In this document: positions 1-59,653 of the stretch, piece after piece
How positions within the stretch are numbered: position 1 is the first letter of the stretch
How the letters are laid out: each line of letters begins with the position of its first letter
Program-made: the position numbers and the translations under genes
Assembly (NCBI RefSeq): GCF_000337675.1
Contig: NZ_AOIB01000031.1
Span: 147,772-207,424, forward strand
Reading direction: 5' to 3'
Source of the DNA: Natronococcus amylolyticus DSM 10524
GTDB taxonomy: Archaea > Halobacteriota > Halobacteria > Halobacteriales > Natrialbaceae
Length of the DNA stretch: 59,653 nucleotides
The notes under the pieces: generated by a model
The model's input: the letters and a program-made list of their open reading frames with translations, nothing else
What the model was told of the DNA's origin: nothing
The model's database searches: none

Positions 1-6
1 CATCAG

Positions 7-25
7 AGATGTGTATAAGAGACAG
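7..25 (+). other. Nextera/Tn5 mosaic-end adapter (sequencing artefact)
   Basis: These 19 bases are identical to the Tn5 mosaic end used in Nextera/tagmentation libraries (it ends ATAAGAGACAG). They sit at the very left end of the window, directly followed by ordinary GC-rich coding sequence. This is untrimmed adapter at a contig end, not genomic sequence. Bases 1-6 are probably also library-derived. Reading frames that run through this stretch should be cut at base 26. Confidence 0.95.
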
Positions 26-538
26 GACGAAGGTGATCCCCGCCTCCTCGAACGCCTCCGTGCGGTCGTCGAGCATGCCGATCACGCGCGAGCGCTTGAG
101 GACGTCGACCAGCACGCCGTCGTAGCCGCCCTCGAGAAACCGGTCGGCGACGCGAGGAATGAAGTCGTGTTCGTAGTTCGGCAGCGCCAGCAGGACCGCG
201 TCGATCTCGTCGCCGTGATCGACGACGTCCTGGATGGGGTCGTCGCTGGGACGGGCCTGTTCGGACGCGACCACCCCCCTGTCCTCGCCGTGCTGTTTGA
301 CCCCCTCACCGTCCGCGGTGGCCGCGCCGCCGTCCGTCGCGACGTCGCCGGGATCGCTGTCGATGTTGCCCTCCGTCGCCGCCAGCAGTTCGTCGACGTC
401 GAGGCCGTCGAAGTCGATCGCGGTGCCGTGGCGATCGCAGGCCGCGACAGGCGTGAGTCCCTCCTTGTGCTGGCTCACTTCGAGCGTTCGTCGTCCGATA
501 CCGCCGGTGCCGAGTACCGCAAACGTCGTTTCCTTCAT
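26..538 (-). CDS. NAD(P)-binding oxidoreductase, saccharopine dehydrogenase-like (C-terminus missing)
   Basis: The ATG is at 538 and the frame stays open for 171 codons until it meets the adapter, so the C-terminal part is lost. The N-terminus has a Rossmann beta-alpha-beta start with a glycine-rich loop (VLGTGGIGRRT, residues 8-18). An acidic, low-complexity linker follows at about residues 55-98. Then comes a segment typical of dehydrogenases that check a neighbouring aldehyde or acid (AVLLALPNYEHD). It lies 28 bases downstream of bioB on the same strand and is probably cotranscribed. Haloarchaeal homologues are, as I recall, labelled saccharopine dehydrogenase-like. The substrate cannot be read from this fragment, and a role in biotin metabolism is only suggested by the neighbour. 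Confidence 0.75.
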
Positions 539-566
539 GAGTGTGTTCTCGTTGGTTCGCTCGTCG

Positions 567-1688
567 TCAGTCGTCGCTCGGTTCCGCGCCCGTAGTCGGG
601 CCCGAGTCGCCTGCGCCCTCGCTTCTCGTCGAGTCCGTCGACCCGTCGTGACGGGCCTTGACCGCCTCGGGATCGAACTCGTTTACCTCGCGGTTGGGCT
701 CGAGACCCGCTCGTTCGACGATCTCTATGTCCTCGCCGGGGGACTGACCCTCGGTCGTGAGATAGTCGCCCGTCAACAGCCCGTCGGCGCCCGCCTCGAG
801 GGGCAGATGCTGCTCCTCGGGCGCGAGGTTGACCTCGCGACCCCCGGTCAGGCGCACTCGCGAGTCGGGGTGGAGCAGCTTGTACACTGCCACCGTCTTG
901 ACGATTTCTTCGGTGGTGATCTCGACGTCCCGCTCGGCGAGGGGCGTTCCCTCGACCGGGTTGAGAACGTTGACGGGAAGCGAAGAGATGCCGATCTCTT
1001 GCAGGGCGATAGCCGCCTCGACTCGGTCGGTCGGCGTCTCGCCCATGCCGAGGATGACGCCCGCACAGAGATCCATCCCGGCCTCCTTGGCGATCTCGAG
1101 GGTTTCCACCCGGTCCTCGAAGCTGTGCGTGTCGACGATCTCGGGGAAGTACCGCGGCGAGGTCTCGATGTTGTGATTGTAGTGGTTGATCCCCTCCTCG
1201 GCGAGGATCGCGGCCTCCCGTTCGGTGAGTATTCCGAGCGAGGCGTCGATCTCGAGGTCACACTCGTCGCGGACGAGTCGAATCGACTCGAGGACCTCCG
1301 CCCACTCCTCGGGGCGGTGCTTTCGCGAGACGCCCTTCTCGGCGACGACGATCCCGAACCGCTGGGCGCCGTCGCGTTCGGCCCGTTTGGCGGCCTCGAG
1401 AATCTTCTCCGGGCCGAGGAAGTCGTAGGTGTCGATCCCGGTGTCGAAGTGGACCGACTGCGCGCAGAAGCCGCAGTCCTCGGCACAGTTGCCGGCCTTC
1501 GCGTTGACGATCGAGCAGGCGTCGACGGTGCCGTCGCCGAAGCGATCCCGCACCGTCGCGCCGGCCTCGGCGAGGGGCTCGACCGGCTGGGCCATCAGCG
1601 CGAGGCCGTCGGTGCGATCGAGCCGCTCGCCGGCCAGCACCCGCTCGAGGGCGTCGTCGACCGTCGGATTTCCAGTCTCGTAAACCAC
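567..1688 (-). CDS. bioB: biotin synthase BioB
   Basis: Radical-SAM enzyme that inserts sulphur into dethiobiotin, the last step of biotin synthesis, in the cytoplasm. The protein is 373 residues, somewhat longer than the roughly 320-350 usual for the family because of an acidic, probably disordered C-terminal tail (about residues 330-373). The radical-SAM cysteines C68, C72 and C75 lie in GNCAEDCGFCAQS. Further conserved segments are YNHNIET, the GMGET motif and the region ending LPVNVLNPVEGTPL. The start is a GTG at 1688; a TATA box 23-32 bases upstream puts the transcript start essentially at this codon, so the mRNA is leaderless. The truncated oxidoreductase follows 28 bases downstream. 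The other biotin genes are not in this window. Confidence 0.95.
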   Translation of the reverse strand: MVYETGNPTVDDALERVLAGERLDRTDGLALMAQPVEPLAEAGATVRDRFGDGTVDACSIVNAKAGNCAEDCGFCAQSVHFDTGIDTYDFLGPEKILEAAKRAERDGAQRFGIVVAEKGVSRKHRPEEWAEVLESIRLVRDECDLEIDASLGILTEREAAILAEEGINHYNHNIETSPRYFPEIVDTHSFEDRVETLEIAKEAGMDLCAGVILGMGETPTDRVEAAIALQEIGISSLPVNVLNPVEGTPLAERDVEITTEEIVKTVAVYKLLHPDSRVRLTGGREVNLAPEEQHLPLEAGADGLLTGDYLTTEGQSPGEDIEIVERAGLEPNREVNEFDPEAVKARHDGSTDSTRSEGAGDSGPTTGAEPSDD

Positions 1689-1710
1689 ACTCGACTAGCT
1701 GGTTGACGGA

Positions 1711-1720
1711 TATATAATAA
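1711..1720 (-). promoter_or_regulatory. TATA box of bioB
   Basis: The minus strand reads TTATTATATA, 23-32 bases upstream of the GTG start. This is the spacing of a haloarchaeal TATA box to a leaderless transcription start, and it supports the GTG at 1688. Confidence 0.7.
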
Positions 1721-1834
1721 TTGGGGGACGGTCAGTAGTTGCGACTCGTCGCGCGTTTCGAACGTCGCGGTGGCGGTAGGGCCCGCGCCCCGCCTCGAGC
1801 GTCCGCTCGTCGAAGTCGGTACGAAACGGCTCGT

Positions 1835-1990
1835 TCAGCCGTCGGGGTGCCACGTGAGGCCGTTCCGTCGAACGGTGAACGGCTTCGCGCCGCAGGCGGG
1901 ACAGACCGTTCCGCCGCCCTCGGTGTCGTCCGGACGCTCCGGAACGATGTGACGGTGACCGCAGGCGTCGCACTCGAGGTCGACTGACAT
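1835..1990 (-). CDS. small CPxCG-type zinc-finger protein (51 aa)
   Basis: A 51-residue acidic protein starting at ATG 1990. It has two cysteine pairs, CDAC at residues 7-10 and CPAC at about 32-35, followed by AKPFTVRRNG. The two pairs are separated by a Asp/Glu/Gly linker, as expected for a single zinc ribbon. It belongs to the general class of haloarchaeal micro-zinc-finger proteins, most of unknown function; some are implicated in stress adaptation and motility or biofilm behaviour. It stands alone between bioB and a long gene-poor stretch. No DNA or RNA target can be inferred. Confidence 0.75.
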   Translation of the reverse strand: MSVDLECDACGHRHIVPERPDDTEGGGTVCPACGAKPFTVRRNGLTWHPDG

Positions 1991-2558
1991 ACCCTACCGG
2001 ACGGTCCGCGAGCCGATGAATCCGGGGTGAACAGTCTCGGCGGGATGTGAGGGACGAACGAAACGGCCGCTGCGCTCGCGGTCGCTCGAGGCGAACAACA
2101 GGTCAAAAAACGGCACGTCGAATCATGAGTAACGAGATGTGGGTTCGGCGTCAGGAGCCTCACGAACTCACAGAGGGGCGGTATCGCTGTATTCAATGTG
2201 TGGGAGTAGCGTGGGATTCGTTGTCATCACCACCGTAGTATCGACGAGTTCACGTACAGTAATAAGCTTTGTTGCTAGCTGTGTGTCCAGCTCGAGCGGC
2301 GATTCGTAGGTGGACGGCGTCCGCACTCGGCCGAAAGCGGACGTCTGCAGGTATTGCAGTCCGAGCCAACCAGAAAGCCGACCGGAAACTCGAGTACTCG
2401 TCGCCGAACTGGATTTCGATGTCGGCCTCGAGTAACCGGACGATTCCCGGTGGGGCCAGCTCGAGCACTCGCCTCGAGACGAACCGTGAGAGAGAAAACC
2501 GTACGATCGAACCGTTCGTCGATCGCGTTCGCTCGCTACGGAACGACGGCGTCCCGGG
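1991..2558. other. gene-poor stretch between zinc-finger gene and sucD
   Basis: No convincing gene. A 37-codon plus-strand frame (2125-2238) starts ATG and contains one CIQC pair, but it ends inside the dispersed repeat at 2216-2270. It may be a small zinc-finger gene broken by that repeat. The remaining frames show no haloarchaeal codon bias. Confidence 0.5.
2216..2270 (-). repeat. dispersed 55-bp repeat, copy A
   Basis: This 55-base stretch matches 7606-7660 at 49 of 55 positions without gaps, in the same orientation. Both copies contain an AAGCTTATTACTG block (TATA-like on the minus strand) and, about 35 bases further, ATGACAACGAAT, which reads as a start codon with the same first four residues (MTTN). 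In this copy the frame closes after 19 codons. It may be a duplicated promoter-plus-start module or a small mobile remnant. Confidence 0.65.
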
Positions 2559-3431
2559 TTACGCGAGGAACTCTTCGATGTGGTCGGCGACCTCCTCGGG
2601 GGTGTCGCCGACGGGGACGCCCGCGTCGTTCAGCGCCGAGATCTTGCTCTCGGCGGTTCCGGTCCCGGAGCCGGAGACGATGGCGCCCGCGTGGCCCATG
2701 CGCTTGCCCGGCGGAGCCGTCCGGCCGGCGATGAAGCCCGCGACGGGCGTGTCGACGTAGTCGTCGATGAACGCTGCGGCCTCCTCCTCGTCCTCGCCGC
2801 CGATCTCGCCGCACATGACGATGGCGTCGGTCTCGGGGTCGTCCTCGAACAGCTCGAGGGCGTCGACGAAGTCCGTCCCAATGATGGGGTCACCGCCAAT
2901 ACCGATCGCGGTGCTCTGGCCGAGCCCGCGGTTAGTGAGGTTGTCGACGACCTGGTAGGTCAGCGTTCCCGAACGGGAGACCAGGCCGACGTTCCCCTCC
3001 GAGAAGATGTTCCCCGGGAGGATGCCCAGCTTGGCCTCGCCCGGCGTGATGAGGCCGGGGCAGTTCGGGCCGATGAGTCGCGTGTCGGTCTCGGTGAGAC
3101 GCTTGTTGACCCGGGCCATGTCCTGGGTCGGAATGCCCTCCGTGATTGCGACCGCGAGGTCGAGGTCGCTATCGAGGGATTCGAAGACCGCGTCGCCGGC
3201 AAAGGCCGGCGGAACGAAGATCACCGAGGTGTCGGCGTCTTCCTCATCGACGGCCTCGTGGACCGTGTCGTACACCGGGACGCCGGCGGCCTCCTGGCCG
3301 CCCTTGCCTGGCACGGCGCCAGCGACGACGTTCGTGCCGTACTCCATCATCTGTTCGGCGTGGAACTTGCCCTCCCCGCCGGTGATGCCCTGTACCACGA
3401 CGCGCGTGTCGTCGTCGACTAGTACACTCAT
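2559..3431 (-). CDS. sucD: succinyl-CoA ligase (ADP-forming), alpha subunit
   Basis: The CoA-binding, phosphohistidine-carrying subunit of succinate-CoA ligase, which makes ATP or GTP from succinyl-CoA in the TCA cycle. At 290 residues it has the normal length. The N-terminal CoA-binding domain starts with [11 protein letters not shown] (about residues 12-22). The phosphorylated histidine is H247 in MGHAGAIV. Other conserved segments are GPNCPGLI and the SRSGTLTYQ loop. Its ATG overlaps the stop of sucC by four bases (ATGA), so the two subunits are translationally coupled. No terminator is obvious, but a gene-poor stretch follows. Confidence 0.97.
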
Positions 3432-4579
3432 GCTTGTCCCTCCTCAGCGTACTCGACGGCACGCTGAACCGCGTCCTCGAGGGTCTGTTCGACCGTCACG
3501 AGGTCCTCGTTCAGAATCTCCATCCCCTCCTCCCAGTTCGTCCCCGCGAGGCGGACGACGACCGGTTTGGGGATCTCGTCGAACTGCTCCAAGGCTTCGT
3601 TTATCCCCTTGGCGACCTCGTCGCCGCGGGTGATCCCGCCGAAGATGTTGAAGACGACCGAATCGACGTTGTCGTCCGAGAACACCATATCGAGGGCGTT
3701 CGCGATGCGGTCGGCCTTGGCGCCGCCGCCGACGTCCAGGAAGTTCGCGGGCTCGCCGCCGTAGTGGTCGACCAGGTCGAGCGTGGTCATCACGAGGCCG
3801 GCACCGTTACCGATGATGCCCGTGTTGCCCTCCAGCCGGACGTAGTCGAAGTCGTACTCGTCGGCCTTCTGCTCGAGCTCGTCGCCGCCGCTTGCGGCCT
3901 CGGCCTCCATCTCGGCGAGCTCGGGCTGGCGGAACAGCGCGTCCTCGTCGATGTTCATTACGGCGTCGGCCGCGATGACCTCGTCGTCGTCGGTGACCAT
4001 CAGCGGGTTGATCTCCGCGTCGGAGCCGTCGCGGTCGTCCCAGAGCTGGTAGAGCGTGGTGAGAACGCTCGAGACGTCGCGGGCGACGGCTTTGTCGACG
4101 CCGGCGTCGTAGACGGCCTTGCGGGCCTGGTAGGGGTGCATCCCGAACGAGGGGTCGATGTGCTCGCGGGCGATCGCCTCGGGGTCCTCCTCGGCGACCT
4201 CCTCGATGTTGACGCCACCCTTGGTCGAGACCATCGCGACGGGTTTGCCCTCGCCGCGGTCCATCGTGATGCCGATGTAGAGCTCGTCGACGAAGTCGAC
4301 CGCGCCCTCGACGAGGACCTGGCCGACGTGGTAGCCCTTGAGGTCCATCCCGATGATCGACTCGGCTGCCTCGCGGGCCTCCTCCTCGTTTTCGACGAGT
4401 TCGATCCCGCCGGCTTTCCCCCGACCGCCGACCTGTACCTGTGCCTTGACCGCGACCGGATAGCCGATCTCTTCGGCGGCGGTCAGTACGCCGTCGACGT
4501 CCGAAGCGAGCTGTGACTCCGGCGTCGGAATCCCGGCGTCGGCGAAGACTTGCTTCGCCTGGTACTCATGTAGTTTCAT
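3428..4579 (-). CDS. sucC: succinyl-CoA ligase (ADP-forming), beta subunit
   Basis: The ATP-grasp, nucleotide- and succinate-binding subunit of the heteromeric succinyl-CoA ligase. I place the start at the ATG at 4579, giving [12 protein letters not shown], the standard family N-terminus, and 383 residues. The frame is open further upstream, but that extension has no homology and would span the promoter. ATP-grasp features include [10 protein letters not shown], the metal-binding DAEINPLM segment, [10 protein letters not shown] and [11 protein letters not shown]. It is the first gene of the sucCD operon, reading leftward, and overlaps sucD by ATGA. Confidence 0.96.
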
Positions 4580-4606
4580 ACCATTCGAACGGCCGTCCCG
4601 GCCTTG

Positions 4607-4613
4607 CTTAAAT
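4607..4613 (-). promoter_or_regulatory. TATA box of sucCD
   Basis: The minus strand reads ATTTAAG, about 28-34 bases upstream of the ATG at 4579. It predicts an almost leaderless sucCD transcript and supports the shorter sucC start. Confidence 0.55.
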
Positions 4614-4708
4614 CCTGCCAGTTTCGGTTCGATTTGCGGCAGTGATTGCCGTATCACGGCGCCTCCTCGACGCTCGGTCGAAATTAACTCAGTTCCGTAT
4701 TAGGGTAC

Positions 4709-4716
4709 TTTTATTA
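4709..4716 (+). promoter_or_regulatory. TATA box of the 40-residue gene
   Basis: TTTTATTA, 25-32 bases upstream of the ATG at 4741, as expected for a leaderless haloarchaeal transcript. Confidence 0.6.
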
Positions 4717-4740
4717 CCTCGGCTACAGTAGGCACAGGTG

Positions 4741-4863
4741 ATGCCCGAAGTAAACGTCTCCGAGTCCCTGTACAAGAAGCTCGAAGAAGAGAACCCCGAG
4801 TCGATCGAGGACGCGGTCTGGGAGCTGATGTACCAGGCGCGACGCGAGTCCCAGTACCAGTAG
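4741..4863 (+). CDS. small 40-aa protein, ribbon-helix-helix-like N-terminus
   Basis: A 40-residue acidic protein beginning MPEVNVSESLYKKLEE. The pattern of a short beta strand followed by two helices resembles ribbon-helix-helix antitoxin or regulator N-termini, though it is short for a complete dimerising unit. GC-ending codons, an ATG exactly one TATA spacing downstream of the TATA box and a clean TAG support it as a real gene. It stands alone between the divergent sucCD operon and the UbiA gene. I do not recognise an assigned function. It could be a DNA-binding protein or a standalone dimerisation module. Confidence 0.65.
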   Translation: MPEVNVSESLYKKLEEENPESIEDAVWELMYQARRESQYQ

Positions 4864-5079
4864 TCGATCGAGCCCTTTGTCGTGAGCGCGGCGTTGTTCC
4901 TGTTGTCTTCGATACCCAGTAGCTGACCGTCTCTCGAGTGAGTACACCGAAGCGTTTGACTCCGTACGGCTCCTACCCTCGAAGCGAGCGGTGTACCCCC
5001 GTACTCCCGAGAAGCGAGACGCGCGGGACGGACAGCTCCGGAGCCGACCTGGACACCGGCGACCGGAGGCGGTGTCGTA

Positions 5080-5949
5080 GTGTCGACCCCGACGGCCGCA
5101 CGCGAGGGCCACCCCCTGCCAGCGTGGCTGCTTACCGCGCTCCGGCTTCTGGTCCACAGCAACCTCTTCATCTCGCTCGCGGCCGCGAGCGTCGTCGTTA
5201 CGACTGCCGCCCTCGCCGACCTGCCCCTCGAGGCGCTGCCCGCCTTTATCGTCTTCGCGGCGGCGATGTTCGTCTACACGATAAACCGTTTCACCGACCT
5301 CGAGGAGGACCGCGAGAACGTCCCCCGGCGCGCGGCGTTCGTCGAGCGCGCCGGCCTCGCCTGGCTGGCGCTGGGCGTCGGGCTCTACCTCGGCGCCATC
5401 GCCGTCGCGGTCGCGCTCGAGCTCCCCGGCGCCGGCTACCTGCTGTTGCCCGCGATCGTCGCCGGGCTGTACACACTCGGAATCAAGCGAGTCTTCCTCG
5501 TCAAGAACCTCTTCGTCGGCTTCGCCTGGGCGGTGATCCCCCTCGGCGTCGGGGTCTACTACGAACAACTGCTGACCCGCGAGGTGCTCTTTCTCGCCGT
5601 CTACATCGGCGCCATGATCACGATCGCCGCGGCGATCTTCGACGTCAAGGACATCGAGGGCGACCGCGAGGAGGGGATCGCGACGATCCCGACGGCGTTC
5701 GGCCCCCGCTGGACCCGCATCGTCGCCCAGCTCGCCAACGTCGCCGTCGCGGTCGTCGTCGTCGCGGTCGTCGCCGCGGGCGTCCTCGACGCCCGGTTCC
5801 TCGTTCTACTCGCCTTCCACGGCTACGTCGGCTGTTACATCCCCTTCGCGAGCCGTGATCGTGGGCCACTGTTCTACGGCGGGATCGTCGACGGCGAACA
5901 CGTCTTTCTGGCCGCGCTCGTGCTCGCACTCGAGTGGCTCGTCTGGTAG
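5080..5949 (+). CDS. UbiA-family membrane prenyltransferase
   Basis: A polytopic membrane protein of 289 residues with about eight hydrophobic segments. It carries the two aspartate-rich motifs that bind Mg-prenyl diphosphate: NRFTDLEED at residues 69-77 and DVKDIEGD at 188-195. The family attaches isoprenoid chains to aromatic or lipid acceptors, such as menaquinone precursors, haem O or archaeal lipid backbones. The exact acceptor cannot be told here. The start is GTG at 5080; no in-frame ATG lies nearer the first membrane segment. It is a single gene with no operon partner. Confidence 0.88.
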   Translation: MSTPTAAREGHPLPAWLLTALRLLVHSNLFISLAAASVVVTTAALADLPLEALPAFIVFAAAMFVYTINRFTDLEEDRENVPRRAAFVERAGLAWLALGVGLYLGAIAVAVALELPGAGYLLLPAIVAGLYTLGIKRVFLVKNLFVGFAWAVIPLGVGVYYEQLLTREVLFLAVYIGAMITIAAAIFDVKDIEGDREEGIATIPTAFGPRWTRIVAQLANVAVAVVVVAVVAAGVLDARFLVLLAFHGYVGCYIPFASRDRGPLFYGGIVDGEHVFLAALVLALEWLVW

Positions 5950-6103
5950 CGAACGGCGAAGCTCGTCTCCAGTGCGGCAACAATAACGACCATGTTCGGG
6001 CGAGTAGGTCGATCGCTCGAGGTATGAGGGGCGTACGGATCGCCCCGGCGGAGATACTGGAAGCATAACAAACCCCCGGTCCCGGGTGTGGATTCGACGA
6101 ACG

Positions 6104-7423
6104 ATGGACCGACGGACCTACCTCGCGATCGGAGCGGCGACCGTCCTCGCCGGCTGTACCGAACTCGGCGGCCCCGGCGAACCGGATACGAGCGACGAAC
6201 GGGCCGACGACGGCGGGACGGAGCCGACCGACGATACCCCGGGCGACGACGAGCGTTCCGAGGACGGTGACGACGAGGGGGATCCTGAGGACGAGGAGGA
6301 AGAGGAGCACCCCGAACTGGTCGGCACCTTCGACGACTTCGAGGACCTCGAGGAGTGGTGGGAGTGGCAAGACATCGGCACGCTCGAGGCCGACTCGAGC
6401 CGCGCCTCGATGGGCTCCCAGTCGGCGCTGCTGACGGCGTCGGTCGAATCGCGAGGGCAGGTCCGGGTTCGCCGCGAGCTCGAGGAGCCGATCGACGTCC
6501 GGGAGGTCGCACCCGGGCTCGATCTGGCCACCGACACGGATTCCGGTGTCGTGCGCATCCAGCTCCAGGACGCCGACGCCCACTACGTCGAGTACAGCCA
6601 GAGGTTCGCGGGCGGAACGTCGCTGACGCGTCACAACTTCGGGATCACCCGGATTCGGGGCGAGCCCGACCTGAGTAAGGTCGTCGTCCTGCAGGTGATC
6701 CGCTGGTTCGGCGACGACGCCGAGGGTCGCCAGTGGGTCGACGACTTCCACTTCGTCCCCCGACCGACTCAGGGAACGGTGTTGCTCCAGTTCCACGGCG
6801 GGTACGAAACTCACGCCACCGAGGCCCAACCCCGCCTCGAGGATGCCGAGTTTCCGGCGACGGCGTTCGTCCCGCCCGCTCGGCTCCGCGAGGACGAGGC
6901 CGCCGAGGGCGACCGACTGACCCGCGACCAGGTCGACGACCTCGCCGCGGCCGGCTGGACGATCGGTGCGCAGTCGGCAAACGGCCAGCCCCTCGACGGC
7001 GTCGATCCGGACGCGCTCGAGGACGCCGTTGTCGACCCGATCGACTGGCTCGCCGAGGCGGATTACGGGGACGACGTCCGTGTCTTCGCCTATCCGGGCT
7101 CGACGTACACCGACGAGTCCTACGAACTGGTCCGGGAGAACTACGATCTCGCCTTCGCGGGCCGATCGCGCTCGCAGGGGTACGCGGGGAACCCCCACCT
7201 CTGCTCGATGGCCGAGACGCCCGACCCGGGCGACGCGACGGACCTGCTCGAGTGGACCGCCGAGTGGGGCGGGATCACGGCGATCCCGTTCTACGAACTC
7301 GATGGGGAGAGCGCGCTCGAGGCGCTCGAGGAGACGGTTCGTGCGCTCGAGGAACACGTCGAAGCGGGGGAGCTCGAGGTGATCACGCCCGCCGAAATGG
7401 CCGAGAAGTACGTCTACGAGTAG
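6104..7423 (+). CDS. lipoprotein with degenerate polysaccharide-deacetylase-like domain
   Basis: A 439-residue exported protein. I start at ATG 6104 because it gives MDRRTYLAIG and a lipobox (VLAGC) at about residue 20. A very acidic linker (residues 25-75) is followed by a beta-rich domain (about 80-220) resembling carbohydrate-binding modules. A C-terminal barrel (about 225-439) has the NodB/polysaccharide-deacetylase layout (VLLQFHGGYE, then FPATAFVPP). The usual metal-binding FDDG is replaced by FHGG, and the HxxxH histidine motif is replaced (IGAQSANGQ). As read it lacks the metal ligands, so it is probably a binding protein or pseudoenzyme at the cell surface. Confidence 0.8.
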   Translation: MDRRTYLAIGAATVLAGCTELGGPGEPDTSDERADDGGTEPTDDTPGDDERSEDGDDEGDPEDEEEEEHPELVGTFDDFEDLEEWWEWQDIGTLEADSSRASMGSQSALLTASVESRGQVRVRRELEEPIDVREVAPGLDLATDTDSGVVRIQLQDADAHYVEYSQRFAGGTSLTRHNFGITRIRGEPDLSKVVVLQVIRWFGDDAEGRQWVDDFHFVPRPTQGTVLLQFHGGYETHATEAQPRLEDAEFPATAFVPPARLREDEAAEGDRLTRDQVDDLAAAGWTIGAQSANGQPLDGVDPDALEDAVVDPIDWLAEADYGDDVRVFAYPGSTYTDESYELVRENYDLAFAGRSRSQGYAGNPHLCSMAETPDPGDATDLLEWTAEWGGITAIPFYELDGESALEALEETVRALEEHVEAGELEVITPAEMAEKYVYE

Positions 7424-7806
7424 TCAGTCGCTGATCGACGGTGAAACGGTTCCGACGCGGGGTCGAGTTCGAAAAGCGAACGGCAGCGGTGTACAAAACG
7501 CGCGCGTCGAGTGTGGCCGAAGTCAGCGTTCGGCCGCCACAGGAGTCGTACCAGGGGATCGCGGTATTCGATACGGGATCGGTCACGTCGCGTAAGTCGT
7601 ATGGTATTCGTTGTCATCACCACCGTATCTTCGACGAGTCCGCGTCCAGTAATAAGCTTTCCCACTAGTCAGACCGTAACCGATAGGGGGAATACAAGTT
7701 CGTATGACAACCTTAGTCGATACATACTCGTCGACCCGTCGTTCCGGCGGTGATCGGCAGGTGGGAGTTCGAGTTTGCCGGGTGGGCTCGAGGTGGTGAG
7801 CGCCGA
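7424..7806. other. gene-poor stretch containing repeat copy B
   Basis: No supported gene. A minus-strand frame from ATG 7617 to 7414 begins inside the dispersed repeat (MTTN) and runs 67 codons, with weak haloarchaeal codon bias and no recognisable motif. I list it here rather than as a gene. Confidence 0.4.
7606..7660 (-). repeat. dispersed 55-bp repeat, copy B
   Basis: Matches 2216-2270 at 49 of 55 positions, in the same orientation. Similarity seems to extend weakly past the repeat: after ATGACAACGAAT both copies encode IEY.D about ten residues later. In this copy the frame stays open to 7414. Confidence 0.65.
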
Positions 7807-8895
7807 TCAGGGCTCCTCGACGTCGACCCAGAGGTGGACGTGGTACTCGGTGTCGTCGGTCGTCGGCTCGTCGGGTACCTCGCCGTCGGGGAACAGCAGC
7901 CAGACGATCCGGATGTCCTCGCCGACCATCGTCGGCTCGAGCTCGTGGGTCTGGTGCCAGCTCTCGTCGTGGGCCAGCGTCGTCTCAAAGCGCTCGAGCT
8001 CCTGTTGTTCGGTGACGACAGTTTCGTTGACAGCGGTCTGGTTCCCGTCCTCGGCAGCCGAGTCCGTGACGGCGCTCTCGTTGACCACGGTTTCGGTCTG
8101 CTGTTCGACCGCGACGACGGTGTAGTCGGTCGTCTCGTGTTCGTGGTTGTCGACGCCGACGATAACCTCGGCGCTCTCACCCTGGGTGAACTCGGTGGGG
8201 TAGCCGTCGGCGACGAGTTCGCCGTCGTCGTCCTCGGTGAGGAGGTAGACCGCCGAGAACTGCTCGCCGGCTGGCGGGGAGACGACCGCGAAGCCGACCA
8301 CGCCGACCGCGAGCACGATCGAGAGCACCAACAGGACGTTCAGAGCACCGTCGAGGCGTGTTTCGGGCTCGAGCAGCTCCGAGCGCCCGGCGGTGTACCA
8401 CGCACCGTAGGGAACCGCAAACCGCTCCTCGGCGGGGAGTTCCCAGCGGCGGTGGGCCGCGACGGCAGTCGCGAGGACGGTAAAGCCCGACAGCGAGAGC
8501 ATGATCGGCGTGAGTCGGATCCCCCACGGTGTAAAGTTCAACACGAGGCCGATGAGGGGAACGATGGCGATGCTCAGCCCGAACGCGAGCGCGACGCGCT
8601 CGATGCCGTCGATCCCCGCGCGGATCGACTCGCCCGAAAAGCGGGTGGTGTCGTCCGCGTCGTCGGCCGTCGGCGACTCCCCGGCCTCGGGAAACAGCGC
8701 GGCGATGAAGACGTAGCCGGGGACGAACAGCGCGAACGCGAGTCCCAGCGGGACCCGAAGCGGCGTATCCCGAACGACGGGAACGAAGACGGCGACGTTG
8801 ACGAGGAGGGTCACGACGAGCATCGCCGCGAGGTCGGCGGGCAGCCTGCGGATTGGGCGAGGAATCAGCAACCGAAGCGACCGTCGATCGTCCAT
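7807..8895 (-). CDS. DUF1616 family membrane protein
   Basis: A 362-residue protein with two N-terminal membrane hairpins (about residues 20-70), another pair at 100-150 and one helix near 195-215. A C-terminal extracellular beta-rich half follows and is rich in Thr, Val and Glu. This layout and the LGLAFALFVPGYVF segment fit DUF1616, a haloarchaeal family often found near surface glycosylation or cell-envelope loci; the function is unknown. It is followed on the left by a gene-poor stretch. The DUF4129-like gene lies 50 bases upstream on the same strand, so the two may be cotranscribed as part of the MoxR/DUF58 cluster. Confidence 0.8.
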   Translation of the reverse strand: MDDRRSLRLLIPRPIRRLPADLAAMLVVTLLVNVAVFVPVVRDTPLRVPLGLAFALFVPGYVFIAALFPEAGESPTADDADDTTRFSGESIRAGIDGIERVALAFGLSIAIVPLIGLVLNFTPWGIRLTPIMLSLSGFTVLATAVAAHRRWELPAEERFAVPYGAWYTAGRSELLEPETRLDGALNVLLVLSIVLAVGVVGFAVVSPPAGEQFSAVYLLTEDDDGELVADGYPTEFTQGESAEVIVGVDNHEHETTDYTVVAVEQQTETVVNESAVTDSAAEDGNQTAVNETVVTEQQELERFETTLAHDESWHQTHELEPTMVGEDIRIVWLLFPDGEVPDEPTTDDTEYHVHLWVDVEEP

Positions 8896-8945
8896 TCAGT
8901 ACGTCGTTGACGAGCGGCCAATAAAAGTCGGTCGGTCGAACCGTC

Positions 8946-11045
8946 CTACGCGGCAGCCGACGCCGAGCCGGTCGTCGCCTCGAGGTCGGCCTCCTCGCAG
9001 AGTCGCTCGGCGGTCTCGACGGCGCGTTCGGCCTGCTCCTCGGTAACCTGATCCGGGGTGAAGGCAGCCTGCTCGTAGGTCTCGACGAGTTCCCGAAGGG
9101 GGACCCCGTCGGCCGTGTCGTCGGCGTGCTCGCGGTAGAACTCCCAGTGAGTCGCCGCGCCGGGCCGACCGACCGCGCTTCCGTAGGCGTGTCTGACGGC
9201 GGCGTGTGCGGTTCGAACCGCGGTGTCGGTTCGGCCGTCCGCGAGCTGTTCGGCCGCCCGGTCCAGCAGGGCGTCGATGCGGTCCTGCGTCATCGCCGGA
9301 TCGGGGCCGCGTGTGGGTCCGCCGACCGCGATCGACGGCGCCCGGTCGAGGTCGTCCCGCCTCGAGCGACGCCGCCACCAGCCGGCCAGCCCGAGGACGC
9401 CGATTCCCAGCAGTGCGCCGATGCCGACGATGGCCGACTGCGGAACCGGCAGCGAGTCGCCGCCGTCTGGCATCGTTACGGTCTCCTCGGCCTCTGCCGC
9501 GGCCATGTTCGATCCGGCGCCGTCGTAGCTGACGGCGACCGTAACTTCGTCGCCGTCGACCGAGCCGGTGTCGACGGTGCCGGCGATCCCGCCGTCCTCG
9601 TCGGTCTCGACCGTCTCCGCCGCCACGCCGTCGACCTGGATCTCGAGGGTCTGGTTGTCGAGGGGCTCGCCGTCGGCGGTCGCGAGGCTGCCGTCGATCG
9701 CGACCTCCTCGTCGCCGATCGCCGTCGCCGTCGCCGTCAGCTCGGTTTCGGTCTCGGCGACGCTAATCGGTGCCTCGGCGGGCGTCGCGGTGAGCGTTCG
9801 GTCCTCGTATGGGAGCGAGGCGGTTACCGTCCCCTCACCGGCCGAGACGTTCGCCGGTGTCTCCACCTCACCCTCGAAGTTCCCCTCCGAGGCGTTTACC
9901 GTCCCGATGAGTTCGCCGTCGACGGTGATCGCGACCGGCACGTCGTCGACGGGCTCTCCGGCGGCGGTCACCGTTCCGCTGACCGACAGGGGATCGCCGT
10001 AGGCGACCTCGTCGGTCGCCGTCAGGTCGTCGATCGTCGCCGTCGTCTGTTCGGGCGTCACCTCAACCTCCTGCTCGGCGCCGAGGTAGTTCGTGTCGCC
10101 GTCGGGAACGTACTCGACGGTTACCGTCTCCTCGTCGAGCGCGAGATCGGTCGGTCGGTACTCGAACTCGAACTCGTTCTCGTCGCCGGCCCACCAGTCA
10201 CCGCTCGGCTCGCCGACGGCGACGGGCTCGTCCTCGACTCGGATCTCGAGGTCGCCCTCGATCGGCTCGCCGTCCGCGGTTCGGACCGCGCCGCGGACGA
10301 CCATCGGATCCTCGAGGGACGCCGTCTCGTCGACGACCTCGAGGTCAAGTTCGGTCTCGACGAACTGCTCGTCGCGGACGGCCGTCTGCTCGCTCTCGAT
10401 CTCGCTTCGGCTCTCGTTGACCGACGCCGCCGAGTCGGAGTGGTCCTCGTCGGTCTCGTTGTCGATCGTTTCGTAGCTCGTGACGGCGTCCTCACCGGCC
10501 TCGTCGATCTCGTTGGACAGCGCCTCGAGTTCGCGCGCGAGGTCGTGGGCGCGCTCCTGATCACCCTCCTGGAGCGCCTCCTCGTACTCCGCGCGAGTCT
10601 CGTCGTACTCCTCGATGGTGTCTGCCATCCGTTCCTGGGACTCGGAGGCGTTCCGGTAGGCTTCCGCCGAATCGTCCTCGTCGCCGGTGTCGCCGGAGAC
10701 CTCGGCGTACTGCTCGAGGCGCTCGTCGTAGTCGTCACCGAGATGCTCGCGGGCCTGCTCGTACTGGCCCTCGCTCAGGGCGACCGAGCTGTCTCCGAGC
10801 TGATCGGAGAGCTGGTCGGAGAGCCAGGACTCGAGTTCCTCGTCGTCGCCGGCCTCGTCGTACTCGTCGGGGTTCTGATGGGGGGGCGTCTCGTTGGCCG
10901 CTGGGTCGTCGTTCGCGCTCGCGAGCGCGTCGCCTGCGATCGACTGGGAGGACTCGCCGGCGGGGGCGCCCGCGGCGGTCGCCGCGAGCGGCAGCGAACA
11001 CGCCAACAGCGCGAGAACGAGCGCACGGACGACGACCTGGTTCAC
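8946..11045 (-). CDS. DUF4129-type surface protein with coiled coil and Ig-like repeats
   Basis: A 699-residue secreted or anchored protein. I choose GTG 11045, giving MNQVVVRALVLALLAC and a clear signal peptide; an in-frame upstream start would add a charged extension before it. After the signal comes a Glu/Asp-rich coiled-coil region (about 60-210). Three or so beta-sandwich repeats follow (about 225-540: carboxypeptidase-regulatory/Ig-like, with EPIEGD, EPVDDVPV and EPLDNQTL at the repeat hinges). A transmembrane helix at about 555-580 is followed by RRRSRRD and a cytoplasmic DUF4129-like helical domain. DUF4129 proteins typically sit with MoxR, DUF58 and transglutaminase genes. It is divergent from the DUF58 gene with a 92-base shared promoter region. 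Confidence 0.8.
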   Translation of the reverse strand: MNQVVVRALVLALLACSLPLAATAAGAPAGESSQSIAGDALASANDDPAANETPPHQNPDEYDEAGDDEELESWLSDQLSDQLGDSSVALSEGQYEQAREHLGDDYDERLEQYAEVSGDTGDEDDSAEAYRNASESQERMADTIEEYDETRAEYEEALQEGDQERAHDLARELEALSNEIDEAGEDAVTSYETIDNETDEDHSDSAASVNESRSEIESEQTAVRDEQFVETELDLEVVDETASLEDPMVVRGAVRTADGEPIEGDLEIRVEDEPVAVGEPSGDWWAGDENEFEFEYRPTDLALDEETVTVEYVPDGDTNYLGAEQEVEVTPEQTTATIDDLTATDEVAYGDPLSVSGTVTAAGEPVDDVPVAITVDGELIGTVNASEGNFEGEVETPANVSAGEGTVTASLPYEDRTLTATPAEAPISVAETETELTATATAIGDEEVAIDGSLATADGEPLDNQTLEIQVDGVAAETVETDEDGGIAGTVDTGSVDGDEVTVAVSYDGAGSNMAAAEAEETVTMPDGGDSLPVPQSAIVGIGALLGIGVLGLAGWWRRRSRRDDLDRAPSIAVGGPTRGPDPAMTQDRIDALLDRAAEQLADGRTDTAVRTAHAAVRHAYGSAVGRPGAATHWEFYREHADDTADGVPLRELVETYEQAAFTPDQVTEEQAERAVETAERLCEEADLEATTGSASAAA

Positions 11046-11137
11046 GATCGGTAATTCACGCCGCCGAACAAAAGCCTGTCTGCTCGCCCCGACGGACAAC
11101 CAGTAGGTTCAACACGTCACCGAAAAACCACTGGAGT

Positions 11138-12601
11138 ATGCGACCGACGCGGCAGATCTGGGCGGTGGGTGCGATCGCGGGAGCGCTCGCCGTCCTCGCC
11201 GCCGTCTTCGCCCGTCCGCTGTTGCTCGCGGCGACGGTGCTACTCGGCGCGTGGATCCTCGTTCGGCAGCTCCTGTTCGTTCGCGGCGTCGCCGATACGG
11301 TCGACTCGCTGACGGTTCGCCAGCTGCCGGCCGCAAACACCGTCCGGGCGAACGCGGAGATCCCGGTTACCCTCGAGGCGACGCTCGACGCGCCTGCCCG
11401 CCTGCTGCTGTCGTTCGAGGGCGGCGTGCCGATGGGTGCGAGCGCTGCGGCGCCGCTGTCGACGGTGCTCGAGCCCGGGACGGCGACGACCCGCGAAACC
11501 ACTACGGTCTCCTGGCCCGTCGCGGGTCGCCACCGGTTCAACCCGGTATCCGTGACCGCGACCGACGGGCTGTTTACGGCGACGATGCCGGCCGAGTCGC
11601 GACCGTCGGTGACCGTCGAACCCCGCGGGCCCCACGCCGTCCACGTCGGCCGCGGCGGCGACGAGGTGTCGATCGCCCAGGGCGAACACGAGGCCGGCCA
11701 GCGCGGTCCCGGCCTCGAGCCGGCCGAGCTGCGCGAGTACGTGCCGGGCGACTCGGCCGACGAGATCGACTGGAAGGCGACCGCGCGGCTCAACACGCTT
11801 CACGTCCGCGAGTACGAGACCGAAACCCACCGCCCGACGATGCTGATCGTCGACCACCGCGGTGGGCTCGCGGCGGGCCCGCCGGGGGAGTCGAAGCTCG
11901 CCTACCTCCGGGAGGTCGCCCTCGCGGTCGCCGCGAACGCCCGCGAACTCGACGACCCGCTCGGGCTGATCGCTGTCGGCGACGAGGGGATCACGACCCG
12001 GATCACCCCCACGACGGGGCCAGCGGCGTACCTGTCGATCCGGCGACGGCTGCTCGATCTCGAGCCGACCGGAACGGACGGTGACGGAAACCCCCCGGAG
12101 ACGGCCGGACGCAGCCACTCAGTTCCGGGGCCGGCACCGTCGCCGACCCGCCCACGGACGGCCCTGTCGGCCCTCGAGGGCTCGAGGGACGCGTTCGCGC
12201 GAACGCTCGAGCCGTACTACGCGGCTCGAACCCGGTACGACGTCCGGTTCGACTCCGAGCCGCTGCTGGGCGCGGTCCGAACGGCACTCGGCGGCCAGGA
12301 CAGCCGCCAGTGGACGGTCATCTGCACGGACGACTCGGATCCGGAGACGCTGTACGAGACGGTCCGATTCGCCCGCGCCCGCGGGAGCGAGGTCCTGCTG
12401 TTGCTGACCCCGTCGGTGCTGTTTGCGACCGACGGAGTCGGCGACCCCGACCGGGTTGCCGACAGCTACCTCGAGTTCGAGGAGCTGCGACGCGACCTCG
12501 ACCGAATGGATGCGGTCACGGCGTTCGAGGTCGCCCCGCAGGAGCGGCTGTCGGCGGTTCTCGAAACGACGCGCTCGCGCTCGCGGGGTGCGATCCGATG
12601 A
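11138..12601 (+). CDS. DUF58 domain membrane protein
   Basis: A 487-residue protein with two N-terminal membrane helices (about 8-45), a beta-sandwich region, and the hallmark DUF58 motif RE-YVPGDSADEIDWKATAR near residues 200-219. A vWA-like fold follows, beginning with a MLIVDHRGG strand. DUF58 proteins are usually partners of MoxR ATPases and are thought to act in assembly or activation of cell-envelope or redox proteins. The MoxR gene lies at 17947 in this window. The stop overlaps the next gene's ATG (ATGA), so it heads a coupled three-gene operon. Confidence 0.88.
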   Translation: MRPTRQIWAVGAIAGALAVLAAVFARPLLLAATVLLGAWILVRQLLFVRGVADTVDSLTVRQLPAANTVRANAEIPVTLEATLDAPARLLLSFEGGVPMGASAAAPLSTVLEPGTATTRETTTVSWPVAGRHRFNPVSVTATDGLFTATMPAESRPSVTVEPRGPHAVHVGRGGDEVSIAQGEHEAGQRGPGLEPAELREYVPGDSADEIDWKATARLNTLHVREYETETHRPTMLIVDHRGGLAAGPPGESKLAYLREVALAVAANARELDDPLGLIAVGDEGITTRITPTTGPAAYLSIRRRLLDLEPTGTDGDGNPPETAGRSHSVPGPAPSPTRPRTALSALEGSRDAFARTLEPYYAARTRYDVRFDSEPLLGAVRTALGGQDSRQWTVICTDDSDPETLYETVRFARARGSEVLLLLTPSVLFATDGVGDPDRVADSYLEFEELRRDLDRMDAVTAFEVAPQERLSAVLETTRSRSRGAIR

Positions 12602-13110
12602 CCGACTACCCGACGGGAAGCTACGTCGAGTCGACGTTCCTCACGGAGCGACCCTCGCCGTGGTCGACCGCCCTCGGCGCGGTCGCGCTCGTCGCTACCT
12701 TCGGCGCGGCGGCCGGTCCGCCCGGCGTCGGCGCCGGGATCGCGACGGCCCTGCTGTGGTACGGGTTCGGAACGCCGTACGCCGTCGCCGTCGGCCACGT
12801 ACTGTTGCTGGCGCTGTTTCCGGACGGGATCGATCCGATCTCCTTCGTCATCGTCGAGGCCGGGCTGGTCACGCTGCTCGTCGTCCCCGTCCTGCGGAGC
12901 CGAGCGCCGCTTCGAACCGCCACCGGAACGCTGCTGGCCGTCGCCGGACTGGGCGCCGTGAGCTGGCTCGCGGTCGTCTCGCTGTCGCTGTGGCAGGCCG
13001 CCGGAGTCACCGCCGGGGCGGTCGCGCTCGCGAGCTACGGGGCGTACCGGTACGGGCTGGTCGCGCTCGGCCTCGTCGACGACGAACCATCCTCCACTAC
13101 CGACGAATGA
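12598..13110 (+). CDS. polytopic membrane protein of the DUF58 operon
   Basis: A 170-residue hydrophobic protein with about five membrane segments (from residue 23 to 158), starting at an ATG that overlaps the DUF58 stop. Similar small membrane proteins occupy this slot in many haloarchaeal DUF58 operons; I do not know a function. Its own stop overlaps the next gene's ATG. It probably assists the DUF58/MoxR system in the membrane, an inference from position only. Confidence 0.75.
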   Translation: MTDYPTGSYVESTFLTERPSPWSTALGAVALVATFGAAAGPPGVGAGIATALLWYGFGTPYAVAVGHVLLLALFPDGIDPISFVIVEAGLVTLLVVPVLRSRAPLRTATGTLLAVAGLGAVSWLAVVSLSLWQAAGVTAGAVALASYGAYRYGLVALGLVDDEPSSTTDE

Positions 13111-14054
13111 GTACACACGACTTCGAATCCAGCGATCGAACCGAGACCGAGACTGCCCCCGAAGGGACGGCTGCCGAGACGGCCGACCGACTCGAGCAAG
13201 CCGAGGCTCGAGCGGATCTGCTCGCCGAGGAGAACCGACGGCTCCGGGCCCAGAACGCGCGTGCGCGTCGCTCGAAGTACCGACGGACGGCCCTCGGGCT
13301 CGTCGCGATCGGCCTCTGTGCGGTCGCGGGCGGAGTTATCTTTCCCGAGAGCCGCGAGATCCTGCTCGCGCTAGGGGCGACGGGGCTGTTCGGCGGTCTG
13401 CTCACGTACTACCTGACGCCCGGCCAGTTCGTCGCCGCCGAGGTCGGCGAGCGCGTCTACGCCGCCTGGGCGGCCAACGGCGACTCGCTCGCGGCCGAGC
13501 TCGGCCTGCGCGAAGACCGGATGTACGTCCCCGACGAGCGAGCCGACACCGCTCGGCTCTACGTTCCCGCCGGTGCCGGGGTCGAGCCGCCGACGGACGC
13601 TGACGGGCCGGTGATCGTCGAACGCGATCAGCGGGGGCTGCTCGTGGCGCCGACCGGGGCGACGCTGTTCGAGGAGTTCCAGCGGACGCTGTCGGGCGAG
13701 CTCGCGAGCCGACCCGAGCCGCTCGCGGTACAGCTCGCCGACGGCCTCGTCGAGGGGTTCGAACTCGCCGACGGCGCCGATCCCGACGTCGACGCGGCTG
13801 CGGGACGGATCACCGTCGGCATCACGGACAGCGCCTTCGGCGCCGTCGATCGGTTCGATCACCCGATCGCCTCGTTTCTCGCCGTCGGGCTGGCGGTCGG
13901 ACTCGACCGCCCGATCACGCTCGAGGTCGACGCCGGCGACGACCGCGCCGACTGGCTCGTCACGTGTCGGTTCGAGCCGGACGCCGCCGAGGAGGACGGG
14001 ACGGACGAGGACGAACCGACCGGCGAGGACCTCGAGTTCGACGACGACGAGTAG
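13107..14054 (+). CDS. coiled-coil, two-TM protein of the DUF58 operon
   Basis: A 315-residue protein and the last gene of the coupled operon (ATGA overlap). Residues 1-35 are acidic and disordered, and 28-60 form a coiled coil (ADLLAEENRRLRAQNARARR). A membrane hairpin spans about 66-108. The remaining soluble part (110-300) is mixed alpha/beta, with VGLAVGLDRPITLEV near its end, and terminates in an Asp/Glu tail. It looks like a conserved haloarchaeal protein of unknown function that always travels with the DUF58 genes. I see no catalytic motif. Confidence 0.75.
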   Translation: MSTHDFESSDRTETETAPEGTAAETADRLEQAEARADLLAEENRRLRAQNARARRSKYRRTALGLVAIGLCAVAGGVIFPESREILLALGATGLFGGLLTYYLTPGQFVAAEVGERVYAAWAANGDSLAAELGLREDRMYVPDERADTARLYVPAGAGVEPPTDADGPVIVERDQRGLLVAPTGATLFEEFQRTLSGELASRPEPLAVQLADGLVEGFELADGADPDVDAAAGRITVGITDSAFGAVDRFDHPIASFLAVGLAVGLDRPITLEVDAGDDRADWLVTCRFEPDAAEEDGTDEDEPTGEDLEFDDDE

Positions 14055-14192
14055 TACGGCTGCTATCCCCGTAGTCGGCAGTAGGCCTCTGGCTTCTCGC
14101 TCCGAGCCGTGAACGCGAGTAGGTCGTGACGCTGCCGAGGACAGATCGTGGCTTCGGGGTAATCTCTCCGACACTGCATCGAGTAGCCGTGC

Positions 14193-14858
14193 TCAATTCG
14201 AGTTTTCACCGTCGTCTAACAGAGAGGAGACGATGAGTCGTTTGGTTCCACGCCGTAGGAGACCGCTGGCTGCGGGTTGGGAGATATCAAGATCGGCGGC
14301 GACTTCGCTGAGAGTTGCGCTCCGTGGATCTTCGAAATATCCTCTCTCGAGCGCGACGAGGAGTGCCTCCCGTTGGCTATCGGTCAATCCTGCGTCCGTA
14401 CTCCCCAAACTGGCGTACTCGTTGACGCGCAGTAACTCGATCTCGATGTCGTTCCGATCCGCGTACTCCCACAGCGATGCCAGGTTCGTCCGTTCGGGCA
14501 CCCATACCGTTAGAATCCACCCGTTGCCGTCGTTCTCCATGTCGAGTATGACGCCGTTCGCGGTCGAAATGATCGGCGAGATGATCTTCGCTTCGTCGGT
14601 ATACTCGAAGCTGTAGATCGCCTTCTCGTCTCTGGTCTCGATAACTCGTTCGAACTCGCCGATGGTGTGATCGTTCCGCAATCCGTCCTCGAACCGGTGA
14701 AAATCGGACGACCGAATGCGGTAGAAGAACTTCCCCGACGTAGGATCGGTTCCTGCCTCTAGCACAGACTTGACGTTCGCGCTCTGGTCGTGAGTGACTG
14801 TCTTCGTGAGCACGATGTCGGGGTGCTCGATTCGGACAACCGCTTTGATGTCAGTCAC
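14193..14858 (-). CDS. bat-type (HTH-10) transcriptional regulator
   Basis: A 221-residue DNA-binding protein of the bacterio-opsin-activator class. The N-terminal 150 residues form a GAF/HTH-associated sensor-like domain. The C-terminal HTH-10 domain contains LTDSQREALLVALERGYF and the recognition region VAADLDISQPAASGLLRRG. The start is GTG at 14858, with a TATA box 21-30 bases upstream (leaderless). Further upstream in-frame codons would cross that TATA. It is convergent with the DUF58 operon and divergent from the 48-residue ORF/EamA pair, which are candidate targets. The ligand is unknown. Confidence 0.85.
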   Translation of the reverse strand: MTDIKAVVRIEHPDIVLTKTVTHDQSANVKSVLEAGTDPTSGKFFYRIRSSDFHRFEDGLRNDHTIGEFERVIETRDEKAIYSFEYTDEAKIISPIISTANGVILDMENDGNGWILTVWVPERTNLASLWEYADRNDIEIELLRVNEYASLGSTDAGLTDSQREALLVALERGYFEDPRSATLSEVAADLDISQPAASGLLRRGTKRLIVSSLLDDGENSN

Positions 14859-14878
14859 TGTTCTACGGAATAGGCGTC

Positions 14879-14888
14879 TATAATATAT
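14879..14888 (-). promoter_or_regulatory. TATA box of the bat-type regulator
   Basis: The minus strand reads ATATTATAGA, 21-30 bases before the GTG at 14858. This supports leaderless initiation at that GTG. Confidence 0.55.
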
Positions 14889-15225
14889 GAGCATGTATAT
14901 CTGGTGAGGCCAGTCGTCCCGCTCAGAACAGGTTTGTCGCACGCGAAGTTCATTTCAGTGAAACAGGGCGTGGTAGGAACGGTACAAACGGGTGGTCCGG
15001 AGGAGTCGGGAACACTACTCGAGACGCGGACGGACGCGTGTCGAACATCTCTCGTGGAGCTGTCGGGCGATACGTCCTCGTTCTGCGTGCGCCGGTCGGC
15101 CTCACTACAGCCACCGAGCAACGGTCGAAAGCAGTCAGGAGTGTACGAAATCTTTTGGACCCGATATAAATGGATTATTCGATTAAGAGAGAGACCGATC
15201 CGGGTATAGGTGGTATGGAGTACGT
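14889..15225. other. intergenic region between regulator and small ORF/EamA pair
   Basis: No gene seen. An AT-rich patch at about 15150-15190 (with ATATAAATGG at 15164-15173) may hold the promoter of the rightward pair, giving a leader of roughly 30 bases. Overlapping frames here have no codon bias. Confidence 0.4.
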
Positions 15226-15372
15226 ATGGCACAGAGACATCATGCCGACGACCGAGGCGGCGACACTGAACCGAGCTTCTACCTCCCCGCCGGGGATACC
15301 CCACCGTTCTACGCCAGTCACTTCGAGCGTCTCTGGGCGACACTGTTCAGTCGTTACGCTGAGTCGTCATAA
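15226..15372 (+). CDS. small 48-aa protein upstream of EamA
   Basis: A 48-residue protein starting MAQRHHADDRGGD and ending in an aromatic-rich helix-like stretch (FYASHFERLWATLFSRYAESS). Its TAA stop overlaps the ATG of the EamA gene by one base, the arrangement expected for translational coupling. Codons end mostly in G or C. No family is recognised. The aromatic C-terminus could be amphipathic and interact with the membrane carrier, but this is inference. It could also be a leader peptide. Confidence 0.55.
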   Translation: MAQRHHADDRGGDTEPSFYLPAGDTPPFYASHFERLWATLFSRYAESS

Positions 15373-15797
15373 TGGGGCTTCCTGAGATAGATTCGGCCGT
15401 ATTCTTCGGTTCGATTACGATGGTAACGTGGGGGATCTGGGTCGTCCTTGGCAACGCTGCGTCGGAGTCTATCGACCCGAGGACGGCCGCCGCGATCTCC
15501 TATCTCGTTGCGGGACCCCTCGCGCTCGGATACGTCCTCGTTTCGGACGCATCGCTCGCCATTACTGCGAAGGGCGGGCTGCTCGCCGGCGTGGCCGGAT
15601 TGTTCACCGGAATCGGCCTGATTTCGATGTACGTCGGTCTCTCCGGCGGGTCGACGACGGTCGTCTCTACGCTCGGTGCGATGTACTTCGTCGTCGCAGC
15701 GCTCATCGGGATGGCCATTCTCGGAGACGAGATTACGATAGTGAGATTTGCTGGAATAACGTTCGCAATTATCGGGGTCGTCCTGGTTTCCCAGTGA
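15372..15797 (+). CDS. EamA-type (DMT superfamily) small transporter
   Basis: A 141-residue protein with five membrane segments, one EamA repeat rather than the usual two, so it should work as a dimer like small multidrug carriers. Typical features are the TWGIWVVLGNAAS segment after the first helix start, and a last helix (FAGITFAIIGVVLVSQ) that ends at the stop. The length is normal for single-repeat EamA proteins, so it is intact even though an IS element begins directly at its stop codon. The substrate is unknown. Confidence 0.82.
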   Translation: MGLPEIDSAVFFGSITMVTWGIWVVLGNAASESIDPRTAAAISYLVAGPLALGYVLVSDASLAITAKGGLLAGVAGLFTGIGLISMYVGLSGGSTTVVSTLGAMYFVVAALIGMAILGDEITIVRFAGITFAIIGVVLVSQ

Positions 15798-15960
15798 ACC
15801 GCCTCGGGGTCAAGCCCCGAGGCTTCCCGTGGTTTAGTCGGATACTCCCATCCGACCATCGGCCTGATAGCCTCGAACGGTCGGGTGGGTCACGGTCGGG
15901 GCGTCCACAGCCCCCGATGCCTGCCGTCGCACCTTCCGAACAACGGGAAGGCTGTTGAGA
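15798..15960 (-). ncRNA. probable omega RNA (reRNA) of TnpB
   Basis: In IS605-family elements the TnpB guide RNA is made from the 3' end of tnpB and the adjoining transposon end. Here that is the minus strand from roughly 15960 to 15798, including the end hairpin. The guide part would be the flanking host sequence below 15798, which is the EamA gene 3' end. The boundaries are estimates from family knowledge, not read from conserved motifs. Confidence 0.35.
15802..15822. repeat. IS end hairpin, tnpB side
   Basis: An 8-bp stem (CCTCGGGG/CCCCGAGG) with a TCAAG loop, identical to 17762-17782. It is the likely imperfect-palindrome recognition structure for the Y1 transposase at this end. Confidence 0.75.
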
Positions 15961-17108
15961 GCAGGCACATTCCAATCGAGTTTCTTCACACCTTTGACGG
16001 CGATATTGACGCTTGCACCACGGTCGCTGTGGTCTTGATGCCCACAGTCCTTGCACTTTAATCGCTTCTTGTTGCGGTTCGCACCCTCCGTATGACCACA
16101 CATCGGACAGCGTTGACTCGTGTACTCAGGGTTAATCCACGCAGTCGGAATCCCCTCGAACGAGGCTTTGTACGACGTATAGAACTGAAGGGCGCGGAAC
16201 GGGAGGTGGTGCAAGCGTCGGTTCATCCGAGTGCCGCAGTCGATACTGTCGCGTATCTCTTTGAGGTCTTCAAAGACGATGCACGGCCTCTCAAACTGAC
16301 GGCTCCACTCCACGATGTGCCGAGACACTTTGTGGAGTCGGTCGCGGACAAACCGTTCTTCCCGCCCTTCGAGTGTATCGTGGATGCTGTCTTTCCCCGC
16401 GTTCTGCACACGCTTCCGCATCGTGAAGTAGCGGTGGCGCTCGAACTTGATTTCGGGGAAGTCGATAACCAGTGTATCCTCGACGCCACCCTCGGACAGT
16501 GCGGTGAGAGCCACGTTATCCTCGTTCACGTCCACACCGATGAGCGTCCGCGAGTCCTGCTTGTCACGAACGGTCTGCTCGGTGTTAGTGACGTTGACGT
16601 GCAACTCGGCGTTCTCGTTGTGGAACAGGGCTTCTGCCGTCCCAATCTTCCACCCCTCGCCTTCGAGTGCGGTCTTGAGAATATCGAGGTGAGTGTCACT
16701 CCCTTTGAGGACGCCCTTGACGTGTTTGTACGGCTTCGCGCTAATGCGGAACGCCACGTCGCCGTCGTCGGTAAGCGACAGGTTGTACCCTTCCTCGTAG
16801 TTCGCACGAAGCGGGTACTCGCCGTCCTTGGTGTGGCTCGGCTGGCCGAAGTCGTCGTACTCGTAGTAGTTCTCCATCGCACCAAGTGCTTTGGCGACGA
16901 CACGCTGTGTCGTGTTTTTCACGAGGTTGGCGTCTTCGGCTACTCGGTCGGGAATTGCGTCCCAGTCAACGCCCTGCTTGGCGAGGCGGATGGTTTCGTT
17001 GTACGCCAACCGTGCTTCGAGCGTGGCATCGTACAGCAGGCTCTCGTTGTCACTCCGGATGTCGAGTTGGAAGTCCAGCGTTTTGAGGAGAGCCTGTGTG
17101 TCGGTCAT
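15834..17108 (-). CDS. tnpB: RNA-guided nuclease TnpB (IS605 OrfB)
   Basis: A 424-residue TnpB. The three RuvC acidic residues are present: D193 in GVDVNEDN, E280 in FEDLK and D362 in SDRGASVNIA. The zinc-ribbon cysteines are C334, C337, C352 and C355. The N-terminal REC/wedge portion is complete, so the protein should be active. TnpB proteins use an RNA from the transposon end to cut the excised donor site and help keep the element in place. The ATG overlaps the stop of the upstream 47-residue RHH gene (ATGA), so their expression is coupled. The C-terminal extension after the RuvC-III motif is about 60 residues. Confidence 0.93.
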   Translation of the reverse strand: MTDTQALLKTLDFQLDIRSDNESLLYDATLEARLAYNETIRLAKQGVDWDAIPDRVAEDANLVKNTTQRVVAKALGAMENYYEYDDFGQPSHTKDGEYPLRANYEEGYNLSLTDDGDVAFRISAKPYKHVKGVLKGSDTHLDILKTALEGEGWKIGTAEALFHNENAELHVNVTNTEQTVRDKQDSRTLIGVDVNEDNVALTALSEGGVEDTLVIDFPEIKFERHRYFTMRKRVQNAGKDSIHDTLEGREERFVRDRLHKVSRHIVEWSRQFERPCIVFEDLKEIRDSIDCGTRMNRRLHHLPFRALQFYTSYKASFEGIPTAWINPEYTSQRCPMCGHTEGANRNKKRLKCKDCGHQDHSDRGASVNIAVKGVKKLDWNVPALNSLPVVRKVRRQASGAVDAPTVTHPTVRGYQADGRMGVSD

Positions 17109-17248
17109 TCTTGGTCGTTGGGTTGGACGTAGCGGTAGTGGAGGAGGAGCGTGCGGAGTACGCTGTCGAAACTCGTGTGGCCCTCCTCGTCCTTGAGTTC
17201 ATCAAGGTCGTCGTACACAGCATCGGATACCTTGAGTTGCTTCGTCAC
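17105..17248 (-). CDS. 47-aa ribbon-helix-helix-like protein coupled to tnpB
   Basis: Begins GTG at 17248 (TKQLKVSDAVYDDLDELK) and ends in the ATGA overlap with tnpB. The short strand followed by two helices (FDSVLRTLLLHYR) is the layout of VapB/CopG-type antitoxin regulators. Such proteins often accompany tnpB in haloarchaeal IS605 elements. A GTG seven codons upstream is an alternative start. It probably binds near its own promoter to limit tnpB expression, an inference from the fold and position. Confidence 0.7.
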   Translation of the reverse strand: MTKQLKVSDAVYDDLDELKDEEGHTSFDSVLRTLLLHYRYVQPNDQE

Positions 17249-17343
17249 GTCTACCCCTTGTTCTTCCACACTTAAAGGTATACTGGTGGTTGTCTATGAG
17301 TCATCTCAAAGAGTACTTTTGATTGGTTGTTGTGTTGGTGGGT

Positions 17344-17742
17344 ATGGGTGAGAAGCGGTCGAATCACACGGTATACAACGTCAACTACCACTTCGTGTGG
17401 TGTCCAAAATACCGCCACGCAATTCTCGAACCAATCGAAGACTCGCTGAAAGCGAGTTTCCGCGACGTGTGCGACGAGTACGGCTACGAGATACTGTCGC
17501 TACACATCTCACCCGACCACGTACACCTGTTCCTGCCAGCCCACCCAAAGCACGCACCGAGCGAGATTGTGCGAACGGTCAAGAGCATCACAGCGCAGGA
17601 GATGTGGGAACAGCACGAACCGTTCTTGGAGGAGTATCTGTGAGGTGGCGGATTTTGGGAGGAATCGTACTACGTTGGGACAGCAGGTGATGTTTCGACC
17701 GACACGATTGAACAATATATTGAGCGAACGGAACACGTTTAG
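17344..17742 (+). pseudogene. tnpA: IS200/IS605 Y1 transposase TnpA, in-frame nonsense codon
   Basis: The frame reads MGEKRSNHTVYNVNYHFVWC and contains the HUH motif (HISPDHVHLF, H59 and H61). A TGA at 17641-17643 (codon 100) interrupts it exactly where relatives have tryptophan (YLWGGGFW in family members). The same frame then continues without shift for 32 codons to TAG at 17740 (GGGFWEESYYVGTAG, then IEQYIERTEHV). The missing part holds Y125, the likely nucleophile by analogy with Y127 of IS608 TnpA. The truncated product should be inactive. A sequencing error is possible, as one base separates TGG from TGA. Confidence 0.85.
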
Positions 17743-17761
17743 CGGGGCTTACGGCCTTCAC

Positions 17762-17782
17762 CCTCGGGGTCAAGCCCCGAGG
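17762..17782. repeat. IS end hairpin, tnpA side
   Basis: Identical 21-base copy of the hairpin at 15802-15822, located 20 bases past the end of the tnpA frame. Confidence 0.75.
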
Positions 17783-17946
17783 CACTCGGCCTGTTCCGCC
17801 TGTAGATTGCCCGTGTGTAAGGGGAGTTTCGCGGAGGGGTCTAGACGACGAAGCCGTGCCCGAGAAGTAGGCTCCGGAGCGGCAGCGAACCGTCCTCGAG
17901 TCGGTCCGAAAGATCGGGACCGCGGATCGTCTGCGAAAACGGACCG

Positions 17947-18951
17947 CTAGTTCGGCGTCGGTTTCCCGCCGAGGTCGTCGGTGTCCGGGACCGTGACGGT
18001 GTCGAGGATCTCTTCGACGACGTCTTCGGGGTTGACGTCGCTCAGCTCCGCCTCCGTGTCCAGGACGAGGCGGTGGACCAGGACGGGCTCCGTGAGAGCC
18101 TTGACGTCCGCGGGTGTTGCGTACTCGCGGCCGCGGATCGCCGCCCGGGCCTTGATCCCCTCGAGGAAGGCGAGCGACGCCCGCGGGGAGACGCCGTGGT
18201 TGACGTCGGGGTGGTCTCGGCTCGCCGCGACGAGGTCGAGGACGTACTCCGTGACTGGGTCGGCGACGTGGACCTCGGTGACGGCCTTTCGGGCGCCGCG
18301 GATGTCCTCGGTCTGGACCGCCTGGTCGATCGTCGACGGGCCCAGTTCGGGCTGCTCGTCGAACCGCCGAAGCAGCTCGGTCTCCTCCTCGCGGTTCGGC
18401 AGCCCGACCGTGAGCTTGAACATGAATCGGTCCCGCTGGGCCTCCGGGAGCTCGAAGACGCCCTCCATCTCGATCGGGTTCTGGGTCGCGACGACCATGA
18501 ACGGCTCCGGCAGGGCCAGCGTCTGGCCCTCGATCGTGACGGTTCGTTCCTGCATCGCCTCGAGCAGTGCCGACTGGGTCTTCGGCGTCGCGCGGTTGAT
18601 CTCGTCGGCGACGACGAGGTTCGAGAAGACCGGCCCCCGCTGGAGCTCGAACTGGCCGGTCGGCTCCCGGTAGATCTGGGTACCGGTGATGTCGGCCGGC
18701 AGAATGTCGGGGGTCATCTGGATGCGCTGGTAGTCGAGCCCGGTCGCCCGCGCCAGCAGGTTCGCGATCGTCGTCTTGGCGACGCCGGGGACGCCCTCGA
18801 GCAGGAGGTGGCCCCGCGTCAGCAGTGCGATCGTCAGGTGTTCGATCGCCTCCTCGTTGCCAACCAGGACCCGCCCGGTTTCGGTCCTGATCTTCTCGTA
18901 CACCGTCTGTGGATCGTCCGCGAAGGGCCAGTTCCGGTCCGTCTCGCTCAT
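17947..18951 (-). CDS. MoxR-type AAA+ ATPase
   Basis: A 334-residue AAA+ ATPase of the MoxR/AAA_3 branch. Walker A is GVPGVAKTT (residues 53-61) and Walker B is VVADE (113-117). Sensor 1 lies in VVATQNPIE and the lid domain at about 220-330. MoxR proteins act as chaperone-like remodelers together with DUF58 and vWA partners. The ATG overlaps the stop of the DUF4350 gene (ATGA), so it is the distal gene of a leftward three-gene set. Its natural partners (DUF58, DUF4129) lie 5-9 kb away on the other side of the IS element. Confidence 0.93.
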   Translation of the reverse strand: MSETDRNWPFADDPQTVYEKIRTETGRVLVGNEEAIEHLTIALLTRGHLLLEGVPGVAKTTIANLLARATGLDYQRIQMTPDILPADITGTQIYREPTGQFELQRGPVFSNLVVADEINRATPKTQSALLEAMQERTVTIEGQTLALPEPFMVVATQNPIEMEGVFELPEAQRDRFMFKLTVGLPNREEETELLRRFDEQPELGPSTIDQAVQTEDIRGARKAVTEVHVADPVTEYVLDLVAASRDHPDVNHGVSPRASLAFLEGIKARAAIRGREYATPADVKALTEPVLVHRLVLDTEAELSDVNPEDVVEEILDTVTVPDTDDLGGKPTPN

Positions 18952-20042
18952 CGATCCCCGTGTTTCGAGCGGGAACGGTTAAGCGCTGTTATCGTTTCCT
19001 GGACCTGCTCGTCGTCCCAGTCGGGATGGCGCTCCCGGAGCAGTTCGGCCCGTTCGGCGTCCGACAGGGCCGATCCGGGCTCGTCGCCGGAGCCGAGTCG
19101 ATCGCGGACGGTCCCGACGCCGTTCCGGAAGGTTCGGTTCGAGGCGCCGATGACGGCGACGACGACGAACAGCCCGACCAGTGACTGTAGCGCCGGCAGC
19201 TCCCGCAGGGTCAGCGTAATGCTCGCCAGCGGCGGCAGCTCCTCGCCGTGGCTCAGATCGAGCAGGACGCGATCGTCGTCGGCGTACTGGCGCTGGAGGA
19301 ACGCCGCGTTGTCGGGTTCGCCGTACATCGCGTTGATCGTGATGCTCGGGTCGCCGACGACGACGACCTCGCCGCTGCCGACGTCCTCGACGGTCGCGAC
19401 AGGGTAGGCGTCGAACGCCGTGTCGTCCTCGAGCTCCGTCCCCGGCGAGTCGGCGAGGTGGGCGTAGTCGCTGGTTCCGATCAGGGCGGTCGCGCCGTTT
19501 GGATCGACGGCCGTCGCGTGGTTGAGCGTGAGCTGGTCGACGCCGGCGGTCCGTTCGTGGTTGGCGGTCGCGGTAGTGATCGGCATCGCCGGCCCCTGGT
19601 CGTGGCTTTGCTCGTCGAGCAGGACGCTCCCGTTCGTGCGGGCGTCGGCGCCGACGGCGTCGAGCAGGTCGTTCGCGTCGGTGCCGTAGTTCTCGAGAAC
19701 GACCAGGGTGCCGCCGTTACCGACGAACTCCTGGACGCGGGCGGCGTCGGCCGCGCCGTAGGGCTCGTCGGGCGCGACGACGATCGCCGTCGTCTCCTCG
19801 GCGGGAACCTCCTCGTAGCGGTCGGTCTCCCGGATCAGCTCGCCCTCGACGTCGTCGTCGGTCTGGATCACCTCCCGGAAGTCGTCGGTCCCGTCCCACG
19901 CGGGGTTGTACGGGCCGAACGCGGCCGAGGAGGTGGTCGCGGCGACGAACAGGCCGACGATAACGACGGCGCCGAGGGCGACCAGCAGCGCGGCGGGCCA
20001 GTCGATCCCGTCGCCGTCGGTGACGTACTCGCGGGGGTTCAA
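18948..20042 (-). CDS. DUF4350 domain membrane protein
   Basis: A 364-residue protein with an N-terminal membrane helix (about 15-37) and a DUF4350 extracytoplasmic domain of GATase/ThuA-like fold (about 60-280; FVGNGGTLVVLENYG, then VVVVGDPSITIN). A second membrane helix near 305-325 precedes a cytoplasmic charged tail. The preferred start is TTG at 20042, which overlaps the upstream stop as TTGA and gives LNPREYVTDGDG. No in-frame ATG or GTG lies nearby, and longer starts enter the upstream gene. DUF4350 proteins recur next to MoxR genes. The role is unknown. Confidence 0.8.
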   Translation of the reverse strand: MNPREYVTDGDGIDWPAALLVALGAVVIVGLFVAATTSSAAFGPYNPAWDGTDDFREVIQTDDDVEGELIRETDRYEEVPAEETTAIVVAPDEPYGAADAARVQEFVGNGGTLVVLENYGTDANDLLDAVGADARTNGSVLLDEQSHDQGPAMPITTATANHERTAGVDQLTLNHATAVDPNGATALIGTSDYAHLADSPGTELEDDTAFDAYPVATVEDVGSGEVVVVGDPSITINAMYGEPDNAAFLQRQYADDDRVLLDLSHGEELPPLASITLTLRELPALQSLVGLFVVVAVIGASNRTFRNGVGTVRDRLGSGDEPGSALSDAERAELLRERHPDWDDEQVQETITALNRSRSKHGDR

Positions 20043-20320
20043 AACGGCATCACCTCCGGCGGCAGAATCTCGAGGATCCGCCGGACGACGATGATCGCGA
20101 ACCCGACGAGGCCGAGCCCGATCAGCCACAGCAGGCGCCGTCGCCAGGCCGGCGTGATGTTGACCGGTGCGGTCAGCTCGGTGACGATCAACAGCCCGAT
20201 CAGCGAGAGCACGAAGAACAGCTCGTAGGAGAGACTGCCCAGCAGCGTCAGCGCGACGATCGTCGCGAGCATCCAGGCGAGCTGTCCGTGGACGAACCGC
20301 ATCCGGCGCTGGGTCGGCAT
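20039..20320 (-). CDS. small membrane protein of the MoxR/DUF4350 operon
   Basis: A 93-residue protein with three hydrophobic segments (about 13-30, 33-50 and 62-80) and basic termini (MPTQRRMRF). It overlaps the DUF4350 start by four bases and heads the leftward MoxR operon. No catalytic motif is visible, and its role is inferred only from position. The ATG at 20320 is the only good start. Confidence 0.75.
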   Translation of the reverse strand: MPTQRRMRFVHGQLAWMLATIVALTLLGSLSYELFFVLSLIGLLIVTELTAPVNITPAWRRRLLWLIGLGLVGFAIIVVRRILEILPPEVMPF

Positions 20321-20405
20321 CTACTCGAGTGAGCGAGCGCAGGGACCGTAAATCTCTCGTTCGAGCGACCGGTCGGGAACCGAGACCGTCGGTCGAGCCG
20401 ACCCG

Positions 20406-20714
20406 TCACCGATCGTCGTCGAAGATCCGGATCCGGCCGGCGTCGTCGACGCGAACGCGGTAGTCGAGAAAGACGAACTCGACCGCGACGGTCCCGCCGC
20501 CGTCGCCGTCGCCGACGAGGGTGTCGAGCGCCTTCGGGTCGACGCTGTCGAGCAGCGTCGCGCCGTACTCGTCCTCGATCGCCGTCGGATCGACTCCCTC
20601 GGCCGCGGCGATCGATTCGACGACCGCGATGCTGGCCGTGGTCCGCTCGTCGTAGCGTCGCTCGAGTACCGACGACTCGTTCGCGTCGTCCGAATCCCCA
20701 TTACTCGCGGGCAT
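20406..20714 (-). CDS. HalOD1 (halobacterial output domain 1) protein
   Basis: A 102-residue single-domain protein of the HalOD1 family. Diagnostic parts are the SIAVVESIAAAEGVDPTAI helix, LLDSVDPKALDTLVGD, and the closing beta hairpin (VEFVFLDYRVRVDDAGRIRI). HalOD1 domains occur as output modules of haloarchaeal signalling proteins or alone. Their ligand and partners are not known. The gene is divergent from the FtsX-like permease, and a perfect palindrome covers its TATA region. Confidence 0.85.
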   Translation of the reverse strand: MPASNGDSDDANESSVLERRYDERTTASIAVVESIAAAEGVDPTAIEDEYGATLLDSVDPKALDTLVGDGDGGGTVAVEFVFLDYRVRVDDAGRIRIFDDDR

Positions 20715-20740
20715 AGCTCCGAGCAGCTACTACGACGATC

Positions 20741-20754
20741 ACCGCTATAGCGGT
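20741..20754. promoter_or_regulatory. perfect 14-bp palindrome over the HalOD1 TATA region
   Basis: ACCGCTATAGCGGT is its own reverse complement and lies 27-40 bases upstream of the HalOD1 ATG, so it covers the TATA position (CTATAG). A dimeric repressor bound here would block TBP. The divergent permease promoter is about 85 bases away. Confidence 0.45.
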
Positions 20755-20877
20755 ACTGTATCACATCCTGCATTTCTTCGGCGAGAGAAACGGGCTGCAG
20801 TCCGCGGCCGCCGGTCGGAGCGACTCCGGCATTTATTTACGGCGACACTTCCCCTACAACTGCACTGTCTGACCTCA

Positions 20878-23800
20878 ATGACGTATCTTCGGGTGCTCGT
20901 CGGTCGCTGGTCGCGCCGGGACCGACTCGCGGTGCTGGTTATCGCGCTGACGGTGGCGCTGCTGGTCGGCGCCGCGCTGCTCGTCGTCGCCGCCGGCGAC
21001 CAGACGCACAACCTCGCGGCCGAACACGAGGGGAACGCGTCGGTCGTCGGCTACGGCTCGGTCGACCGCGCGAGCCAGGCGGCAGGTCCCGACGATGTCG
21101 TGCTTCCAACGGCGACCGCCGTCGGCCCCGAGGGAGACACCGATCGAATCGTCGGGATTCCCGCTGACGCCCCGGCGCTCGGACTCCCCGCCCAGCCCGA
21201 CGGCACCGTCGCACCCGACGCGAATGGAGAGACGTGGCGCCTCGAGGGGAGCGACGGAACGACGACGGCGGAAGTCGAGCCCGCGAACGCCTCGGACGGG
21301 ATCGTTCCACCGACGTGGCTGCGGACGACACCCGAGACGCTCGAGGAGGTCGGGCCGACGGGCGCGCTCGTCGTCTCGCCGGCCGACGGGGACGGGAACG
21401 AGGATCGCGAGGGTGCTCCGGTTGTGGGGGCGCTCGAGTTCTTCACACAGGGCGCGGACGACGTCCTCGGGATCGTCCGAACGGGCGTCGCTGCCGCCGG
21501 TGTGATCGTCGCCGCGACGCTCTCGAGCGTCGTCCGGATGACGATTCGGGATCGCGCGCGAACGATCCGGGTGGCTCGAGCGACGGGCGCACCGCCGCGG
21601 CGAATCCGGGCCGCGCTCGCGGCACGGGCCGGGGCGATCGCGGCCGCTGGCGGCGTTCTCGGCTACGCGATCGGCGTCGTCGTCACCAACGCGGCGGTGA
21701 CCGCCGCGATCGTGGTCGGTCTACCGACGACCCTGTCGGTGACGGTGACGCCCGACCTCGTCCGGTTCGTCGCCGCGATGCTCGCCGCGATCACCCTCGT
21801 CGGGATCGCGACGGGGTACGTCACGGCTCGCGCCGCGACGACGAAACCGCCCGCACTGGTCGGTCGCGACGGCCGCGACGGCGGCTCGAGCACCCCGAGC
21901 GGACGGCTCCGACGTATCGGTGGCGGCGTCCGGGGTCGCCTCGGGCCGACGGTGCTCGCGGCACGGACGGTCGTTCCGACGACGGCGACGCTGTCGACGT
22001 TCGCGGTGATCGTCCTGCTCGTCGCGTCGCTCGGGACGATCGGCGCCTCGCTGTCGACGGCGGGGACGACGGTCGCCGATCCCGACGCCTCGCACCCGGC
22101 CGAGAGTCGGGTGTCGGCCGACTACGCCGAGACGCTCGCGGAGCGAGGCGTCCCCGCCAGCCCCGAGATCCTGCTGTTCGCGAGTCACGGCGAGGAGCCG
22201 TACCTCGTCCGCGGCGTCGACTACGCCGCGTTCGAGTCGGTCTCCGACGCCCGGATCGTCGACGGGGACCCGCCGGCGGACGACGAGGAGGCCGTCGTGG
22301 GCGTCGAGCTGGCCGACGCTCTCGGGCTCGAACCCGGCGACGAGCTCGCGGTCGGCGGGAGCACCGACCCCGCAGTCGGAGTAGTAACCGTCGCCGGCAC
22401 CGTCGAAACCGGCGGGTTCGCGGATCACCAGCTGCTGGTCTCGCTGCCGACGGCCCGCCACCTGTCGGGGCTCGAGTCGGACGAGGTGAACCAGATCCGA
22501 ACGACCGCAACCGGGGTGTCCGACGCGGCCGAGAGGGCCGAGACGGAGTCGGTGACGGTCGTCGACCTCGAGGCACCGGATTACGTCCGTCCTGGCGAGA
22601 CGGTTTCCGTCGAGGCGACCGTCTGGAACCCCACGACCGAGACCGTCGAACGGGAGCTCGAGGCGACGATCGGCGAGGCCGAACAGCGCCGATCCGTCGA
22701 GCTCGGGGGCTACGAGCGACGGACCGTGGCGTTCGAGCTGTCGGCGCCGCTGGCCGGCGAGTACGAGCTGTCAGTCGGCGACGACGAAACGACGGTCACC
22801 GTCGACGACGCGCCGCCGCTCGAGTCGCTCTCGCTGCCGGAGTCGGGCCCGACGGGTGCGTCGCTGTCAGTTCCCGTCCGCGAAACGACCGGGGATCCGG
22901 TCTCGAACGCGACCGTCGAAGTCGGGAACCGTACGGCCGCAACCGGATCCGACGGCGTCGCCCGGATCGAACTGCCGGAGGCACCCGGGACGTACGACGC
23001 GACGGTCTATGCGGGCGAGCGCGAGCAAAACGAGACGATTCGAGTGGCCCACGACGCCGATCCCGAGCCGGCGACGTCGCTGTCGATCAGCCCGTCCTCG
23101 CCCTCGGTTCACGCCCAGCCGACCGCGACGGTCGACCTCGAGAACCCCTGGGATCGCCCGCTCGAGACCGAGATCGAACTCGACGGCGCCGGGACGACCG
23201 ATCGAACGACGGTGGCTCTCGAGCCCGGCGAGACGGCGACGCGAACGGCGACGCTGTCCCGCCAGCCGCCCGGCGAACACACCGTTACCGTCGGGGCCGG
23301 GGACCGAACGCTGGCGACCGCGGAGTACGAGGTCGTCGGCGACGACCGCGTGGTGAGCGCGCTCGCCGCCAGCGGCCACCACCGATCCGACGGCGGTGTC
23401 GAGTCGGCGGTCGAGTACGCGATGGGGAACCTCCAGGTCCTACTGAGCGCGCTGACGGGGCTCGCGGCGGTGACCGTCGTCGGGGCGACCAGCGCCGTCC
23501 TCGCGCGGGCGATCCGCGCCCGTCGTCGGACGATCGCGATCTACCGCGCGACGGGCGCCTCGCCGGGGCGCGTGCTCGCGGTCGTTCTCGGGGACGCGGC
23601 GCGGATCGGGGTCGTCGCCGCCGCCGCCGCAGTCGGAATCGGGATCGTCGCCCTCGAGGCCCTCGCCGCGGCGGGCCAGCTGACGGCCTTCGGCATCTCG
23701 CTCGAGCCGCGACCGACGGCGACGGTCGCGCTCGGCGTCTTCGCTGGCGGCCTCGTTCTGACGCTGCTCGCGGCGCTCGTCGCGACCCTGCCGCTGGTGT

Positions 23801-23934
23801 GGCGCTCGCCGGCCTCGCTGCTGTCCGAGCCCTCGGCGGGACCGACGACCACCGATCGCCGCGCACAGCTCGACTCGAAGCCGGAGCGAAAGCAACGACG
23901 GGACCCGGAGCCAGCGGCTGGCGCGGACGACTGA
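20878..23934 (+). CDS. FtsX-like ABC permease with inserted beta-sandwich domains
   Basis: A 1018-residue membrane protein. One N-terminal helix (about 17-40) precedes a first FtsX-type domain (about 190-335; TIRVARATGAPPRRIRAAL). A further helix lies near 365-400, followed by a MacB-like periplasmic segment. Two CARDB-like Ig sandwiches (about 555-645 and 735-820; DYVRPGETVSVEATV, VDLENPWDRPLET) flank a short Ig-like repeat. A second FtsX domain occupies 850-990 (TIAIYRATGASPGRVL). It is duplicated like LolC/MacB-type permeases, which move lipoproteins or peptides or exert force on surface proteins. The ATPase follows 92 bases downstream. A TATA-like TTATTTAC lies at about 20830. Confidence 0.88.
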   Translation: MTYLRVLVGRWSRRDRLAVLVIALTVALLVGAALLVVAAGDQTHNLAAEHEGNASVVGYGSVDRASQAAGPDDVVLPTATAVGPEGDTDRIVGIPADAPALGLPAQPDGTVAPDANGETWRLEGSDGTTTAEVEPANASDGIVPPTWLRTTPETLEEVGPTGALVVSPADGDGNEDREGAPVVGALEFFTQGADDVLGIVRTGVAAAGVIVAATLSSVVRMTIRDRARTIRVARATGAPPRRIRAALAARAGAIAAAGGVLGYAIGVVVTNAAVTAAIVVGLPTTLSVTVTPDLVRFVAAMLAAITLVGIATGYVTARAATTKPPALVGRDGRDGGSSTPSGRLRRIGGGVRGRLGPTVLAARTVVPTTATLSTFAVIVLLVASLGTIGASLSTAGTTVADPDASHPAESRVSADYAETLAERGVPASPEILLFASHGEEPYLVRGVDYAAFESVSDARIVDGDPPADDEEAVVGVELADALGLEPGDELAVGGSTDPAVGVVTVAGTVETGGFADHQLLVSLPTARHLSGLESDEVNQIRTTATGVSDAAERAETESVTVVDLEAPDYVRPGETVSVEATVWNPTTETVERELEATIGEAEQRRSVELGGYERRTVAFELSAPLAGEYELSVGDDETTVTVDDAPPLESLSLPESGPTGASLSVPVRETTGDPVSNATVEVGNRTAATGSDGVARIELPEAPGTYDATVYAGEREQNETIRVAHDADPEPATSLSISPSSPSVHAQPTATVDLENPWDRPLETEIELDGAGTTDRTTVALEPGETATRTATLSRQPPGEHTVTVGAGDRTLATAEYEVVGDDRVVSALAASGHHRSDGGVESAVEYAMGNLQVLLSALTGLAAVTVVGATSAVLARAIRARRRTIAIYRATGASPGRVLAVVLGDAARIGVVAAAAAVGIGIVALEALAAAGQLTAFGISLEPRPTATVALGVFAGGLVLTLLAALVATLPLVWRSPASLLSEPSAGPTTTDRRAQLDSKPERKQRRDPEPAAGADD

Positions 23935-24025
23935 CGGCTCGTCGGCGGGCTCGAGCTTGCCCTCGGATTGTCGTCGCTCGCCGGAGAGGTACAGCTATTT
24001 GAGCGACGGGTTCCAACCGATCCCC

Positions 24026-24691
24026 GTGACCACAGACGAGCCCGTGCTGGCCGCGGCCGACGTCTCGGTCCGTCGCGGGAGCCAGCCGATCCTCGAGGAT
24101 CTCTCGCTGTCGATCCCGGCGGGCTCGCGGACGCTCGTCCGGGGACCGAGCGGCGCCGGAAAGTCGACGCTGTTCTCGGTGCTCGGGCTGCTCGAGCCGC
24201 CCGACAGCGGTCGGGTGCTGGTCGACGGAACGGACGCTAGCGGGCTCTCGGAGCGCCAGCGGGCCCGGCTGCGCCGGGACGCGATCGGCTTTGTCTTCCA
24301 GGACTTCCAGCTGGTGCCGGACCTGACCGTCCACGAGAACGCCGTACTGCCCCAGCACCACGGCGGCGACCGCGACGAGGCGTGGGTCGACGAACTGCTC
24401 GAGACGCTCGCAGTCGCCGACCGGGCGGATCGGTATCCGGCGACGCTCAGCGGCGGCGAGAAACAGCGGGTCGCGATCGCGCGCGCGCTCGCGAACCGGC
24501 CCGATGTCGTCCTGGCCGACGAACCGACTGGCCAGCTCGATCCCGAGACGACCGAGCGCGTGGTCGGGCTGCTCGTCGACGTCCAGGAGTCGGCGGGCAC
24601 CGCGCTCGTGACGATCAGCCACGATCCGTCGCTCGAGGGACTGTTCGATCGGACCGTGACGCTTCGCGACGGGCGGCTGCTCGAGGAGTGA
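24026..24691 (+). CDS. ABC transporter ATP-binding protein (MacB/LolD type)
   Basis: A 221-residue ATPase partner of the FtsX-like permease. Walker A is GPSGAGKST (residues 40-48), the signature LSGGEKQR (141-148), and Walker B with catalytic Glu VVLADEPT (161-168). The Q-loop is at FQDFQLVPD. I chose GTG 24026 because the ABC fold begins right after it; an in-frame ATG about 70 bases upstream would add an unrelated basic extension. The stop codon is the first part of a palindromic element. Confidence 0.9.
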   Translation: MTTDEPVLAAADVSVRRGSQPILEDLSLSIPAGSRTLVRGPSGAGKSTLFSVLGLLEPPDSGRVLVDGTDASGLSERQRARLRRDAIGFVFQDFQLVPDLTVHENAVLPQHHGGDRDEAWVDELLETLAVADRADRYPATLSGGEKQRVAIARALANRPDVVLADEPTGQLDPETTERVVGLLVDVQESAGTALVTISHDPSLEGLFDRTVTLRDGRLLEE

Positions 24692-24772
24692 TACGGATTG
24701 CTGTAACGATGTACCGGCGTAACCGCGACCCGTGCGGCGGTTGTGCCGGTAATAACTTACAGTAAACCGTAT
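24691..24772. repeat. 82-bp palindromic element (MITE-like)
   Basis: The two ends are inverted copies: reading inward, each begins ATACGG, then TT.CTGTAA, then TACCGGC and AACCGC. The arms match at about 27 of 36 positions. It begins exactly at the TGA of the ATPase gene. The structure could form a long hairpin and so serve as terminator. The strong sequence conservation of the outer 16 bases suggests a dispersed non-autonomous element. Confidence 0.6.
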
Positions 24773-25030
24773 GACCGAACGTCGTCGGAGCTGAGGTCGA
24801 CCTGCTCCGGAGAACGGTCTTCTCGGTCGACTCTCCAAACTATGTTGGAGTGGGAAATTTATCCTTTGTCTACATTCGGTAGAACGCGGACTATCCAGAC
24901 GCTCTCTGGACCGCCGCACACGACTGGTCGTCGTTCGACGGCCACTCGTGGACATCACCCCTTTGCCGATTCTCTCCCTTCTTGTCGCCCGATACCGACA
25001 GCCGTGGTGTTCGTGGGCACGGTTCAGCCA
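24773..25030. other. intergenic region upstream of the small HTH gene
   Basis: No gene seen. It holds the 16-base palindrome-like motif at 24834-24849 that recurs at 38983-38998, followed by AT-rich GGGAAATTTATCC. Confidence 0.4.
24834..24849 (+). promoter_or_regulatory. 16-bp motif shared with 38983-38998 (possible operator)
   Basis: TCCAAACTATGTTGGA is an imperfect inverted repeat (TCCAA/TTGGA arms). The exact sequence recurs inverted at 38983-38998, in another intergenic region. Such a match by chance in 60 kb is improbable. Confidence 0.4.
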
Positions 25031-25040
25031 ATATTTATAT
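25031..25040 (+). promoter_or_regulatory. TATA box of the small HTH gene
   Basis: ATATTTATAT, 25-34 bases upstream of the ATG at 25065, fits a leaderless start. Confidence 0.6.
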
Positions 25041-25064
25041 CATAGGCCGTTGCCGTCCTCTGTG

Positions 25065-25280
25065 ATGTCCACGAGCGAACAGAAGCTAGCGGTTCCGGAT
25101 GAGCTTGGATCACCACAGGCCAAACTCGTCTACCTGACGCTGCTGGAGATGGGGGAGGCGACGGCGAACGAGCTTCAGCGACTGCTGGGGCTATCGAAAC
25201 TGACGCTGTTACCGATCCTCTCGTCGCTAGTTGCGGATGGGTACGCCCAGCAAAGGAAGGGGACGTATGTCAGCCGGTAA
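25065..25280 (+). CDS. small winged-helix DNA-binding protein (71 aa)
   Basis: A 71-residue protein that is almost entirely a TrmB/MarR-like winged helix: SPQAKLVYLTLLEMGEAT, then the recognition helix region LLGLSKLTLLPILSSLVADG, then a short wing (YAQQRKGTYVS). It starts at ATG 25065, one TATA spacing from the TATA box. Its 3' end overlaps the next gene by 14 bases in another frame. It probably controls the downstream operon. Confidence 0.8.
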   Translation: MSTSEQKLAVPDELGSPQAKLVYLTLLEMGEATANELQRLLGLSKLTLLPILSSLVADGYAQQRKGTYVSR

Positions 25281-25866
25281 GCGAACGGCGGTTCCGACCG
25301 CGACCGCGGATCCCGAGCGCAGTCTCCGGGTCGACTGCTACGTCCGACCGACCGTTTCGACCGCCGCCGACGGCGCGATCGGTCGCGTCGTCGACCGACT
25401 CGATCGACTGCAAGAGGACGGTGCCATCGACGAGTACCGGATCGTTCGGTGGCCGCCCGACGGGTACGCCGACGACGGCCGCAGATCGACGCGCAGCGAA
25501 ATCGTCGCCGAGTTCGAGCGCTGGGCCGAACGGCAAGGCCGCTCGCTCGAGCCGGCGTTCCGGCGACAGGAGCTCTCGTCGTCGCCGCTCTGTCCGGGGG
25601 CCGGTTCGCGCGAGCGAGTCCGGGTTCCGATCGTCACGCTCACACTGTACGAGGACGACGAGAGCGAGGAATCGGGCGAGGACGGATCGGCGACGGTTCG
25701 CGGTGTCGTCCCGCACACGGATCGAACGGCGTCGGGCACGGATCGAACGTACACCGTCGAGGAGTGGCTCTCGGCTGCCGAGCGCAGCTCCGGAGCCGTC
25801 CCCGAAACGTCGGCGAAGGAAACGGCTGGACGCGACCAGGTGACGCTTCTGGAGGGAGGACGATGA
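25267..25866 (+). CDS. haloarchaeal HTH-type regulatory protein (199 aa)
   Basis: A 199-residue acidic protein. The conserved core is RVDCYVRPTVSTAADGAIG, then VVDRLDRLQEDGAIDEYR and WPPDG. A mid segment (AEFERWAERQGRSLEPAFRR) is followed by RVRVPIVTLTLYEDD. Proteins of this shape are annotated as HTH domain proteins in haloarchaea. I see no clear recognition helix, so DNA binding is uncertain; it may be a partner of the winged-helix protein upstream. It overlaps the upstream gene by 14 bases and the thiolase by ATGA, so it belongs to one operon. Confidence 0.75.
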   Translation: MSAGKRTAVPTATADPERSLRVDCYVRPTVSTAADGAIGRVVDRLDRLQEDGAIDEYRIVRWPPDGYADDGRRSTRSEIVAEFERWAERQGRSLEPAFRRQELSSSPLCPGAGSRERVRVPIVTLTLYEDDESEESGEDGSATVRGVVPHTDRTASGTDRTYTVEEWLSAAERSSGAVPETSAKETAGRDQVTLLEGGR

Positions 25867-27026
25867 CGGAGTCCGACCGCGTCGCGGTGATCGGCGCCTC
25901 GATGACCCAGTTCGGACAGCGCGAGGAGTGGATCCTCGAGCTGCTCGCCGAGGCCGGCCTCGACTGTCTCGAGGATGCGGGCGTCGACGCCGACGAGATC
26001 GAACATCTGTACGTCTCGAACATGACCAGCGGGGAGTTCGAGGGGATGACTGGCGTGATGAACGCGCTGGCACACGATATCGGCGCGCTGCCAGCGTACA
26101 CCCAGCGCGTCGACCAGACGAGCTCGAGCGGTGGGGCGGGGATCTACGCCGCCTGGCAGTCGATTCAAAGCGGAGCGAGCGATATGACCCTGCTCGTCGG
26201 CGGGGAGAAGATGACCCACCGGACGACCGGCGAGGCGACCGATATCATCGCGTCGATCACCCATCCCGTCGAGTACAAGGCGGGCGTGACCCTGCCCTCC
26301 TTCGCGGGACTGACCGCGCGTCACTACCTCGAGCGCTTCGACGCACCGCGGGAGAGCTTGGCGAAGGTCGCGTCGAAGAACCACAGAAACGGCGTCGACA
26401 ACCCCCACGCACAGTTCCGGAAGGAGGTCGACGTCGAAACGATCCTCGACTCGCCCATCGTCGCCGATCCGCTGCGACTGTACGATTTCTGTCCGATCAC
26501 CGACGGCTCCGCGGCGATGCTGTTCTGTCCGGAGTCCGTCGCCCAGGAGTACACCGACGAGTACGCGATCGTTGCGGGCGTCGACGGCGCAACCGACACC
26601 CACGTCGTCCACGAGCGCGAGGATCCGACGGTAATGGGCGGCGTTGTCGAGAGCGGGCAGGGCGCCTACGAGATGAGCGGCTACGGGCCAGAGGACGTCG
26701 ACGTCGCCGAACTCCACGACATGTTCACCATCCTCGAGTTCCTGCAGATGGAGGGGCTGGGCTTTGCCGAGCAGGGCGAGGCCTGGGAGTTAGTCGAGGA
26801 GGGCTACACGGAGCGCGACGGCGAGTTACCGGTCAACACCTCCGGCGGGCTCAAATCGAAGGGCCACCCGCTTGGCGCCAGCGGCGTCGCCCAGGGCGTC
26901 GAGATCTACGAACAGGTGGTCGGCGAGGCCGGCGACCGCCAGGTCGAGGCCGACGTCGGGCTCTGTTGTAACGTCGGCGGCTTCGGCAACTGCGTTATCA
27001 CCACTATCATGGAGGCAGCACGATGA
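25863..27026 (+). CDS. thiolase-family protein with Ser at the nucleophile position
   Basis: A 387-residue thiolase fold (SCP2/acetyl-CoA acyltransferase-like). Conserved segments include VAVIGASMTQFG at the N-terminus, VGGEKMTHRTTGE, GHPLGASG with the active-site His, and CNVGGFGNC (369-377). Where thiolases have the acyl-accepting Cys (C-A-S-G), this protein reads QTSSSGG, with Ser87 in the Cys slot. From memory, haloarchaeal relatives share this. It is coupled to the OB-fold gene downstream, the usual partner of HMG-CoA-type and side-chain thiolases. Condensing or cleaving activity is therefore uncertain. Confidence 0.85.
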   Translation: MTESDRVAVIGASMTQFGQREEWILELLAEAGLDCLEDAGVDADEIEHLYVSNMTSGEFEGMTGVMNALAHDIGALPAYTQRVDQTSSSGGAGIYAAWQSIQSGASDMTLLVGGEKMTHRTTGEATDIIASITHPVEYKAGVTLPSFAGLTARHYLERFDAPRESLAKVASKNHRNGVDNPHAQFRKEVDVETILDSPIVADPLRLYDFCPITDGSAAMLFCPESVAQEYTDEYAIVAGVDGATDTHVVHEREDPTVMGGVVESGQGAYEMSGYGPEDVDVAELHDMFTILEFLQMEGLGFAEQGEAWELVEEGYTERDGELPVNTSGGLKSKGHPLGASGVAQGVEIYEQVVGEAGDRQVEADVGLCCNVGGFGNCVITTIMEAAR

Positions 27027-27400
27027 CGATGGAAGCGACCCGATACGACGACGGCACGATCAGCTACCCCGGCCACCCGCGCAGCCGGAACGGTGCGGAA
27101 CCGGTCGGCACGATCGACCTGAGCGAGCACACCGCCGAGGTCGTGACGTGGACGACCAGTACCGCGACGCCGCCGGGCGTTCGGGAACCGAACCACCTCG
27201 CGATCGTCGAGTTCGACGTGCGTGAAGTCGTCGACGACGGCGAGACGTCGGTCCGAGCGCTCGTCCAGCTCACGGACGGCGACGTCGAGACCGGCGACGA
27301 GGTCGAACCCGTCTACACCGAGGAGCTGCGCGAACCCGGTGCGGGCATCAGGGAACCCGACAGCCAGGACTGGGACGGCTACCGGTTCGAACCGGTGTAG
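27023..27400 (+). CDS. OB-fold (DUF35-like) partner of the thiolase
   Basis: A 125-residue beta-rich protein whose ATG overlaps the thiolase stop. It matches the OB part of DUF35/ChsH2-type proteins (VGTIDLSEHTAEVVTWTTS, then LAIVEFDV and VRALVQLTDGDVETGDEVEPVY). It lacks the N-terminal four-cysteine zinc rubredoxin-like part found in canonical DUF35 proteins. DUF35 proteins bridge thiolases to acyl-CoA partners. An ATG two codons downstream is an alternative start. Confidence 0.82.
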   Translation: MTMEATRYDDGTISYPGHPRSRNGAEPVGTIDLSEHTAEVVTWTTSTATPPGVREPNHLAIVEFDVREVVDDGETSVRALVQLTDGDVETGDEVEPVYTEELREPGAGIREPDSQDWDGYRFEPV

Positions 27401-27532
27401 GACCCGTTTCGGTCCGCTCGCGGCCCGGCATGCGAGCAGCGGACTGACTCGCGCTCGAGGCGAACGATCGCTGGCTCGAGCGCTGCTTGAGACGGCAGAA
27501 CGCCTTTCGCCGTTCGGAACGGTCCGTACTCT

Positions 27533-27721
27533 ATGCGAGGCACGTACAGGTGCGGGTCCTGCAGCGCTCAGTTCAAGGCGACCCGTCGACAGTGTGGCGT
27601 CTGTGGCACGAGCGGGCTCGAGACGAGCCGCGATTCGTGTCGTGGCTGTGGAACGAGCTTCGAAGATTCGGCCGTCCAGCGATGTCCGCGGTGTGGGTCC
27701 GACGACGCCGAATCCGTCTGA
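27533..27721 (+). CDS. small zinc-ribbon protein with four CxxC pairs (62 aa)
   Basis: A 62-residue protein in which eight cysteines form four CxxC pairs (CGSC, CGVC, CRGC and CPRC), enough for two zinc ribbons (about residues 7-24 and 36-55). It starts at ATG 27533 and its end faces the DUF389 gene convergently (six bases apart). Double zinc ribbons of this size are common in haloarchaea. The function is unknown, and nucleic-acid or protein binding is possible. Confidence 0.78.
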   Translation: MRGTYRCGSCSAQFKATRRQCGVCGTSGLETSRDSCRGCGTSFEDSAVQRCPRCGSDDAESV

Positions 27722-27727
27722 ACGGAG

Positions 27728-29098
27728 TCAGGTGTCGGCATCCGCGTTATTTACGTCGGCCTCATCGCCCTCGAGGTAGGCGTCGTTCCCGCCGGTCGCG
27801 ACGAAGCGAACCTGCACCGCGGTGTCGCCCGTCGTCTGCTCGTTGATCCGTTCGTCGATCGTGTCGATCAGCTCCGCGTCGTACGTCCCAGGCGGACCGC
27901 CGACCTCGACGACGACGGCGTCGATCTGCTGGGTCGCGTCGAGCGAGCTATCGACCGGGAGCCCCTCCTCGCGGACCTGGACGTCGACCTCGAGCAGGTA
28001 GGCGTCGTCGTACTCCGACAGCACCGCCTCGGACTCCTGGGTCGCCGTCTCCTCGAAGGCCGACATCTGATAGGAGGAGTAGGTCACGCCGGTCAGAAAC
28101 AGCGAGAGGACGAGGATAACGGCGAGAAAGATGGCGGCCTGTTTGAACACACGGCGCTGTGCGATCGAGATCCCGAACCCGCTATCGGGTCGGTAGCCGA
28201 TGTACCACAGCGTCGCGAGGCCGGCAAAGTTGACTCCGAGGAGGTTGACTAACACGAGCACCGTCGAGCCCAGTGCGGCCGCGGGCATCCCCCAGGCCAA
28301 GGCGATACCGGCGGCAGCCATCGGCGGCACCAGCGCGGCGGCGATCATCACGCCGACGATAGCGACCGAGAAGCCGGTCGCGAGGCTGAGGATACCGGCG
28401 ATGCCGGCACCCAGCGCGACGGGCAACAGGAGCAGCTCCGGAGCGATCCGCTCTGCCACCTCGTCGATCTCGGTGAGCTCGGCCCCGGGAGGAACGAGAA
28501 ACATCGACTGGAAGAGCCACGCGACGATCGCCGCGATGACGATTCCGCCGAGAACGCCCGAGAACTGGTAGCGAAGTCCCTTGAAGAACAGGTCGCGATC
28601 GTTGACCACGGTCCCGATCGAGGCGCTCAACGCGGGTCCGATCAGCGGCGCGATCACCATCGAGCCGACGACGACCGCCGGCGAGTCGAGCAGCAGTCCG
28701 ACCGTCGCGACGATCGAGCTGATCAGCGTCATCGCGAAAAAGACGCTGTAGGTCGGCGTCAGCTCCTCCGCTCGAGTCAGTAACTCCTGTCTGGAGATTT
28801 CCTCGTCCTGGACCGACTCCGTGGTGTGTTCCTGCTGGAGTTCGTCAAAATCCCTCGAGATAACGGTCTCCGCGTCGGTGACAACCGTGTAGGAGTCGTT
28901 CTCGATCCCGACGTTCTGAAGCGAGTCGAGGACCGGTTCGACCGCGTTCGTCGGCAGCGGAAACGAGACGATGGAGTCGTACTCCCGGGTCCCGTGTTCC
29001 TCCGTGAGAACGTACTCGACCCCCTCTTCTTCCAGTACGTCGAGCACCGCCTCTCGTTTACCCACCGGCACCGTAACCTGAATATGTCGCACTATCAC
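27728..29098 (-). CDS. DUF389 / TIGR00341 family membrane protein
   Basis: A 456-residue protein with an N-terminal ferredoxin-like domain (about 1-85; RHIQVTVPVGKREAVLD). A core of about six to seven membrane helices (about 115-330) contains the conserved DSPAVVVGSMVIAPLIGP and AALVPPMAAAGIAL segments, and a C-terminal extracytoplasmic part follows. DUF389 proteins are widespread and uncharacterised. The start is GTG 29098; GTG 29092, two codons later, matches the usual family N-terminus (MRxIQ) slightly better. It is monocistronic and convergent with the zinc-ribbon gene. Confidence 0.9.
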   Translation of the reverse strand: MIVRHIQVTVPVGKREAVLDVLEEEGVEYVLTEEHGTREYDSIVSFPLPTNAVEPVLDSLQNVGIENDSYTVVTDAETVISRDFDELQQEHTTESVQDEEISRQELLTRAEELTPTYSVFFAMTLISSIVATVGLLLDSPAVVVGSMVIAPLIGPALSASIGTVVNDRDLFFKGLRYQFSGVLGGIVIAAIVAWLFQSMFLVPPGAELTEIDEVAERIAPELLLLPVALGAGIAGILSLATGFSVAIVGVMIAAALVPPMAAAGIALAWGMPAAALGSTVLVLVNLLGVNFAGLATLWYIGYRPDSGFGISIAQRRVFKQAAIFLAVILVLSLFLTGVTYSSYQMSAFEETATQESEAVLSEYDDAYLLEVDVQVREEGLPVDSSLDATQQIDAVVVEVGGPPGTYDAELIDTIDERINEQTTGDTAVQVRFVATGGNDAYLEGDEADVNNADADT

Positions 29099-29276
29099 GT
29101 ACTGGATACAGACGACGAAAGTTCCTCGGGCGGAAAGTGCGTGTTCGGTTTGCGGGTCGTCGTTCCAGCCGATTCGATCCCCGTGGATCGCACATGTGAC
29201 AGAAAATCAGGTTCGACGGACTGAACGTCCGAATCTCGTGAAAAGAGGATTTTACCGAAGACCGTGTGTCTCCGGT

Positions 29277-29714
29277 ATGGATCGGCGAACCCTGATCGGG
29301 CTGACGGCGGGAGTCGGAATCACGACAGTGACCGGCTGTCTCGGGGCGGTTTCGGACGTGACAGGGTCCGAGACCGAAGAGACGGAGGAGCCGGCGGACC
29401 GCCTGGTCGTCGGAGACGGCGACGCGGAAGACGGAACCGACGTGATTGTCCGAAACGCCGGCCCGGAGGAGCGAACGGTCGGGATCGAACTCCGTCGTGA
29501 CGGCGAGACGGCCCTCGAGCGGACGGAGACGCTCCCGTCGGAGGACGCCTTCGAGATCACGCTGCTCGAAACCGGAACCTACGATCTGATCGTCGAGACC
29601 GACACCGGACGGAGCGAGACCTCGGTCACACAGCCGACCGACTGTGCGGACGCTCGAACCGAGATCATCGTCTCCGAGTACGGACTCGAGACCACGACCT
29701 CGAGTTCGTGTTGA
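29277..29714 (+). CDS. secreted lipoprotein, 145 aa
   Basis: Starts MDRRTLIGLTAG with a lipobox VTGC at about residues 18-21. An acidic linker follows, then one beta-sandwich (about 45-145; VIVRNAGPEERTVGIELRRDG, then TYDLIVETDTG) that resembles small cupredoxin- or Ig-like surface domains but lacks copper ligands. Two cysteines near the end (C129 and C145) may pair. The function is unknown. It borders the AT-rich gene-poor region to the right. Confidence 0.75.
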   Translation: MDRRTLIGLTAGVGITTVTGCLGAVSDVTGSETEETEEPADRLVVGDGDAEDGTDVIVRNAGPEERTVGIELRRDGETALERTETLPSEDAFEITLLETGTYDLIVETDTGRSETSVTQPTDCADARTEIIVSEYGLETTTSSSC

Positions 29715-30390
29715 GGCCCGGTTCGTCGAGTGCTGGACGGATCGCGTCTCACCTCGCGGCGTTTGGGCTGTATACATATTGTGTATTTGATGGCTTGATG
29801 CGAAATGGCGAGATATAGAATTGTCAGTAGAAAATAGGGTTCGACTCTCCATCGATATAGATGTTATCAAAATCTGCATATATAATGGGCAACAACGTCC
29901 GGCATGTAGCAGTTCTTCAGGGGTGAGATTTGAACTTTGAGTACGGACAAGGGATTTCAAACGGATCTCGGTCGTCAGGGTAGAAGTTTGCAAAGGACAC
30001 AACATGAAAGTACTGTCCTTCATGCCTAGAAATGTAACTAGTCAGGTAATTTGGGTGACAAAGGTCCGTCGGGCCGTAAAATAATCCTTACACTTTGACT
30101 CAATTTCAAAGCACCGCCGTCGTTTGGAAGCGGTTGCGACAGAAACCGACTGCACGGTGTAGTCTTACACACATACTTTTGTAAACCAATTACTATATAC
30201 TACTATGTAGTCGAATATAGTACTATTTTCTGGAGATATTCAGCAGTAATATCGTCTCTACAGCGTCCGAACAACCGATAGAGTTCGTTCTCTCCGCTGG
30301 GAGAGCTATCGCTCCGGCGAGTATGTTCTATTTCAGCAACTCTCTACATATTAAATTATTATAACCACCGGAGAGGGACTGTTCGATGCG
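29715..30390. other. AT-rich, gene-poor region
   Basis: About 680 bases of markedly lower GC than the rest of the window, with TATA-like clusters at 29770-29790, 29860-29885 and 30180-30230. I see no gene with haloarchaeal codon use. It may be remnant DNA from a transferred element. The promoter of the frame at 30391 probably lies at its right edge (TTAAATTATTATAA at 30351-30364). Confidence 0.5.
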
Positions 30391-30681
30391 ATGTTGGAAT
30401 ACCCATCCGAATCGTGTGAGGAAGTGATAATAACTGGCCCGAGACATGGGCAACAAGTCATCTTCTGGACGATACTTGGACTCACGTACAGAAGCGCCTA
30501 TAGAGTCCCGAGGGGGGGGACCCAAACCGCAAGATTCGACCCGAGTGTCGGGTCCGTCCGCGACTTCGACCGTCGGCTGCACCGACTCGCCGACGAGTCG
30601 GTTTCTACTCCGCCAGCTCGCGGAAATCGAACGAACGATCTGACCTGCGATTCCCTCGGAGTCCGACTGCGGAATATATAG
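30391..30681 (+). CDS. possible 96-aa protein with G8 tract
   Basis: A 96-codon frame whose second half (from about codon 43) has clear GC-ending codon use and reads VGSVRDFDRRLHRLADES, whereas the first half is AT-richer and looks unlike coding. The change happens at a run of eight G (30512-30519), where another open frame (from ATG 30446) could be joined by a one-base slip. A TATA-like block lies 27-40 bases upstream. No family is recognised. It may be a real gene, a frameshifted one or a phase-variable one. Confidence 0.35.
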   Translation: MLEYPSESCEEVIITGPRHGQQVIFWTILGLTYRSAYRVPRGGTQTARFDPSVGSVRDFDRRLHRLADESVSTPPARGNRTNDLTCDSLGVRLRNI

Positions 30682-30793
30682 GACTATATAGTAAGATATA
30701 GGTACGACGGCCGGTCATACACCAGTTCGTGAACTCGCGTTCGTATGCACACCACGAATCAGTTCGGAAGGAACGATCGACAGACGGGGCGTG

Positions 30794-31591
30794 ATGAGCG
30801 GTAGCGCACTCGAGGGTGCGGTAGTCGATCTCGACGGAACCGTCTACCGTGGGGATCGGCCCGTCGCCGGCGCTCGAGAGGGAATCGAGCGGCTACGTGA
30901 GTCCGATCTCGATCCGGTCTTTCTGACCAACAACCCGACCGGAACCCGGTCGGGCTACCGCGACCGGCTTCGCTCGCTCGGGATCGACGCGGCGACCGAC
31001 GAAATCGTCACTGCCGCGTGGATCGCAGCCGACTACCTCGCGACGGCTCATCCCGACGATTCCGCGCTCGTCGTCGGCGAGTCGGCCCTCGTCGAGGAGC
31101 TACGACAGGCGGGGGTCGACGTCACGAGCGATCCCGACCGGGCTACCGTCGTCCTGGCGTCGATGGATCGGTCGCTCGAGTACGCCGATATCCGCGCGGC
31201 CCTCGAGGCGTTCGAGGGCGAGTCCGATCCGCGATTCTACGCGACCAACCCGGACCGAACGTGTCCGACTGAGACCGGTGAAATCCCGGATACGGCGGCG
31301 ACGGTCGGCGCGATCGAGGGGACGACCGGCCGCGAACTCGACGGTGTCCTCGGAAAGCCATCGCGGTTCGCCGTCGAGGCCGCCGTCCGGCGGCTCGGAA
31401 CGACACCCGAGCGATGTCTCGTCGTCGGGGACCGACTCGAGACCGACGTGGAGATGGGTCTCTCCGCTGGTATGACGACAGTGCTCGTCCTCTCGGGCGT
31501 TACCGACCGGGACGCGGTTTCGGCGTCGACCATCGAGCCGGACTACGTCCTCGACTCGCTCGGCGACATCGGATCGGTTCTCCAGCCATGA
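30794..31591 (+). CDS. HAD-IIA phosphatase (NagD/phosphoglycolate-type)
   Basis: A 265-residue HAD-superfamily hydrolase with a type IIA cap. The nucleophile motif is VVDLDGTVYRG (DxD at residues 12-14). Motif II is FLTNNPTGTR, motif III (Lys) lies in GVLGKPSRF, and motif IV is VVGDRLETDVEMG. Substrates of this class include phosphoglycolate, 4-nitrophenyl phosphate and sugar phosphates. It starts at ATG 30794, and its stop overlaps the MgtC gene start (ATGA). Confidence 0.88.
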   Translation: MSGSALEGAVVDLDGTVYRGDRPVAGAREGIERLRESDLDPVFLTNNPTGTRSGYRDRLRSLGIDAATDEIVTAAWIAADYLATAHPDDSALVVGESALVEELRQAGVDVTSDPDRATVVLASMDRSLEYADIRAALEAFEGESDPRFYATNPDRTCPTETGEIPDTAATVGAIEGTTGRELDGVLGKPSRFAVEAAVRRLGTTPERCLVVGDRLETDVEMGLSAGMTTVLVLSGVTDRDAVSASTIEPDYVLDSLGDIGSVLQP

Positions 31592-32832
31592 TCGATATCG
31601 ACGTACTCATTCACCTCGAGGAGGACGTAGCCAGGATCGTCATCGCGACGCTGCTCGGGATGTTCCTGGGTCTCGAGCGCGAGTGGTCCCAGAAGTCCGC
31701 GGGGATCCGAACGTTCGCGCTGATCAGCCTCCTGGCCGCGGTCTTTACGATCATCGACCACGAGGGACTGTTGCTCGTCGGCGGCCTCCTGATCATCGCA
31801 CACGCCGTGTTGCTGGCCGTACAGAGTTTCATCGAGGACGATATCGACGGGCTCTCGCTGACGACGTCGGTGTCGATGCTGGTCGCCTACAGTATCGGCG
31901 CGCTCGTCGCCAACGGGTTCCTGATCGAGTCAGTGACGGTGGCGGTGCTGTCGTCGCTGCTGCTCGTCCTGAAGCGTGAACTCCACGAGTTCGCGTGGGG
32001 GCTCTCCCGGGAGGAGATGCGAAGCGCCGTCGAGTTCGTCATCCTGGCGTTCGTCATCTACCCACTTCTACCCGACGAGACGGTCGATCCTTGGGGCGCC
32101 GTCCAGCCGCGGCTAATCTGGTCGCTCGTGATCGCGATCAGCGCGATCGGGTTCGTCAACTACGTCCTGGTCAAGAAGTACCAGGGGCGCGGGATCGCCG
32201 TCACCGGCTTCTTCGGCGGGCTCGTCAACTCGACGGCGGTCGTCGCCGAGATGGGCAAACGCGCGGACAACCAGTCGGGACTGCTCGGGCTGGCCGTCGG
32301 CGCGATCCTGCTCGCGAACGCCGCGATGGCGGTTCGAAACGCCGTGATCGTGGTTGCGTTCGTTCCCGAAGCCGCCGTCATCGTCGGTGCACCGCTGGGT
32401 GCGATTGCGCTCGCAGGCGTCGGGATCGCGATGTGGCAAAGCGACTGGCGGACGGAGTTCGAGGCCGACCTCAACTCGCCGTTCAGTCTCCGGAACGCGC
32501 TCACCTTCGGTGCGCTGTTTCTCGCCGTCTTGTTGCTCTCGGTCGCTGCCGAGGAGCTGTTCGGGACGACCGGTTTCCTCGCGACGACGTTCCTGGCCGG
32601 GCTGGTCTCGAGCGGAACCGCGACGACGACGGCCGTCACCCTCGTTAGCACGGGCCAGATCTCGCAGAACGCGGCCGTCGCGGGTGTAATCGCTGGAACT
32701 GCGGCCAGCATCCTGGTCAAGACCTTCTTCGCCGCGAGCATCTCCCGGGAACTCGTTCGACCGGTGCTGTTCTGGAACCTCGTCCTGATCGGCGTCGGGA
32801 TCGTCTTCGGCGCACCCGTGTTGCTGCTGTAG
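31588..32832 (+). CDS. MgtC/SapB-DUF4010 membrane protein
   Basis: A 414-residue polytopic membrane protein. The N-terminal MgtC/SapB domain (about 10-140) contains LLGMFLGLEREWSQKSAGIRTF, and the remainder is a DUF4010 bundle with GFFGGLVNSTAVVAEMGKRA and LAGLVSSGTATTTAVTLV. MgtC proteins are linked to growth at low magnesium and to ATP-synthase inhibition in bacteria. Haloarchaeal members are uncharacterised. It is coupled to the HAD phosphatase by ATGA. Confidence 0.87.
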   Translation: MIDIDVLIHLEEDVARIVIATLLGMFLGLEREWSQKSAGIRTFALISLLAAVFTIIDHEGLLLVGGLLIIAHAVLLAVQSFIEDDIDGLSLTTSVSMLVAYSIGALVANGFLIESVTVAVLSSLLLVLKRELHEFAWGLSREEMRSAVEFVILAFVIYPLLPDETVDPWGAVQPRLIWSLVIAISAIGFVNYVLVKKYQGRGIAVTGFFGGLVNSTAVVAEMGKRADNQSGLLGLAVGAILLANAAMAVRNAVIVVAFVPEAAVIVGAPLGAIALAGVGIAMWQSDWRTEFEADLNSPFSLRNALTFGALFLAVLLLSVAAEELFGTTGFLATTFLAGLVSSGTATTTAVTLVSTGQISQNAAVAGVIAGTAASILVKTFFAASISRELVRPVLFWNLVLIGVGIVFGAPVLLL

Positions 32833-32912
32833 GTGCGGGGACGATCACGTTCGGGTCCAGCCCCGGATCATCGGCAGCGTTTTGGCGGCAGGCCCGATAC
32901 TACCGCCAATCG

Positions 32913-33605
32913 ATGCTCTTCGGACGCAACGAGGACGACCCGACACCCGGACTCGAGTGGGACCGGGACGGTCCCTGGTTGGACCACACCGAGCGGTCCG
33001 ACCGGACGACGGTCGATTACGAGGGCGAAACGTACGTCTGTCGCCGCACAACGTCGACCGACGGCGACTGGTCGATCGCGTACGGTACTCCGGGAAGAGA
33101 CGGTCAGTCCCGGGGCTTTCTGTTCCGGGAGGAGACCCTCGAGTGGACGACGCCCCTCGAGCACCCGACGCTCGGGCTCGTCGCCGACGACGGGACGGTC
33201 CTGATCCTCGAAGGCGGAGCTGCCGACCAACTGGACGGTACCGTTCGCGTGTTCGGTGCCGACGGCAGATCGCGGTTCGTCCGGGAGTTCGACGCGAACG
33301 TCTCCGACGTCGATCTCTCTGCCGACGGTCGGATTGCCGTCGTTCGGACGAAGTCGCCCGACGAGACGACGTACGTGATCGACGTCCCGGATGGGTCTGT
33401 TCGACTGACCCACACAAGCAAGTGGGCCAGCCCCGGCCACGCTCGGCTCTACTCGAGCGACGAGGGGTGGCTCGTCTACCTGAGCCAGTCCCTCGAGAAG
33501 AAACCCCTGTACGCGATCGACCTGGACGGTGGTCTCGTCTGGGAGGGACGGTCGTACCGGCAGATGAAGCCGCTGAGCGCCCGACTCAAATCTCGGCTAT
33601 CGTAG
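32913..33605 (+). CDS. beta-propeller-like conserved protein
   Basis: A 230-residue soluble protein of short beta-strand repeats (GLVADDGTVLILEG, then VSDVDLSADGRIAVVRT and GLVWEGRSYRQ), consistent with a WD/PQQ-like propeller of four to five blades. It has no signal peptide. No catalytic residues are recognised. It is a single gene between MgtC and the phosphonate transporter. Haloarchaeal relatives are hypothetical proteins. Confidence 0.7.
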   Translation: MLFGRNEDDPTPGLEWDRDGPWLDHTERSDRTTVDYEGETYVCRRTTSTDGDWSIAYGTPGRDGQSRGFLFREETLEWTTPLEHPTLGLVADDGTVLILEGGAADQLDGTVRVFGADGRSRFVREFDANVSDVDLSADGRIAVVRTKSPDETTYVIDVPDGSVRLTHTSKWASPGHARLYSSDEGWLVYLSQSLEKKPLYAIDLDGGLVWEGRSYRQMKPLSARLKSRLS

Positions 33606-33682
33606 TAGCGGAGCCGTCGATCGGGTCGGTCGACACCGTTTCCGAAGCGCGCCTCTGCCTACTGGGCCTTTTAAACCGGCAG

Positions 33683-33692
33683 CTATAAATAT
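33683..33692 (+). promoter_or_regulatory. TATA box of the phosphonate transporter operon
   Basis: CTATAAATAT, 25-34 bases upstream of the ATG at 33717, so the operon is expected to be leaderless. Confidence 0.65.
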
Positions 33693-33716
33693 CAGGTTTA
33701 TCAATACCATTTCGCA

Positions 33717-34835
33717 ATGGCTCGAGAGAACATACCGTGCTGTAGCATCTGCCGGCGGGACCTGCTGGCGGGGGCCGGGGTTGCGGCGACGGGTGCACTG
33801 GCTGGTTGTGTGAGCGAAGACGAGGACGAGGGAATTCCGGACGACGCCGACGAGGACTTCCCGGAGTGGGACCCCGAAAGTCCCGAGTTCCCGCAGCGAA
33901 TGTCGACGCTGATGGACTACGACAACGGGACCGTCGAGGACATTCAGGGCTTCGAGGAGCGCGACGAGCCGGTGTACGGCGATCCAGTCCAGGAGACGCC
34001 CGAGGACGAGGACGAACTGATCGATCCGGACACCCTTCTATTCGCGATGACTCCGACGGAGGATCCGGCGGCCTACGAGGGGATGTTCGACCCCCTCATC
34101 GAGAACATCGAGGAGGAGACCGGCCGGGACGTCGAGAACAACCTGGTCGAGAACTACGCGGCGCAAGTCGAGGCGATGCGCAGCGAACAGCTCCACATCG
34201 CCGGCTTCTCGACGGGTCCGCTCCCGTTCGCCGTCAACCTCGCGGGAGCAGTTCCGTTCGCGATCCAGGTCTCCGAGGAGGACGCCGGCTACTTCCTCTG
34301 GGCGATTACCCACATGAGCAACACCGATATCAACTCCGTCGAGGACTTCGAGGGTCGGGCAGGTGCACACGGCGATCCGTCCTCGAACTCCGGGAACCTG
34401 ATGCCACGGGCGATCTTCGAGGACCAGTTCGGCGTCGAGCCCGACGAGGATTACGACGTCGAACATATCGGAAGCCACGAGAACCTCATCCTGTCGGTGT
34501 ACCACCAGGACCACGAGGTCGCCCCCGTCTGTAGCTACTGCGTGACCCGCGTCGCCGACCGCGGCGACGTCGATCCGGACGATATCAAGGTCGTCTGGCA
34601 GAGTGACCCGATCGTCACCACCGGGTTCTCCTACCGGCACAATCTCCCGCCGGACATCCAGGAGGGAATCGAGCGAGCGTTCCTCGAGTACGACTACTCG
34701 GACACGGAACTCGCAGAGGAGTTCGACGGACGCGGCCAGTTCACCGAGATCGATTACGCGACCCACTGGCACGACATTCTCGTCACCCACGAGGCCAACG
34801 ACGTGGACCTGACCGATCCGGGCGATATCGACTAA
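33717..34835 (+). CDS. phnD: PhnD-type phosphonate ABC transporter substrate-binding lipoprotein
   Basis: A 372-residue exported binding protein. The N-terminus has RRDLLAGAGVAATGALAGC, a Tat-like leader with lipobox, then an acidic linker. The periplasmic-binding fold (about 105-372) matches PhnD: LLFAMTPTEDPAAYEGMF, QVEAMRSEQLHIAGFSTGP and a GDPSSNSGNLMPR loop. PhnD binds phosphonates and related oxyanions and delivers them to PhnE. The protein-N-acceptor cysteine and the lack of a second anchor make it a surface lipoprotein. It is followed by phnC (36-base gap) and two permease genes. The regulator is not visible. Confidence 0.9.
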   Translation: MARENIPCCSICRRDLLAGAGVAATGALAGCVSEDEDEGIPDDADEDFPEWDPESPEFPQRMSTLMDYDNGTVEDIQGFEERDEPVYGDPVQETPEDEDELIDPDTLLFAMTPTEDPAAYEGMFDPLIENIEEETGRDVENNLVENYAAQVEAMRSEQLHIAGFSTGPLPFAVNLAGAVPFAIQVSEEDAGYFLWAITHMSNTDINSVEDFEGRAGAHGDPSSNSGNLMPRAIFEDQFGVEPDEDYDVEHIGSHENLILSVYHQDHEVAPVCSYCVTRVADRGDVDPDDIKVVWQSDPIVTTGFSYRHNLPPDIQEGIERAFLEYDYSDTELAEEFDGRGQFTEIDYATHWHDILVTHEANDVDLTDPGDID

Positions 34836-34871
34836 CAGCGCGGCGACCACTCTCGAAATTTACTTCAATTC

Positions 34872-35705
34872 ATGCTTACGATAACTGACCTCGAAAAAGT
34901 CTATCCGACCGGCGACAAGGCGCTGCAGGGGGTCTCGATGGAGGTCGACGGGAACGAAGTCGTCTCTATCATCGGCCCCAGCGGCGCGGGAAAGAGTACG
35001 CTCATCAAGTGCGTCAACCGGCTCACCGAGCCGACGTCCGGTTCGATCGTTCTCGACGGCGAGGAGCTCACGACGCTCTCGAAGAAGGAGCTCCGAAAGA
35101 CCCGACGCGACATGGGAATGATCTTCCAGGAGTTCAACCTCATCGAACGCCTCACTGTTATGGAGAACGTGCTCTCGGGTCGACTGGGGTACATGGGCAG
35201 CTGGGACGCGTTCCGGCGCAACTTCGACGACGAAGACGTCCAGAACGCCTACGAGATCCTCGACCGGGTCGGCGTCGGCGGAATGGAGAACAAGCGCGTC
35301 GACGAGCTCTCCGGCGGCCAGCGCCAGCGCGTCGGGATCGCTCGAGCGATCCTGCAACGTCCGAAGATCCTGCTCGTGGACGAACCCACCAGCGCCCTGG
35401 ACCCGGAGACGTCGTTCGAGGTCATGGAGATGCTCACCGAGATCGCCAGGGAGGAAGATATCCCCGTGTTGATCAACATCCACGAGGTCGAGTTGGCCCT
35501 CGACTACACCGACAGAATCGTCGGACTGACCGACGGAGAGGTCGTATTCAACGGAACCCCGGCGGAGCTCGACGAGAACGCACGGGATACGATCTACCGA
35601 TCGGGCAAGTCCCGCGAGGAAACGGGGACCGAGAGCCAGCCCCAGTCACAGAACGAGTCGTCCTCGAGCGGGATCAGTGACGCTAGCAAGGAGAAGTCGT
35701 TCTAA
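34872..35705 (+). CDS. phnC: PhnC-type ABC transporter ATP-binding protein
   Basis: A 277-residue ATPase with Walker [10 protein letters not shown] (35-43), Q-loop [13 protein letters not shown], signature LSGGQRQR (147-154), and Walker B ILLVDEPT (166-173). The length and the region after the D-loop match PhnC. An acidic Ser/Gln/Glu tail (last 40 residues) is a haloarchaeal addition. It starts at ATG 34872 with an AT-rich spacer upstream. It supplies energy to the two permeases that follow. Confidence 0.92.
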
Positions 35706-35737
35706 CATGATCGGATCGCACGACTGCGGTGAGATCA

Positions 35738-36562
35738 ATGGGTAGTGCGGACCCCGAGCGCACCGGCGGCTACCCCTCGAGCTGGGAGCGGCCGACGGTG
35801 TTCTACAGCAAGAACGTCAAATACCTCGTCTACGGCGCGATCGGGCTGTTCGTGCTCTGGAGTGCCTGGGAGCTACGTCCCAGTCCCGCCCGCCTGATCG
35901 GCGGTGCGGACGCCGCGACGAGCCTGCTGGCGACGATGTTCCCGCCGGATTTCACTCCCGAGGCGCGGGGGCGAATCTGGACCGGGATGGTCGAGAGCAT
36001 CGCGATGTCTATCGTTGCGACGGCGATCGGCGTCGTGATTAGCATCCCGATCGCCGTCATGGCCGCCGAGAACCTCGTTCCGCGACCGGTGTACTACGTC
36101 GGTCGTGCGCTGGTTTCGATCTCGCGGTCGCTCCACGAGCTGGTGCTAGCGATCGTCGCCGTCGTCGCCGTCGGCCTCGGCCCGCTCGCGGGCGTCATCG
36201 CCCTCGTGATCGCGACACCGGGGTTCTTCGCGAAGCTGATGGCCGAGGAGCTCGAGGACATCGACGAGGGACAGGCCGACGCGATCCGCGCGCTCGGCGG
36301 GAGCCCCGTGCAGGTCCTGTTGTACGGTGTCGCACCACAGGTGATTCCACGGATGATCGGTCTGATCATCTACCGCTGGGACATTAACATCCGGGCGAGT
36401 ACGATCGTCGGCATCGTCGGCGCCGGCGGGATCGGCGTCACTCTGCTGAACTCCTTCGACCGGTACGAGTACGACTTCAGTCTCGCGATCATCCTCGCGA
36501 TCATCGCCGTCGTCATGTTCGGCGAGATCCTGAGCGCGGTCGCTCGACGGAGGGTCCAGTAA
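35738..36562 (+). CDS. phnE: PhnE-type ABC permease, first copy
   Basis: A 274-residue permease with six membrane helices and the EAA loop ADAIRALGGSPVQVLLYG, then RWDINIRASTIVGIVGAGGIG, which is characteristic of PhnE. I start at ATG 35738; a GTG three codons earlier is possible. The stop overlaps the ATG of the second permease by one base. Two different PhnE proteins usually form a heterodimeric channel. Confidence 0.9.
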   Translation: MGSADPERTGGYPSSWERPTVFYSKNVKYLVYGAIGLFVLWSAWELRPSPARLIGGADAATSLLATMFPPDFTPEARGRIWTGMVESIAMSIVATAIGVVISIPIAVMAAENLVPRPVYYVGRALVSISRSLHELVLAIVAVVAVGLGPLAGVIALVIATPGFFAKLMAEELEDIDEGQADAIRALGGSPVQVLLYGVAPQVIPRMIGLIIYRWDINIRASTIVGIVGAGGIGVTLLNSFDRYEYDFSLAIILAIIAVVMFGEILSAVARRRVQ

Positions 36563-37359
36563 TGTCGTACGAAGGATCCACCACGTGGCGGAAACACGAC
36601 GGACGGGCCCGCGCGATCAGGTACGCCGCCATCGTCGTCGCGATCGCGATCACGGCGCTGTCCTGGCGCGCGCTCGACATTCAGTACACGTTCGTCGTCG
36701 ACGCGCCGCGGAACCTCGGCGACCTGCTGCTCCGGATGTACCCCCCGAACCTCGCCTACGGCGCGGAGATCCTCCCGCCCCTGGTCGAGACGATCAATAT
36801 CGCGATCCTGGGAACCGGGCTGGCGATCCTGATCTCCCTGCCGATCGCTTACATCGGTGCCGAGAACACGACGCCGAACGCCGTCACCTACGCGCTCGGC
36901 AAGTTCCTCATCGTCGGGACTCGCTCGGTGAACGTGATCATCTGGGCACTGTTTTTCGTCGTGATCTTCGGTACCGGTGCGCTGTCGGGCGTGCTGGCCG
37001 TCGCGTTCCGCTCGATCGGCTTCGTCTCGAAGCTGATCGCGGAGGGGATCGAGGAGATCGACGCCGGACAGGTCGAAGCCATCCGTGCGATGGGGGGCTC
37101 GCCGCTCGACGTCGTCGTCTACGGGATCGTCCCGCAGATCAAACCGGCGTTCGTCGGCGTCGCGACCTACCGCTGGGACATCAACGTCCGCGAGGCGACG
37201 GTGATCGGCTTCGTCGGCGCCGGCGGGATCGGCGTCTACCTCGACACGGCGATCAACTTCTTCCAGTGGTCGAACGTCCTCACGATCCTGATCGCGATCC
37301 TCGGCATCGTGATCGTCAGCGAGGTCCTCTCGGCCTACCTGCGAAAGAAAGTGAGCTAA
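36562..37359 (+). CDS. phnE: PhnE-type ABC permease, second copy
   Basis: A 265-residue permease paralogous to the preceding gene: VEAIRAMGGSPLDVVVYG in the EAA loop and RWDINVREATVIGFVGAGGIG in the last helices. Its ATG overlaps the preceding stop. With PhnD and PhnC it completes a phosphonate-type importer. No C-P lyase or phosphonatase gene is in the window, so the imported compound may instead be phosphate ester or phosphite; this is inference. Confidence 0.9.
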   Translation: MSYEGSTTWRKHDGRARAIRYAAIVVAIAITALSWRALDIQYTFVVDAPRNLGDLLLRMYPPNLAYGAEILPPLVETINIAILGTGLAILISLPIAYIGAENTTPNAVTYALGKFLIVGTRSVNVIIWALFFVVIFGTGALSGVLAVAFRSIGFVSKLIAEGIEEIDAGQVEAIRAMGGSPLDVVVYGIVPQIKPAFVGVATYRWDINVREATVIGFVGAGGIGVYLDTAINFFQWSNVLTILIAILGIVIVSEVLSAYLRKKVS

Positions 37360-37826
37360 CCACCGCATCGCTTGCTTCTCTCGGCTCGAGTCCCGCTCGA
37401 GCGCCAGCCGTGCAAACGAAACGACGGACTCGAGCCACTATCGATGTAACAACCAGTAGTAAAGTTTTGTTTGTGATACTGTACTGCTCGGCTGGGAACA
37501 TCGGTAGTGCCTACTCGCGTAGCTCTCGTGGCCGTATAACGGATGTACTCGGTCGCTCGTGGCTCAAAATGCTCTTTCGCGATCTCGGTGGTCACCCTCG
37601 GAGCGTACCCAGAACGACTCTGGGGTGAAACGGGGTTTGAGACCCTGTGGAGACTACAAAAGGCCAGTGGGGCCGATCTGAGTGGCTTGCACGCGAGCAC
37701 TAGGATTGCGTCGATCGAAGCCCTAGCCGATCAGATAGAAATTGTGTTCACTCCGATACTAGAGATGTTGTGCGGCATCTCTTTCAAATCAGGGCCAGCT
37801 CGAGTCCAACCGAGCGGCTACCGAAC
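37360..37826. other. intergenic region after the transporter operon
   Basis: No gene seen. It includes an AT-rich block near 37440-37480 (AGTAAAGTTTTGTTTGTG). Frames here lack codon bias, and the first 20 bases may include a terminator for the operon. Confidence 0.4.
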
Positions 37827-38768
37827 CTAGCTCTGTAGTCCACCCCACCTGACGATTTCGGAGTAGTCGAGGAACAGCCCGTCGACGCCGGCCTCGATCA
37901 GCTGTTCGACTTCGTACCAGGTGTTGATCGTCCAGACGTTGACCGGGAGGTCGCGAGCGTGTGCTTCGGCGACGACGTCGATCTCCTCGTAGGCCTCGTC
38001 GTCGAAAAACGGCGTTCCGTAGATCATGTCCAGCGGTGGGTTGACTCCCTCGGCGTCGTACTTGTCGGTGACGTCGAGCCCCTCCTGGATAGAGTCGTAG
38101 AGCAGGTACGCCGCCGGAACGTCGGGATCGATGTCGCGAACCGTCGCGAGCGCTCCTTCCCAGAACGTCGAGAGGAGGAGTTCGTTGTCGTAGTCGGTCG
38201 CGACGTCGACGACCGTCTCGAGCCACTCCCACTCCTCGCGTTCGGCTTCGGGGTCGTCGATCCGGCCGAACTCGACATCGGGTGATCCCTCCTTGATGTC
38301 GATGTTCACGCCGACGTTGGACGGGATCGCTTCCATCGCCTCGGTCAGCGAGGGGACGGTTTGACCGCTCTCGAGCACCTCGGCGGCGAACACCTCGCTG
38401 GCGGGCGTCTCGTACAGCACGCCGTCGGTGTCGGTTAGCTCACCGAGTTCCGTGTCGTGGAAGACGGCGATTTCGCCATCGCACGTCGGGAAGACGTCGA
38501 GTTCGATCCAGTCGGCGCCGCGGCGGTCGGCCGCGTCGTCGGAGCCGCCCTGAACCGACTGCTCGAACGCGGCGACGGTGTTCTCCGGGTACGTATCGGC
38601 GAACCCGCGATGAGCGATTACCGTCGCTCGATCCTTCCGGTCGTCGCGTCCGGCCTCGTCCGCTGCTCGTGCGCTGGCGCTTCCCGATGCGGCGGCTGCG
38701 CCGACCGCGGCCGCGCCCGTTCCGGCCAGAAACCGCCGTCTGTTCAACATACTTGGATTCTCTTGCAT
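37827..38768 (-). CDS. Tat-exported glycerophosphodiester phosphodiesterase
   Basis: A 313-residue exported GDPD. The leader is NRRRFLAGTGAAAVGAAAA, a twin-arginine signal. The catalytic TIM barrel carries IAHRGFADTYPENT with HRG at 53-55, the metal-binding ELDVFPTCDGEIAVFHD (Glu, Asp, His) and a late VWTINTW segment. GDPDs release glycerol-3-phosphate from glycerophosphodiesters, and outside the cell this would supply phosphorus and glycerol. Starting at ATG 38750 (MLNRRRF) is also possible. It lies next to the phosphonate-type importer, so both may serve phosphorus scavenging. Confidence 0.9.
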   Translation of the reverse strand: MQENPSMLNRRRFLAGTGAAAVGAAAASGSASARAADEAGRDDRKDRATVIAHRGFADTYPENTVAAFEQSVQGGSDDAADRRGADWIELDVFPTCDGEIAVFHDTELGELTDTDGVLYETPASEVFAAEVLESGQTVPSLTEAMEAIPSNVGVNIDIKEGSPDVEFGRIDDPEAEREEWEWLETVVDVATDYDNELLLSTFWEGALATVRDIDPDVPAAYLLYDSIQEGLDVTDKYDAEGVNPPLDMIYGTPFFDDEAYEEIDVVAEAHARDLPVNVWTINTWYEVEQLIEAGVDGLFLDYSEIVRWGGLQS

Positions 38769-38982
38769 GCCGTTACCCGTACAACAGAATTATTCATAAT
38801 CATTTTTATAGGGAAATCGTAAGAACCAGATAGTTTATTGCTTTCTATATATACTAACTCTACGACAGGGATCATAGCGGGTAGATGAATCTGGACGCGA
38901 GAATTCGTTGGTACGGTCGGTACACGCAGCCTACTGCTCTCAAGGACGAAATCGGACGCCTACGTTTCTACCGCGGTGTAGT

Positions 38983-38998
38983 TCCAACATAGTTTGGA
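38983..38998 (-). promoter_or_regulatory. 16-bp motif shared with 24834-24849 (possible operator)
   Basis: The minus strand reads TCCAAACTATGTTGGA, identical to 24834-24849. It is about 215 bases upstream of the GDPD gene and about 45 bases from the C-rich tract. Confidence 0.4.
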
Positions 38999-39042
38999 AT
39001 GAGCGTTTTTACGACTCCGCTCTTACCCGTAATTGGCAGGAC

Positions 39043-39108
39043 GCCAACCCCCAACCCACCCACCACCCACCACCCACCAATCACCTACCCACCCATCACC
39101 CACCGATG
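39043..39108. repeat. C-rich tandem tract ((A/T)CCC repeats), G-quadruplex candidate
   Basis: About 66 bases made almost only of CCCA/CCAC units, for example CCCACCCACCACCCACC. The minus strand has many GGG runs with 1-4 base spacers, enough for a G-quadruplex. The spacing and purity are unlike ordinary haloarchaeal intergenic DNA. Confidence 0.7.
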
Positions 39109-39412
39109 GCCACCCTGCCAGCCGAACGACTTCAGTACGTCGTTCACTTGCACCCACCCCACAACGCGACGTCCCACCCTACGTCGCGTGTTCCCCTGTC
39201 GTCTGCCGGAGTCGCGTTCCCCAGCGCGATTCCCGCTCCGTTCCCCACCTTTTGGAATACACGACCCGACTACGGAGAAACAGCGCAAAAGCCCGCGACT
39301 TCGATTGCGTGAGGACTCCGACGTGTGTTCGTCGAGACGAGATAACAACAGTATCCTCCGACTTCGAACGTGACGGATCGGCTTTCGCAGCTACGATCCA
39401 GTTTCTACCGCA

Positions 39413-39817
39413 TCACGAGCGAGCAGGATCGACCTCGAGCGCGGCCGCGAGGATCGCCGTCTGGACGGTGCGGAGATCCGCGTCCCGAACCGTCGCCGCC
39501 GCGCGGAACCGCTCTCGAGCGTTCGCAGTTCGGTCGGGGGCGGCGGCGAGTTGGAGGAGATCGAAGGCGTCGGGCTCGAGCCGTTCGGCCGCGTCGAACT
39601 CGGCTGCGTCGTACAGTTCGGGAAACCGGGTGAGGATGTCGGCGACGATTTCGTCGGTCGCTTCGGCGCCGGGATCCCCCACCGGAACCGGCGCCGTCGT
39701 CTCTGCGAAGTACTCCTCGAGGTCGAGCACCCCGGCGGACTCGTAGGCGGCCTCGGAGAGCGCGTCGGCGACGGGCCGACTGACGTACACGCCGAGGAGG
39801 GAGAACTGCTCCGTCAT
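39413..39817 (-). CDS. conserved haloarchaeal protein, 134 aa
   Basis: Starts MTEQFSLLGVYVSRP (ATG 39817); an in-frame start eight codons upstream is weaker. It is an acidic, mainly helical protein (VADALSEAAYESAGVLDLEEYF, then ILTRFPELYDAAEFDAAERL and TVQTAILAAALEVDP). No motif is recognised. It may be cotranscribed with the CBS gene only if a promoter lies upstream; they lie 46 bases apart on the same strand, CBS upstream. Confidence 0.65.
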   Translation of the reverse strand: MTEQFSLLGVYVSRPVADALSEAAYESAGVLDLEEYFAETTAPVPVGDPGAEATDEIVADILTRFPELYDAAEFDAAERLEPDAFDLLQLAAAPDRTANARERFRAAATVRDADLRTVQTAILAAALEVDPARS

Positions 39818-39863
39818 GGCCCCTGCTTCGAGGCCCAGCATACAATAGGTATCGCTCGATCGC

Positions 39864-40241
39864 TCAGGAGAGCTGTGCGGTCACGTCGGTCGAGGAGATC
39901 ATGCCGACGTAATCGTTGCCGTCGACGACCGGGAGGTGGGTGATTCCCAGCCCGGTCATCATGGCGGCGATCTCCTCGAGGTAGAGGTCCGGCGGTACGG
40001 TCTCGACGGATTCGGTCATCACCGCGTCGACGTCGATCGTCGTCGGATCGTGACCCTCCGCGGCGGCCGCGACCAGATCGGTGCTCGTCACGATCGAGGG
40101 TGGATCGGTTCGGACGACCAGTGCGCTGATCTCGTTGTCGCGCATCGTCGTTGCGGCCTCGGTCAGCGTCGCGTCCTTCGAGACGGTCTCGAGCGGCGTC
40201 GACATTACGTCCCGAACCTGTGTCCTGCTCTCAGTGTCCAT
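39864..40241 (-). CDS. two-CBS-domain protein
   Basis: A 125-residue protein made of two CBS modules: VRDVMSTPLETVSKDATLTEAATTM then VVRTDPPSIVTSTDLV, and VDAVMTESVETVPPDLYLEEIAAMM then THLPVVDGNDYVGMISSTDVT. Paired CBS domains bind adenosyl nucleotides (AMP, ATP, SAM) and act as energy or osmotic sensors. It starts at ATG 40241 (MDTESRTQ). No enzymatic or transporter domain is fused, so it works in trans. Confidence 0.88.
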   Translation of the reverse strand: MDTESRTQVRDVMSTPLETVSKDATLTEAATTMRDNEISALVVRTDPPSIVTSTDLVAAAAEGHDPTTIDVDAVMTESVETVPPDLYLEEIAAMMTGLGITHLPVVDGNDYVGMISSTDVTAQLS

Positions 40242-40295
40242 ACCTTCGTTACGAACCGATCCCGTATTGGTGTTGTGACCGATGCGCATCTTGCG

Positions 40296-41183
40296 TCACT
40301 CGCGCTCGAGGAGGATGACCCCAATCAGTATCAGGGCGCCACCGGCGAGCGTCGCCGCTGTGACGGGTTCGGCGAAGAGTGCGGCGCCGAGTGCGACCGT
40401 GACCGGCGGCTCGACGGTGCTGATGATCCCCGCGCGACTCGCGCCGACGTACTTGATGCCGGCGAAGAAGGTGACGACCGGCAGCGCCGTCGCGACTACG
40501 GCGATACACAGCAGAATCAGCCAGGCCGACGGCGCCGTTGGAACCGCGAACTCGCCAGTAGCGGTGCCGATCGCGAGGAACGTTCCGCCCGCGGCGGGGA
40601 GCACGTAGGCGGTCAACACCAGCGGATCGACCCTGTCGAGCAGTGCCCTGGAGACTGTGATGTAGACCGCGTAGGCCATCGCGGCACCGAGAACGATGGC
40701 GACGCCGATCAGCGAGGCGCCGTCGGGGTCGGCCCCCGTGACGAGGACGACCCCGCCGAGGGCCAGACAGAGCGCGACGAGCATCACGGGTGTCGCGCGC
40801 TCGCCGATGGCCGCGATCGCGAGCACGACGACGAACGCCGGGTACGTGTAGAGCACGATCGCAACGAGTCCCGCCGTCATGTACTCGAGACCCAGGAAGT
40901 AGAGCCCACTCTGGGTCGCGTAGCCGAACGCGCCGAGCCCGAGCGCGATCGCCAGCGTTCGTCCGCGAAGCACCGTCAGCCGTCCCTGTACCGCGAGTAA
41001 CACCCAGACGAGGGCCGCCGCGAGCAGGAAGCGAAACGTGAGCACCGTCGGGATCGAGAGCGAGGCCTCCTGGGCGTAGAGTCCGAAGATACCGAGCGTT
41101 CCGAATCCCACTGCAGAGACGACGACCAGAAGAATTCCGAGCCGATCGCGGGTCGGCGTCGGCCATTCGTAGACGGTGCCCAT
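40296..41183 (-). CDS. EamA-type (DMT superfamily) transporter, ten TM
   Basis: A 295-residue carrier with two EamA repeats and ten membrane helices. Typical patterns are ILLVVVSAVGFGTLGIFG in helix one, AFGYATQSGLYFLGLEYM, and SRAGIISTVEPPVTVALGAALF in repeat two. I start at ATG 41183 (MGTVYEWPTPTRD); an upstream ATG at 41210 is possible. Members export metabolites or amino acids; the substrate is unknown. It lies 54 bases upstream of the CBS gene on the same strand. Confidence 0.88.
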   Translation of the reverse strand: MGTVYEWPTPTRDRLGILLVVVSAVGFGTLGIFGLYAQEASLSIPTVLTFRFLLAAALVWVLLAVQGRLTVLRGRTLAIALGLGAFGYATQSGLYFLGLEYMTAGLVAIVLYTYPAFVVVLAIAAIGERATPVMLVALCLALGGVVLVTGADPDGASLIGVAIVLGAAMAYAVYITVSRALLDRVDPLVLTAYVLPAAGGTFLAIGTATGEFAVPTAPSAWLILLCIAVVATALPVVTFFAGIKYVGASRAGIISTVEPPVTVALGAALFAEPVTAATLAGGALILIGVILLERE

Positions 41184-41280
41184 ATCGGGGCCGTCTCGGG
41201 ACACCTTCATAGAAATTGCTATCAGACCCGAACCGTCGGCTCTCGACATCGATCTGACTCGACCGACTGATTTCGGACGG

Positions 41281-41439
41281 TCAGGCGAACAGCGACGGCG
41301 AGTCCCGATTCTCGTCGGCCCCGGTGAGTTCCGCCGAGCTCAGACAGTGAACGCAGCCCTCGAGGTAGCCGTCGTTGTCGCCGAAGACGCGGACGAAGTT
41401 CGCCGAAATCGGGTTGTCGCAGTTGTGGCAGGTTGGCAT
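41281..41439 (-). CDS. small zinc-finger protein (52 aa)
   Basis: A 52-residue protein beginning MPTCHNCDNPISANFVRVFGD, with CHNC at residues 4-7 and CVHC at about 29-32, so one zinc ribbon. The FVRVFGDN segment between the pairs and the length match a common haloarchaeal micro-zinc-finger type (I believe DUF7563). The function is unknown. The ATG at 41439 is the only start. Confidence 0.72.
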   Translation of the reverse strand: MPTCHNCDNPISANFVRVFGDNDGYLEGCVHCLSSAELTGADENRDSPSLFA

Positions 41440-41591
41440 CTCAAATCACGTTACATGCTACCGATGCACACAGGCGGACTTAACAGTATCGGCGCTCGTC
41501 ACTATTGCAATCGTTCGAGGGAGGTCGCTCCGGCCGCCCAGGAAGGACGGATACCGAAGACGGACGAGCGGGTGGCGTCCCGACGGAGTGA

Positions 41592-41845
41592 CTACGGCTC
41601 TGTCTCGAGCGTTTCTTCGAAGAGGACGACCCGTTCGTCCCCGTTGACCCACGCGTCGTAGCCAGGCGGGATCAACGCGACGTCTCCCTGCTCGAGGGTC
41701 TTGCGGGCCCGTCGTCCATCTCGATGACCACGCGCCCGGCGACTGCGGAGAGACGACATGGGCTCAGACAGCGATCCGTCTCCAGTTCGGCGGCGTTGTC
41801 CCTCGAGAACCGCCAACCGGGTTCGGCCGTCGAGCATCAGACCGT
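41592..41845 (-). pseudogene. cupin-domain remnant (frameshifted)
   Basis: The last 90 bases encode LEQGDVALIPPGYDAWVNGDE, a cupin beta-barrel end. Upstream pieces of the same barrel (AEPGWRFSRDNAAEL, then VVIEMDDGPARP) are in another frame, so a one- or two-base shift separates them near 41720. A stop (TGA) precedes the first piece. An older fragment with coding-like sequence (VESFGDPDETVSVDSGRAE) continues to about 41980. I read it as a decayed single cupin gene. Confidence 0.6.
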
Positions 41846-42063
41846 TCGCCCTTCCAGTTCGACGCGTTCGGCCCGACCGCTGTCGACCGAAACCGTCTCA
41901 TCGGGATCGCCGAACGATTCGACTGCGAGTTCGCCAATCAGGTCATTGTCTACCACGACAATCTCGATAACTGTTCACTCGCCCGGCGAGACGATCGATT
42001 CGACGTCGAACTACTCGAGAGTCGCTTCTCACAAAAAATCGGAGCGAAGCCGCCAAATGCCGT

Positions 42064-42420
42064 CTACTCGTCGCCGTTGATCGAGACGTCCGACACCGTC
42101 ACCGAGACGTTCTCGAGAGAGATATCGACCGAACAGATCTCGTAGGTTCGGTCGTTGACGTCGACGGTGACGCCGTCGGTCTGGACGCCGACCGAGTCGA
42201 GATCGTACGTCCGTTCGTCGATCTCGTAGGACGGAAGTGCGTCGGCAGAGAGTTCGAGACCGTCGAGCTCGACGTGCTCACCCTCTATCGAGGCATCGAT
42301 GCTGCCGACCTGGGTCACGTCCGCACCGCCGCTGCCGCCGGCGACCGCGCCCGCCGAGAGCAACCCGATCGCGAGCACCGCCACGAGACCCACAACGCCG
42401 AACCGCGTCGTCGTTCGCAT
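42064..42420 (-). CDS. small secreted protein, 118 aa
   Basis: Starts MRTTTRFGVVGLVAVLAIGLLSAGAVAGG, that is, a basic N-terminus and a hydrophobic signal ending in AGAVAGG. The mature part is beta-rich and acidic (VELDGLELSADALPSYEI, DERTYDLDSVGVQTDG, ISLENVSVTVSDVSING). No cysteine-based lipobox and no catalytic motif are present; one cysteine lies near residue 97. Probably a cell-surface protein of unknown role. Confidence 0.7.
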   Translation of the reverse strand: MRTTTRFGVVGLVAVLAIGLLSAGAVAGGSGGADVTQVGSIDASIEGEHVELDGLELSADALPSYEIDERTYDLDSVGVQTDGVTVDVNDRTYEICSVDISLENVSVTVSDVSINGDE

Positions 42421-42579
42421 GCTACTCGGAGAAACGGTGAGAGAGATAAACTATCTTTCGATTATAGTATTTTCGAGAAGAACGGGCGAGCGCCCAGTCC
42501 GTCGCAGTCGAGAATTTCGAACTGCGCCCTCGAGCCGACACGGAGTCAGCTATTTCCCTCGACCGTTACGAGAGGGTGT

Positions 42580-43380
42580 ATGGACGACGACGGCAAACAG
42601 GCCACGTTCGGCTCCGAGGGGGAGCTTCGAACCGATAGCGACGCGGATCGGACCGAAGACGAGGAGACGGGCCCCGAGCACAACGACTTCGGCGAGGAAC
42701 GCGGCGACAACGAGACGAGATCGGGCGCGAACCGCTACGACGTCTCGAGCCTACTCCAGAAAGCAGTGCGGCGATCGGACGAGGAGGTCGCAGCGTGGGC
42801 CGCCTGGGAGCTGGCTCGATCGGGGTTCGCCTGGAACTTCTGGGACCGGATCAACCTCTACGTCGTCGAGGACCTCCGGGCGGGCCACGAGGTCGCGTTA
42901 CTGATCGCCCGCTACGAGGAACTGGCCCGCGAGCGCTGGTCGGAAAGTTCCTGGGAGGGGCGGCTCTGTGCGGTCCACGCCGCGCTGGCGGCCGCCAGAG
43001 CGCCCTCGAGCCGGGAAGCCTCCCACGCCGACGACTACTTCGGCGAGCTCTCGGCCGAGCGTGCGGCTGCCCGCGATGAGGGGCGCGAACCGCGGTACGA
43101 TCACCCCGTCGAGGAGCTCGAGCCCGGCGGGCGCTACGACGTCGCGTTCGATCAGCACACCTACGAGGGGAAGGCTCTGGGTCGGGACGGTCAGTTCTTC
43201 CGGACCCACGGCGCTCGTGTTGGTCCTGAGGGCGAGCCCGAGCTGAGCCGGCAGTGGCGCCTGCAGAGCATGCAACTCGAGGATCGGGAGTACACCGAGA
43301 CGGAGCTGGCTCGAGCCGTCGAACCCGTCGATCCTGACGACAGGTGGGGAACCGACGACGAGGGGGCGGACGGCGACTGA
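42580..43380 (+). CDS. RarA/MgsA C-terminal-domain-like protein without ATPase
   Basis: A 266-residue protein. After an acidic disordered N-terminus (1-55), residues about 60-160 resemble the C-terminal tetramerisation part of RarA/MgsA: YDVSSLLQKAVRRSDEEVAAW then RINLYVVEDLRAG and LCAVHAALAAARAPSSREA. The next part (VAFDQHTYEGKALGRDGQFF) resembles the closing RarA segment. The AAA+ motor domain is absent. RarA acts at stalled replication forks; a motorless version may regulate it or be recruited for something else. It starts at ATG 42580. Confidence 0.65.
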   Translation: MDDDGKQATFGSEGELRTDSDADRTEDEETGPEHNDFGEERGDNETRSGANRYDVSSLLQKAVRRSDEEVAAWAAWELARSGFAWNFWDRINLYVVEDLRAGHEVALLIARYEELARERWSESSWEGRLCAVHAALAAARAPSSREASHADDYFGELSAERAAARDEGREPRYDHPVEELEPGGRYDVAFDQHTYEGKALGRDGQFFRTHGARVGPEGEPELSRQWRLQSMQLEDREYTETELARAVEPVDPDDRWGTDDEGADGD

Positions 43381-43688
43381 GTCGGACGATCGAAGAGCGT
43401 TGCCGATCGATTCCGACCGCGGCCGTTTCGCTTCCGGTATTGAAATACGCCTTCCAACTTTTCGCCGAACGTCGAACCTATAGGGGAATATATACTGATT
43501 ACTGGTCACCGGCAACGATTTGATTGTTTGGTTTAGGTAATAAGTACGCTTATACAGTGTCAGCCGTCCAGATAGAGCAGACACGTGAGTCCGAGCGTCA
43601 TTCTCGTACCGAATTTCGAGCCGAATTGTGAACTCAGCTGTGACAGAAGCGAACGAACGTCCGCAACTACGGTCGGAGGTAAGCGTCC
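43381..43688. other. upstream region of narK
   Basis: No gene seen. AT-rich blocks at 43485-43500 (AATATATACTG) and 43535-43555 (TAAGTACGCTTATACAG) are possible promoter elements, implying a long leader for narK. Confidence 0.4.
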
Positions 43689-45011
43689 ATGATTCACGGA
43701 AAGTGGAAGAACCTCCTGCTGGCGACGGCGATGTTCAACCTGGGGTTCGTCATCTGGTTCTCGTTCGCGCCGTTTACCGGCGGGATCGCCGACGAGTTCG
43801 GCCTCTCGGTCGCCCAGCTGGGGCTCGTCTCGAGTGCGGCCGTGATCGCTGTTCCGGTCGGTCGGATCCTGATCGGGCCGCTGACCGACAAGTACGGGGC
43901 GCCAGTGACCGCCAGTGTCACGCTGGTGATCGTCGGGATCTTCTCGATCATTAGCGCGTTCGCGACGACCTACGAGGTGTTTACCGCCTCGCGGGTGATC
44001 GCCTCGCTGGCGGGCATCACGTTCGTCATCGGCATCCAGCACGTCGCCGAGTGGTTCGAGGAGGAGAACCTCGGGCTGGCGGAGGGCGTCTTCGCCGGGA
44101 TCGGCAACGCCGGTGCAGGTCTGGGCGCGTACTTTACCCTTCCGCGGATCTTCGGCGAGGGGTACGCCGGACCGCTGTTCGCGACGAACTGGCGCGCTGC
44201 GTTCTTTTACACCGGCGTGCTCGCGGTCGTTCTCGGCGTCGTCTACTACGCCTTCGGCGACGCCGCAAAGAGCGAGGCCAAGCGACAGGCGACCAGGGAG
44301 AAGGCGAGCTTCAAACAGTTCCTCTACGTCGGCACGCGCCACGGCGCGGTCGTGCTCGCGGCGGCGTACGTGATGACCTTCGGCCTCGAGGTCGCGATGA
44401 ACGGCTGGCTGGGCACGTACTACCGCGAGGGGTTCGGCCAGGGTGACATCGTCATCGCGGCTACGTTCGCGGCGACGTTCTCGATCGCGGCCGGGCTGCT
44501 CCGGCCGCTTGGCGGCTACATCAGCGACGTCGTCGCGCGCAGGGAGCGCGACATCCTGCCGTGGTTCGAGGGCCGGTACCGCGAGCAGTGGACGTTCGCG
44601 ACGCTCGTTTTCGTCGTCGTCTCGATGGTCGGGATGACCGTCGCCGGCCTCTCCGGAAGCATCTACCTCGCGGTCGCCGCCGGCTTCCTCGTCGGCGTCG
44701 GCTGTGCGTTCTCGGAGGGGGCGATCTTCGCGCAGGTGCCCGCGATGTTCCCGGACAGCTCCGGCAGCGTCGCCGGCGTCGTCGGCGGGGTCGGAACGAT
44801 CGGCGGCACCGTCTACCCGCTCGTGTTCGCCGCGCCGTTCCTCCCGAACCTCCACCTCGGGTACCTCGTCGTCGCCGTCACGATGCTTCCGATCGTCGCG
44901 CTCGCCGCCTGGGTGTTCCAGCCCGCCGTCGCCGAGCGTGCGACCGAGGACGGCTGGCTCGTCGACGGAGAGATGCCCGCGGCCGGAGCGGCCGCCTCGA
45001 GCGACGATTAG
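43689..45011 (+). CDS. narK: NarK-type nitrate/nitrite transporter (MFS)
   Basis: A 440-residue major-facilitator carrier with 12 membrane helices. The nitrate signatures are GIGNAGAGLGAYFTLP in helix 5 and VAGVVGGVGTIGGTVYP in helix 11. Such carriers import nitrate, often against nitrite. The nearby assimilatory nitrate reductase gene fits this use. It starts at ATG 43689 (MIHGKWKNLL). It converges with a small membrane protein gene and overlaps it by four bases at the stops. Confidence 0.9.
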   Translation: MIHGKWKNLLLATAMFNLGFVIWFSFAPFTGGIADEFGLSVAQLGLVSSAAVIAVPVGRILIGPLTDKYGAPVTASVTLVIVGIFSIISAFATTYEVFTASRVIASLAGITFVIGIQHVAEWFEEENLGLAEGVFAGIGNAGAGLGAYFTLPRIFGEGYAGPLFATNWRAAFFYTGVLAVVLGVVYYAFGDAAKSEAKRQATREKASFKQFLYVGTRHGAVVLAAAYVMTFGLEVAMNGWLGTYYREGFGQGDIVIAATFAATFSIAAGLLRPLGGYISDVVARRERDILPWFEGRYREQWTFATLVFVVVSMVGMTVAGLSGSIYLAVAAGFLVGVGCAFSEGAIFAQVPAMFPDSSGSVAGVVGGVGTIGGTVYPLVFAAPFLPNLHLGYLVVAVTMLPIVALAAWVFQPAVAERATEDGWLVDGEMPAAGAAASSDD

Positions 45012-45232
45012 GAAGTTACGGGTTCCGAGTCGGCGGACTCGCGCGGAAGCTCGTCCCGTTTCGAGAGGTAGACCGGAACGACCACGAATCCGGCGGCCGG
45101 GACGAGAACGCCGTAGAAGTAGACGAACGGGTTCTTGGCGTTCAGGCGCTTTGCGTCGAAGTAGACGAGGATCGCGACCGGGACCTGAAGGACGATCAGC
45201 GCGGTGACGAGGAAGCCGGCGAACCCTGGCAT
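45008..45232 (-). CDS. small membrane protein, 74 aa
   Basis: Starts MPGFAGFLVTALIVLQVPVAILVYFDAKR, then a second helix (FVYFYGVLVPAAGFVVVPVYLS) and a charged tail. Two membrane helices with a short basic loop (KRLNAKNP). The family is not named; it resembles small haloarchaeal PspC- or PLDc-N-like membrane proteins. Its TAA is convergent with narK. Confidence 0.7.
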   Translation of the reverse strand: MPGFAGFLVTALIVLQVPVAILVYFDAKRLNAKNPFVYFYGVLVPAAGFVVVPVYLSKRDELPRESADSEPVTS

Positions 45233-45529
45233 ACCGGATCGTTCGACTCGAGCGAAAGAGAGTCTACCGGCCGTCCACGGCACGATCGTTAGCGTCGGTA
45301 CGCGAATCCGATCGTCGGCCCGCATCGAGGGAGTCGGGATCGAACAGATAGAGTCGGGTCGGACAACTCGAGCCGTCGGAAGCAGTCTCGTGAGTTCTCG
45401 ACGTCGAGCTTTGACGTCCTCGCCGAGCGCTCGACCGGTTCCTCCGAAAGACGACGGCCGTACGGGGATGCGTTTCGATACTCGTCGACCGTAACCGACG
45501 TAACCGCGCGGACCGTCAGTGGACGTCGT

Positions 45530-46045
45530 ATGCAAGATTCCAACTCGGACGGGCCGCTCGCCGACCACCCGGCGACGGAGATCCAGGTCGTCGTCGTCGA
45601 CCCCGACGACGTCGTCGAGGCGTTCGAGCGAAACCGCGTGGAGGACAACTTCCGACGAACGCACGTGCTCCGGCTCGTCCCGCCCTTCGAGGAGGAACAG
45701 CGCGCGGAGCCGTACGCCCAGGACGGCCCCAAACGCTACCCGCCCGATCGCGATCCGGAACCGCTTCACCTCGAGCCCGCGACGTTCGTTCGCAACGAGG
45801 CGGGAGTCCACCCGAACGAGACGCACCTGACCGCCCCGACGCGGGAGGAGGCCCGAGCGGCGGCCCGCGACGACCGCGGGGACGACGTGACCGAATCTGT
45901 CGTTGACGAGTACCACGAGACGGCCCTCGAGGAGTGGAAGCGGGAGCTGCGGAGCTCGTTCGTCGACGCGATCCGAATCCACTTCGACGACGGCACCGCC
46001 GAGGAGATCTGGACCGAGGCCCGGTACGAAGCAACCGAGGACTGA
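45530..46045 (+). CDS. conserved acidic protein beside nasA, 171 aa
   Basis: Starts MQDSNSDGPLADHPATEIQVV. A short alpha/beta first part (VVVDPDDVVEAFERNRVEDNF), a central RVVPP-like strand with FEEEQRAEPYAQDGP, then a long helical tail (YHETALEEWKRELRSSFVDAI). No cysteine pairs or catalytic motif. It converges with nasA (51 bases between stops). Its position in the nitrate locus suggests a role there, an inference. Confidence 0.68.
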   Translation: MQDSNSDGPLADHPATEIQVVVVDPDDVVEAFERNRVEDNFRRTHVLRLVPPFEEEQRAEPYAQDGPKRYPPDRDPEPLHLEPATFVRNEAGVHPNETHLTAPTREEARAAARDDRGDDVTESVVDEYHETALEEWKRELRSSFVDAIRIHFDDGTAEEIWTEARYEATED

Positions 46046-46096
46046 TCGGCCGTCGAGCGTCCCGTCCGAACGGGCCGTCCGCCGGCTCGTCGGCCG

Positions 46097-48208
46097 TCAG
46101 GCGCTCGCCTCGACGACGGCCTCGAGCTCCCGGTCCCGGGGCGGAGCGAGCCGAACCGCACACTGTTTGAAGTTCGGCTCCCTCGAGCGTGGGTCGACCG
46201 CGGGGAGGGTAAGGTCGTTGACGGCGGCGTGGTGGATCGGTAGCCAGACGACGCCGTCGGGGATCGACTCGTCGGCCTCGACGCGGACGGTGATCGACGC
46301 CCGCCTCGAGACGACGCGTCCGTACCTGCCGTCCGTCCCCTGCTCGAGGTCGTCCGCGACGGCGACGGCCGTCGCCGGGCTCACCCGCGCGGTCGGCGGG
46401 CCGTCCTCGCGGGTGCGGACCCCGGTGTTGTACGCGTCGGGCCGGCGCGCGGTCGTCAGCGTGAACGGGTAGTCGTCGTCGGTCGGCTCGGGCAGCGGTT
46501 CGACCTGCGCGTTCGAGAAGCGAGCGCGACCCGACGGCGTCGGGAACGACCACGTCTCCGTTTCGTCGTCTTCCGTCCCCGTTCCCACCCCTTCGTGGTA
46601 CCGATACCCGCCTGCAGCGTCGGGCTCCGGCGCGGGCCACCGAACCGCCAGCTCGGCGTCGAGACGGTCGTACGAGAGTCCTGAGAGATCCGCGGGGGTG
46701 CCCTCGGTCATCGCCGCGAGCTCCTCGAAGACGGGTTCCGGTTCGGGCGGCTCGTCGAACAGTCCCGGCGCGAGGCGATCGGCCAGCGCACCGATCAGCT
46801 CGAGGTCGGTTCTGACGCCCGAGGGCGTCTCCGTCGCGGCCCGAACCCGGGAGACGGTCCGTTCCATGTTGGTCGTCGTCCCCTCCGATTCGCCCCAGGT
46901 CGCGGCGGGCAGGACGACGTCGGCGTGCTCGACCGTCTCACTGCGAAAGGCGTCCTGGACGACGAGGAAGGCGTCCTCGAGGCGCTCGCGGACGTTCGTC
47001 GTGTCGGGCATCCCCGCCACAGGGTTCGTCGCGACGGCGTAGACGGCGTCGACCTCCTTGTCGATGGCGTCGACGATCCCGACCGGTCCCGGCCCGGGAT
47101 CAGTAGGCAGTCGCGACGCCAGCACGCCCCAGGTCTCCGCGACGAGTTCGCGGGCCGCGGGACCGTCGAACGATCGCTGCCCGGGCCAGGTCCCCTTCGA
47201 AGAACAGACCCGGGTCCCCATCGAGTTCGCCTGCCCGGTCAGCGAGAACGGCCCCGAGCCCGGCCGGAGGTTCCCCGTCGCCAGACAGAGATCGATCAGC
47301 GCGCCCGCGGCGTCGGTGCCGTTGACGCTCTGGTTGATTCCCATCCCCCAGTAGACGAGCGTCCGGTTCTCGAGGGCTGCGGCGAGTCGGTCGACGTCGG
47401 CCATCGAGACGCCCGCGCGCTCGGCCGCTCGAGCGGGGGCCGGCAGTTCCTCGCGGAGCTCCTCGAATCCCGTCGTCGCGTCAGCGACGAACGTCTCGTC
47501 GACCCGGTCGGTCTCGACGAGTCGAGCCAGGACCGCACGGGCCAGTGCGAGGTCGCCCCCTGGCTCGAGCGGAACGCGGTGGTCCGCCACTTCGGCGGTC
47601 TCGCTGTCGATCGGATCGACGACGATCAGTTCCGAGTCCTCGGCGTCGGCGGACTGATTGATCCACCGGAACAACACGGGGTGGGCCGCGGCCGGGTTCG
47701 CCCCCCAGACGAGGTGGGTCTCGGCCTCGGGGACGTCGTCGTAGGTTGGCGGCGGCGCGTCGCTGCCGAAGGCATCGTAGTAAGCGGTCACCGCCGAGGC
47801 CATACACAGCGTCGTGTTGGCGTCGTAGTACCGAGTGCCGATCCCGCCGCGAGCGAGCTTGCCCAGCGCGTAGGCGGCCTCGTTGGTCTGCTGGCCGCTC
47901 CCGAGCACCGCGACGTGGTCGCGGCCGCCCTCGAGGGCCGTGTCGAGTCCCTCCGCGGCCCGCTCGAGGGCGGTCTCCCAGGTCGTCGCTACCAGCTCGC
48001 CGTCGCGGCGAACGAGCGGGCGGGTCAGCCACTCGCCCTCGGGATCGGCGCTCTCGCTGATCCCGCGCTGGCAGGCGAGTCCGCTCGAGACCGGGTGGGC
48101 CGCGTCGCCACGGACGCTCTCGAGACCGTACCCCCGGTCGACGGCCTGCTGGACGTGGCCGCAGCCGACCGCACACCGCATGCAGGTCGTCGGAACGAGA
48201 CCGGTCAC
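46097..48208 (-). CDS. nasA: assimilatory nitrate reductase, molybdopterin subunit
   Basis: A 703-residue molybdopterin oxidoreductase. The N-terminal 4Fe-4S site uses C9, C12, C16 (TCMRCAVGCGH) and C46 (GLACQRG). Then follow the Mo-bis-MGD domains: NEAAYALGKLARGGIGTRYYD, GSGPFSLTGQANSMG (cofactor loop), VLPAATWGESEGTTTNMER, and the C-terminal cofactor-binding domain near PNFKQCAVRLAPP. It reduces nitrate to nitrite in the cytoplasm for nitrogen assimilation. No Tat leader is present. It starts at GTG 48208. The nitrite reductase is not in the window. Confidence 0.9.
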   Translation of the reverse strand: MTGLVPTTCMRCAVGCGHVQQAVDRGYGLESVRGDAAHPVSSGLACQRGISESADPEGEWLTRPLVRRDGELVATTWETALERAAEGLDTALEGGRDHVAVLGSGQQTNEAAYALGKLARGGIGTRYYDANTTLCMASAVTAYYDAFGSDAPPPTYDDVPEAETHLVWGANPAAAHPVLFRWINQSADAEDSELIVVDPIDSETAEVADHRVPLEPGGDLALARAVLARLVETDRVDETFVADATTGFEELREELPAPARAAERAGVSMADVDRLAAALENRTLVYWGMGINQSVNGTDAAGALIDLCLATGNLRPGSGPFSLTGQANSMGTRVCSSKGTWPGQRSFDGPAARELVAETWGVLASRLPTDPGPGPVGIVDAIDKEVDAVYAVATNPVAGMPDTTNVRERLEDAFLVVQDAFRSETVEHADVVLPAATWGESEGTTTNMERTVSRVRAATETPSGVRTDLELIGALADRLAPGLFDEPPEPEPVFEELAAMTEGTPADLSGLSYDRLDAELAVRWPAPEPDAAGGYRYHEGVGTGTEDDETETWSFPTPSGRARFSNAQVEPLPEPTDDDYPFTLTTARRPDAYNTGVRTREDGPPTARVSPATAVAVADDLEQGTDGRYGRVVSRRASITVRVEADESIPDGVVWLPIHHAAVNDLTLPAVDPRSREPNFKQCAVRLAPPRDRELEAVVEASA

Positions 48209-48604
48209 GGCCGTTCCCCTCCACCGCTCGAACCCGCGTCTACGGGTTTACAAACGGAATTCAAATAGAGTCTTCCTGCCCTCACAACGAGCAAATCCAT
48301 ACGAACAGGGTACGTATGAGGATACTAAACAGTGATCGTTTACGATTCGTTACTTTTCACACGTCGCTCGAGAAGGTCGGACGTATACCTACGAATATGG
48401 ACAATATAAGGTCACGAACGCGGAGCGAGCGAGCGTTTCGACGGCCCGATCGGGCGGTTTCGTGACCATCGATCGGCGGCGACGGAATCGCCACCGGCCA
48501 CCGACGCGTCGGTCGACCTGCGACTCCAGTCGCCGCGTCGCTTTTGCCCCGTTCCCGTTCCGGACCGACCAGTAGATTAACACTATCGAACCCGTACTAT
48601 CGCT
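48209..48604. other. divergent promoter region nasA / E1 alpha
   Basis: No gene. The minus strand has TATTTGAA near 48265, a possible nasA TATA. AGATTAACACTA at about 48574-48585 is a possible E1 promoter 20-31 bases from its ATG. Confidence 0.4.
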
Positions 48605-49687
48605 ATGCCCGAAGAGACCGTCGCTCAGTTTCACATCCGATCGGTCCAGGTACTGTCGGAGGACGAGACGGTCGACGACGAACTGGTTCCGGACCTGAGC
48701 GACGACGAGCTACTGACGGTGTACGAACAGATGAAGCGGTCCCGTCGCCTCGACGAGCGCGCCATCGCGCTCCAGCGGCGGGGAGAGCTCGGCACGTACG
48801 CCCCCGCGATCGGGCAGGAGGCGGCGCAGGTCGGTACCGCGTTCGCCCTCGGCGAGGACGACTGGCTCGTCCCGTCGTTTCGCGAACAGCCCGCGCTCCT
48901 GGTCCACGGCACGGCGCCGGACGCGGTCCTCCAGTACGCAAAGGGGATGGAGGAGGGCGCAGAGATTCCGGACGGCGAAGGTGCGCTTCCGCCGGCGATC
49001 CCCGTCGGCTCGCAGCCGCTGCACGCTGCCGGCATCGGTTGGGGCGAGGCGCTCCAGGACCGGGAGAACGTCGCGATCACCTACTTCGGCGACGGCGCGA
49101 CCAGCGAGGGCGACGTCTACGAGGCGATGAACTTCGCCGGCGTCTACGACGCCCAGACCGTCTTCGTCTGCCAGAACAACCGGTACGCCATCTCGACTGG
49201 GATCGAGAAGCAAACCAACACGGAGACGTTCGCACAGAAGGCGATCGCGGCGGGGATCGACTGCGTGCAGGTCGACGGCAACGACGTCCTCGGGGTCTAC
49301 CGCGTCGCGCGGGAGGCCGTCGAGAAGGCCCGCAGCGGCGAGCCGGTCCTCATCGAGGCGCTGACCTACCGCCGATCGATGCACACGACCTCGGACGATC
49401 CCTCCGCCTACCGCGAGAGCGAGGAGGAATCCGAGTGGGAGGCCCGCGACCCCATCCTCCGGTTTCAGCGGTACCTCGAGGACCGCGGGATCCTGGACGA
49501 GGAAACGAAGGGGGCGATCGCCGAGCGGATCGAGGAGGAGCTCGCGTCGGCGATCGACGAGGCCAACGAACGGCGCGAGGAACTCGACCCCGCGGACATG
49601 TTCCGGCACGTTTACCAGGATCTGCCGCCCGAACTCGAGCGACAGCTCGCGGCGTTCGAGGCCGAAAAGGGAGGTGAGGGCGAATGA
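48605..49687 (+). CDS. pdhA: 2-oxoacid dehydrogenase E1 component, alpha subunit
   Basis: A 360-residue thiamine diphosphate-dependent dehydrogenase subunit. The TPP motif runs from FGDGATSEGDVYEA (GDG at 162-164) to CQNNRYAIST (NN at 191-192). RRSMHTTSDDPSAYR is the loop that carries phosphorylation sites in eukaryotic relatives. It decarboxylates a 2-oxoacid together with the beta subunit. The start is ATG 48605. It is coupled to the beta subunit by ATGA. The exact substrate (pyruvate, branched-chain or acetoin-type) is not visible, and E2 and E3 genes are absent here. Confidence 0.88.
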   Translation: MPEETVAQFHIRSVQVLSEDETVDDELVPDLSDDELLTVYEQMKRSRRLDERAIALQRRGELGTYAPAIGQEAAQVGTAFALGEDDWLVPSFREQPALLVHGTAPDAVLQYAKGMEEGAEIPDGEGALPPAIPVGSQPLHAAGIGWGEALQDRENVAITYFGDGATSEGDVYEAMNFAGVYDAQTVFVCQNNRYAISTGIEKQTNTETFAQKAIAAGIDCVQVDGNDVLGVYRVAREAVEKARSGEPVLIEALTYRRSMHTTSDDPSAYRESEEESEWEARDPILRFQRYLEDRGILDEETKGAIAERIEEELASAIDEANERREELDPADMFRHVYQDLPPELERQLAAFEAEKGGEGE

Positions 49688-50652
49688 GCGAGCGACTCCG
49701 GATGGTCGAGGCCGTCCGCGACACGCTCGGTGCGGAACTGGCACGCGACGACGACGTCGTCGTCTACGGCGAGGACGTCGGCGAGGCCGGCGGCGTGTTC
49801 AGAGCGACCCAGGGGCTGATCGACGACTATCCAGACCGGGTGTTCGACACGCCGGTCGCGGAGGCAGGCATCGTCGGAGCGGGCGTCGGTCTGGCGGCGA
49901 CCGGGATGCGCCCCGTCGCGGAGATCCAGTTTCAGAGCTTCCTGTACCAGGGGTTCCACCAGCTGGCCCAGCACGTCGCACGCATGCGGAGTCGAACCCG
50001 CGGGACGATCACCTGTCCGATGACGATCCGGACGCCCTACGGCGGTGGGATCCACGCCCTGGAGCTTCACTCCGAGAGCTTCGAGGCGGGGTTCGCACAC
50101 ATCCCCGGCCTGAAGGTCGTCTTCCCCTCCTCGCCCGCCGAGACGAAGGGGCTGCTCACCTCGTCGATCCGGAGTCCCGATCCCGTTATTTTCATGGAGC
50201 CGACACGACTCTACCGCTCGTTCCGCGAGGAGGTTCCCGACGACCACGAGATCCCGCTCGGCGAGGCCCGGGTAGTCGAGCCCGGCGAGGACATCACGGT
50301 CGTCGCCTGGGGGTCGATGCTGCGGGAGACGCTCGACGCCGTCGACGATATCGACGCGAGCGTCGAGGTGATCGATCCGCGGACGCTGTACCCGCTCGAC
50401 ACCGAGACGATCGTCGACTCCGTGAAGAAAACCGGGCGCTGTGCGATCGTCCACGAGGCGCCGAAGACGGCGGGGATGGCCGGCGAGATCATCGCGCGGC
50501 TCAACGAGGAGGCGTTTCTCTACCTCGAGGCGCCGATCGAGCGGGTGACCGGGTACGACGTCCCGATGCCGATGTTCGCCCGCGAGGACGACTACCTGCC
50601 CGACGCCGATCGCATCGAGGCCGGGATCCGCGACGTCCTCGAGTTCGGGTAG
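49684..50652 (+). CDS. pdhB: 2-oxoacid dehydrogenase E1 component, beta subunit
   Basis: A 322-residue transketolase-like subunit: GEDVGEAGGVFRATQGL near the N-terminus, PVAEAGIVGAGVGLAATGMR, RTPYGGGIHALELHSES and the C-terminal transketolase domain (VVAWGSMLRETLDAVDD, then VIDPRTLYPLDTETI). It forms an alpha2beta2 E1 with the upstream gene. The ATG overlaps its stop. The gene is followed by a decayed SDR fragment, not by E2. Confidence 0.9.
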   Translation: MSERLRMVEAVRDTLGAELARDDDVVVYGEDVGEAGGVFRATQGLIDDYPDRVFDTPVAEAGIVGAGVGLAATGMRPVAEIQFQSFLYQGFHQLAQHVARMRSRTRGTITCPMTIRTPYGGGIHALELHSESFEAGFAHIPGLKVVFPSSPAETKGLLTSSIRSPDPVIFMEPTRLYRSFREEVPDDHEIPLGEARVVEPGEDITVVAWGSMLRETLDAVDDIDASVEVIDPRTLYPLDTETIVDSVKKTGRCAIVHEAPKTAGMAGEIIARLNEEAFLYLEAPIERVTGYDVPMPMFAREDDYLPDADRIEAGIRDVLEFG

Positions 50653-50710
50653 ACCGCGGGCGGTCGCGGCAGTCGACCCCCGACCTTTCCCATCCCACCG
50701 TCCGTTCGGC

Positions 50711-50938
50711 ACGACGAACGCGGTCCTCATCACCGGCTGCTCCAGTATCGGCTGTTCGGCCGTCCACGCGTTTCTCGCCGACGGGTGGACGGTCTATGCG
50801 ACCGCCCGCGACGTCGAGGCACCGGCCGGCCTCGAGGCCTGGCGTGTGCGGACGGACCGACTCGACGCCATCGCGGACGCCGACGCCGAGCTCACCCGTC
50901 CGACGGGTCGTTCGCTCCGCTTTGGGTCTCGACCGTGA
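50711..50938 (+). pseudogene. short-chain dehydrogenase (SDR) N-terminal fragment
   Basis: A 75-codon frame that reads NAVLITGCSSIGCSAVHAFLAD and WTVYATARDVEAPAG, the Rossmann start of an SDR. The family glycine motif TGxxxGIG is broken: GCSSIGC lacks one Gly. There is no start codon in frame, and the fragment ends after about a quarter of the normal length. Its 3' end overlaps the neighbouring dehydrogenase gene on the other strand. It is a remnant of a lost gene. Confidence 0.7.
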
Positions 50939-51911
50939 CCGGTTGGGCGCTCGCCGCCGACTCGTAGGCGGCCTCGACGACGGTGACGGCCTCGAGCCCG
51001 TCGTCGGGCGTCACCAGCGGCGCCCGTCCCTCTCGGACGGCCGCGACGAAGTCCGCGACCAGTTTCGCTGTGGGGTCGTCGCCGTAGGAAACCGTGTGAA
51101 CGCCCGCCTCCTCGCCCGAGGCGACGGTGTGGGTGATCGACTCGCCGGTACAGTCGATCGCGAGCGTCCCGTCGGTGCCGACGAACTCGAGGGTCGCGTC
51201 GCCCCAGGTGTGCCAGGCGTCGGGCTTGCTCCAGGAGCCGTCCAGCAGAAATCCCGTCCCGTCGGTCAGCTCCATCGAGAGAACGTTCACGTCGTCGACC
51301 GCGCCGTCGTGAAAGCGCGTGTCGACCTCGGCGTACACCTCGGCGACGCGCTCCCCGGTGAGCGACGCGACGAGATCGACGAGGTGGACGGTGTGGTCCA
51401 TCACGGCCCCGCCGCCGGCTAGCTCGGGGTCGACGAACCAGCCGCCGGGGATGTGGCCCCGGTTCGTCCCGGAGATCGCCCACAGCGAGCCGAGGTCGCC
51501 GGCCTCGAGCGCCCGTCGGGCTCGGCGCGCGGGTTCGCTGAATCGTAGGGGCATCGCCACGCCGACCGCAACGTCGGCGTCCCGCCAGGTCTCGACGATC
51601 GCGCGAGGGTCCTCGAGGGTCGGCGCGAGCGGTTTCTCACAGAGGACGTCGACGCCCGCGTCGGTCGCCCGCTCGATCCACTCGCGGTGGGCGGCGTTTG
51701 GCGCACAGATCACGCCCGCGTCGATCCGCTCGAAGAGATCGTCGGCGTTCGCGACGTACTCGAGGTCGTGGTGTGCGGCAGTTTCCCGGCCTCGTTCGGC
51801 GTCGGGGTCTGCGACGCCGACGATGGCGGCATCCTCGAGCTCGCGAAGCGCGGCGACGTAGGCGTCGGCGTGGACGTGGGCGGCCGACAGCAGGCCGACG
51901 CGGACGCTCAT
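50892..51911 (-). CDS. Gfo/Idh/MocA-family oxidoreductase (first of pair)
   Basis: A 339-residue NAD(P)-dependent dehydrogenase of the sugar/inositol class. The N-terminal Rossmann part starts VGLLSAAHVHADAYVAAL, a diverged version of the usual GxGxxG. EKPLAPT is present, and the C-terminal substrate domain includes GHIPGGWFVDPELAGGGAVMDHTVHLVD, with the catalytic Asp/His pair. It overlaps the second dehydrogenase by ATGA. The polyol or sugar substrate is unknown. Confidence 0.87.
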   Translation of the reverse strand: MSVRVGLLSAAHVHADAYVAALRELEDAAIVGVADPDAERGRETAAHHDLEYVANADDLFERIDAGVICAPNAAHREWIERATDAGVDVLCEKPLAPTLEDPRAIVETWRDADVAVGVAMPLRFSEPARRARRALEAGDLGSLWAISGTNRGHIPGGWFVDPELAGGGAVMDHTVHLVDLVASLTGERVAEVYAEVDTRFHDGAVDDVNVLSMELTDGTGFLLDGSWSKPDAWHTWGDATLEFVGTDGTLAIDCTGESITHTVASGEEAGVHTVSYGDDPTAKLVADFVAAVREGRAPLVTPDDGLEAVTVVEAAYESAASAQPVTVETQSGANDPSDG

Positions 51912-52870
51912 TCCTCCACCTCCGCGGGGGAGACGGGAGACCCCCGCTCGGCCGATCGGTCGGCCGCCAGCGCGAGCCGAAGCGACGCTATCGCTTCGGC
52001 GGGCTCCACGGCGGGCTCGTCACCCGCCTCGAGGGCGTCGACGAACTGCTCGAGTTGGCGTCGATAGGGCGTCTTCGCCAGCGCGGGATCACGGGTCGAG
52101 TTGTCGTCAGTCCAGGCGCGGTAGGCCCGCGGATCAGCGCTTTCGTGTTCGACCAGCCCGTCGTCGCCCGCCAACTCGAGTTCGGTCTCGAGCGGGCGCG
52201 AATCGGGCTGGGCCCACGACGCCTCGACGTAGCCGACCGCACCGTTCGCGAACCGGAGGGTGGCGGTGCCGTGGACGGCCCGTTCGTCGCGAGTCCGCCG
52301 GGCGAACACCCGGTCGACCGGACCCCAGCACCAGCGCAGGTAGTCGAGGTCGTGAATCGCGAGGTCGACGAACAGCCCGCCGCTGCGCTCGCGGTCGGCG
52401 AACCAGTCGTCGGAGCCCCAGTCGGGGAACGGCGACAGCCGCCGGGCGCGAGCGACGCCCGGGGTTCCGATCTCGCAGTCGCGGGCTCGCCGGTAGGCGG
52501 GATCGAACCGGACGACGTGGCCGACCCCGCAGGTCAGCTCGGCCTCGGCGACGAGTGCCTCGATCTCGCGGGCCGCCTCGAGGGTCGGCGCGATCGGCTT
52601 CTCGAGGAAGACGTTCGTTCCGGTCTCGGTGGCGATTTCGACGAGATCGCGGTGGGTGTCTGTCGGCGTACAGACGTCGAGAAAGTCGATATCGGCGCGT
52701 TCGCAGAGTTCTTTCGGGTCGGTGTAGGCGTCGGCCTCGAGCCCGGCCTCCTCGAGGAACGGCTCGGGCCCGCTCGGGGAGGCGACGGCGGCTACCTCCA
52801 CGTTCATCCCGTCGTACGCGCTCGCGTGAGTGCGGGCCATAAACCCCGCACCCGCGATCCCTACCTTCAT
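51908..52870 (-). CDS. Gfo/Idh/MocA-family oxidoreductase (second of pair)
   Basis: A 320-residue dehydrogenase with an orthodox nucleotide motif, VGIAGAGFMARTHASAY, EKPIAPT, and SGGLFVDLAIHDLDYLRW in the substrate domain (DLAIHD with the catalytic His). It is coupled to the downstream paralogue. I start at ATG 52870 (MKVGIAGAG); upstream in-frame codons give a hydrophobic extension without homology. Divergent from the BMP transporter operon, it may act on the compound that the transporter brings in. Confidence 0.88.
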   Translation of the reverse strand: MKVGIAGAGFMARTHASAYDGMNVEVAAVASPSGPEPFLEEAGLEADAYTDPKELCERADIDFLDVCTPTDTHRDLVEIATETGTNVFLEKPIAPTLEAAREIEALVAEAELTCGVGHVVRFDPAYRRARDCEIGTPGVARARRLSPFPDWGSDDWFADRERSGGLFVDLAIHDLDYLRWCWGPVDRVFARRTRDERAVHGTATLRFANGAVGYVEASWAQPDSRPLETELELAGDDGLVEHESADPRAYRAWTDDNSTRDPALAKTPYRRQLEQFVDALEAGDEPAVEPAEAIASLRLALAADRSAERGSPVSPAEVEE

Positions 52871-53050
52871 GACAGGGCAGAACACACCATTCGACTTAAA
52901 CGATTCCCGCGTTCGCCGACGATCGCTCGTTCTCGTCCGCCCGACCGGTCCGCACGGGTTCCTGTCCCGATCGAGTTTCGGTCCACTGTCGAGAAAGTAT
53001 CACACGAAAGACAGTCAGAAACTAGCAGGTTCTTTCATTCTGTAAGAATG

Positions 53051-53058
53051 ATTTAATG
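53051..53058 (+). promoter_or_regulatory. TATA-like box of the BMP transporter operon
   Basis: ATTTAATG, 27-34 bases upstream of the ATG at 53085, fits a leaderless start. Confidence 0.45.
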
Positions 53059-53084
53059 TACGTCTTGTAACACTACAGGTCGTG

Positions 53085-54203
53085 ATGGTTGGTAACGAGA
53101 CTGATATGGGTGGAAGCGGGGGGCGAACGTCGTCGACGATCGGGACGAGCCGTCGATCGGTGCTGGCCTCGAGCGCCGTCCTCGGCGGTACCATGGTCGC
53201 GGGATGTCTCGGCGACGAGAACGGGGGCGGCGGTGGCGACCAAGTTGCGATCATCTCGAGCGACGCCGGCTTCGGCGACAACGCGTTCAACGACAACGCT
53301 CTCGAGGGGCTCGAGGAGGCGGCAGACGAGTTCGACCTCGAGGTGACGCAGGTCGAGGAGACCGAGACCGCGGAGTTCGCGGCCCGACAGGAGGACCTCG
53401 CGGAGGACGGAAGCTACGATCTCATCGTGATGGTCGGCTACCAGCACTACGAGGGGCTGGCCGAACACTCCGAGACCTACCCCGATCAGTACTGGATGCT
53501 GATCAACGACCACGTCGAAGGCGCCGACAACGTCTCGGGCTGGATCGAGATGAACAACGAGATGTCGTTTCTCGCGGGCGTCGCCGCCGCCACGCTCACC
53601 CAGGAGGAGATCGAACACGACGACAGCGCGACCGACCCCGACGAGGCCGTCGTCGGGTTCGCCGGCGGCGAGGACATCGACCTGATCAACGCCTTCGAAG
53701 AGTCGTACATCGAGGGCGTGGAGTGGGTCGACGACGGCGTCGACGTGCTCACCGGCTACGGCGGGAGCTTCTCGGACAGCGAAGCGCTGAACGACGTCGC
53801 CACCTCCCAGTTCGACGACGGCGCCGACATCGTCTGGCACGCGGCCGCCGCCGCGGGGGCTGGCGCGTTCGCCGCCGCCCAGGACAACGATCGGTTCGCG
53901 ATGGGCGTCGACAGCGACCAGTCCGTCGCCGACGATCAGTACGCCGACGTCATCCTCGGCTCGGCGATCAAGGCGCTCGACGAGGCGACCTACCAGGTCA
54001 CCGAGGCCGTCGTCGAGGACGACTGGGACAGCGTCTCCGGCGAGCAAAACCTTAGCATCGAGGAGGAGGAGGGGATCGACTTCGTCGTCGGCCAGGAGTT
54101 CGAGGGCGAGTTACCCGACTCCCTCGAGGAGAACATCGAGGAGGCCAAGGAAGCGTACGTCGCCGGCGAGGTCGACCTCACCTGCGGGCCGACGGGTTGC
54201 TGA
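53085..54203 (+). CDS. BMP-family ABC transporter substrate-binding lipoprotein
   Basis: A 372-residue exported binding protein. The Tat-like leader has SRRSVLASSAVLGGTMVAGC with the lipobox at about residue 44. Then come a Gly-rich linker and a BMP (PnrA-like) fold: VAIISSDAGFGDNAFNDNALE, IVMVGYQHYEGLAEHSE, EMSFLAGVAAATLTQEE and VVGFAGGEDIDLINAFEESY. BMP proteins bind purine nucleosides or riboflavin-type ligands. I start at ATG 53085; a GTG one codon earlier is possible. It is the first gene of a complete ABC importer. Confidence 0.88.
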   Translation: MVGNETDMGGSGGRTSSTIGTSRRSVLASSAVLGGTMVAGCLGDENGGGGGDQVAIISSDAGFGDNAFNDNALEGLEEAADEFDLEVTQVEETETAEFAARQEDLAEDGSYDLIVMVGYQHYEGLAEHSETYPDQYWMLINDHVEGADNVSGWIEMNNEMSFLAGVAAATLTQEEIEHDDSATDPDEAVVGFAGGEDIDLINAFEESYIEGVEWVDDGVDVLTGYGGSFSDSEALNDVATSQFDDGADIVWHAAAAAGAGAFAAAQDNDRFAMGVDSDQSVADDQYADVILGSAIKALDEATYQVTEAVVEDDWDSVSGEQNLSIEEEEGIDFVVGQEFEGELPDSLEENIEEAKEAYVAGEVDLTCGPTGC

Positions 54204-54250
54204 GGCCCCACTCGGAAGCCAATCCATGATCACAGATCCACAGCGACAGC

Positions 54251-55888
54251 ATGACTGCTGACGCACCGCCCGCGGTTCGACTCGAGGAAATCACCAAGAC
54301 CTTCGGCGACGTCGTCGCGAACGACGCGGTCGACTTCCGGCTCGAGCGGGAGTCGATCCACGCCCTGCTCGGCGAGAACGGCTCGGGGAAGACGACGCTG
54401 ATGAACGTCCTCTACGGGCTGTACGAGCAGGACGCGGGGACGATCCACGTCGACGGCGAGCCGCGGTCGTTCGACTCGCCACAGGACGCGATGGCCGCCG
54501 GGATCGGCATGATCCACCAGCACTTCCAGCTCGTCGAGCCGATGACCGTCCTGCAGAACGTCGTGCTCGGCCACGAGCCGATCGACGGCGGGCTCGTCGA
54601 CGAGGACGCCGCCCGAGAGGAGATCGAGGCGCTGTGTAATCGCTACGGGTTCGACGTCGACGACCACCTCGAGACGCCCGTCGAGGAGCTCGACCTGGGA
54701 ACCCGCCAGCGTGTCGAGATCGTCAAGAGCCTCTACCGGGGTGCCGACACCCTAATTCTCGACGAGCCGACCGCGGTGTTGACCCCGCAGGAAGTCGAGG
54801 GCCTGCTCGACCTCCTCGAGGAGCTGCGGGCGAGCGGGCGCTCGCTGATCTTCATCTCCCACAAGCTCGAGGAGGTCCTCGCGGCGGCCGACCGGATCAC
54901 CGTCCTTCGGGACGGCCATGCCGTCGACACCGTCGCCGCGGCCGACACCTCCCGGCAGGAGCTGGCTCGCATGATGGTCGGTCGGGAGGTGTCGTTCGAG
55001 CGCCCGGCTCGCGAGGCGGTTCCGGGAGAGCCGGTCCTCGAGACCGAGGAGCTCTCGATCGTCGGCGATCGCGGCCTCGAGCGGGTCAGCGAGATTGACC
55101 TCACCGTCAGAGCGCACGAAATTCTGGGGATCGCCGGCGTCCAGGGTAACGGCCAGACGGAGCTGATCGAGGCGCTGACCGGCCACCGCGTTCCGGACGA
55201 GGGCCGGGTTCACCTGCGGGGCGAGGAGATAACGGACGTCGGTCGGCGTCAACGACTCGAGGCCGGCATCGCAGCCATTCCCGAGGATCGCAACGCCGAG
55301 GGACTGGTCCAGGAGTACGACCTCGTGAAGAACGCGCTGCTTGGGAACCAGACGGTCCCGCCGTACGCGAACGACGGCTGGCTCGACTGGTCGGCCGTCG
55401 AGACCCACGCCGAGGAGATCATCGAGGAGTTCGACGTCCACCCGCCGGATCCGACGGCGAGGGCGGGCTCGCTGTCGGGCGGGAACCAGCAGAAGTTCAT
55501 CGTCGGCCGGGAGATCGGTCACGACCCGGACGTCCTGATCGCCGCCCACCCGACCCGCGGGGTCGACGTCGGCTCGCTCGAGTTCATCCACGACCGCCTG
55601 CTCGAGCTCCGCGAGGAGGGGCTCGGGATCGTCCTGATCTCCTCGAAGCTCGACGAGCTCCGCGCGCTGGCTGATCGCATCGTCGTCATGTACGAAGGGG
55701 CGTTTATCGACGAGGTCGACCCGATCGAGACGAGCGACGCCGAACTCGGGCTCCTGATGGCCGGCCAGCGCCTCGAGGAGGAGGCCGAACGCGAGACGGG
55801 GGACCGGTCGACCCTCGGGGAGACGAGGCCGGAGCCCGACGCGGAGGCGACGGTCGACCGACGGTCGGGGGGTGACCGCGAGCGATGA
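54251..55888 (+). CDS. double-ATPase subunit of the BMP transporter
   Basis: A 545-residue ABC ATPase of the sugar/nucleoside type with two nucleotide-binding domains. The first has Walker A GENGSGKTT (41-49), a diverged signature LDLGTRQR, and LILDEPTAVLTP. The second has a degenerate Walker A (GVQGNGQTEL) and a canonical LSGGNQQK signature, the normal asymmetry of this family. An Asp/Glu/Arg-rich tail ends the protein. The stop overlaps the permease start (ATGA). Confidence 0.92.
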   Translation: MTADAPPAVRLEEITKTFGDVVANDAVDFRLERESIHALLGENGSGKTTLMNVLYGLYEQDAGTIHVDGEPRSFDSPQDAMAAGIGMIHQHFQLVEPMTVLQNVVLGHEPIDGGLVDEDAAREEIEALCNRYGFDVDDHLETPVEELDLGTRQRVEIVKSLYRGADTLILDEPTAVLTPQEVEGLLDLLEELRASGRSLIFISHKLEEVLAAADRITVLRDGHAVDTVAAADTSRQELARMMVGREVSFERPAREAVPGEPVLETEELSIVGDRGLERVSEIDLTVRAHEILGIAGVQGNGQTELIEALTGHRVPDEGRVHLRGEEITDVGRRQRLEAGIAAIPEDRNAEGLVQEYDLVKNALLGNQTVPPYANDGWLDWSAVETHAEEIIEEFDVHPPDPTARAGSLSGGNQQKFIVGREIGHDPDVLIAAHPTRGVDVGSLEFIHDRLLELREEGLGIVLISSKLDELRALADRIVVMYEGAFIDEVDPIETSDAELGLLMAGQRLEEEAERETGDRSTLGETRPEPDAEATVDRRSGGDRER

Positions 55889-57015
55889 GCGACGATCCGG
55901 GTCGAACTCGGGAAGCGCTGGATCGTGTCGCGGCCCGGCTGCTCGACGCGTCGGTGTACGAGCGGGTCGGTATCGCCGTCGGCTCGACCGGACTAGCGCT
56001 GCTGATCGGTCTCGTGGTCGTGGCGGCGGCCGGCCACAACCCGCTGCTGTTCGCCCAGCAGCTGGTCGTGGGCTCGGTCGGGAGCACGGGCGCGTTCACC
56101 CGGACGCTGCGCTTTACCACGCTGTTTATTCTGGCGGGCGTCGCCGTCGCCGTCGCCTTTCGGGCTGGCGTCTTCAACATCGGCGTCCAGGGTCAGCTGG
56201 TCGTCGGGGGGATCGCCTGCGTGCTCTCGATCCTCTGGCTTGCGCCGTTCGTTCCGAACGGGCCCGTCGGCGGGGCCGGGCTGACGCTCGTCGGCCTATT
56301 CGCGGCGGTCGTCGCCGGCGGGCTGTATGCGGCGCTACCGGGCGTGTTGAAGGCCTACTACGGGGCTAACGAGATCATCACGACGATCATGCTCAACTTC
56401 ATCGCGATCGGGATCGTCGGCTGGGCGGTCGACGGCCCCCTCCGTCCCGACGACGCCCGGTCGGTTCGAACCGAGTACCTGCCGGAGGGCGTCGGCCTCC
56501 CCTCGCTCGTGTTTTCGGATCCGAACTTCTCGATCCTCGGGCTGGGGTTGGCGCTGGCCGTCGTTGGCGTTGTCGCCGTCGGGATGACCAGAACGAGCTT
56601 CGGCTACGACATGGTCACCAGCGGCTACCAGGCCAGTGCGGCGACGTTCTCCGGCGTCGATCCCCAACGAACGATCGTCGCGACGATGACGCTGTCGGGG
56701 ATGGTCGCCGGCCTCGTCGGCGCCGTCTTCGCGATCATGATCCAGGGCTACTTCATCGACCCCTCCGGGATCGGCACGTACGGGTTCGACGCGATCGCGG
56801 TCAGCCTGCTCGCGGCGAACAACCCCGTCGGCGTCGTTCCCGCGTCGCTGCTGTTCGGCGCGCTCGAGTCCTCGGGCTCACACGTCCAGATCCACAGCGA
56901 CGTCCCCGTCCAGCTGATCGACGGCATCGTCGGCATCGTCGTGCTGTTCGTCGCCGCGCCGGAGCTGTTCCGGATGCTCGCGAAGCGAACGGGTCTAGGA
57001 GGTGAAAAGCGATGA
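55885..57015 (+). CDS. ABC permease of the BMP transporter, first
   Basis: A 376-residue permease of the branched-chain/nucleoside (YufP-like) type with about ten helices: VAVAFRAGVFNIGVQGQLVVGG, YYGANEIITTIMLNFIAIGI and GYFIDPSGIGTYGFDAIAVSLLAANNPVG. It starts in ATGA overlap with the ATPase gene and itself overlaps the second permease. With its partner it forms the channel for the ligand delivered by the BMP protein. Confidence 0.9.
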   Translation: MSDDPGRTREALDRVAARLLDASVYERVGIAVGSTGLALLIGLVVVAAAGHNPLLFAQQLVVGSVGSTGAFTRTLRFTTLFILAGVAVAVAFRAGVFNIGVQGQLVVGGIACVLSILWLAPFVPNGPVGGAGLTLVGLFAAVVAGGLYAALPGVLKAYYGANEIITTIMLNFIAIGIVGWAVDGPLRPDDARSVRTEYLPEGVGLPSLVFSDPNFSILGLGLALAVVGVVAVGMTRTSFGYDMVTSGYQASAATFSGVDPQRTIVATMTLSGMVAGLVGAVFAIMIQGYFIDPSGIGTYGFDAIAVSLLAANNPVGVVPASLLFGALESSGSHVQIHSDVPVQLIDGIVGIVVLFVAAPELFRMLAKRTGLGGEKR

Positions 57016-58061
57016 GCCTGGCCACGGGTGCGAGTCGGCGACGGCTCCGGCTCGGCGGGCTCGCGCTGCTTGCGGCCGTCGCGCTCGCCGCGGTGCTCGT
57101 CGTCCAGTTCGACGTCCCCCTCGAGCGGATTCTCACGGTTGGCTTTCTCAACCGAACGCTGATGCTGGCGTCGCCGATCGCGCTGGCGGCCGTCGGGGGG
57201 CTGTACGCCGAGAAGAGCGGCGTCTTCAACATCGGGCTCGAGGGGTTCATGATCTTCGGGGCGATCACAGCGGCGGCGACGCTGTCGCTGGTCGGCGCCT
57301 CGAGCCAGCTTCACGTCTGGCTCGCCATCGTCGTCGCGGTCGGCGTCTCGCTGGTGCTGACCGCGGGCTACGCCGTGCTGTTGATCCGGTACAAGGCCGA
57401 CCAGATCGTCGCCGGGCTCGCGGTGTGGTTCATCGGCCTGGGCTTCGCCCCCTTCCTCGCGTCGCTGCTGTGGGGCACCGTCCGGAGTCCAGGGTTGGCG
57501 AGCATGAACCGATACTCGGTGCCGTACCTCTCGGAGCTGCCCGTCGTCGGGTCGATCCTGTTCAACCAGTCGCCGCTCGTGGTGCTGACACTCGCCGTGG
57601 TTATCGCCGCCTGGGTCGTCCTCTACCGCACCCGGTACGGCTACTGGGTCCAGGCCGCCGGCGAGAACCCGACCGCGCTCGACACCGCTGGGATCGACGT
57701 CAACCGGGTTCGGTACGCCACCGTACTGTTTTCGGGAGCGATGGCCGGTCTCGGCGGCGCGGTGTTGCTTGCCCACGCAGGAACGTTCATCGGTACCGGC
57801 GACACGATGGTCGACGGCCGCGGCTGGATCGCCATCGTCGCCTACCTGTTCGGGAACTACAACCCGATCGGCGCGGCGCTGGCCGCCCTGCTGTTCGGCG
57901 GGCTCGAGGGGCTGCAAGTCCAGTTCCAGACGGTCGACATCGCGGTCTCGGGCCGGCTGATGGGGCTGCTGCCCTACGTCGGCGTGATCGTCGTCCTGAC
58001 CGTCTGGGGAAAGACCCGGATGCCGTCGTCGGTCGGCGAGCCCTACGAGAGCGAGGAGTAG
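57012..58061 (+). CDS. ABC permease of the BMP transporter, second
   Basis: A 349-residue permease (YufQ-like): ALAAVGGLYAEKSGVFNIGLEG and MIFGAITAAATL, then KADQIVAGLAVWFIGLG, and a C-terminal AYLFGNYNPIGAALAALLFGG. Paralogous to the first permease and coupled to it by ATGA. It ends the operon. Substrate choice rests on the binding protein. Confidence 0.9.
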   Translation: MSLATGASRRRLRLGGLALLAAVALAAVLVVQFDVPLERILTVGFLNRTLMLASPIALAAVGGLYAEKSGVFNIGLEGFMIFGAITAAATLSLVGASSQLHVWLAIVVAVGVSLVLTAGYAVLLIRYKADQIVAGLAVWFIGLGFAPFLASLLWGTVRSPGLASMNRYSVPYLSELPVVGSILFNQSPLVVLTLAVVIAAWVVLYRTRYGYWVQAAGENPTALDTAGIDVNRVRYATVLFSGAMAGLGGAVLLAHAGTFIGTGDTMVDGRGWIAIVAYLFGNYNPIGAALAALLFGGLEGLQVQFQTVDIAVSGRLMGLLPYVGVIVVLTVWGKTRMPSSVGEPYESEE

Positions 58062-58602
58062 GTCGTGGGCTCCCGGGTGCGGTCGCCCGAGGACGGTGCG
58101 CTCGAGTCAAACCGGTTCGATGCATCTCGCACGGAGGGGTCCGCGGTGGCGCAGTCGAACCAAGTAGTTCGGTAAATCGTACCGTCTCAGACGGGGTAGA
58201 TGTGCACTTAAACTTCAATAGATCCAGTCGTTCGGAGATCGCGGCCCCATCGGTCTGAGAGTCCGACAGCTGCTTTGCCCACTTCTGAAGAAAGACTCTC
58301 AGAACGCACAAGAGGCCGCTATAGCTGTTTTTGAGCAGCATATTTATCCCGGATTAGCACCCGAGAACGAGCACTCCAGTTCTGAAATCCCGACCCTAAT
58401 AGTGTACAGCTGTGGGAGTAGCACCCACATAGGAGATGACCGTGACGGAGTCGACGAGGGGAATCGGAACGACCACTCCGGCTCTCGCTGCTGCCACCAT
58501 GGGCGTGTTGAATGCCCACATAGACGCCGTATTCGCCGACACCCGTCGAGCGGCGAGGCGATCAACCGTACGTTTTTGATGCTCTACGGGAAACGACTGC
58601 TC
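58062..58602. other. intergenic region with coding-like patch
   Basis: No firm gene. On the minus strand, 58182-58341 reads [20 protein letters not shown], then [19 protein letters not shown]. This looks like protein but has no recognised family; the frame runs on into non-coding sequence. TATTTATCCCGG lies at 58339-58350. The patch may be a gene remnant or a small unknown gene. Confidence 0.45.

Positions 58603-59653
<1,051 letters not shown>

Follow-up and report, generated by a model that had tools for sequence, protein, structure and literature searches.

REPs are not known to make a target duplication, and elements of the REP/RAYT (HUH) type are characterized by the lack of a double-sided duplication and by a single orientation with respect to the target tag. 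REP/BIME sequences have been described (PMC3733652) as extragenic palindromes occurring in many copies, the REPs being 20–40 bp long and provided with an end tag. Prokaryotic MITEs, according to a review (PMC10969869), are short and non-coding, have inverted ends, generate a target duplication and occur in many intergenic copies without a transposase of their own. The sections of PMC3119063 that deal with short elements of the haloarchaeon Haloquadratum walsbyi describe (i) MITEs, which are small and transposase-free, have inverted ends and a target duplication, and are mobile even where an intact transposase was not found, (ii) SMRs of approx. 80–110 bp, with prominent inverted ends and a target preference, which do not duplicate the target and use other mobile elements as insertion sites, and (iii) PATE, which has no inverted ends and carries near-terminal palindromes related to IS605.

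We analyzed a stretch of 59,653 nucleotides of Natronococcus amylolyticus DSM 10524 (contig NZ_AOIB01000031.1), referred to below as the window, in which the original prediction had placed an 82-bp palindromic element at positions 24691–24772. The palindrome is present as claimed. Its outer 16-mers are inverted copies with two mismatches (0.03–0.06 matches are expected in shuffled sequence), and pairing of the inner blocks that had been proposed to pair is seen in the inner stem of the predicted RNA fold. The length of 82 bp, in contrast, did not hold for the repeating unit, which comprises 80 bp (24692–24771); the outermost A and T of the 82-mer derive from the flanking TGA direct repeats. 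The features of the locus are as follows.

23957..24691, plus strand: host gene encoding an ABC transporter ATPase of 244 aa, whose stop codon is used by the element
24689..24691, plus strand: left 3-bp target duplication TGA, identical with the ATPase stop codon
24692..24771, no strand assigned: 80-bp element with the ends TACGG...CCGTA, very probably a MITE copy (delimited by boundary call, family alignment and family unit length)
24692..24706, plus strand: left terminal inverted repeat, TACGGATTGCTGTAA
24712..24751, no strand assigned: inner 15-bp stem and 10-nt loop, with the top 12-mer GACCCGTGCGGC
24757..24771, minus strand: right terminal inverted repeat, TACGGTTTACTGTAA in minus-strand reading
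24772..24774, plus strand: right 3-bp target duplication TGA (a single TGA is present at clean empty sites of other loci)

The product of the gene at 23957–24691 was identified as an ABC transporter ATPase by its match to PF00005 (E 6e-36), and a gene for a large FtsX-like permease adjoins it. In the predicted fold of the palindrome an outer helix (24691–24706 paired with 24757–24772) is separated by symmetric 5-nt internal loops from an inner 15-bp stem (24712–24726 paired with 24737–24751), which is capped by a 10-nt loop. As RNA, the 82 bp fold with −48.1 kcal/mol (z −7.1), and as DNA with z −5.0; in both cases none of 200 shuffled sequences was as stable. No match to Rfam 15 was found within the window at the gathering score.

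The element resembles prokaryotic MITEs, with terminal inverted repeats at both ends, although at 80 bp it is small and the duplicated target is in many cases the stop codon itself. It is also similar to the MITEs of Haloquadratum, a comparison that was made by description and not by sequence; the part of PMC3119063 devoted to them mentions no stop-codon preference. The Haloquadratum SMRs are comparable in length, inverted ends and target preference, but the presence of a target duplication does not fit them, and the presence of inverted ends does not fit PATE. We consider it very probable that the element is a MITE, i.e. an 80-bp non-coding fold-back DNA transposon, whose movement would depend on a DDE-type transposase acting in trans and either encoded elsewhere or since lost. 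This reading, which agrees with the non-autonomous mobile element suggested by the original prediction, is based on the existence of a repeat family, the exact 3-bp duplication, the occurrence of identical copies in unrelated flanks, and empty sites with a single TGA in relatives.

A search for further copies, proposed together with the original prediction, revealed an 80-bp family with many intergenic members at gene ends and not the single copy that would have spoken against a mobile or repeated element. In its own genome (4.4 Mb) the whole element was found at approx. 15 places (E ≤ 0.005), and the first arm, with up to two mismatches, gave 16 matches vs none for the reversed control. All nine genomes of the genus gave matches. 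Within the Natrialbaceae, the arm pattern was found in 83 of 125 genomes (21 of 29 genera), with 0 to 373 matches per genome, and a looser pattern detected 620 arm matches in Salinadaptatus halalkaliphilus (G118, approx. 4.5 Mb). An order-wide draw gave matches in 99 of 392 genomes (62/96 in the same family and 37/296 outside it, where a genome has at most 27). The element occurs in nine haloarchaeal plasmid records out of 72,556, and none of 50,697 phage records contains a match. Most copies are 80 bp (140/187) or 79 bp (38/187) long, which is too short for a transposase, so that the many copies lack coding capacity. The common unit has the ends TACGG...CCGTA, 15-bp outer arms differing slightly from each other (ATTGC vs TTTAC), 5-nt internal loops, an inner stem of approx. 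15 bp, and a 10-nt loop.

Of 216 catalogued copies, 183 lie between exact direct repeats of 3 bp, almost invariably TGA or TCA, and none of the 216 has equal flanks of 4 bp. Some loci of the 216- and 255-copy catalogues (L075–L104 and L240–L269) were fetched by patterns containing TGA or TSA; the unbiased shares are therefore those of an unselected 400-kb stretch of one genome (G046), where 25 of 32 copies have TGA/TGA or TCA/TCA flanks, and of named loci found without flank sequence (66 of 81), two sets that overlap slightly. The fixed length of the duplication is accompanied by arms that face either way with respect to TGA or TCA (43, 36, 33 and 40 copies), and the two together are as expected from double-strand insertion. 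The preferred target is approximately GACTSAGNC, which is near-palindromic, and insertion sites at and away from stop codons have a common preference, GACTGA[G/A]NC.

Several observations testify to movement. An identical twin exists elsewhere for 22 of 140 80-mers, and the identical twins listed lie in differing, unrelated flanks. The gene ends of ten own-genome copies were compared with those of eight relatives of the genus. In 19 of the 65 comparisons the gene end did not align, and these were set aside. In 12 the site was filled (once by a short remnant), in 14 it was empty with an aligning flank (ten of these at ≥80% flank identity, covering six of the ten sites), and in 20 the element was absent and the flanks had diverged. 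Clean empty sites in sister species carry a single TGA; at site 6, for example, G006 has gacgacTGA|GACCG, vs gacgacTGA|80 bp|TGA GACCG in the own genome. Orthologous empty sites were thus found at other loci and not for the window copy. G005 (L380) has this copy as well, and the six other relatives read at this position lack it; in those without it the flanks have diverged or the stop codon is a different one, and no clean empty site was found among them. The share of copies with an intact duplication declines with divergence from the nearest other copy (78/82, 47/54, 49/59 and 40/60), as expected for ageing insertions. At two sites the distribution among relatives needs precise loss, introgression or repeated insertion. 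Site 2, at which loci L387, L388 and L390 were compared with L018, L389 and L391, is filled in G000 (the own genome), G006 and G002 and cleanly empty in G005, G004 and G001, G000 and G006 having a common CACCCGGGTC loop; site 8 is filled in G000 and G006 and empty in G005 and G004.

Since it inserts at TGA, the element frequently comes to lie precisely at a stop codon, which it restores. Among 255 copies, with genes called from codon usage and not taken from annotation, the duplicated TGA is exactly a called stop codon in 114, and 141 lie away from stops, one of them inside a called gene. Twelve own-genome loci were examined, of which L031 and L033 gave no copy at the threshold and were dropped; an open frame ends with the TGA at all ten remaining loci (the opposite frame is also open at three), and the stricter figure, by gene calling, is eight of nine own-genome copies at a stop codon. 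The same junction is found in annotated plasmid genes, independently of the gene caller, and annotated genes ending at the expected TGA include those of an archease (Natrinema thermotolerans) and a CPBP-family protease (Haloarcula hispanica).

Stop codons make up approx. 7% of the unoccupied TSA sites that are intergenic or stop codons. GAC-TGA is a gene ending that comes naturally with the acidic proteins of haloarchaea, and in the unselected G046 stretch the element fills 5 of 19 GACTGA stops; for other CTGA stops the figure is 9 of 57, and for the remaining TGA stops 2 of 112. When a weight matrix is trained on copies away from stops, the expected stop share is 16% (−3 to +5) or 27% (−7 to +7); the observed share, 46 of 98, is above both, so that the target preference accounts for part, and not all, of the excess. 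With respect to age, 30 of 82 of the youngest copies and 55 of 119 older ones are at stops (p 0.19). These shares do not differ significantly, which speaks against retention as the source of the excess. As the excess is found in young copies and does not rise significantly with age, we lean towards a combination of targeting and loss of harmful insertions near promoters.

According to the proposed mechanism, the inverted ends (TACGGWTTRCTGTA) would be bound by a transposase. This enzyme would either excise the element or make a copy of it, and would insert it at cuts staggered by 3 bp within the roughly palindromic target GACTSAGNC, after which gap repair would duplicate the central TSA. Where the target coincides with a gene end (e.g. 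the Asp codon GAC followed by TGA), the protein would remain unchanged, the stop codon would be rebuilt on the left, and the strong hairpin would become the start of the 3′ untranslated region.

The covariation of the stem was analyzed in 54 copies differing at more than 10 positions, with 1000 shuffles of halves between copies as the control, which is not a strict test of selection since the copies are related by descent. The inner stem is Watson-Crick paired at 82.3%, vs a shuffled mean of 68.5% and maximum of 72.5%, with compensatory changes at 12 of its 14 positions, and positions of the internal loop pair less than in the shuffled set (29% vs 47%). Pairing above the control in the stem and below it in the loop indicates that both stem and loop are kept. 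An earlier measure of palindromicity, averaged over the loops, had given the contrary result (0.72 self vs 0.76 cross) and was superseded by this position-wise test. The top of the hairpin can be inverted: the 12-mers of the window copy and of its G005 ortholog are exact reverse complements, and the outer arms are not inverted. Both loop orientations occur across the family (72 and 28 copies, plus 39 with other loops). Such a flip could result from recombination between the arms or from cruciform formation.

The short length, strong palindromicity, extragenic location, high copy number and covarying stem would also fit a REP/BIME-like palindrome spread by an HUH single-strand transposase (of the RAYT or IS200/IS605 type), with TGA serving as target and end tag. 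Such a single-strand mechanism would fix TGA to one orientation, whereas the asymmetric arms are found about equally in both, the 3-bp repeats are exact and two-sided in 183 of 216 copies, the target is near-palindromic, and empty sites retain one TGA; we therefore regard this origin as very unlikely, and the term REP-like, used in the original prediction, does not apply in its strict sense to an element that makes a target duplication in both orientations. The prediction had further considered a terminator-type repeat. A transcription terminator or 3′ processing hairpin, immobile and under selection at gene ends, would account for the very stable hairpin, the compensatory changes in the inner stem and the location of eight of nine own-genome copies at stops, and a hairpin gave partial (59%) termination in Haloferax volcanii according to a published study (PMC7237163). 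No T-tract follows the 80-bp hairpin, however, and a scan of positions 24400–25200 returned no terminator-like site. Sister species lack the hairpin at orthologous gene ends, 141 of 255 copies are away from stop codons, and the 3-bp duplications and the identical copies at unrelated sites would be left unexplained, which makes a purely regulatory hairpin extremely improbable. In view of the partial termination in H. volcanii, the hairpin may nevertheless have an effect on mRNA 3′ ends.

As an addition to the MITE reading, copies at stop codons may have become useful, being kept as hairpins that set the 3′ end or the stability of the mRNA. The share of 46/98 at stops exceeds the expectation even after correction for the target, and inner-stem pairing, which is not required of a plain MITE, persists while the sequence changes. 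We consider this refinement, which does not exclude the MITE reading, rather unlikely: even the youngest copies show the excess, harmful promoter insertions in intergenic space would by themselves raise the share at gene ends, and pairing may owe its persistence to the transposition mechanism or to recombination between arms. It is equally doubtful, in our judgement, that the element is a mobile hairpin for which the stop codon is a safe landing site, with GAC-TGA targeting and TGA duplication sparing the protein. Such an element would thereby gain access to transcription units and, over time, provide many genes across an archaeal family with interchangeable 3′-end hairpins, the arms staying complementary and the loop being flipped by recombination or cruciform formation.

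The 3-bp TNA target duplication of IS5-type elements of the IS1031 group is the same as that of the putative MITE; the ends of this group are not known to resemble TACGG..., and no IS1031-group-like element with the ends of the 80-bp unit was found in the genomes scanned. Partial scans of selected genomes and loci did not reveal an autonomous element with these ends. They covered 30 loci with PF01609 matches (out of 102 matches in six genomes) and another 20 stretches (19 selected on account of PF01609 matches), neither set containing TNA-flanked ends like these, and 2.35 Mb searched for TNA-TACGG pairs, where one low-scoring pair was found. Single arms near some transposases proved to be chance matches with three mismatches. 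Arms lacking CC at the hairpin position matched in 12 of 20 genomes, and the 30 loci read represented copies in decayed, shortened or nested form. In 400 kb of G088, the ends of repeated IS copies are different from these.

We found no published description of the 80-bp repeat among open-licence papers, five arm sequences searched as text giving 0 matches. Some haloarchaeal genomes, such as that of S. halalkaliphilus, contain very many members of the family, and its stop-codon habit has created a large set of natural variants of gene ends that are occupied in one species and vacant in its sister. Such pairs could reveal the effect of a strong hairpin directly behind the stop codon on archaeal mRNA. 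If the partner transposase were found, the system might serve as a marker, or as a tool for insertions that leave coding sequence intact.

Several forms depart from the 80-bp unit. In Salinadaptatus, some copies measure 137 bp and have an insert of approx. 57 bp in common (L138:6114-6251, L167:4318-4455 and L214:4414-4551). A very short form, approximately TACGGACTGCTGTCCGGCAGTA, which is apparently a fused or shortened element, is present at no fewer than six sites (at least C1, C5, C6, C8, C12 and C16) of G098. In Natrarchaeobius, a second palindromic family (CTATAGTAGCCACTG...CAGTTGT[CT]ACTATAG) is nested within copies of the 80-bp element (L117:4802 onward, L121:9079-9502, and L344 near 1524). 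Other copies (G046:C14:72949, G088:C1:2730786, G118:C21:12455 and L348, i.e. G103:C60:127953) are broken shortly past the arm by sequence bearing CATAGGG or ATAGGGAT, in which we probably see the terminus of a different element that targets these hairpins for insertion.
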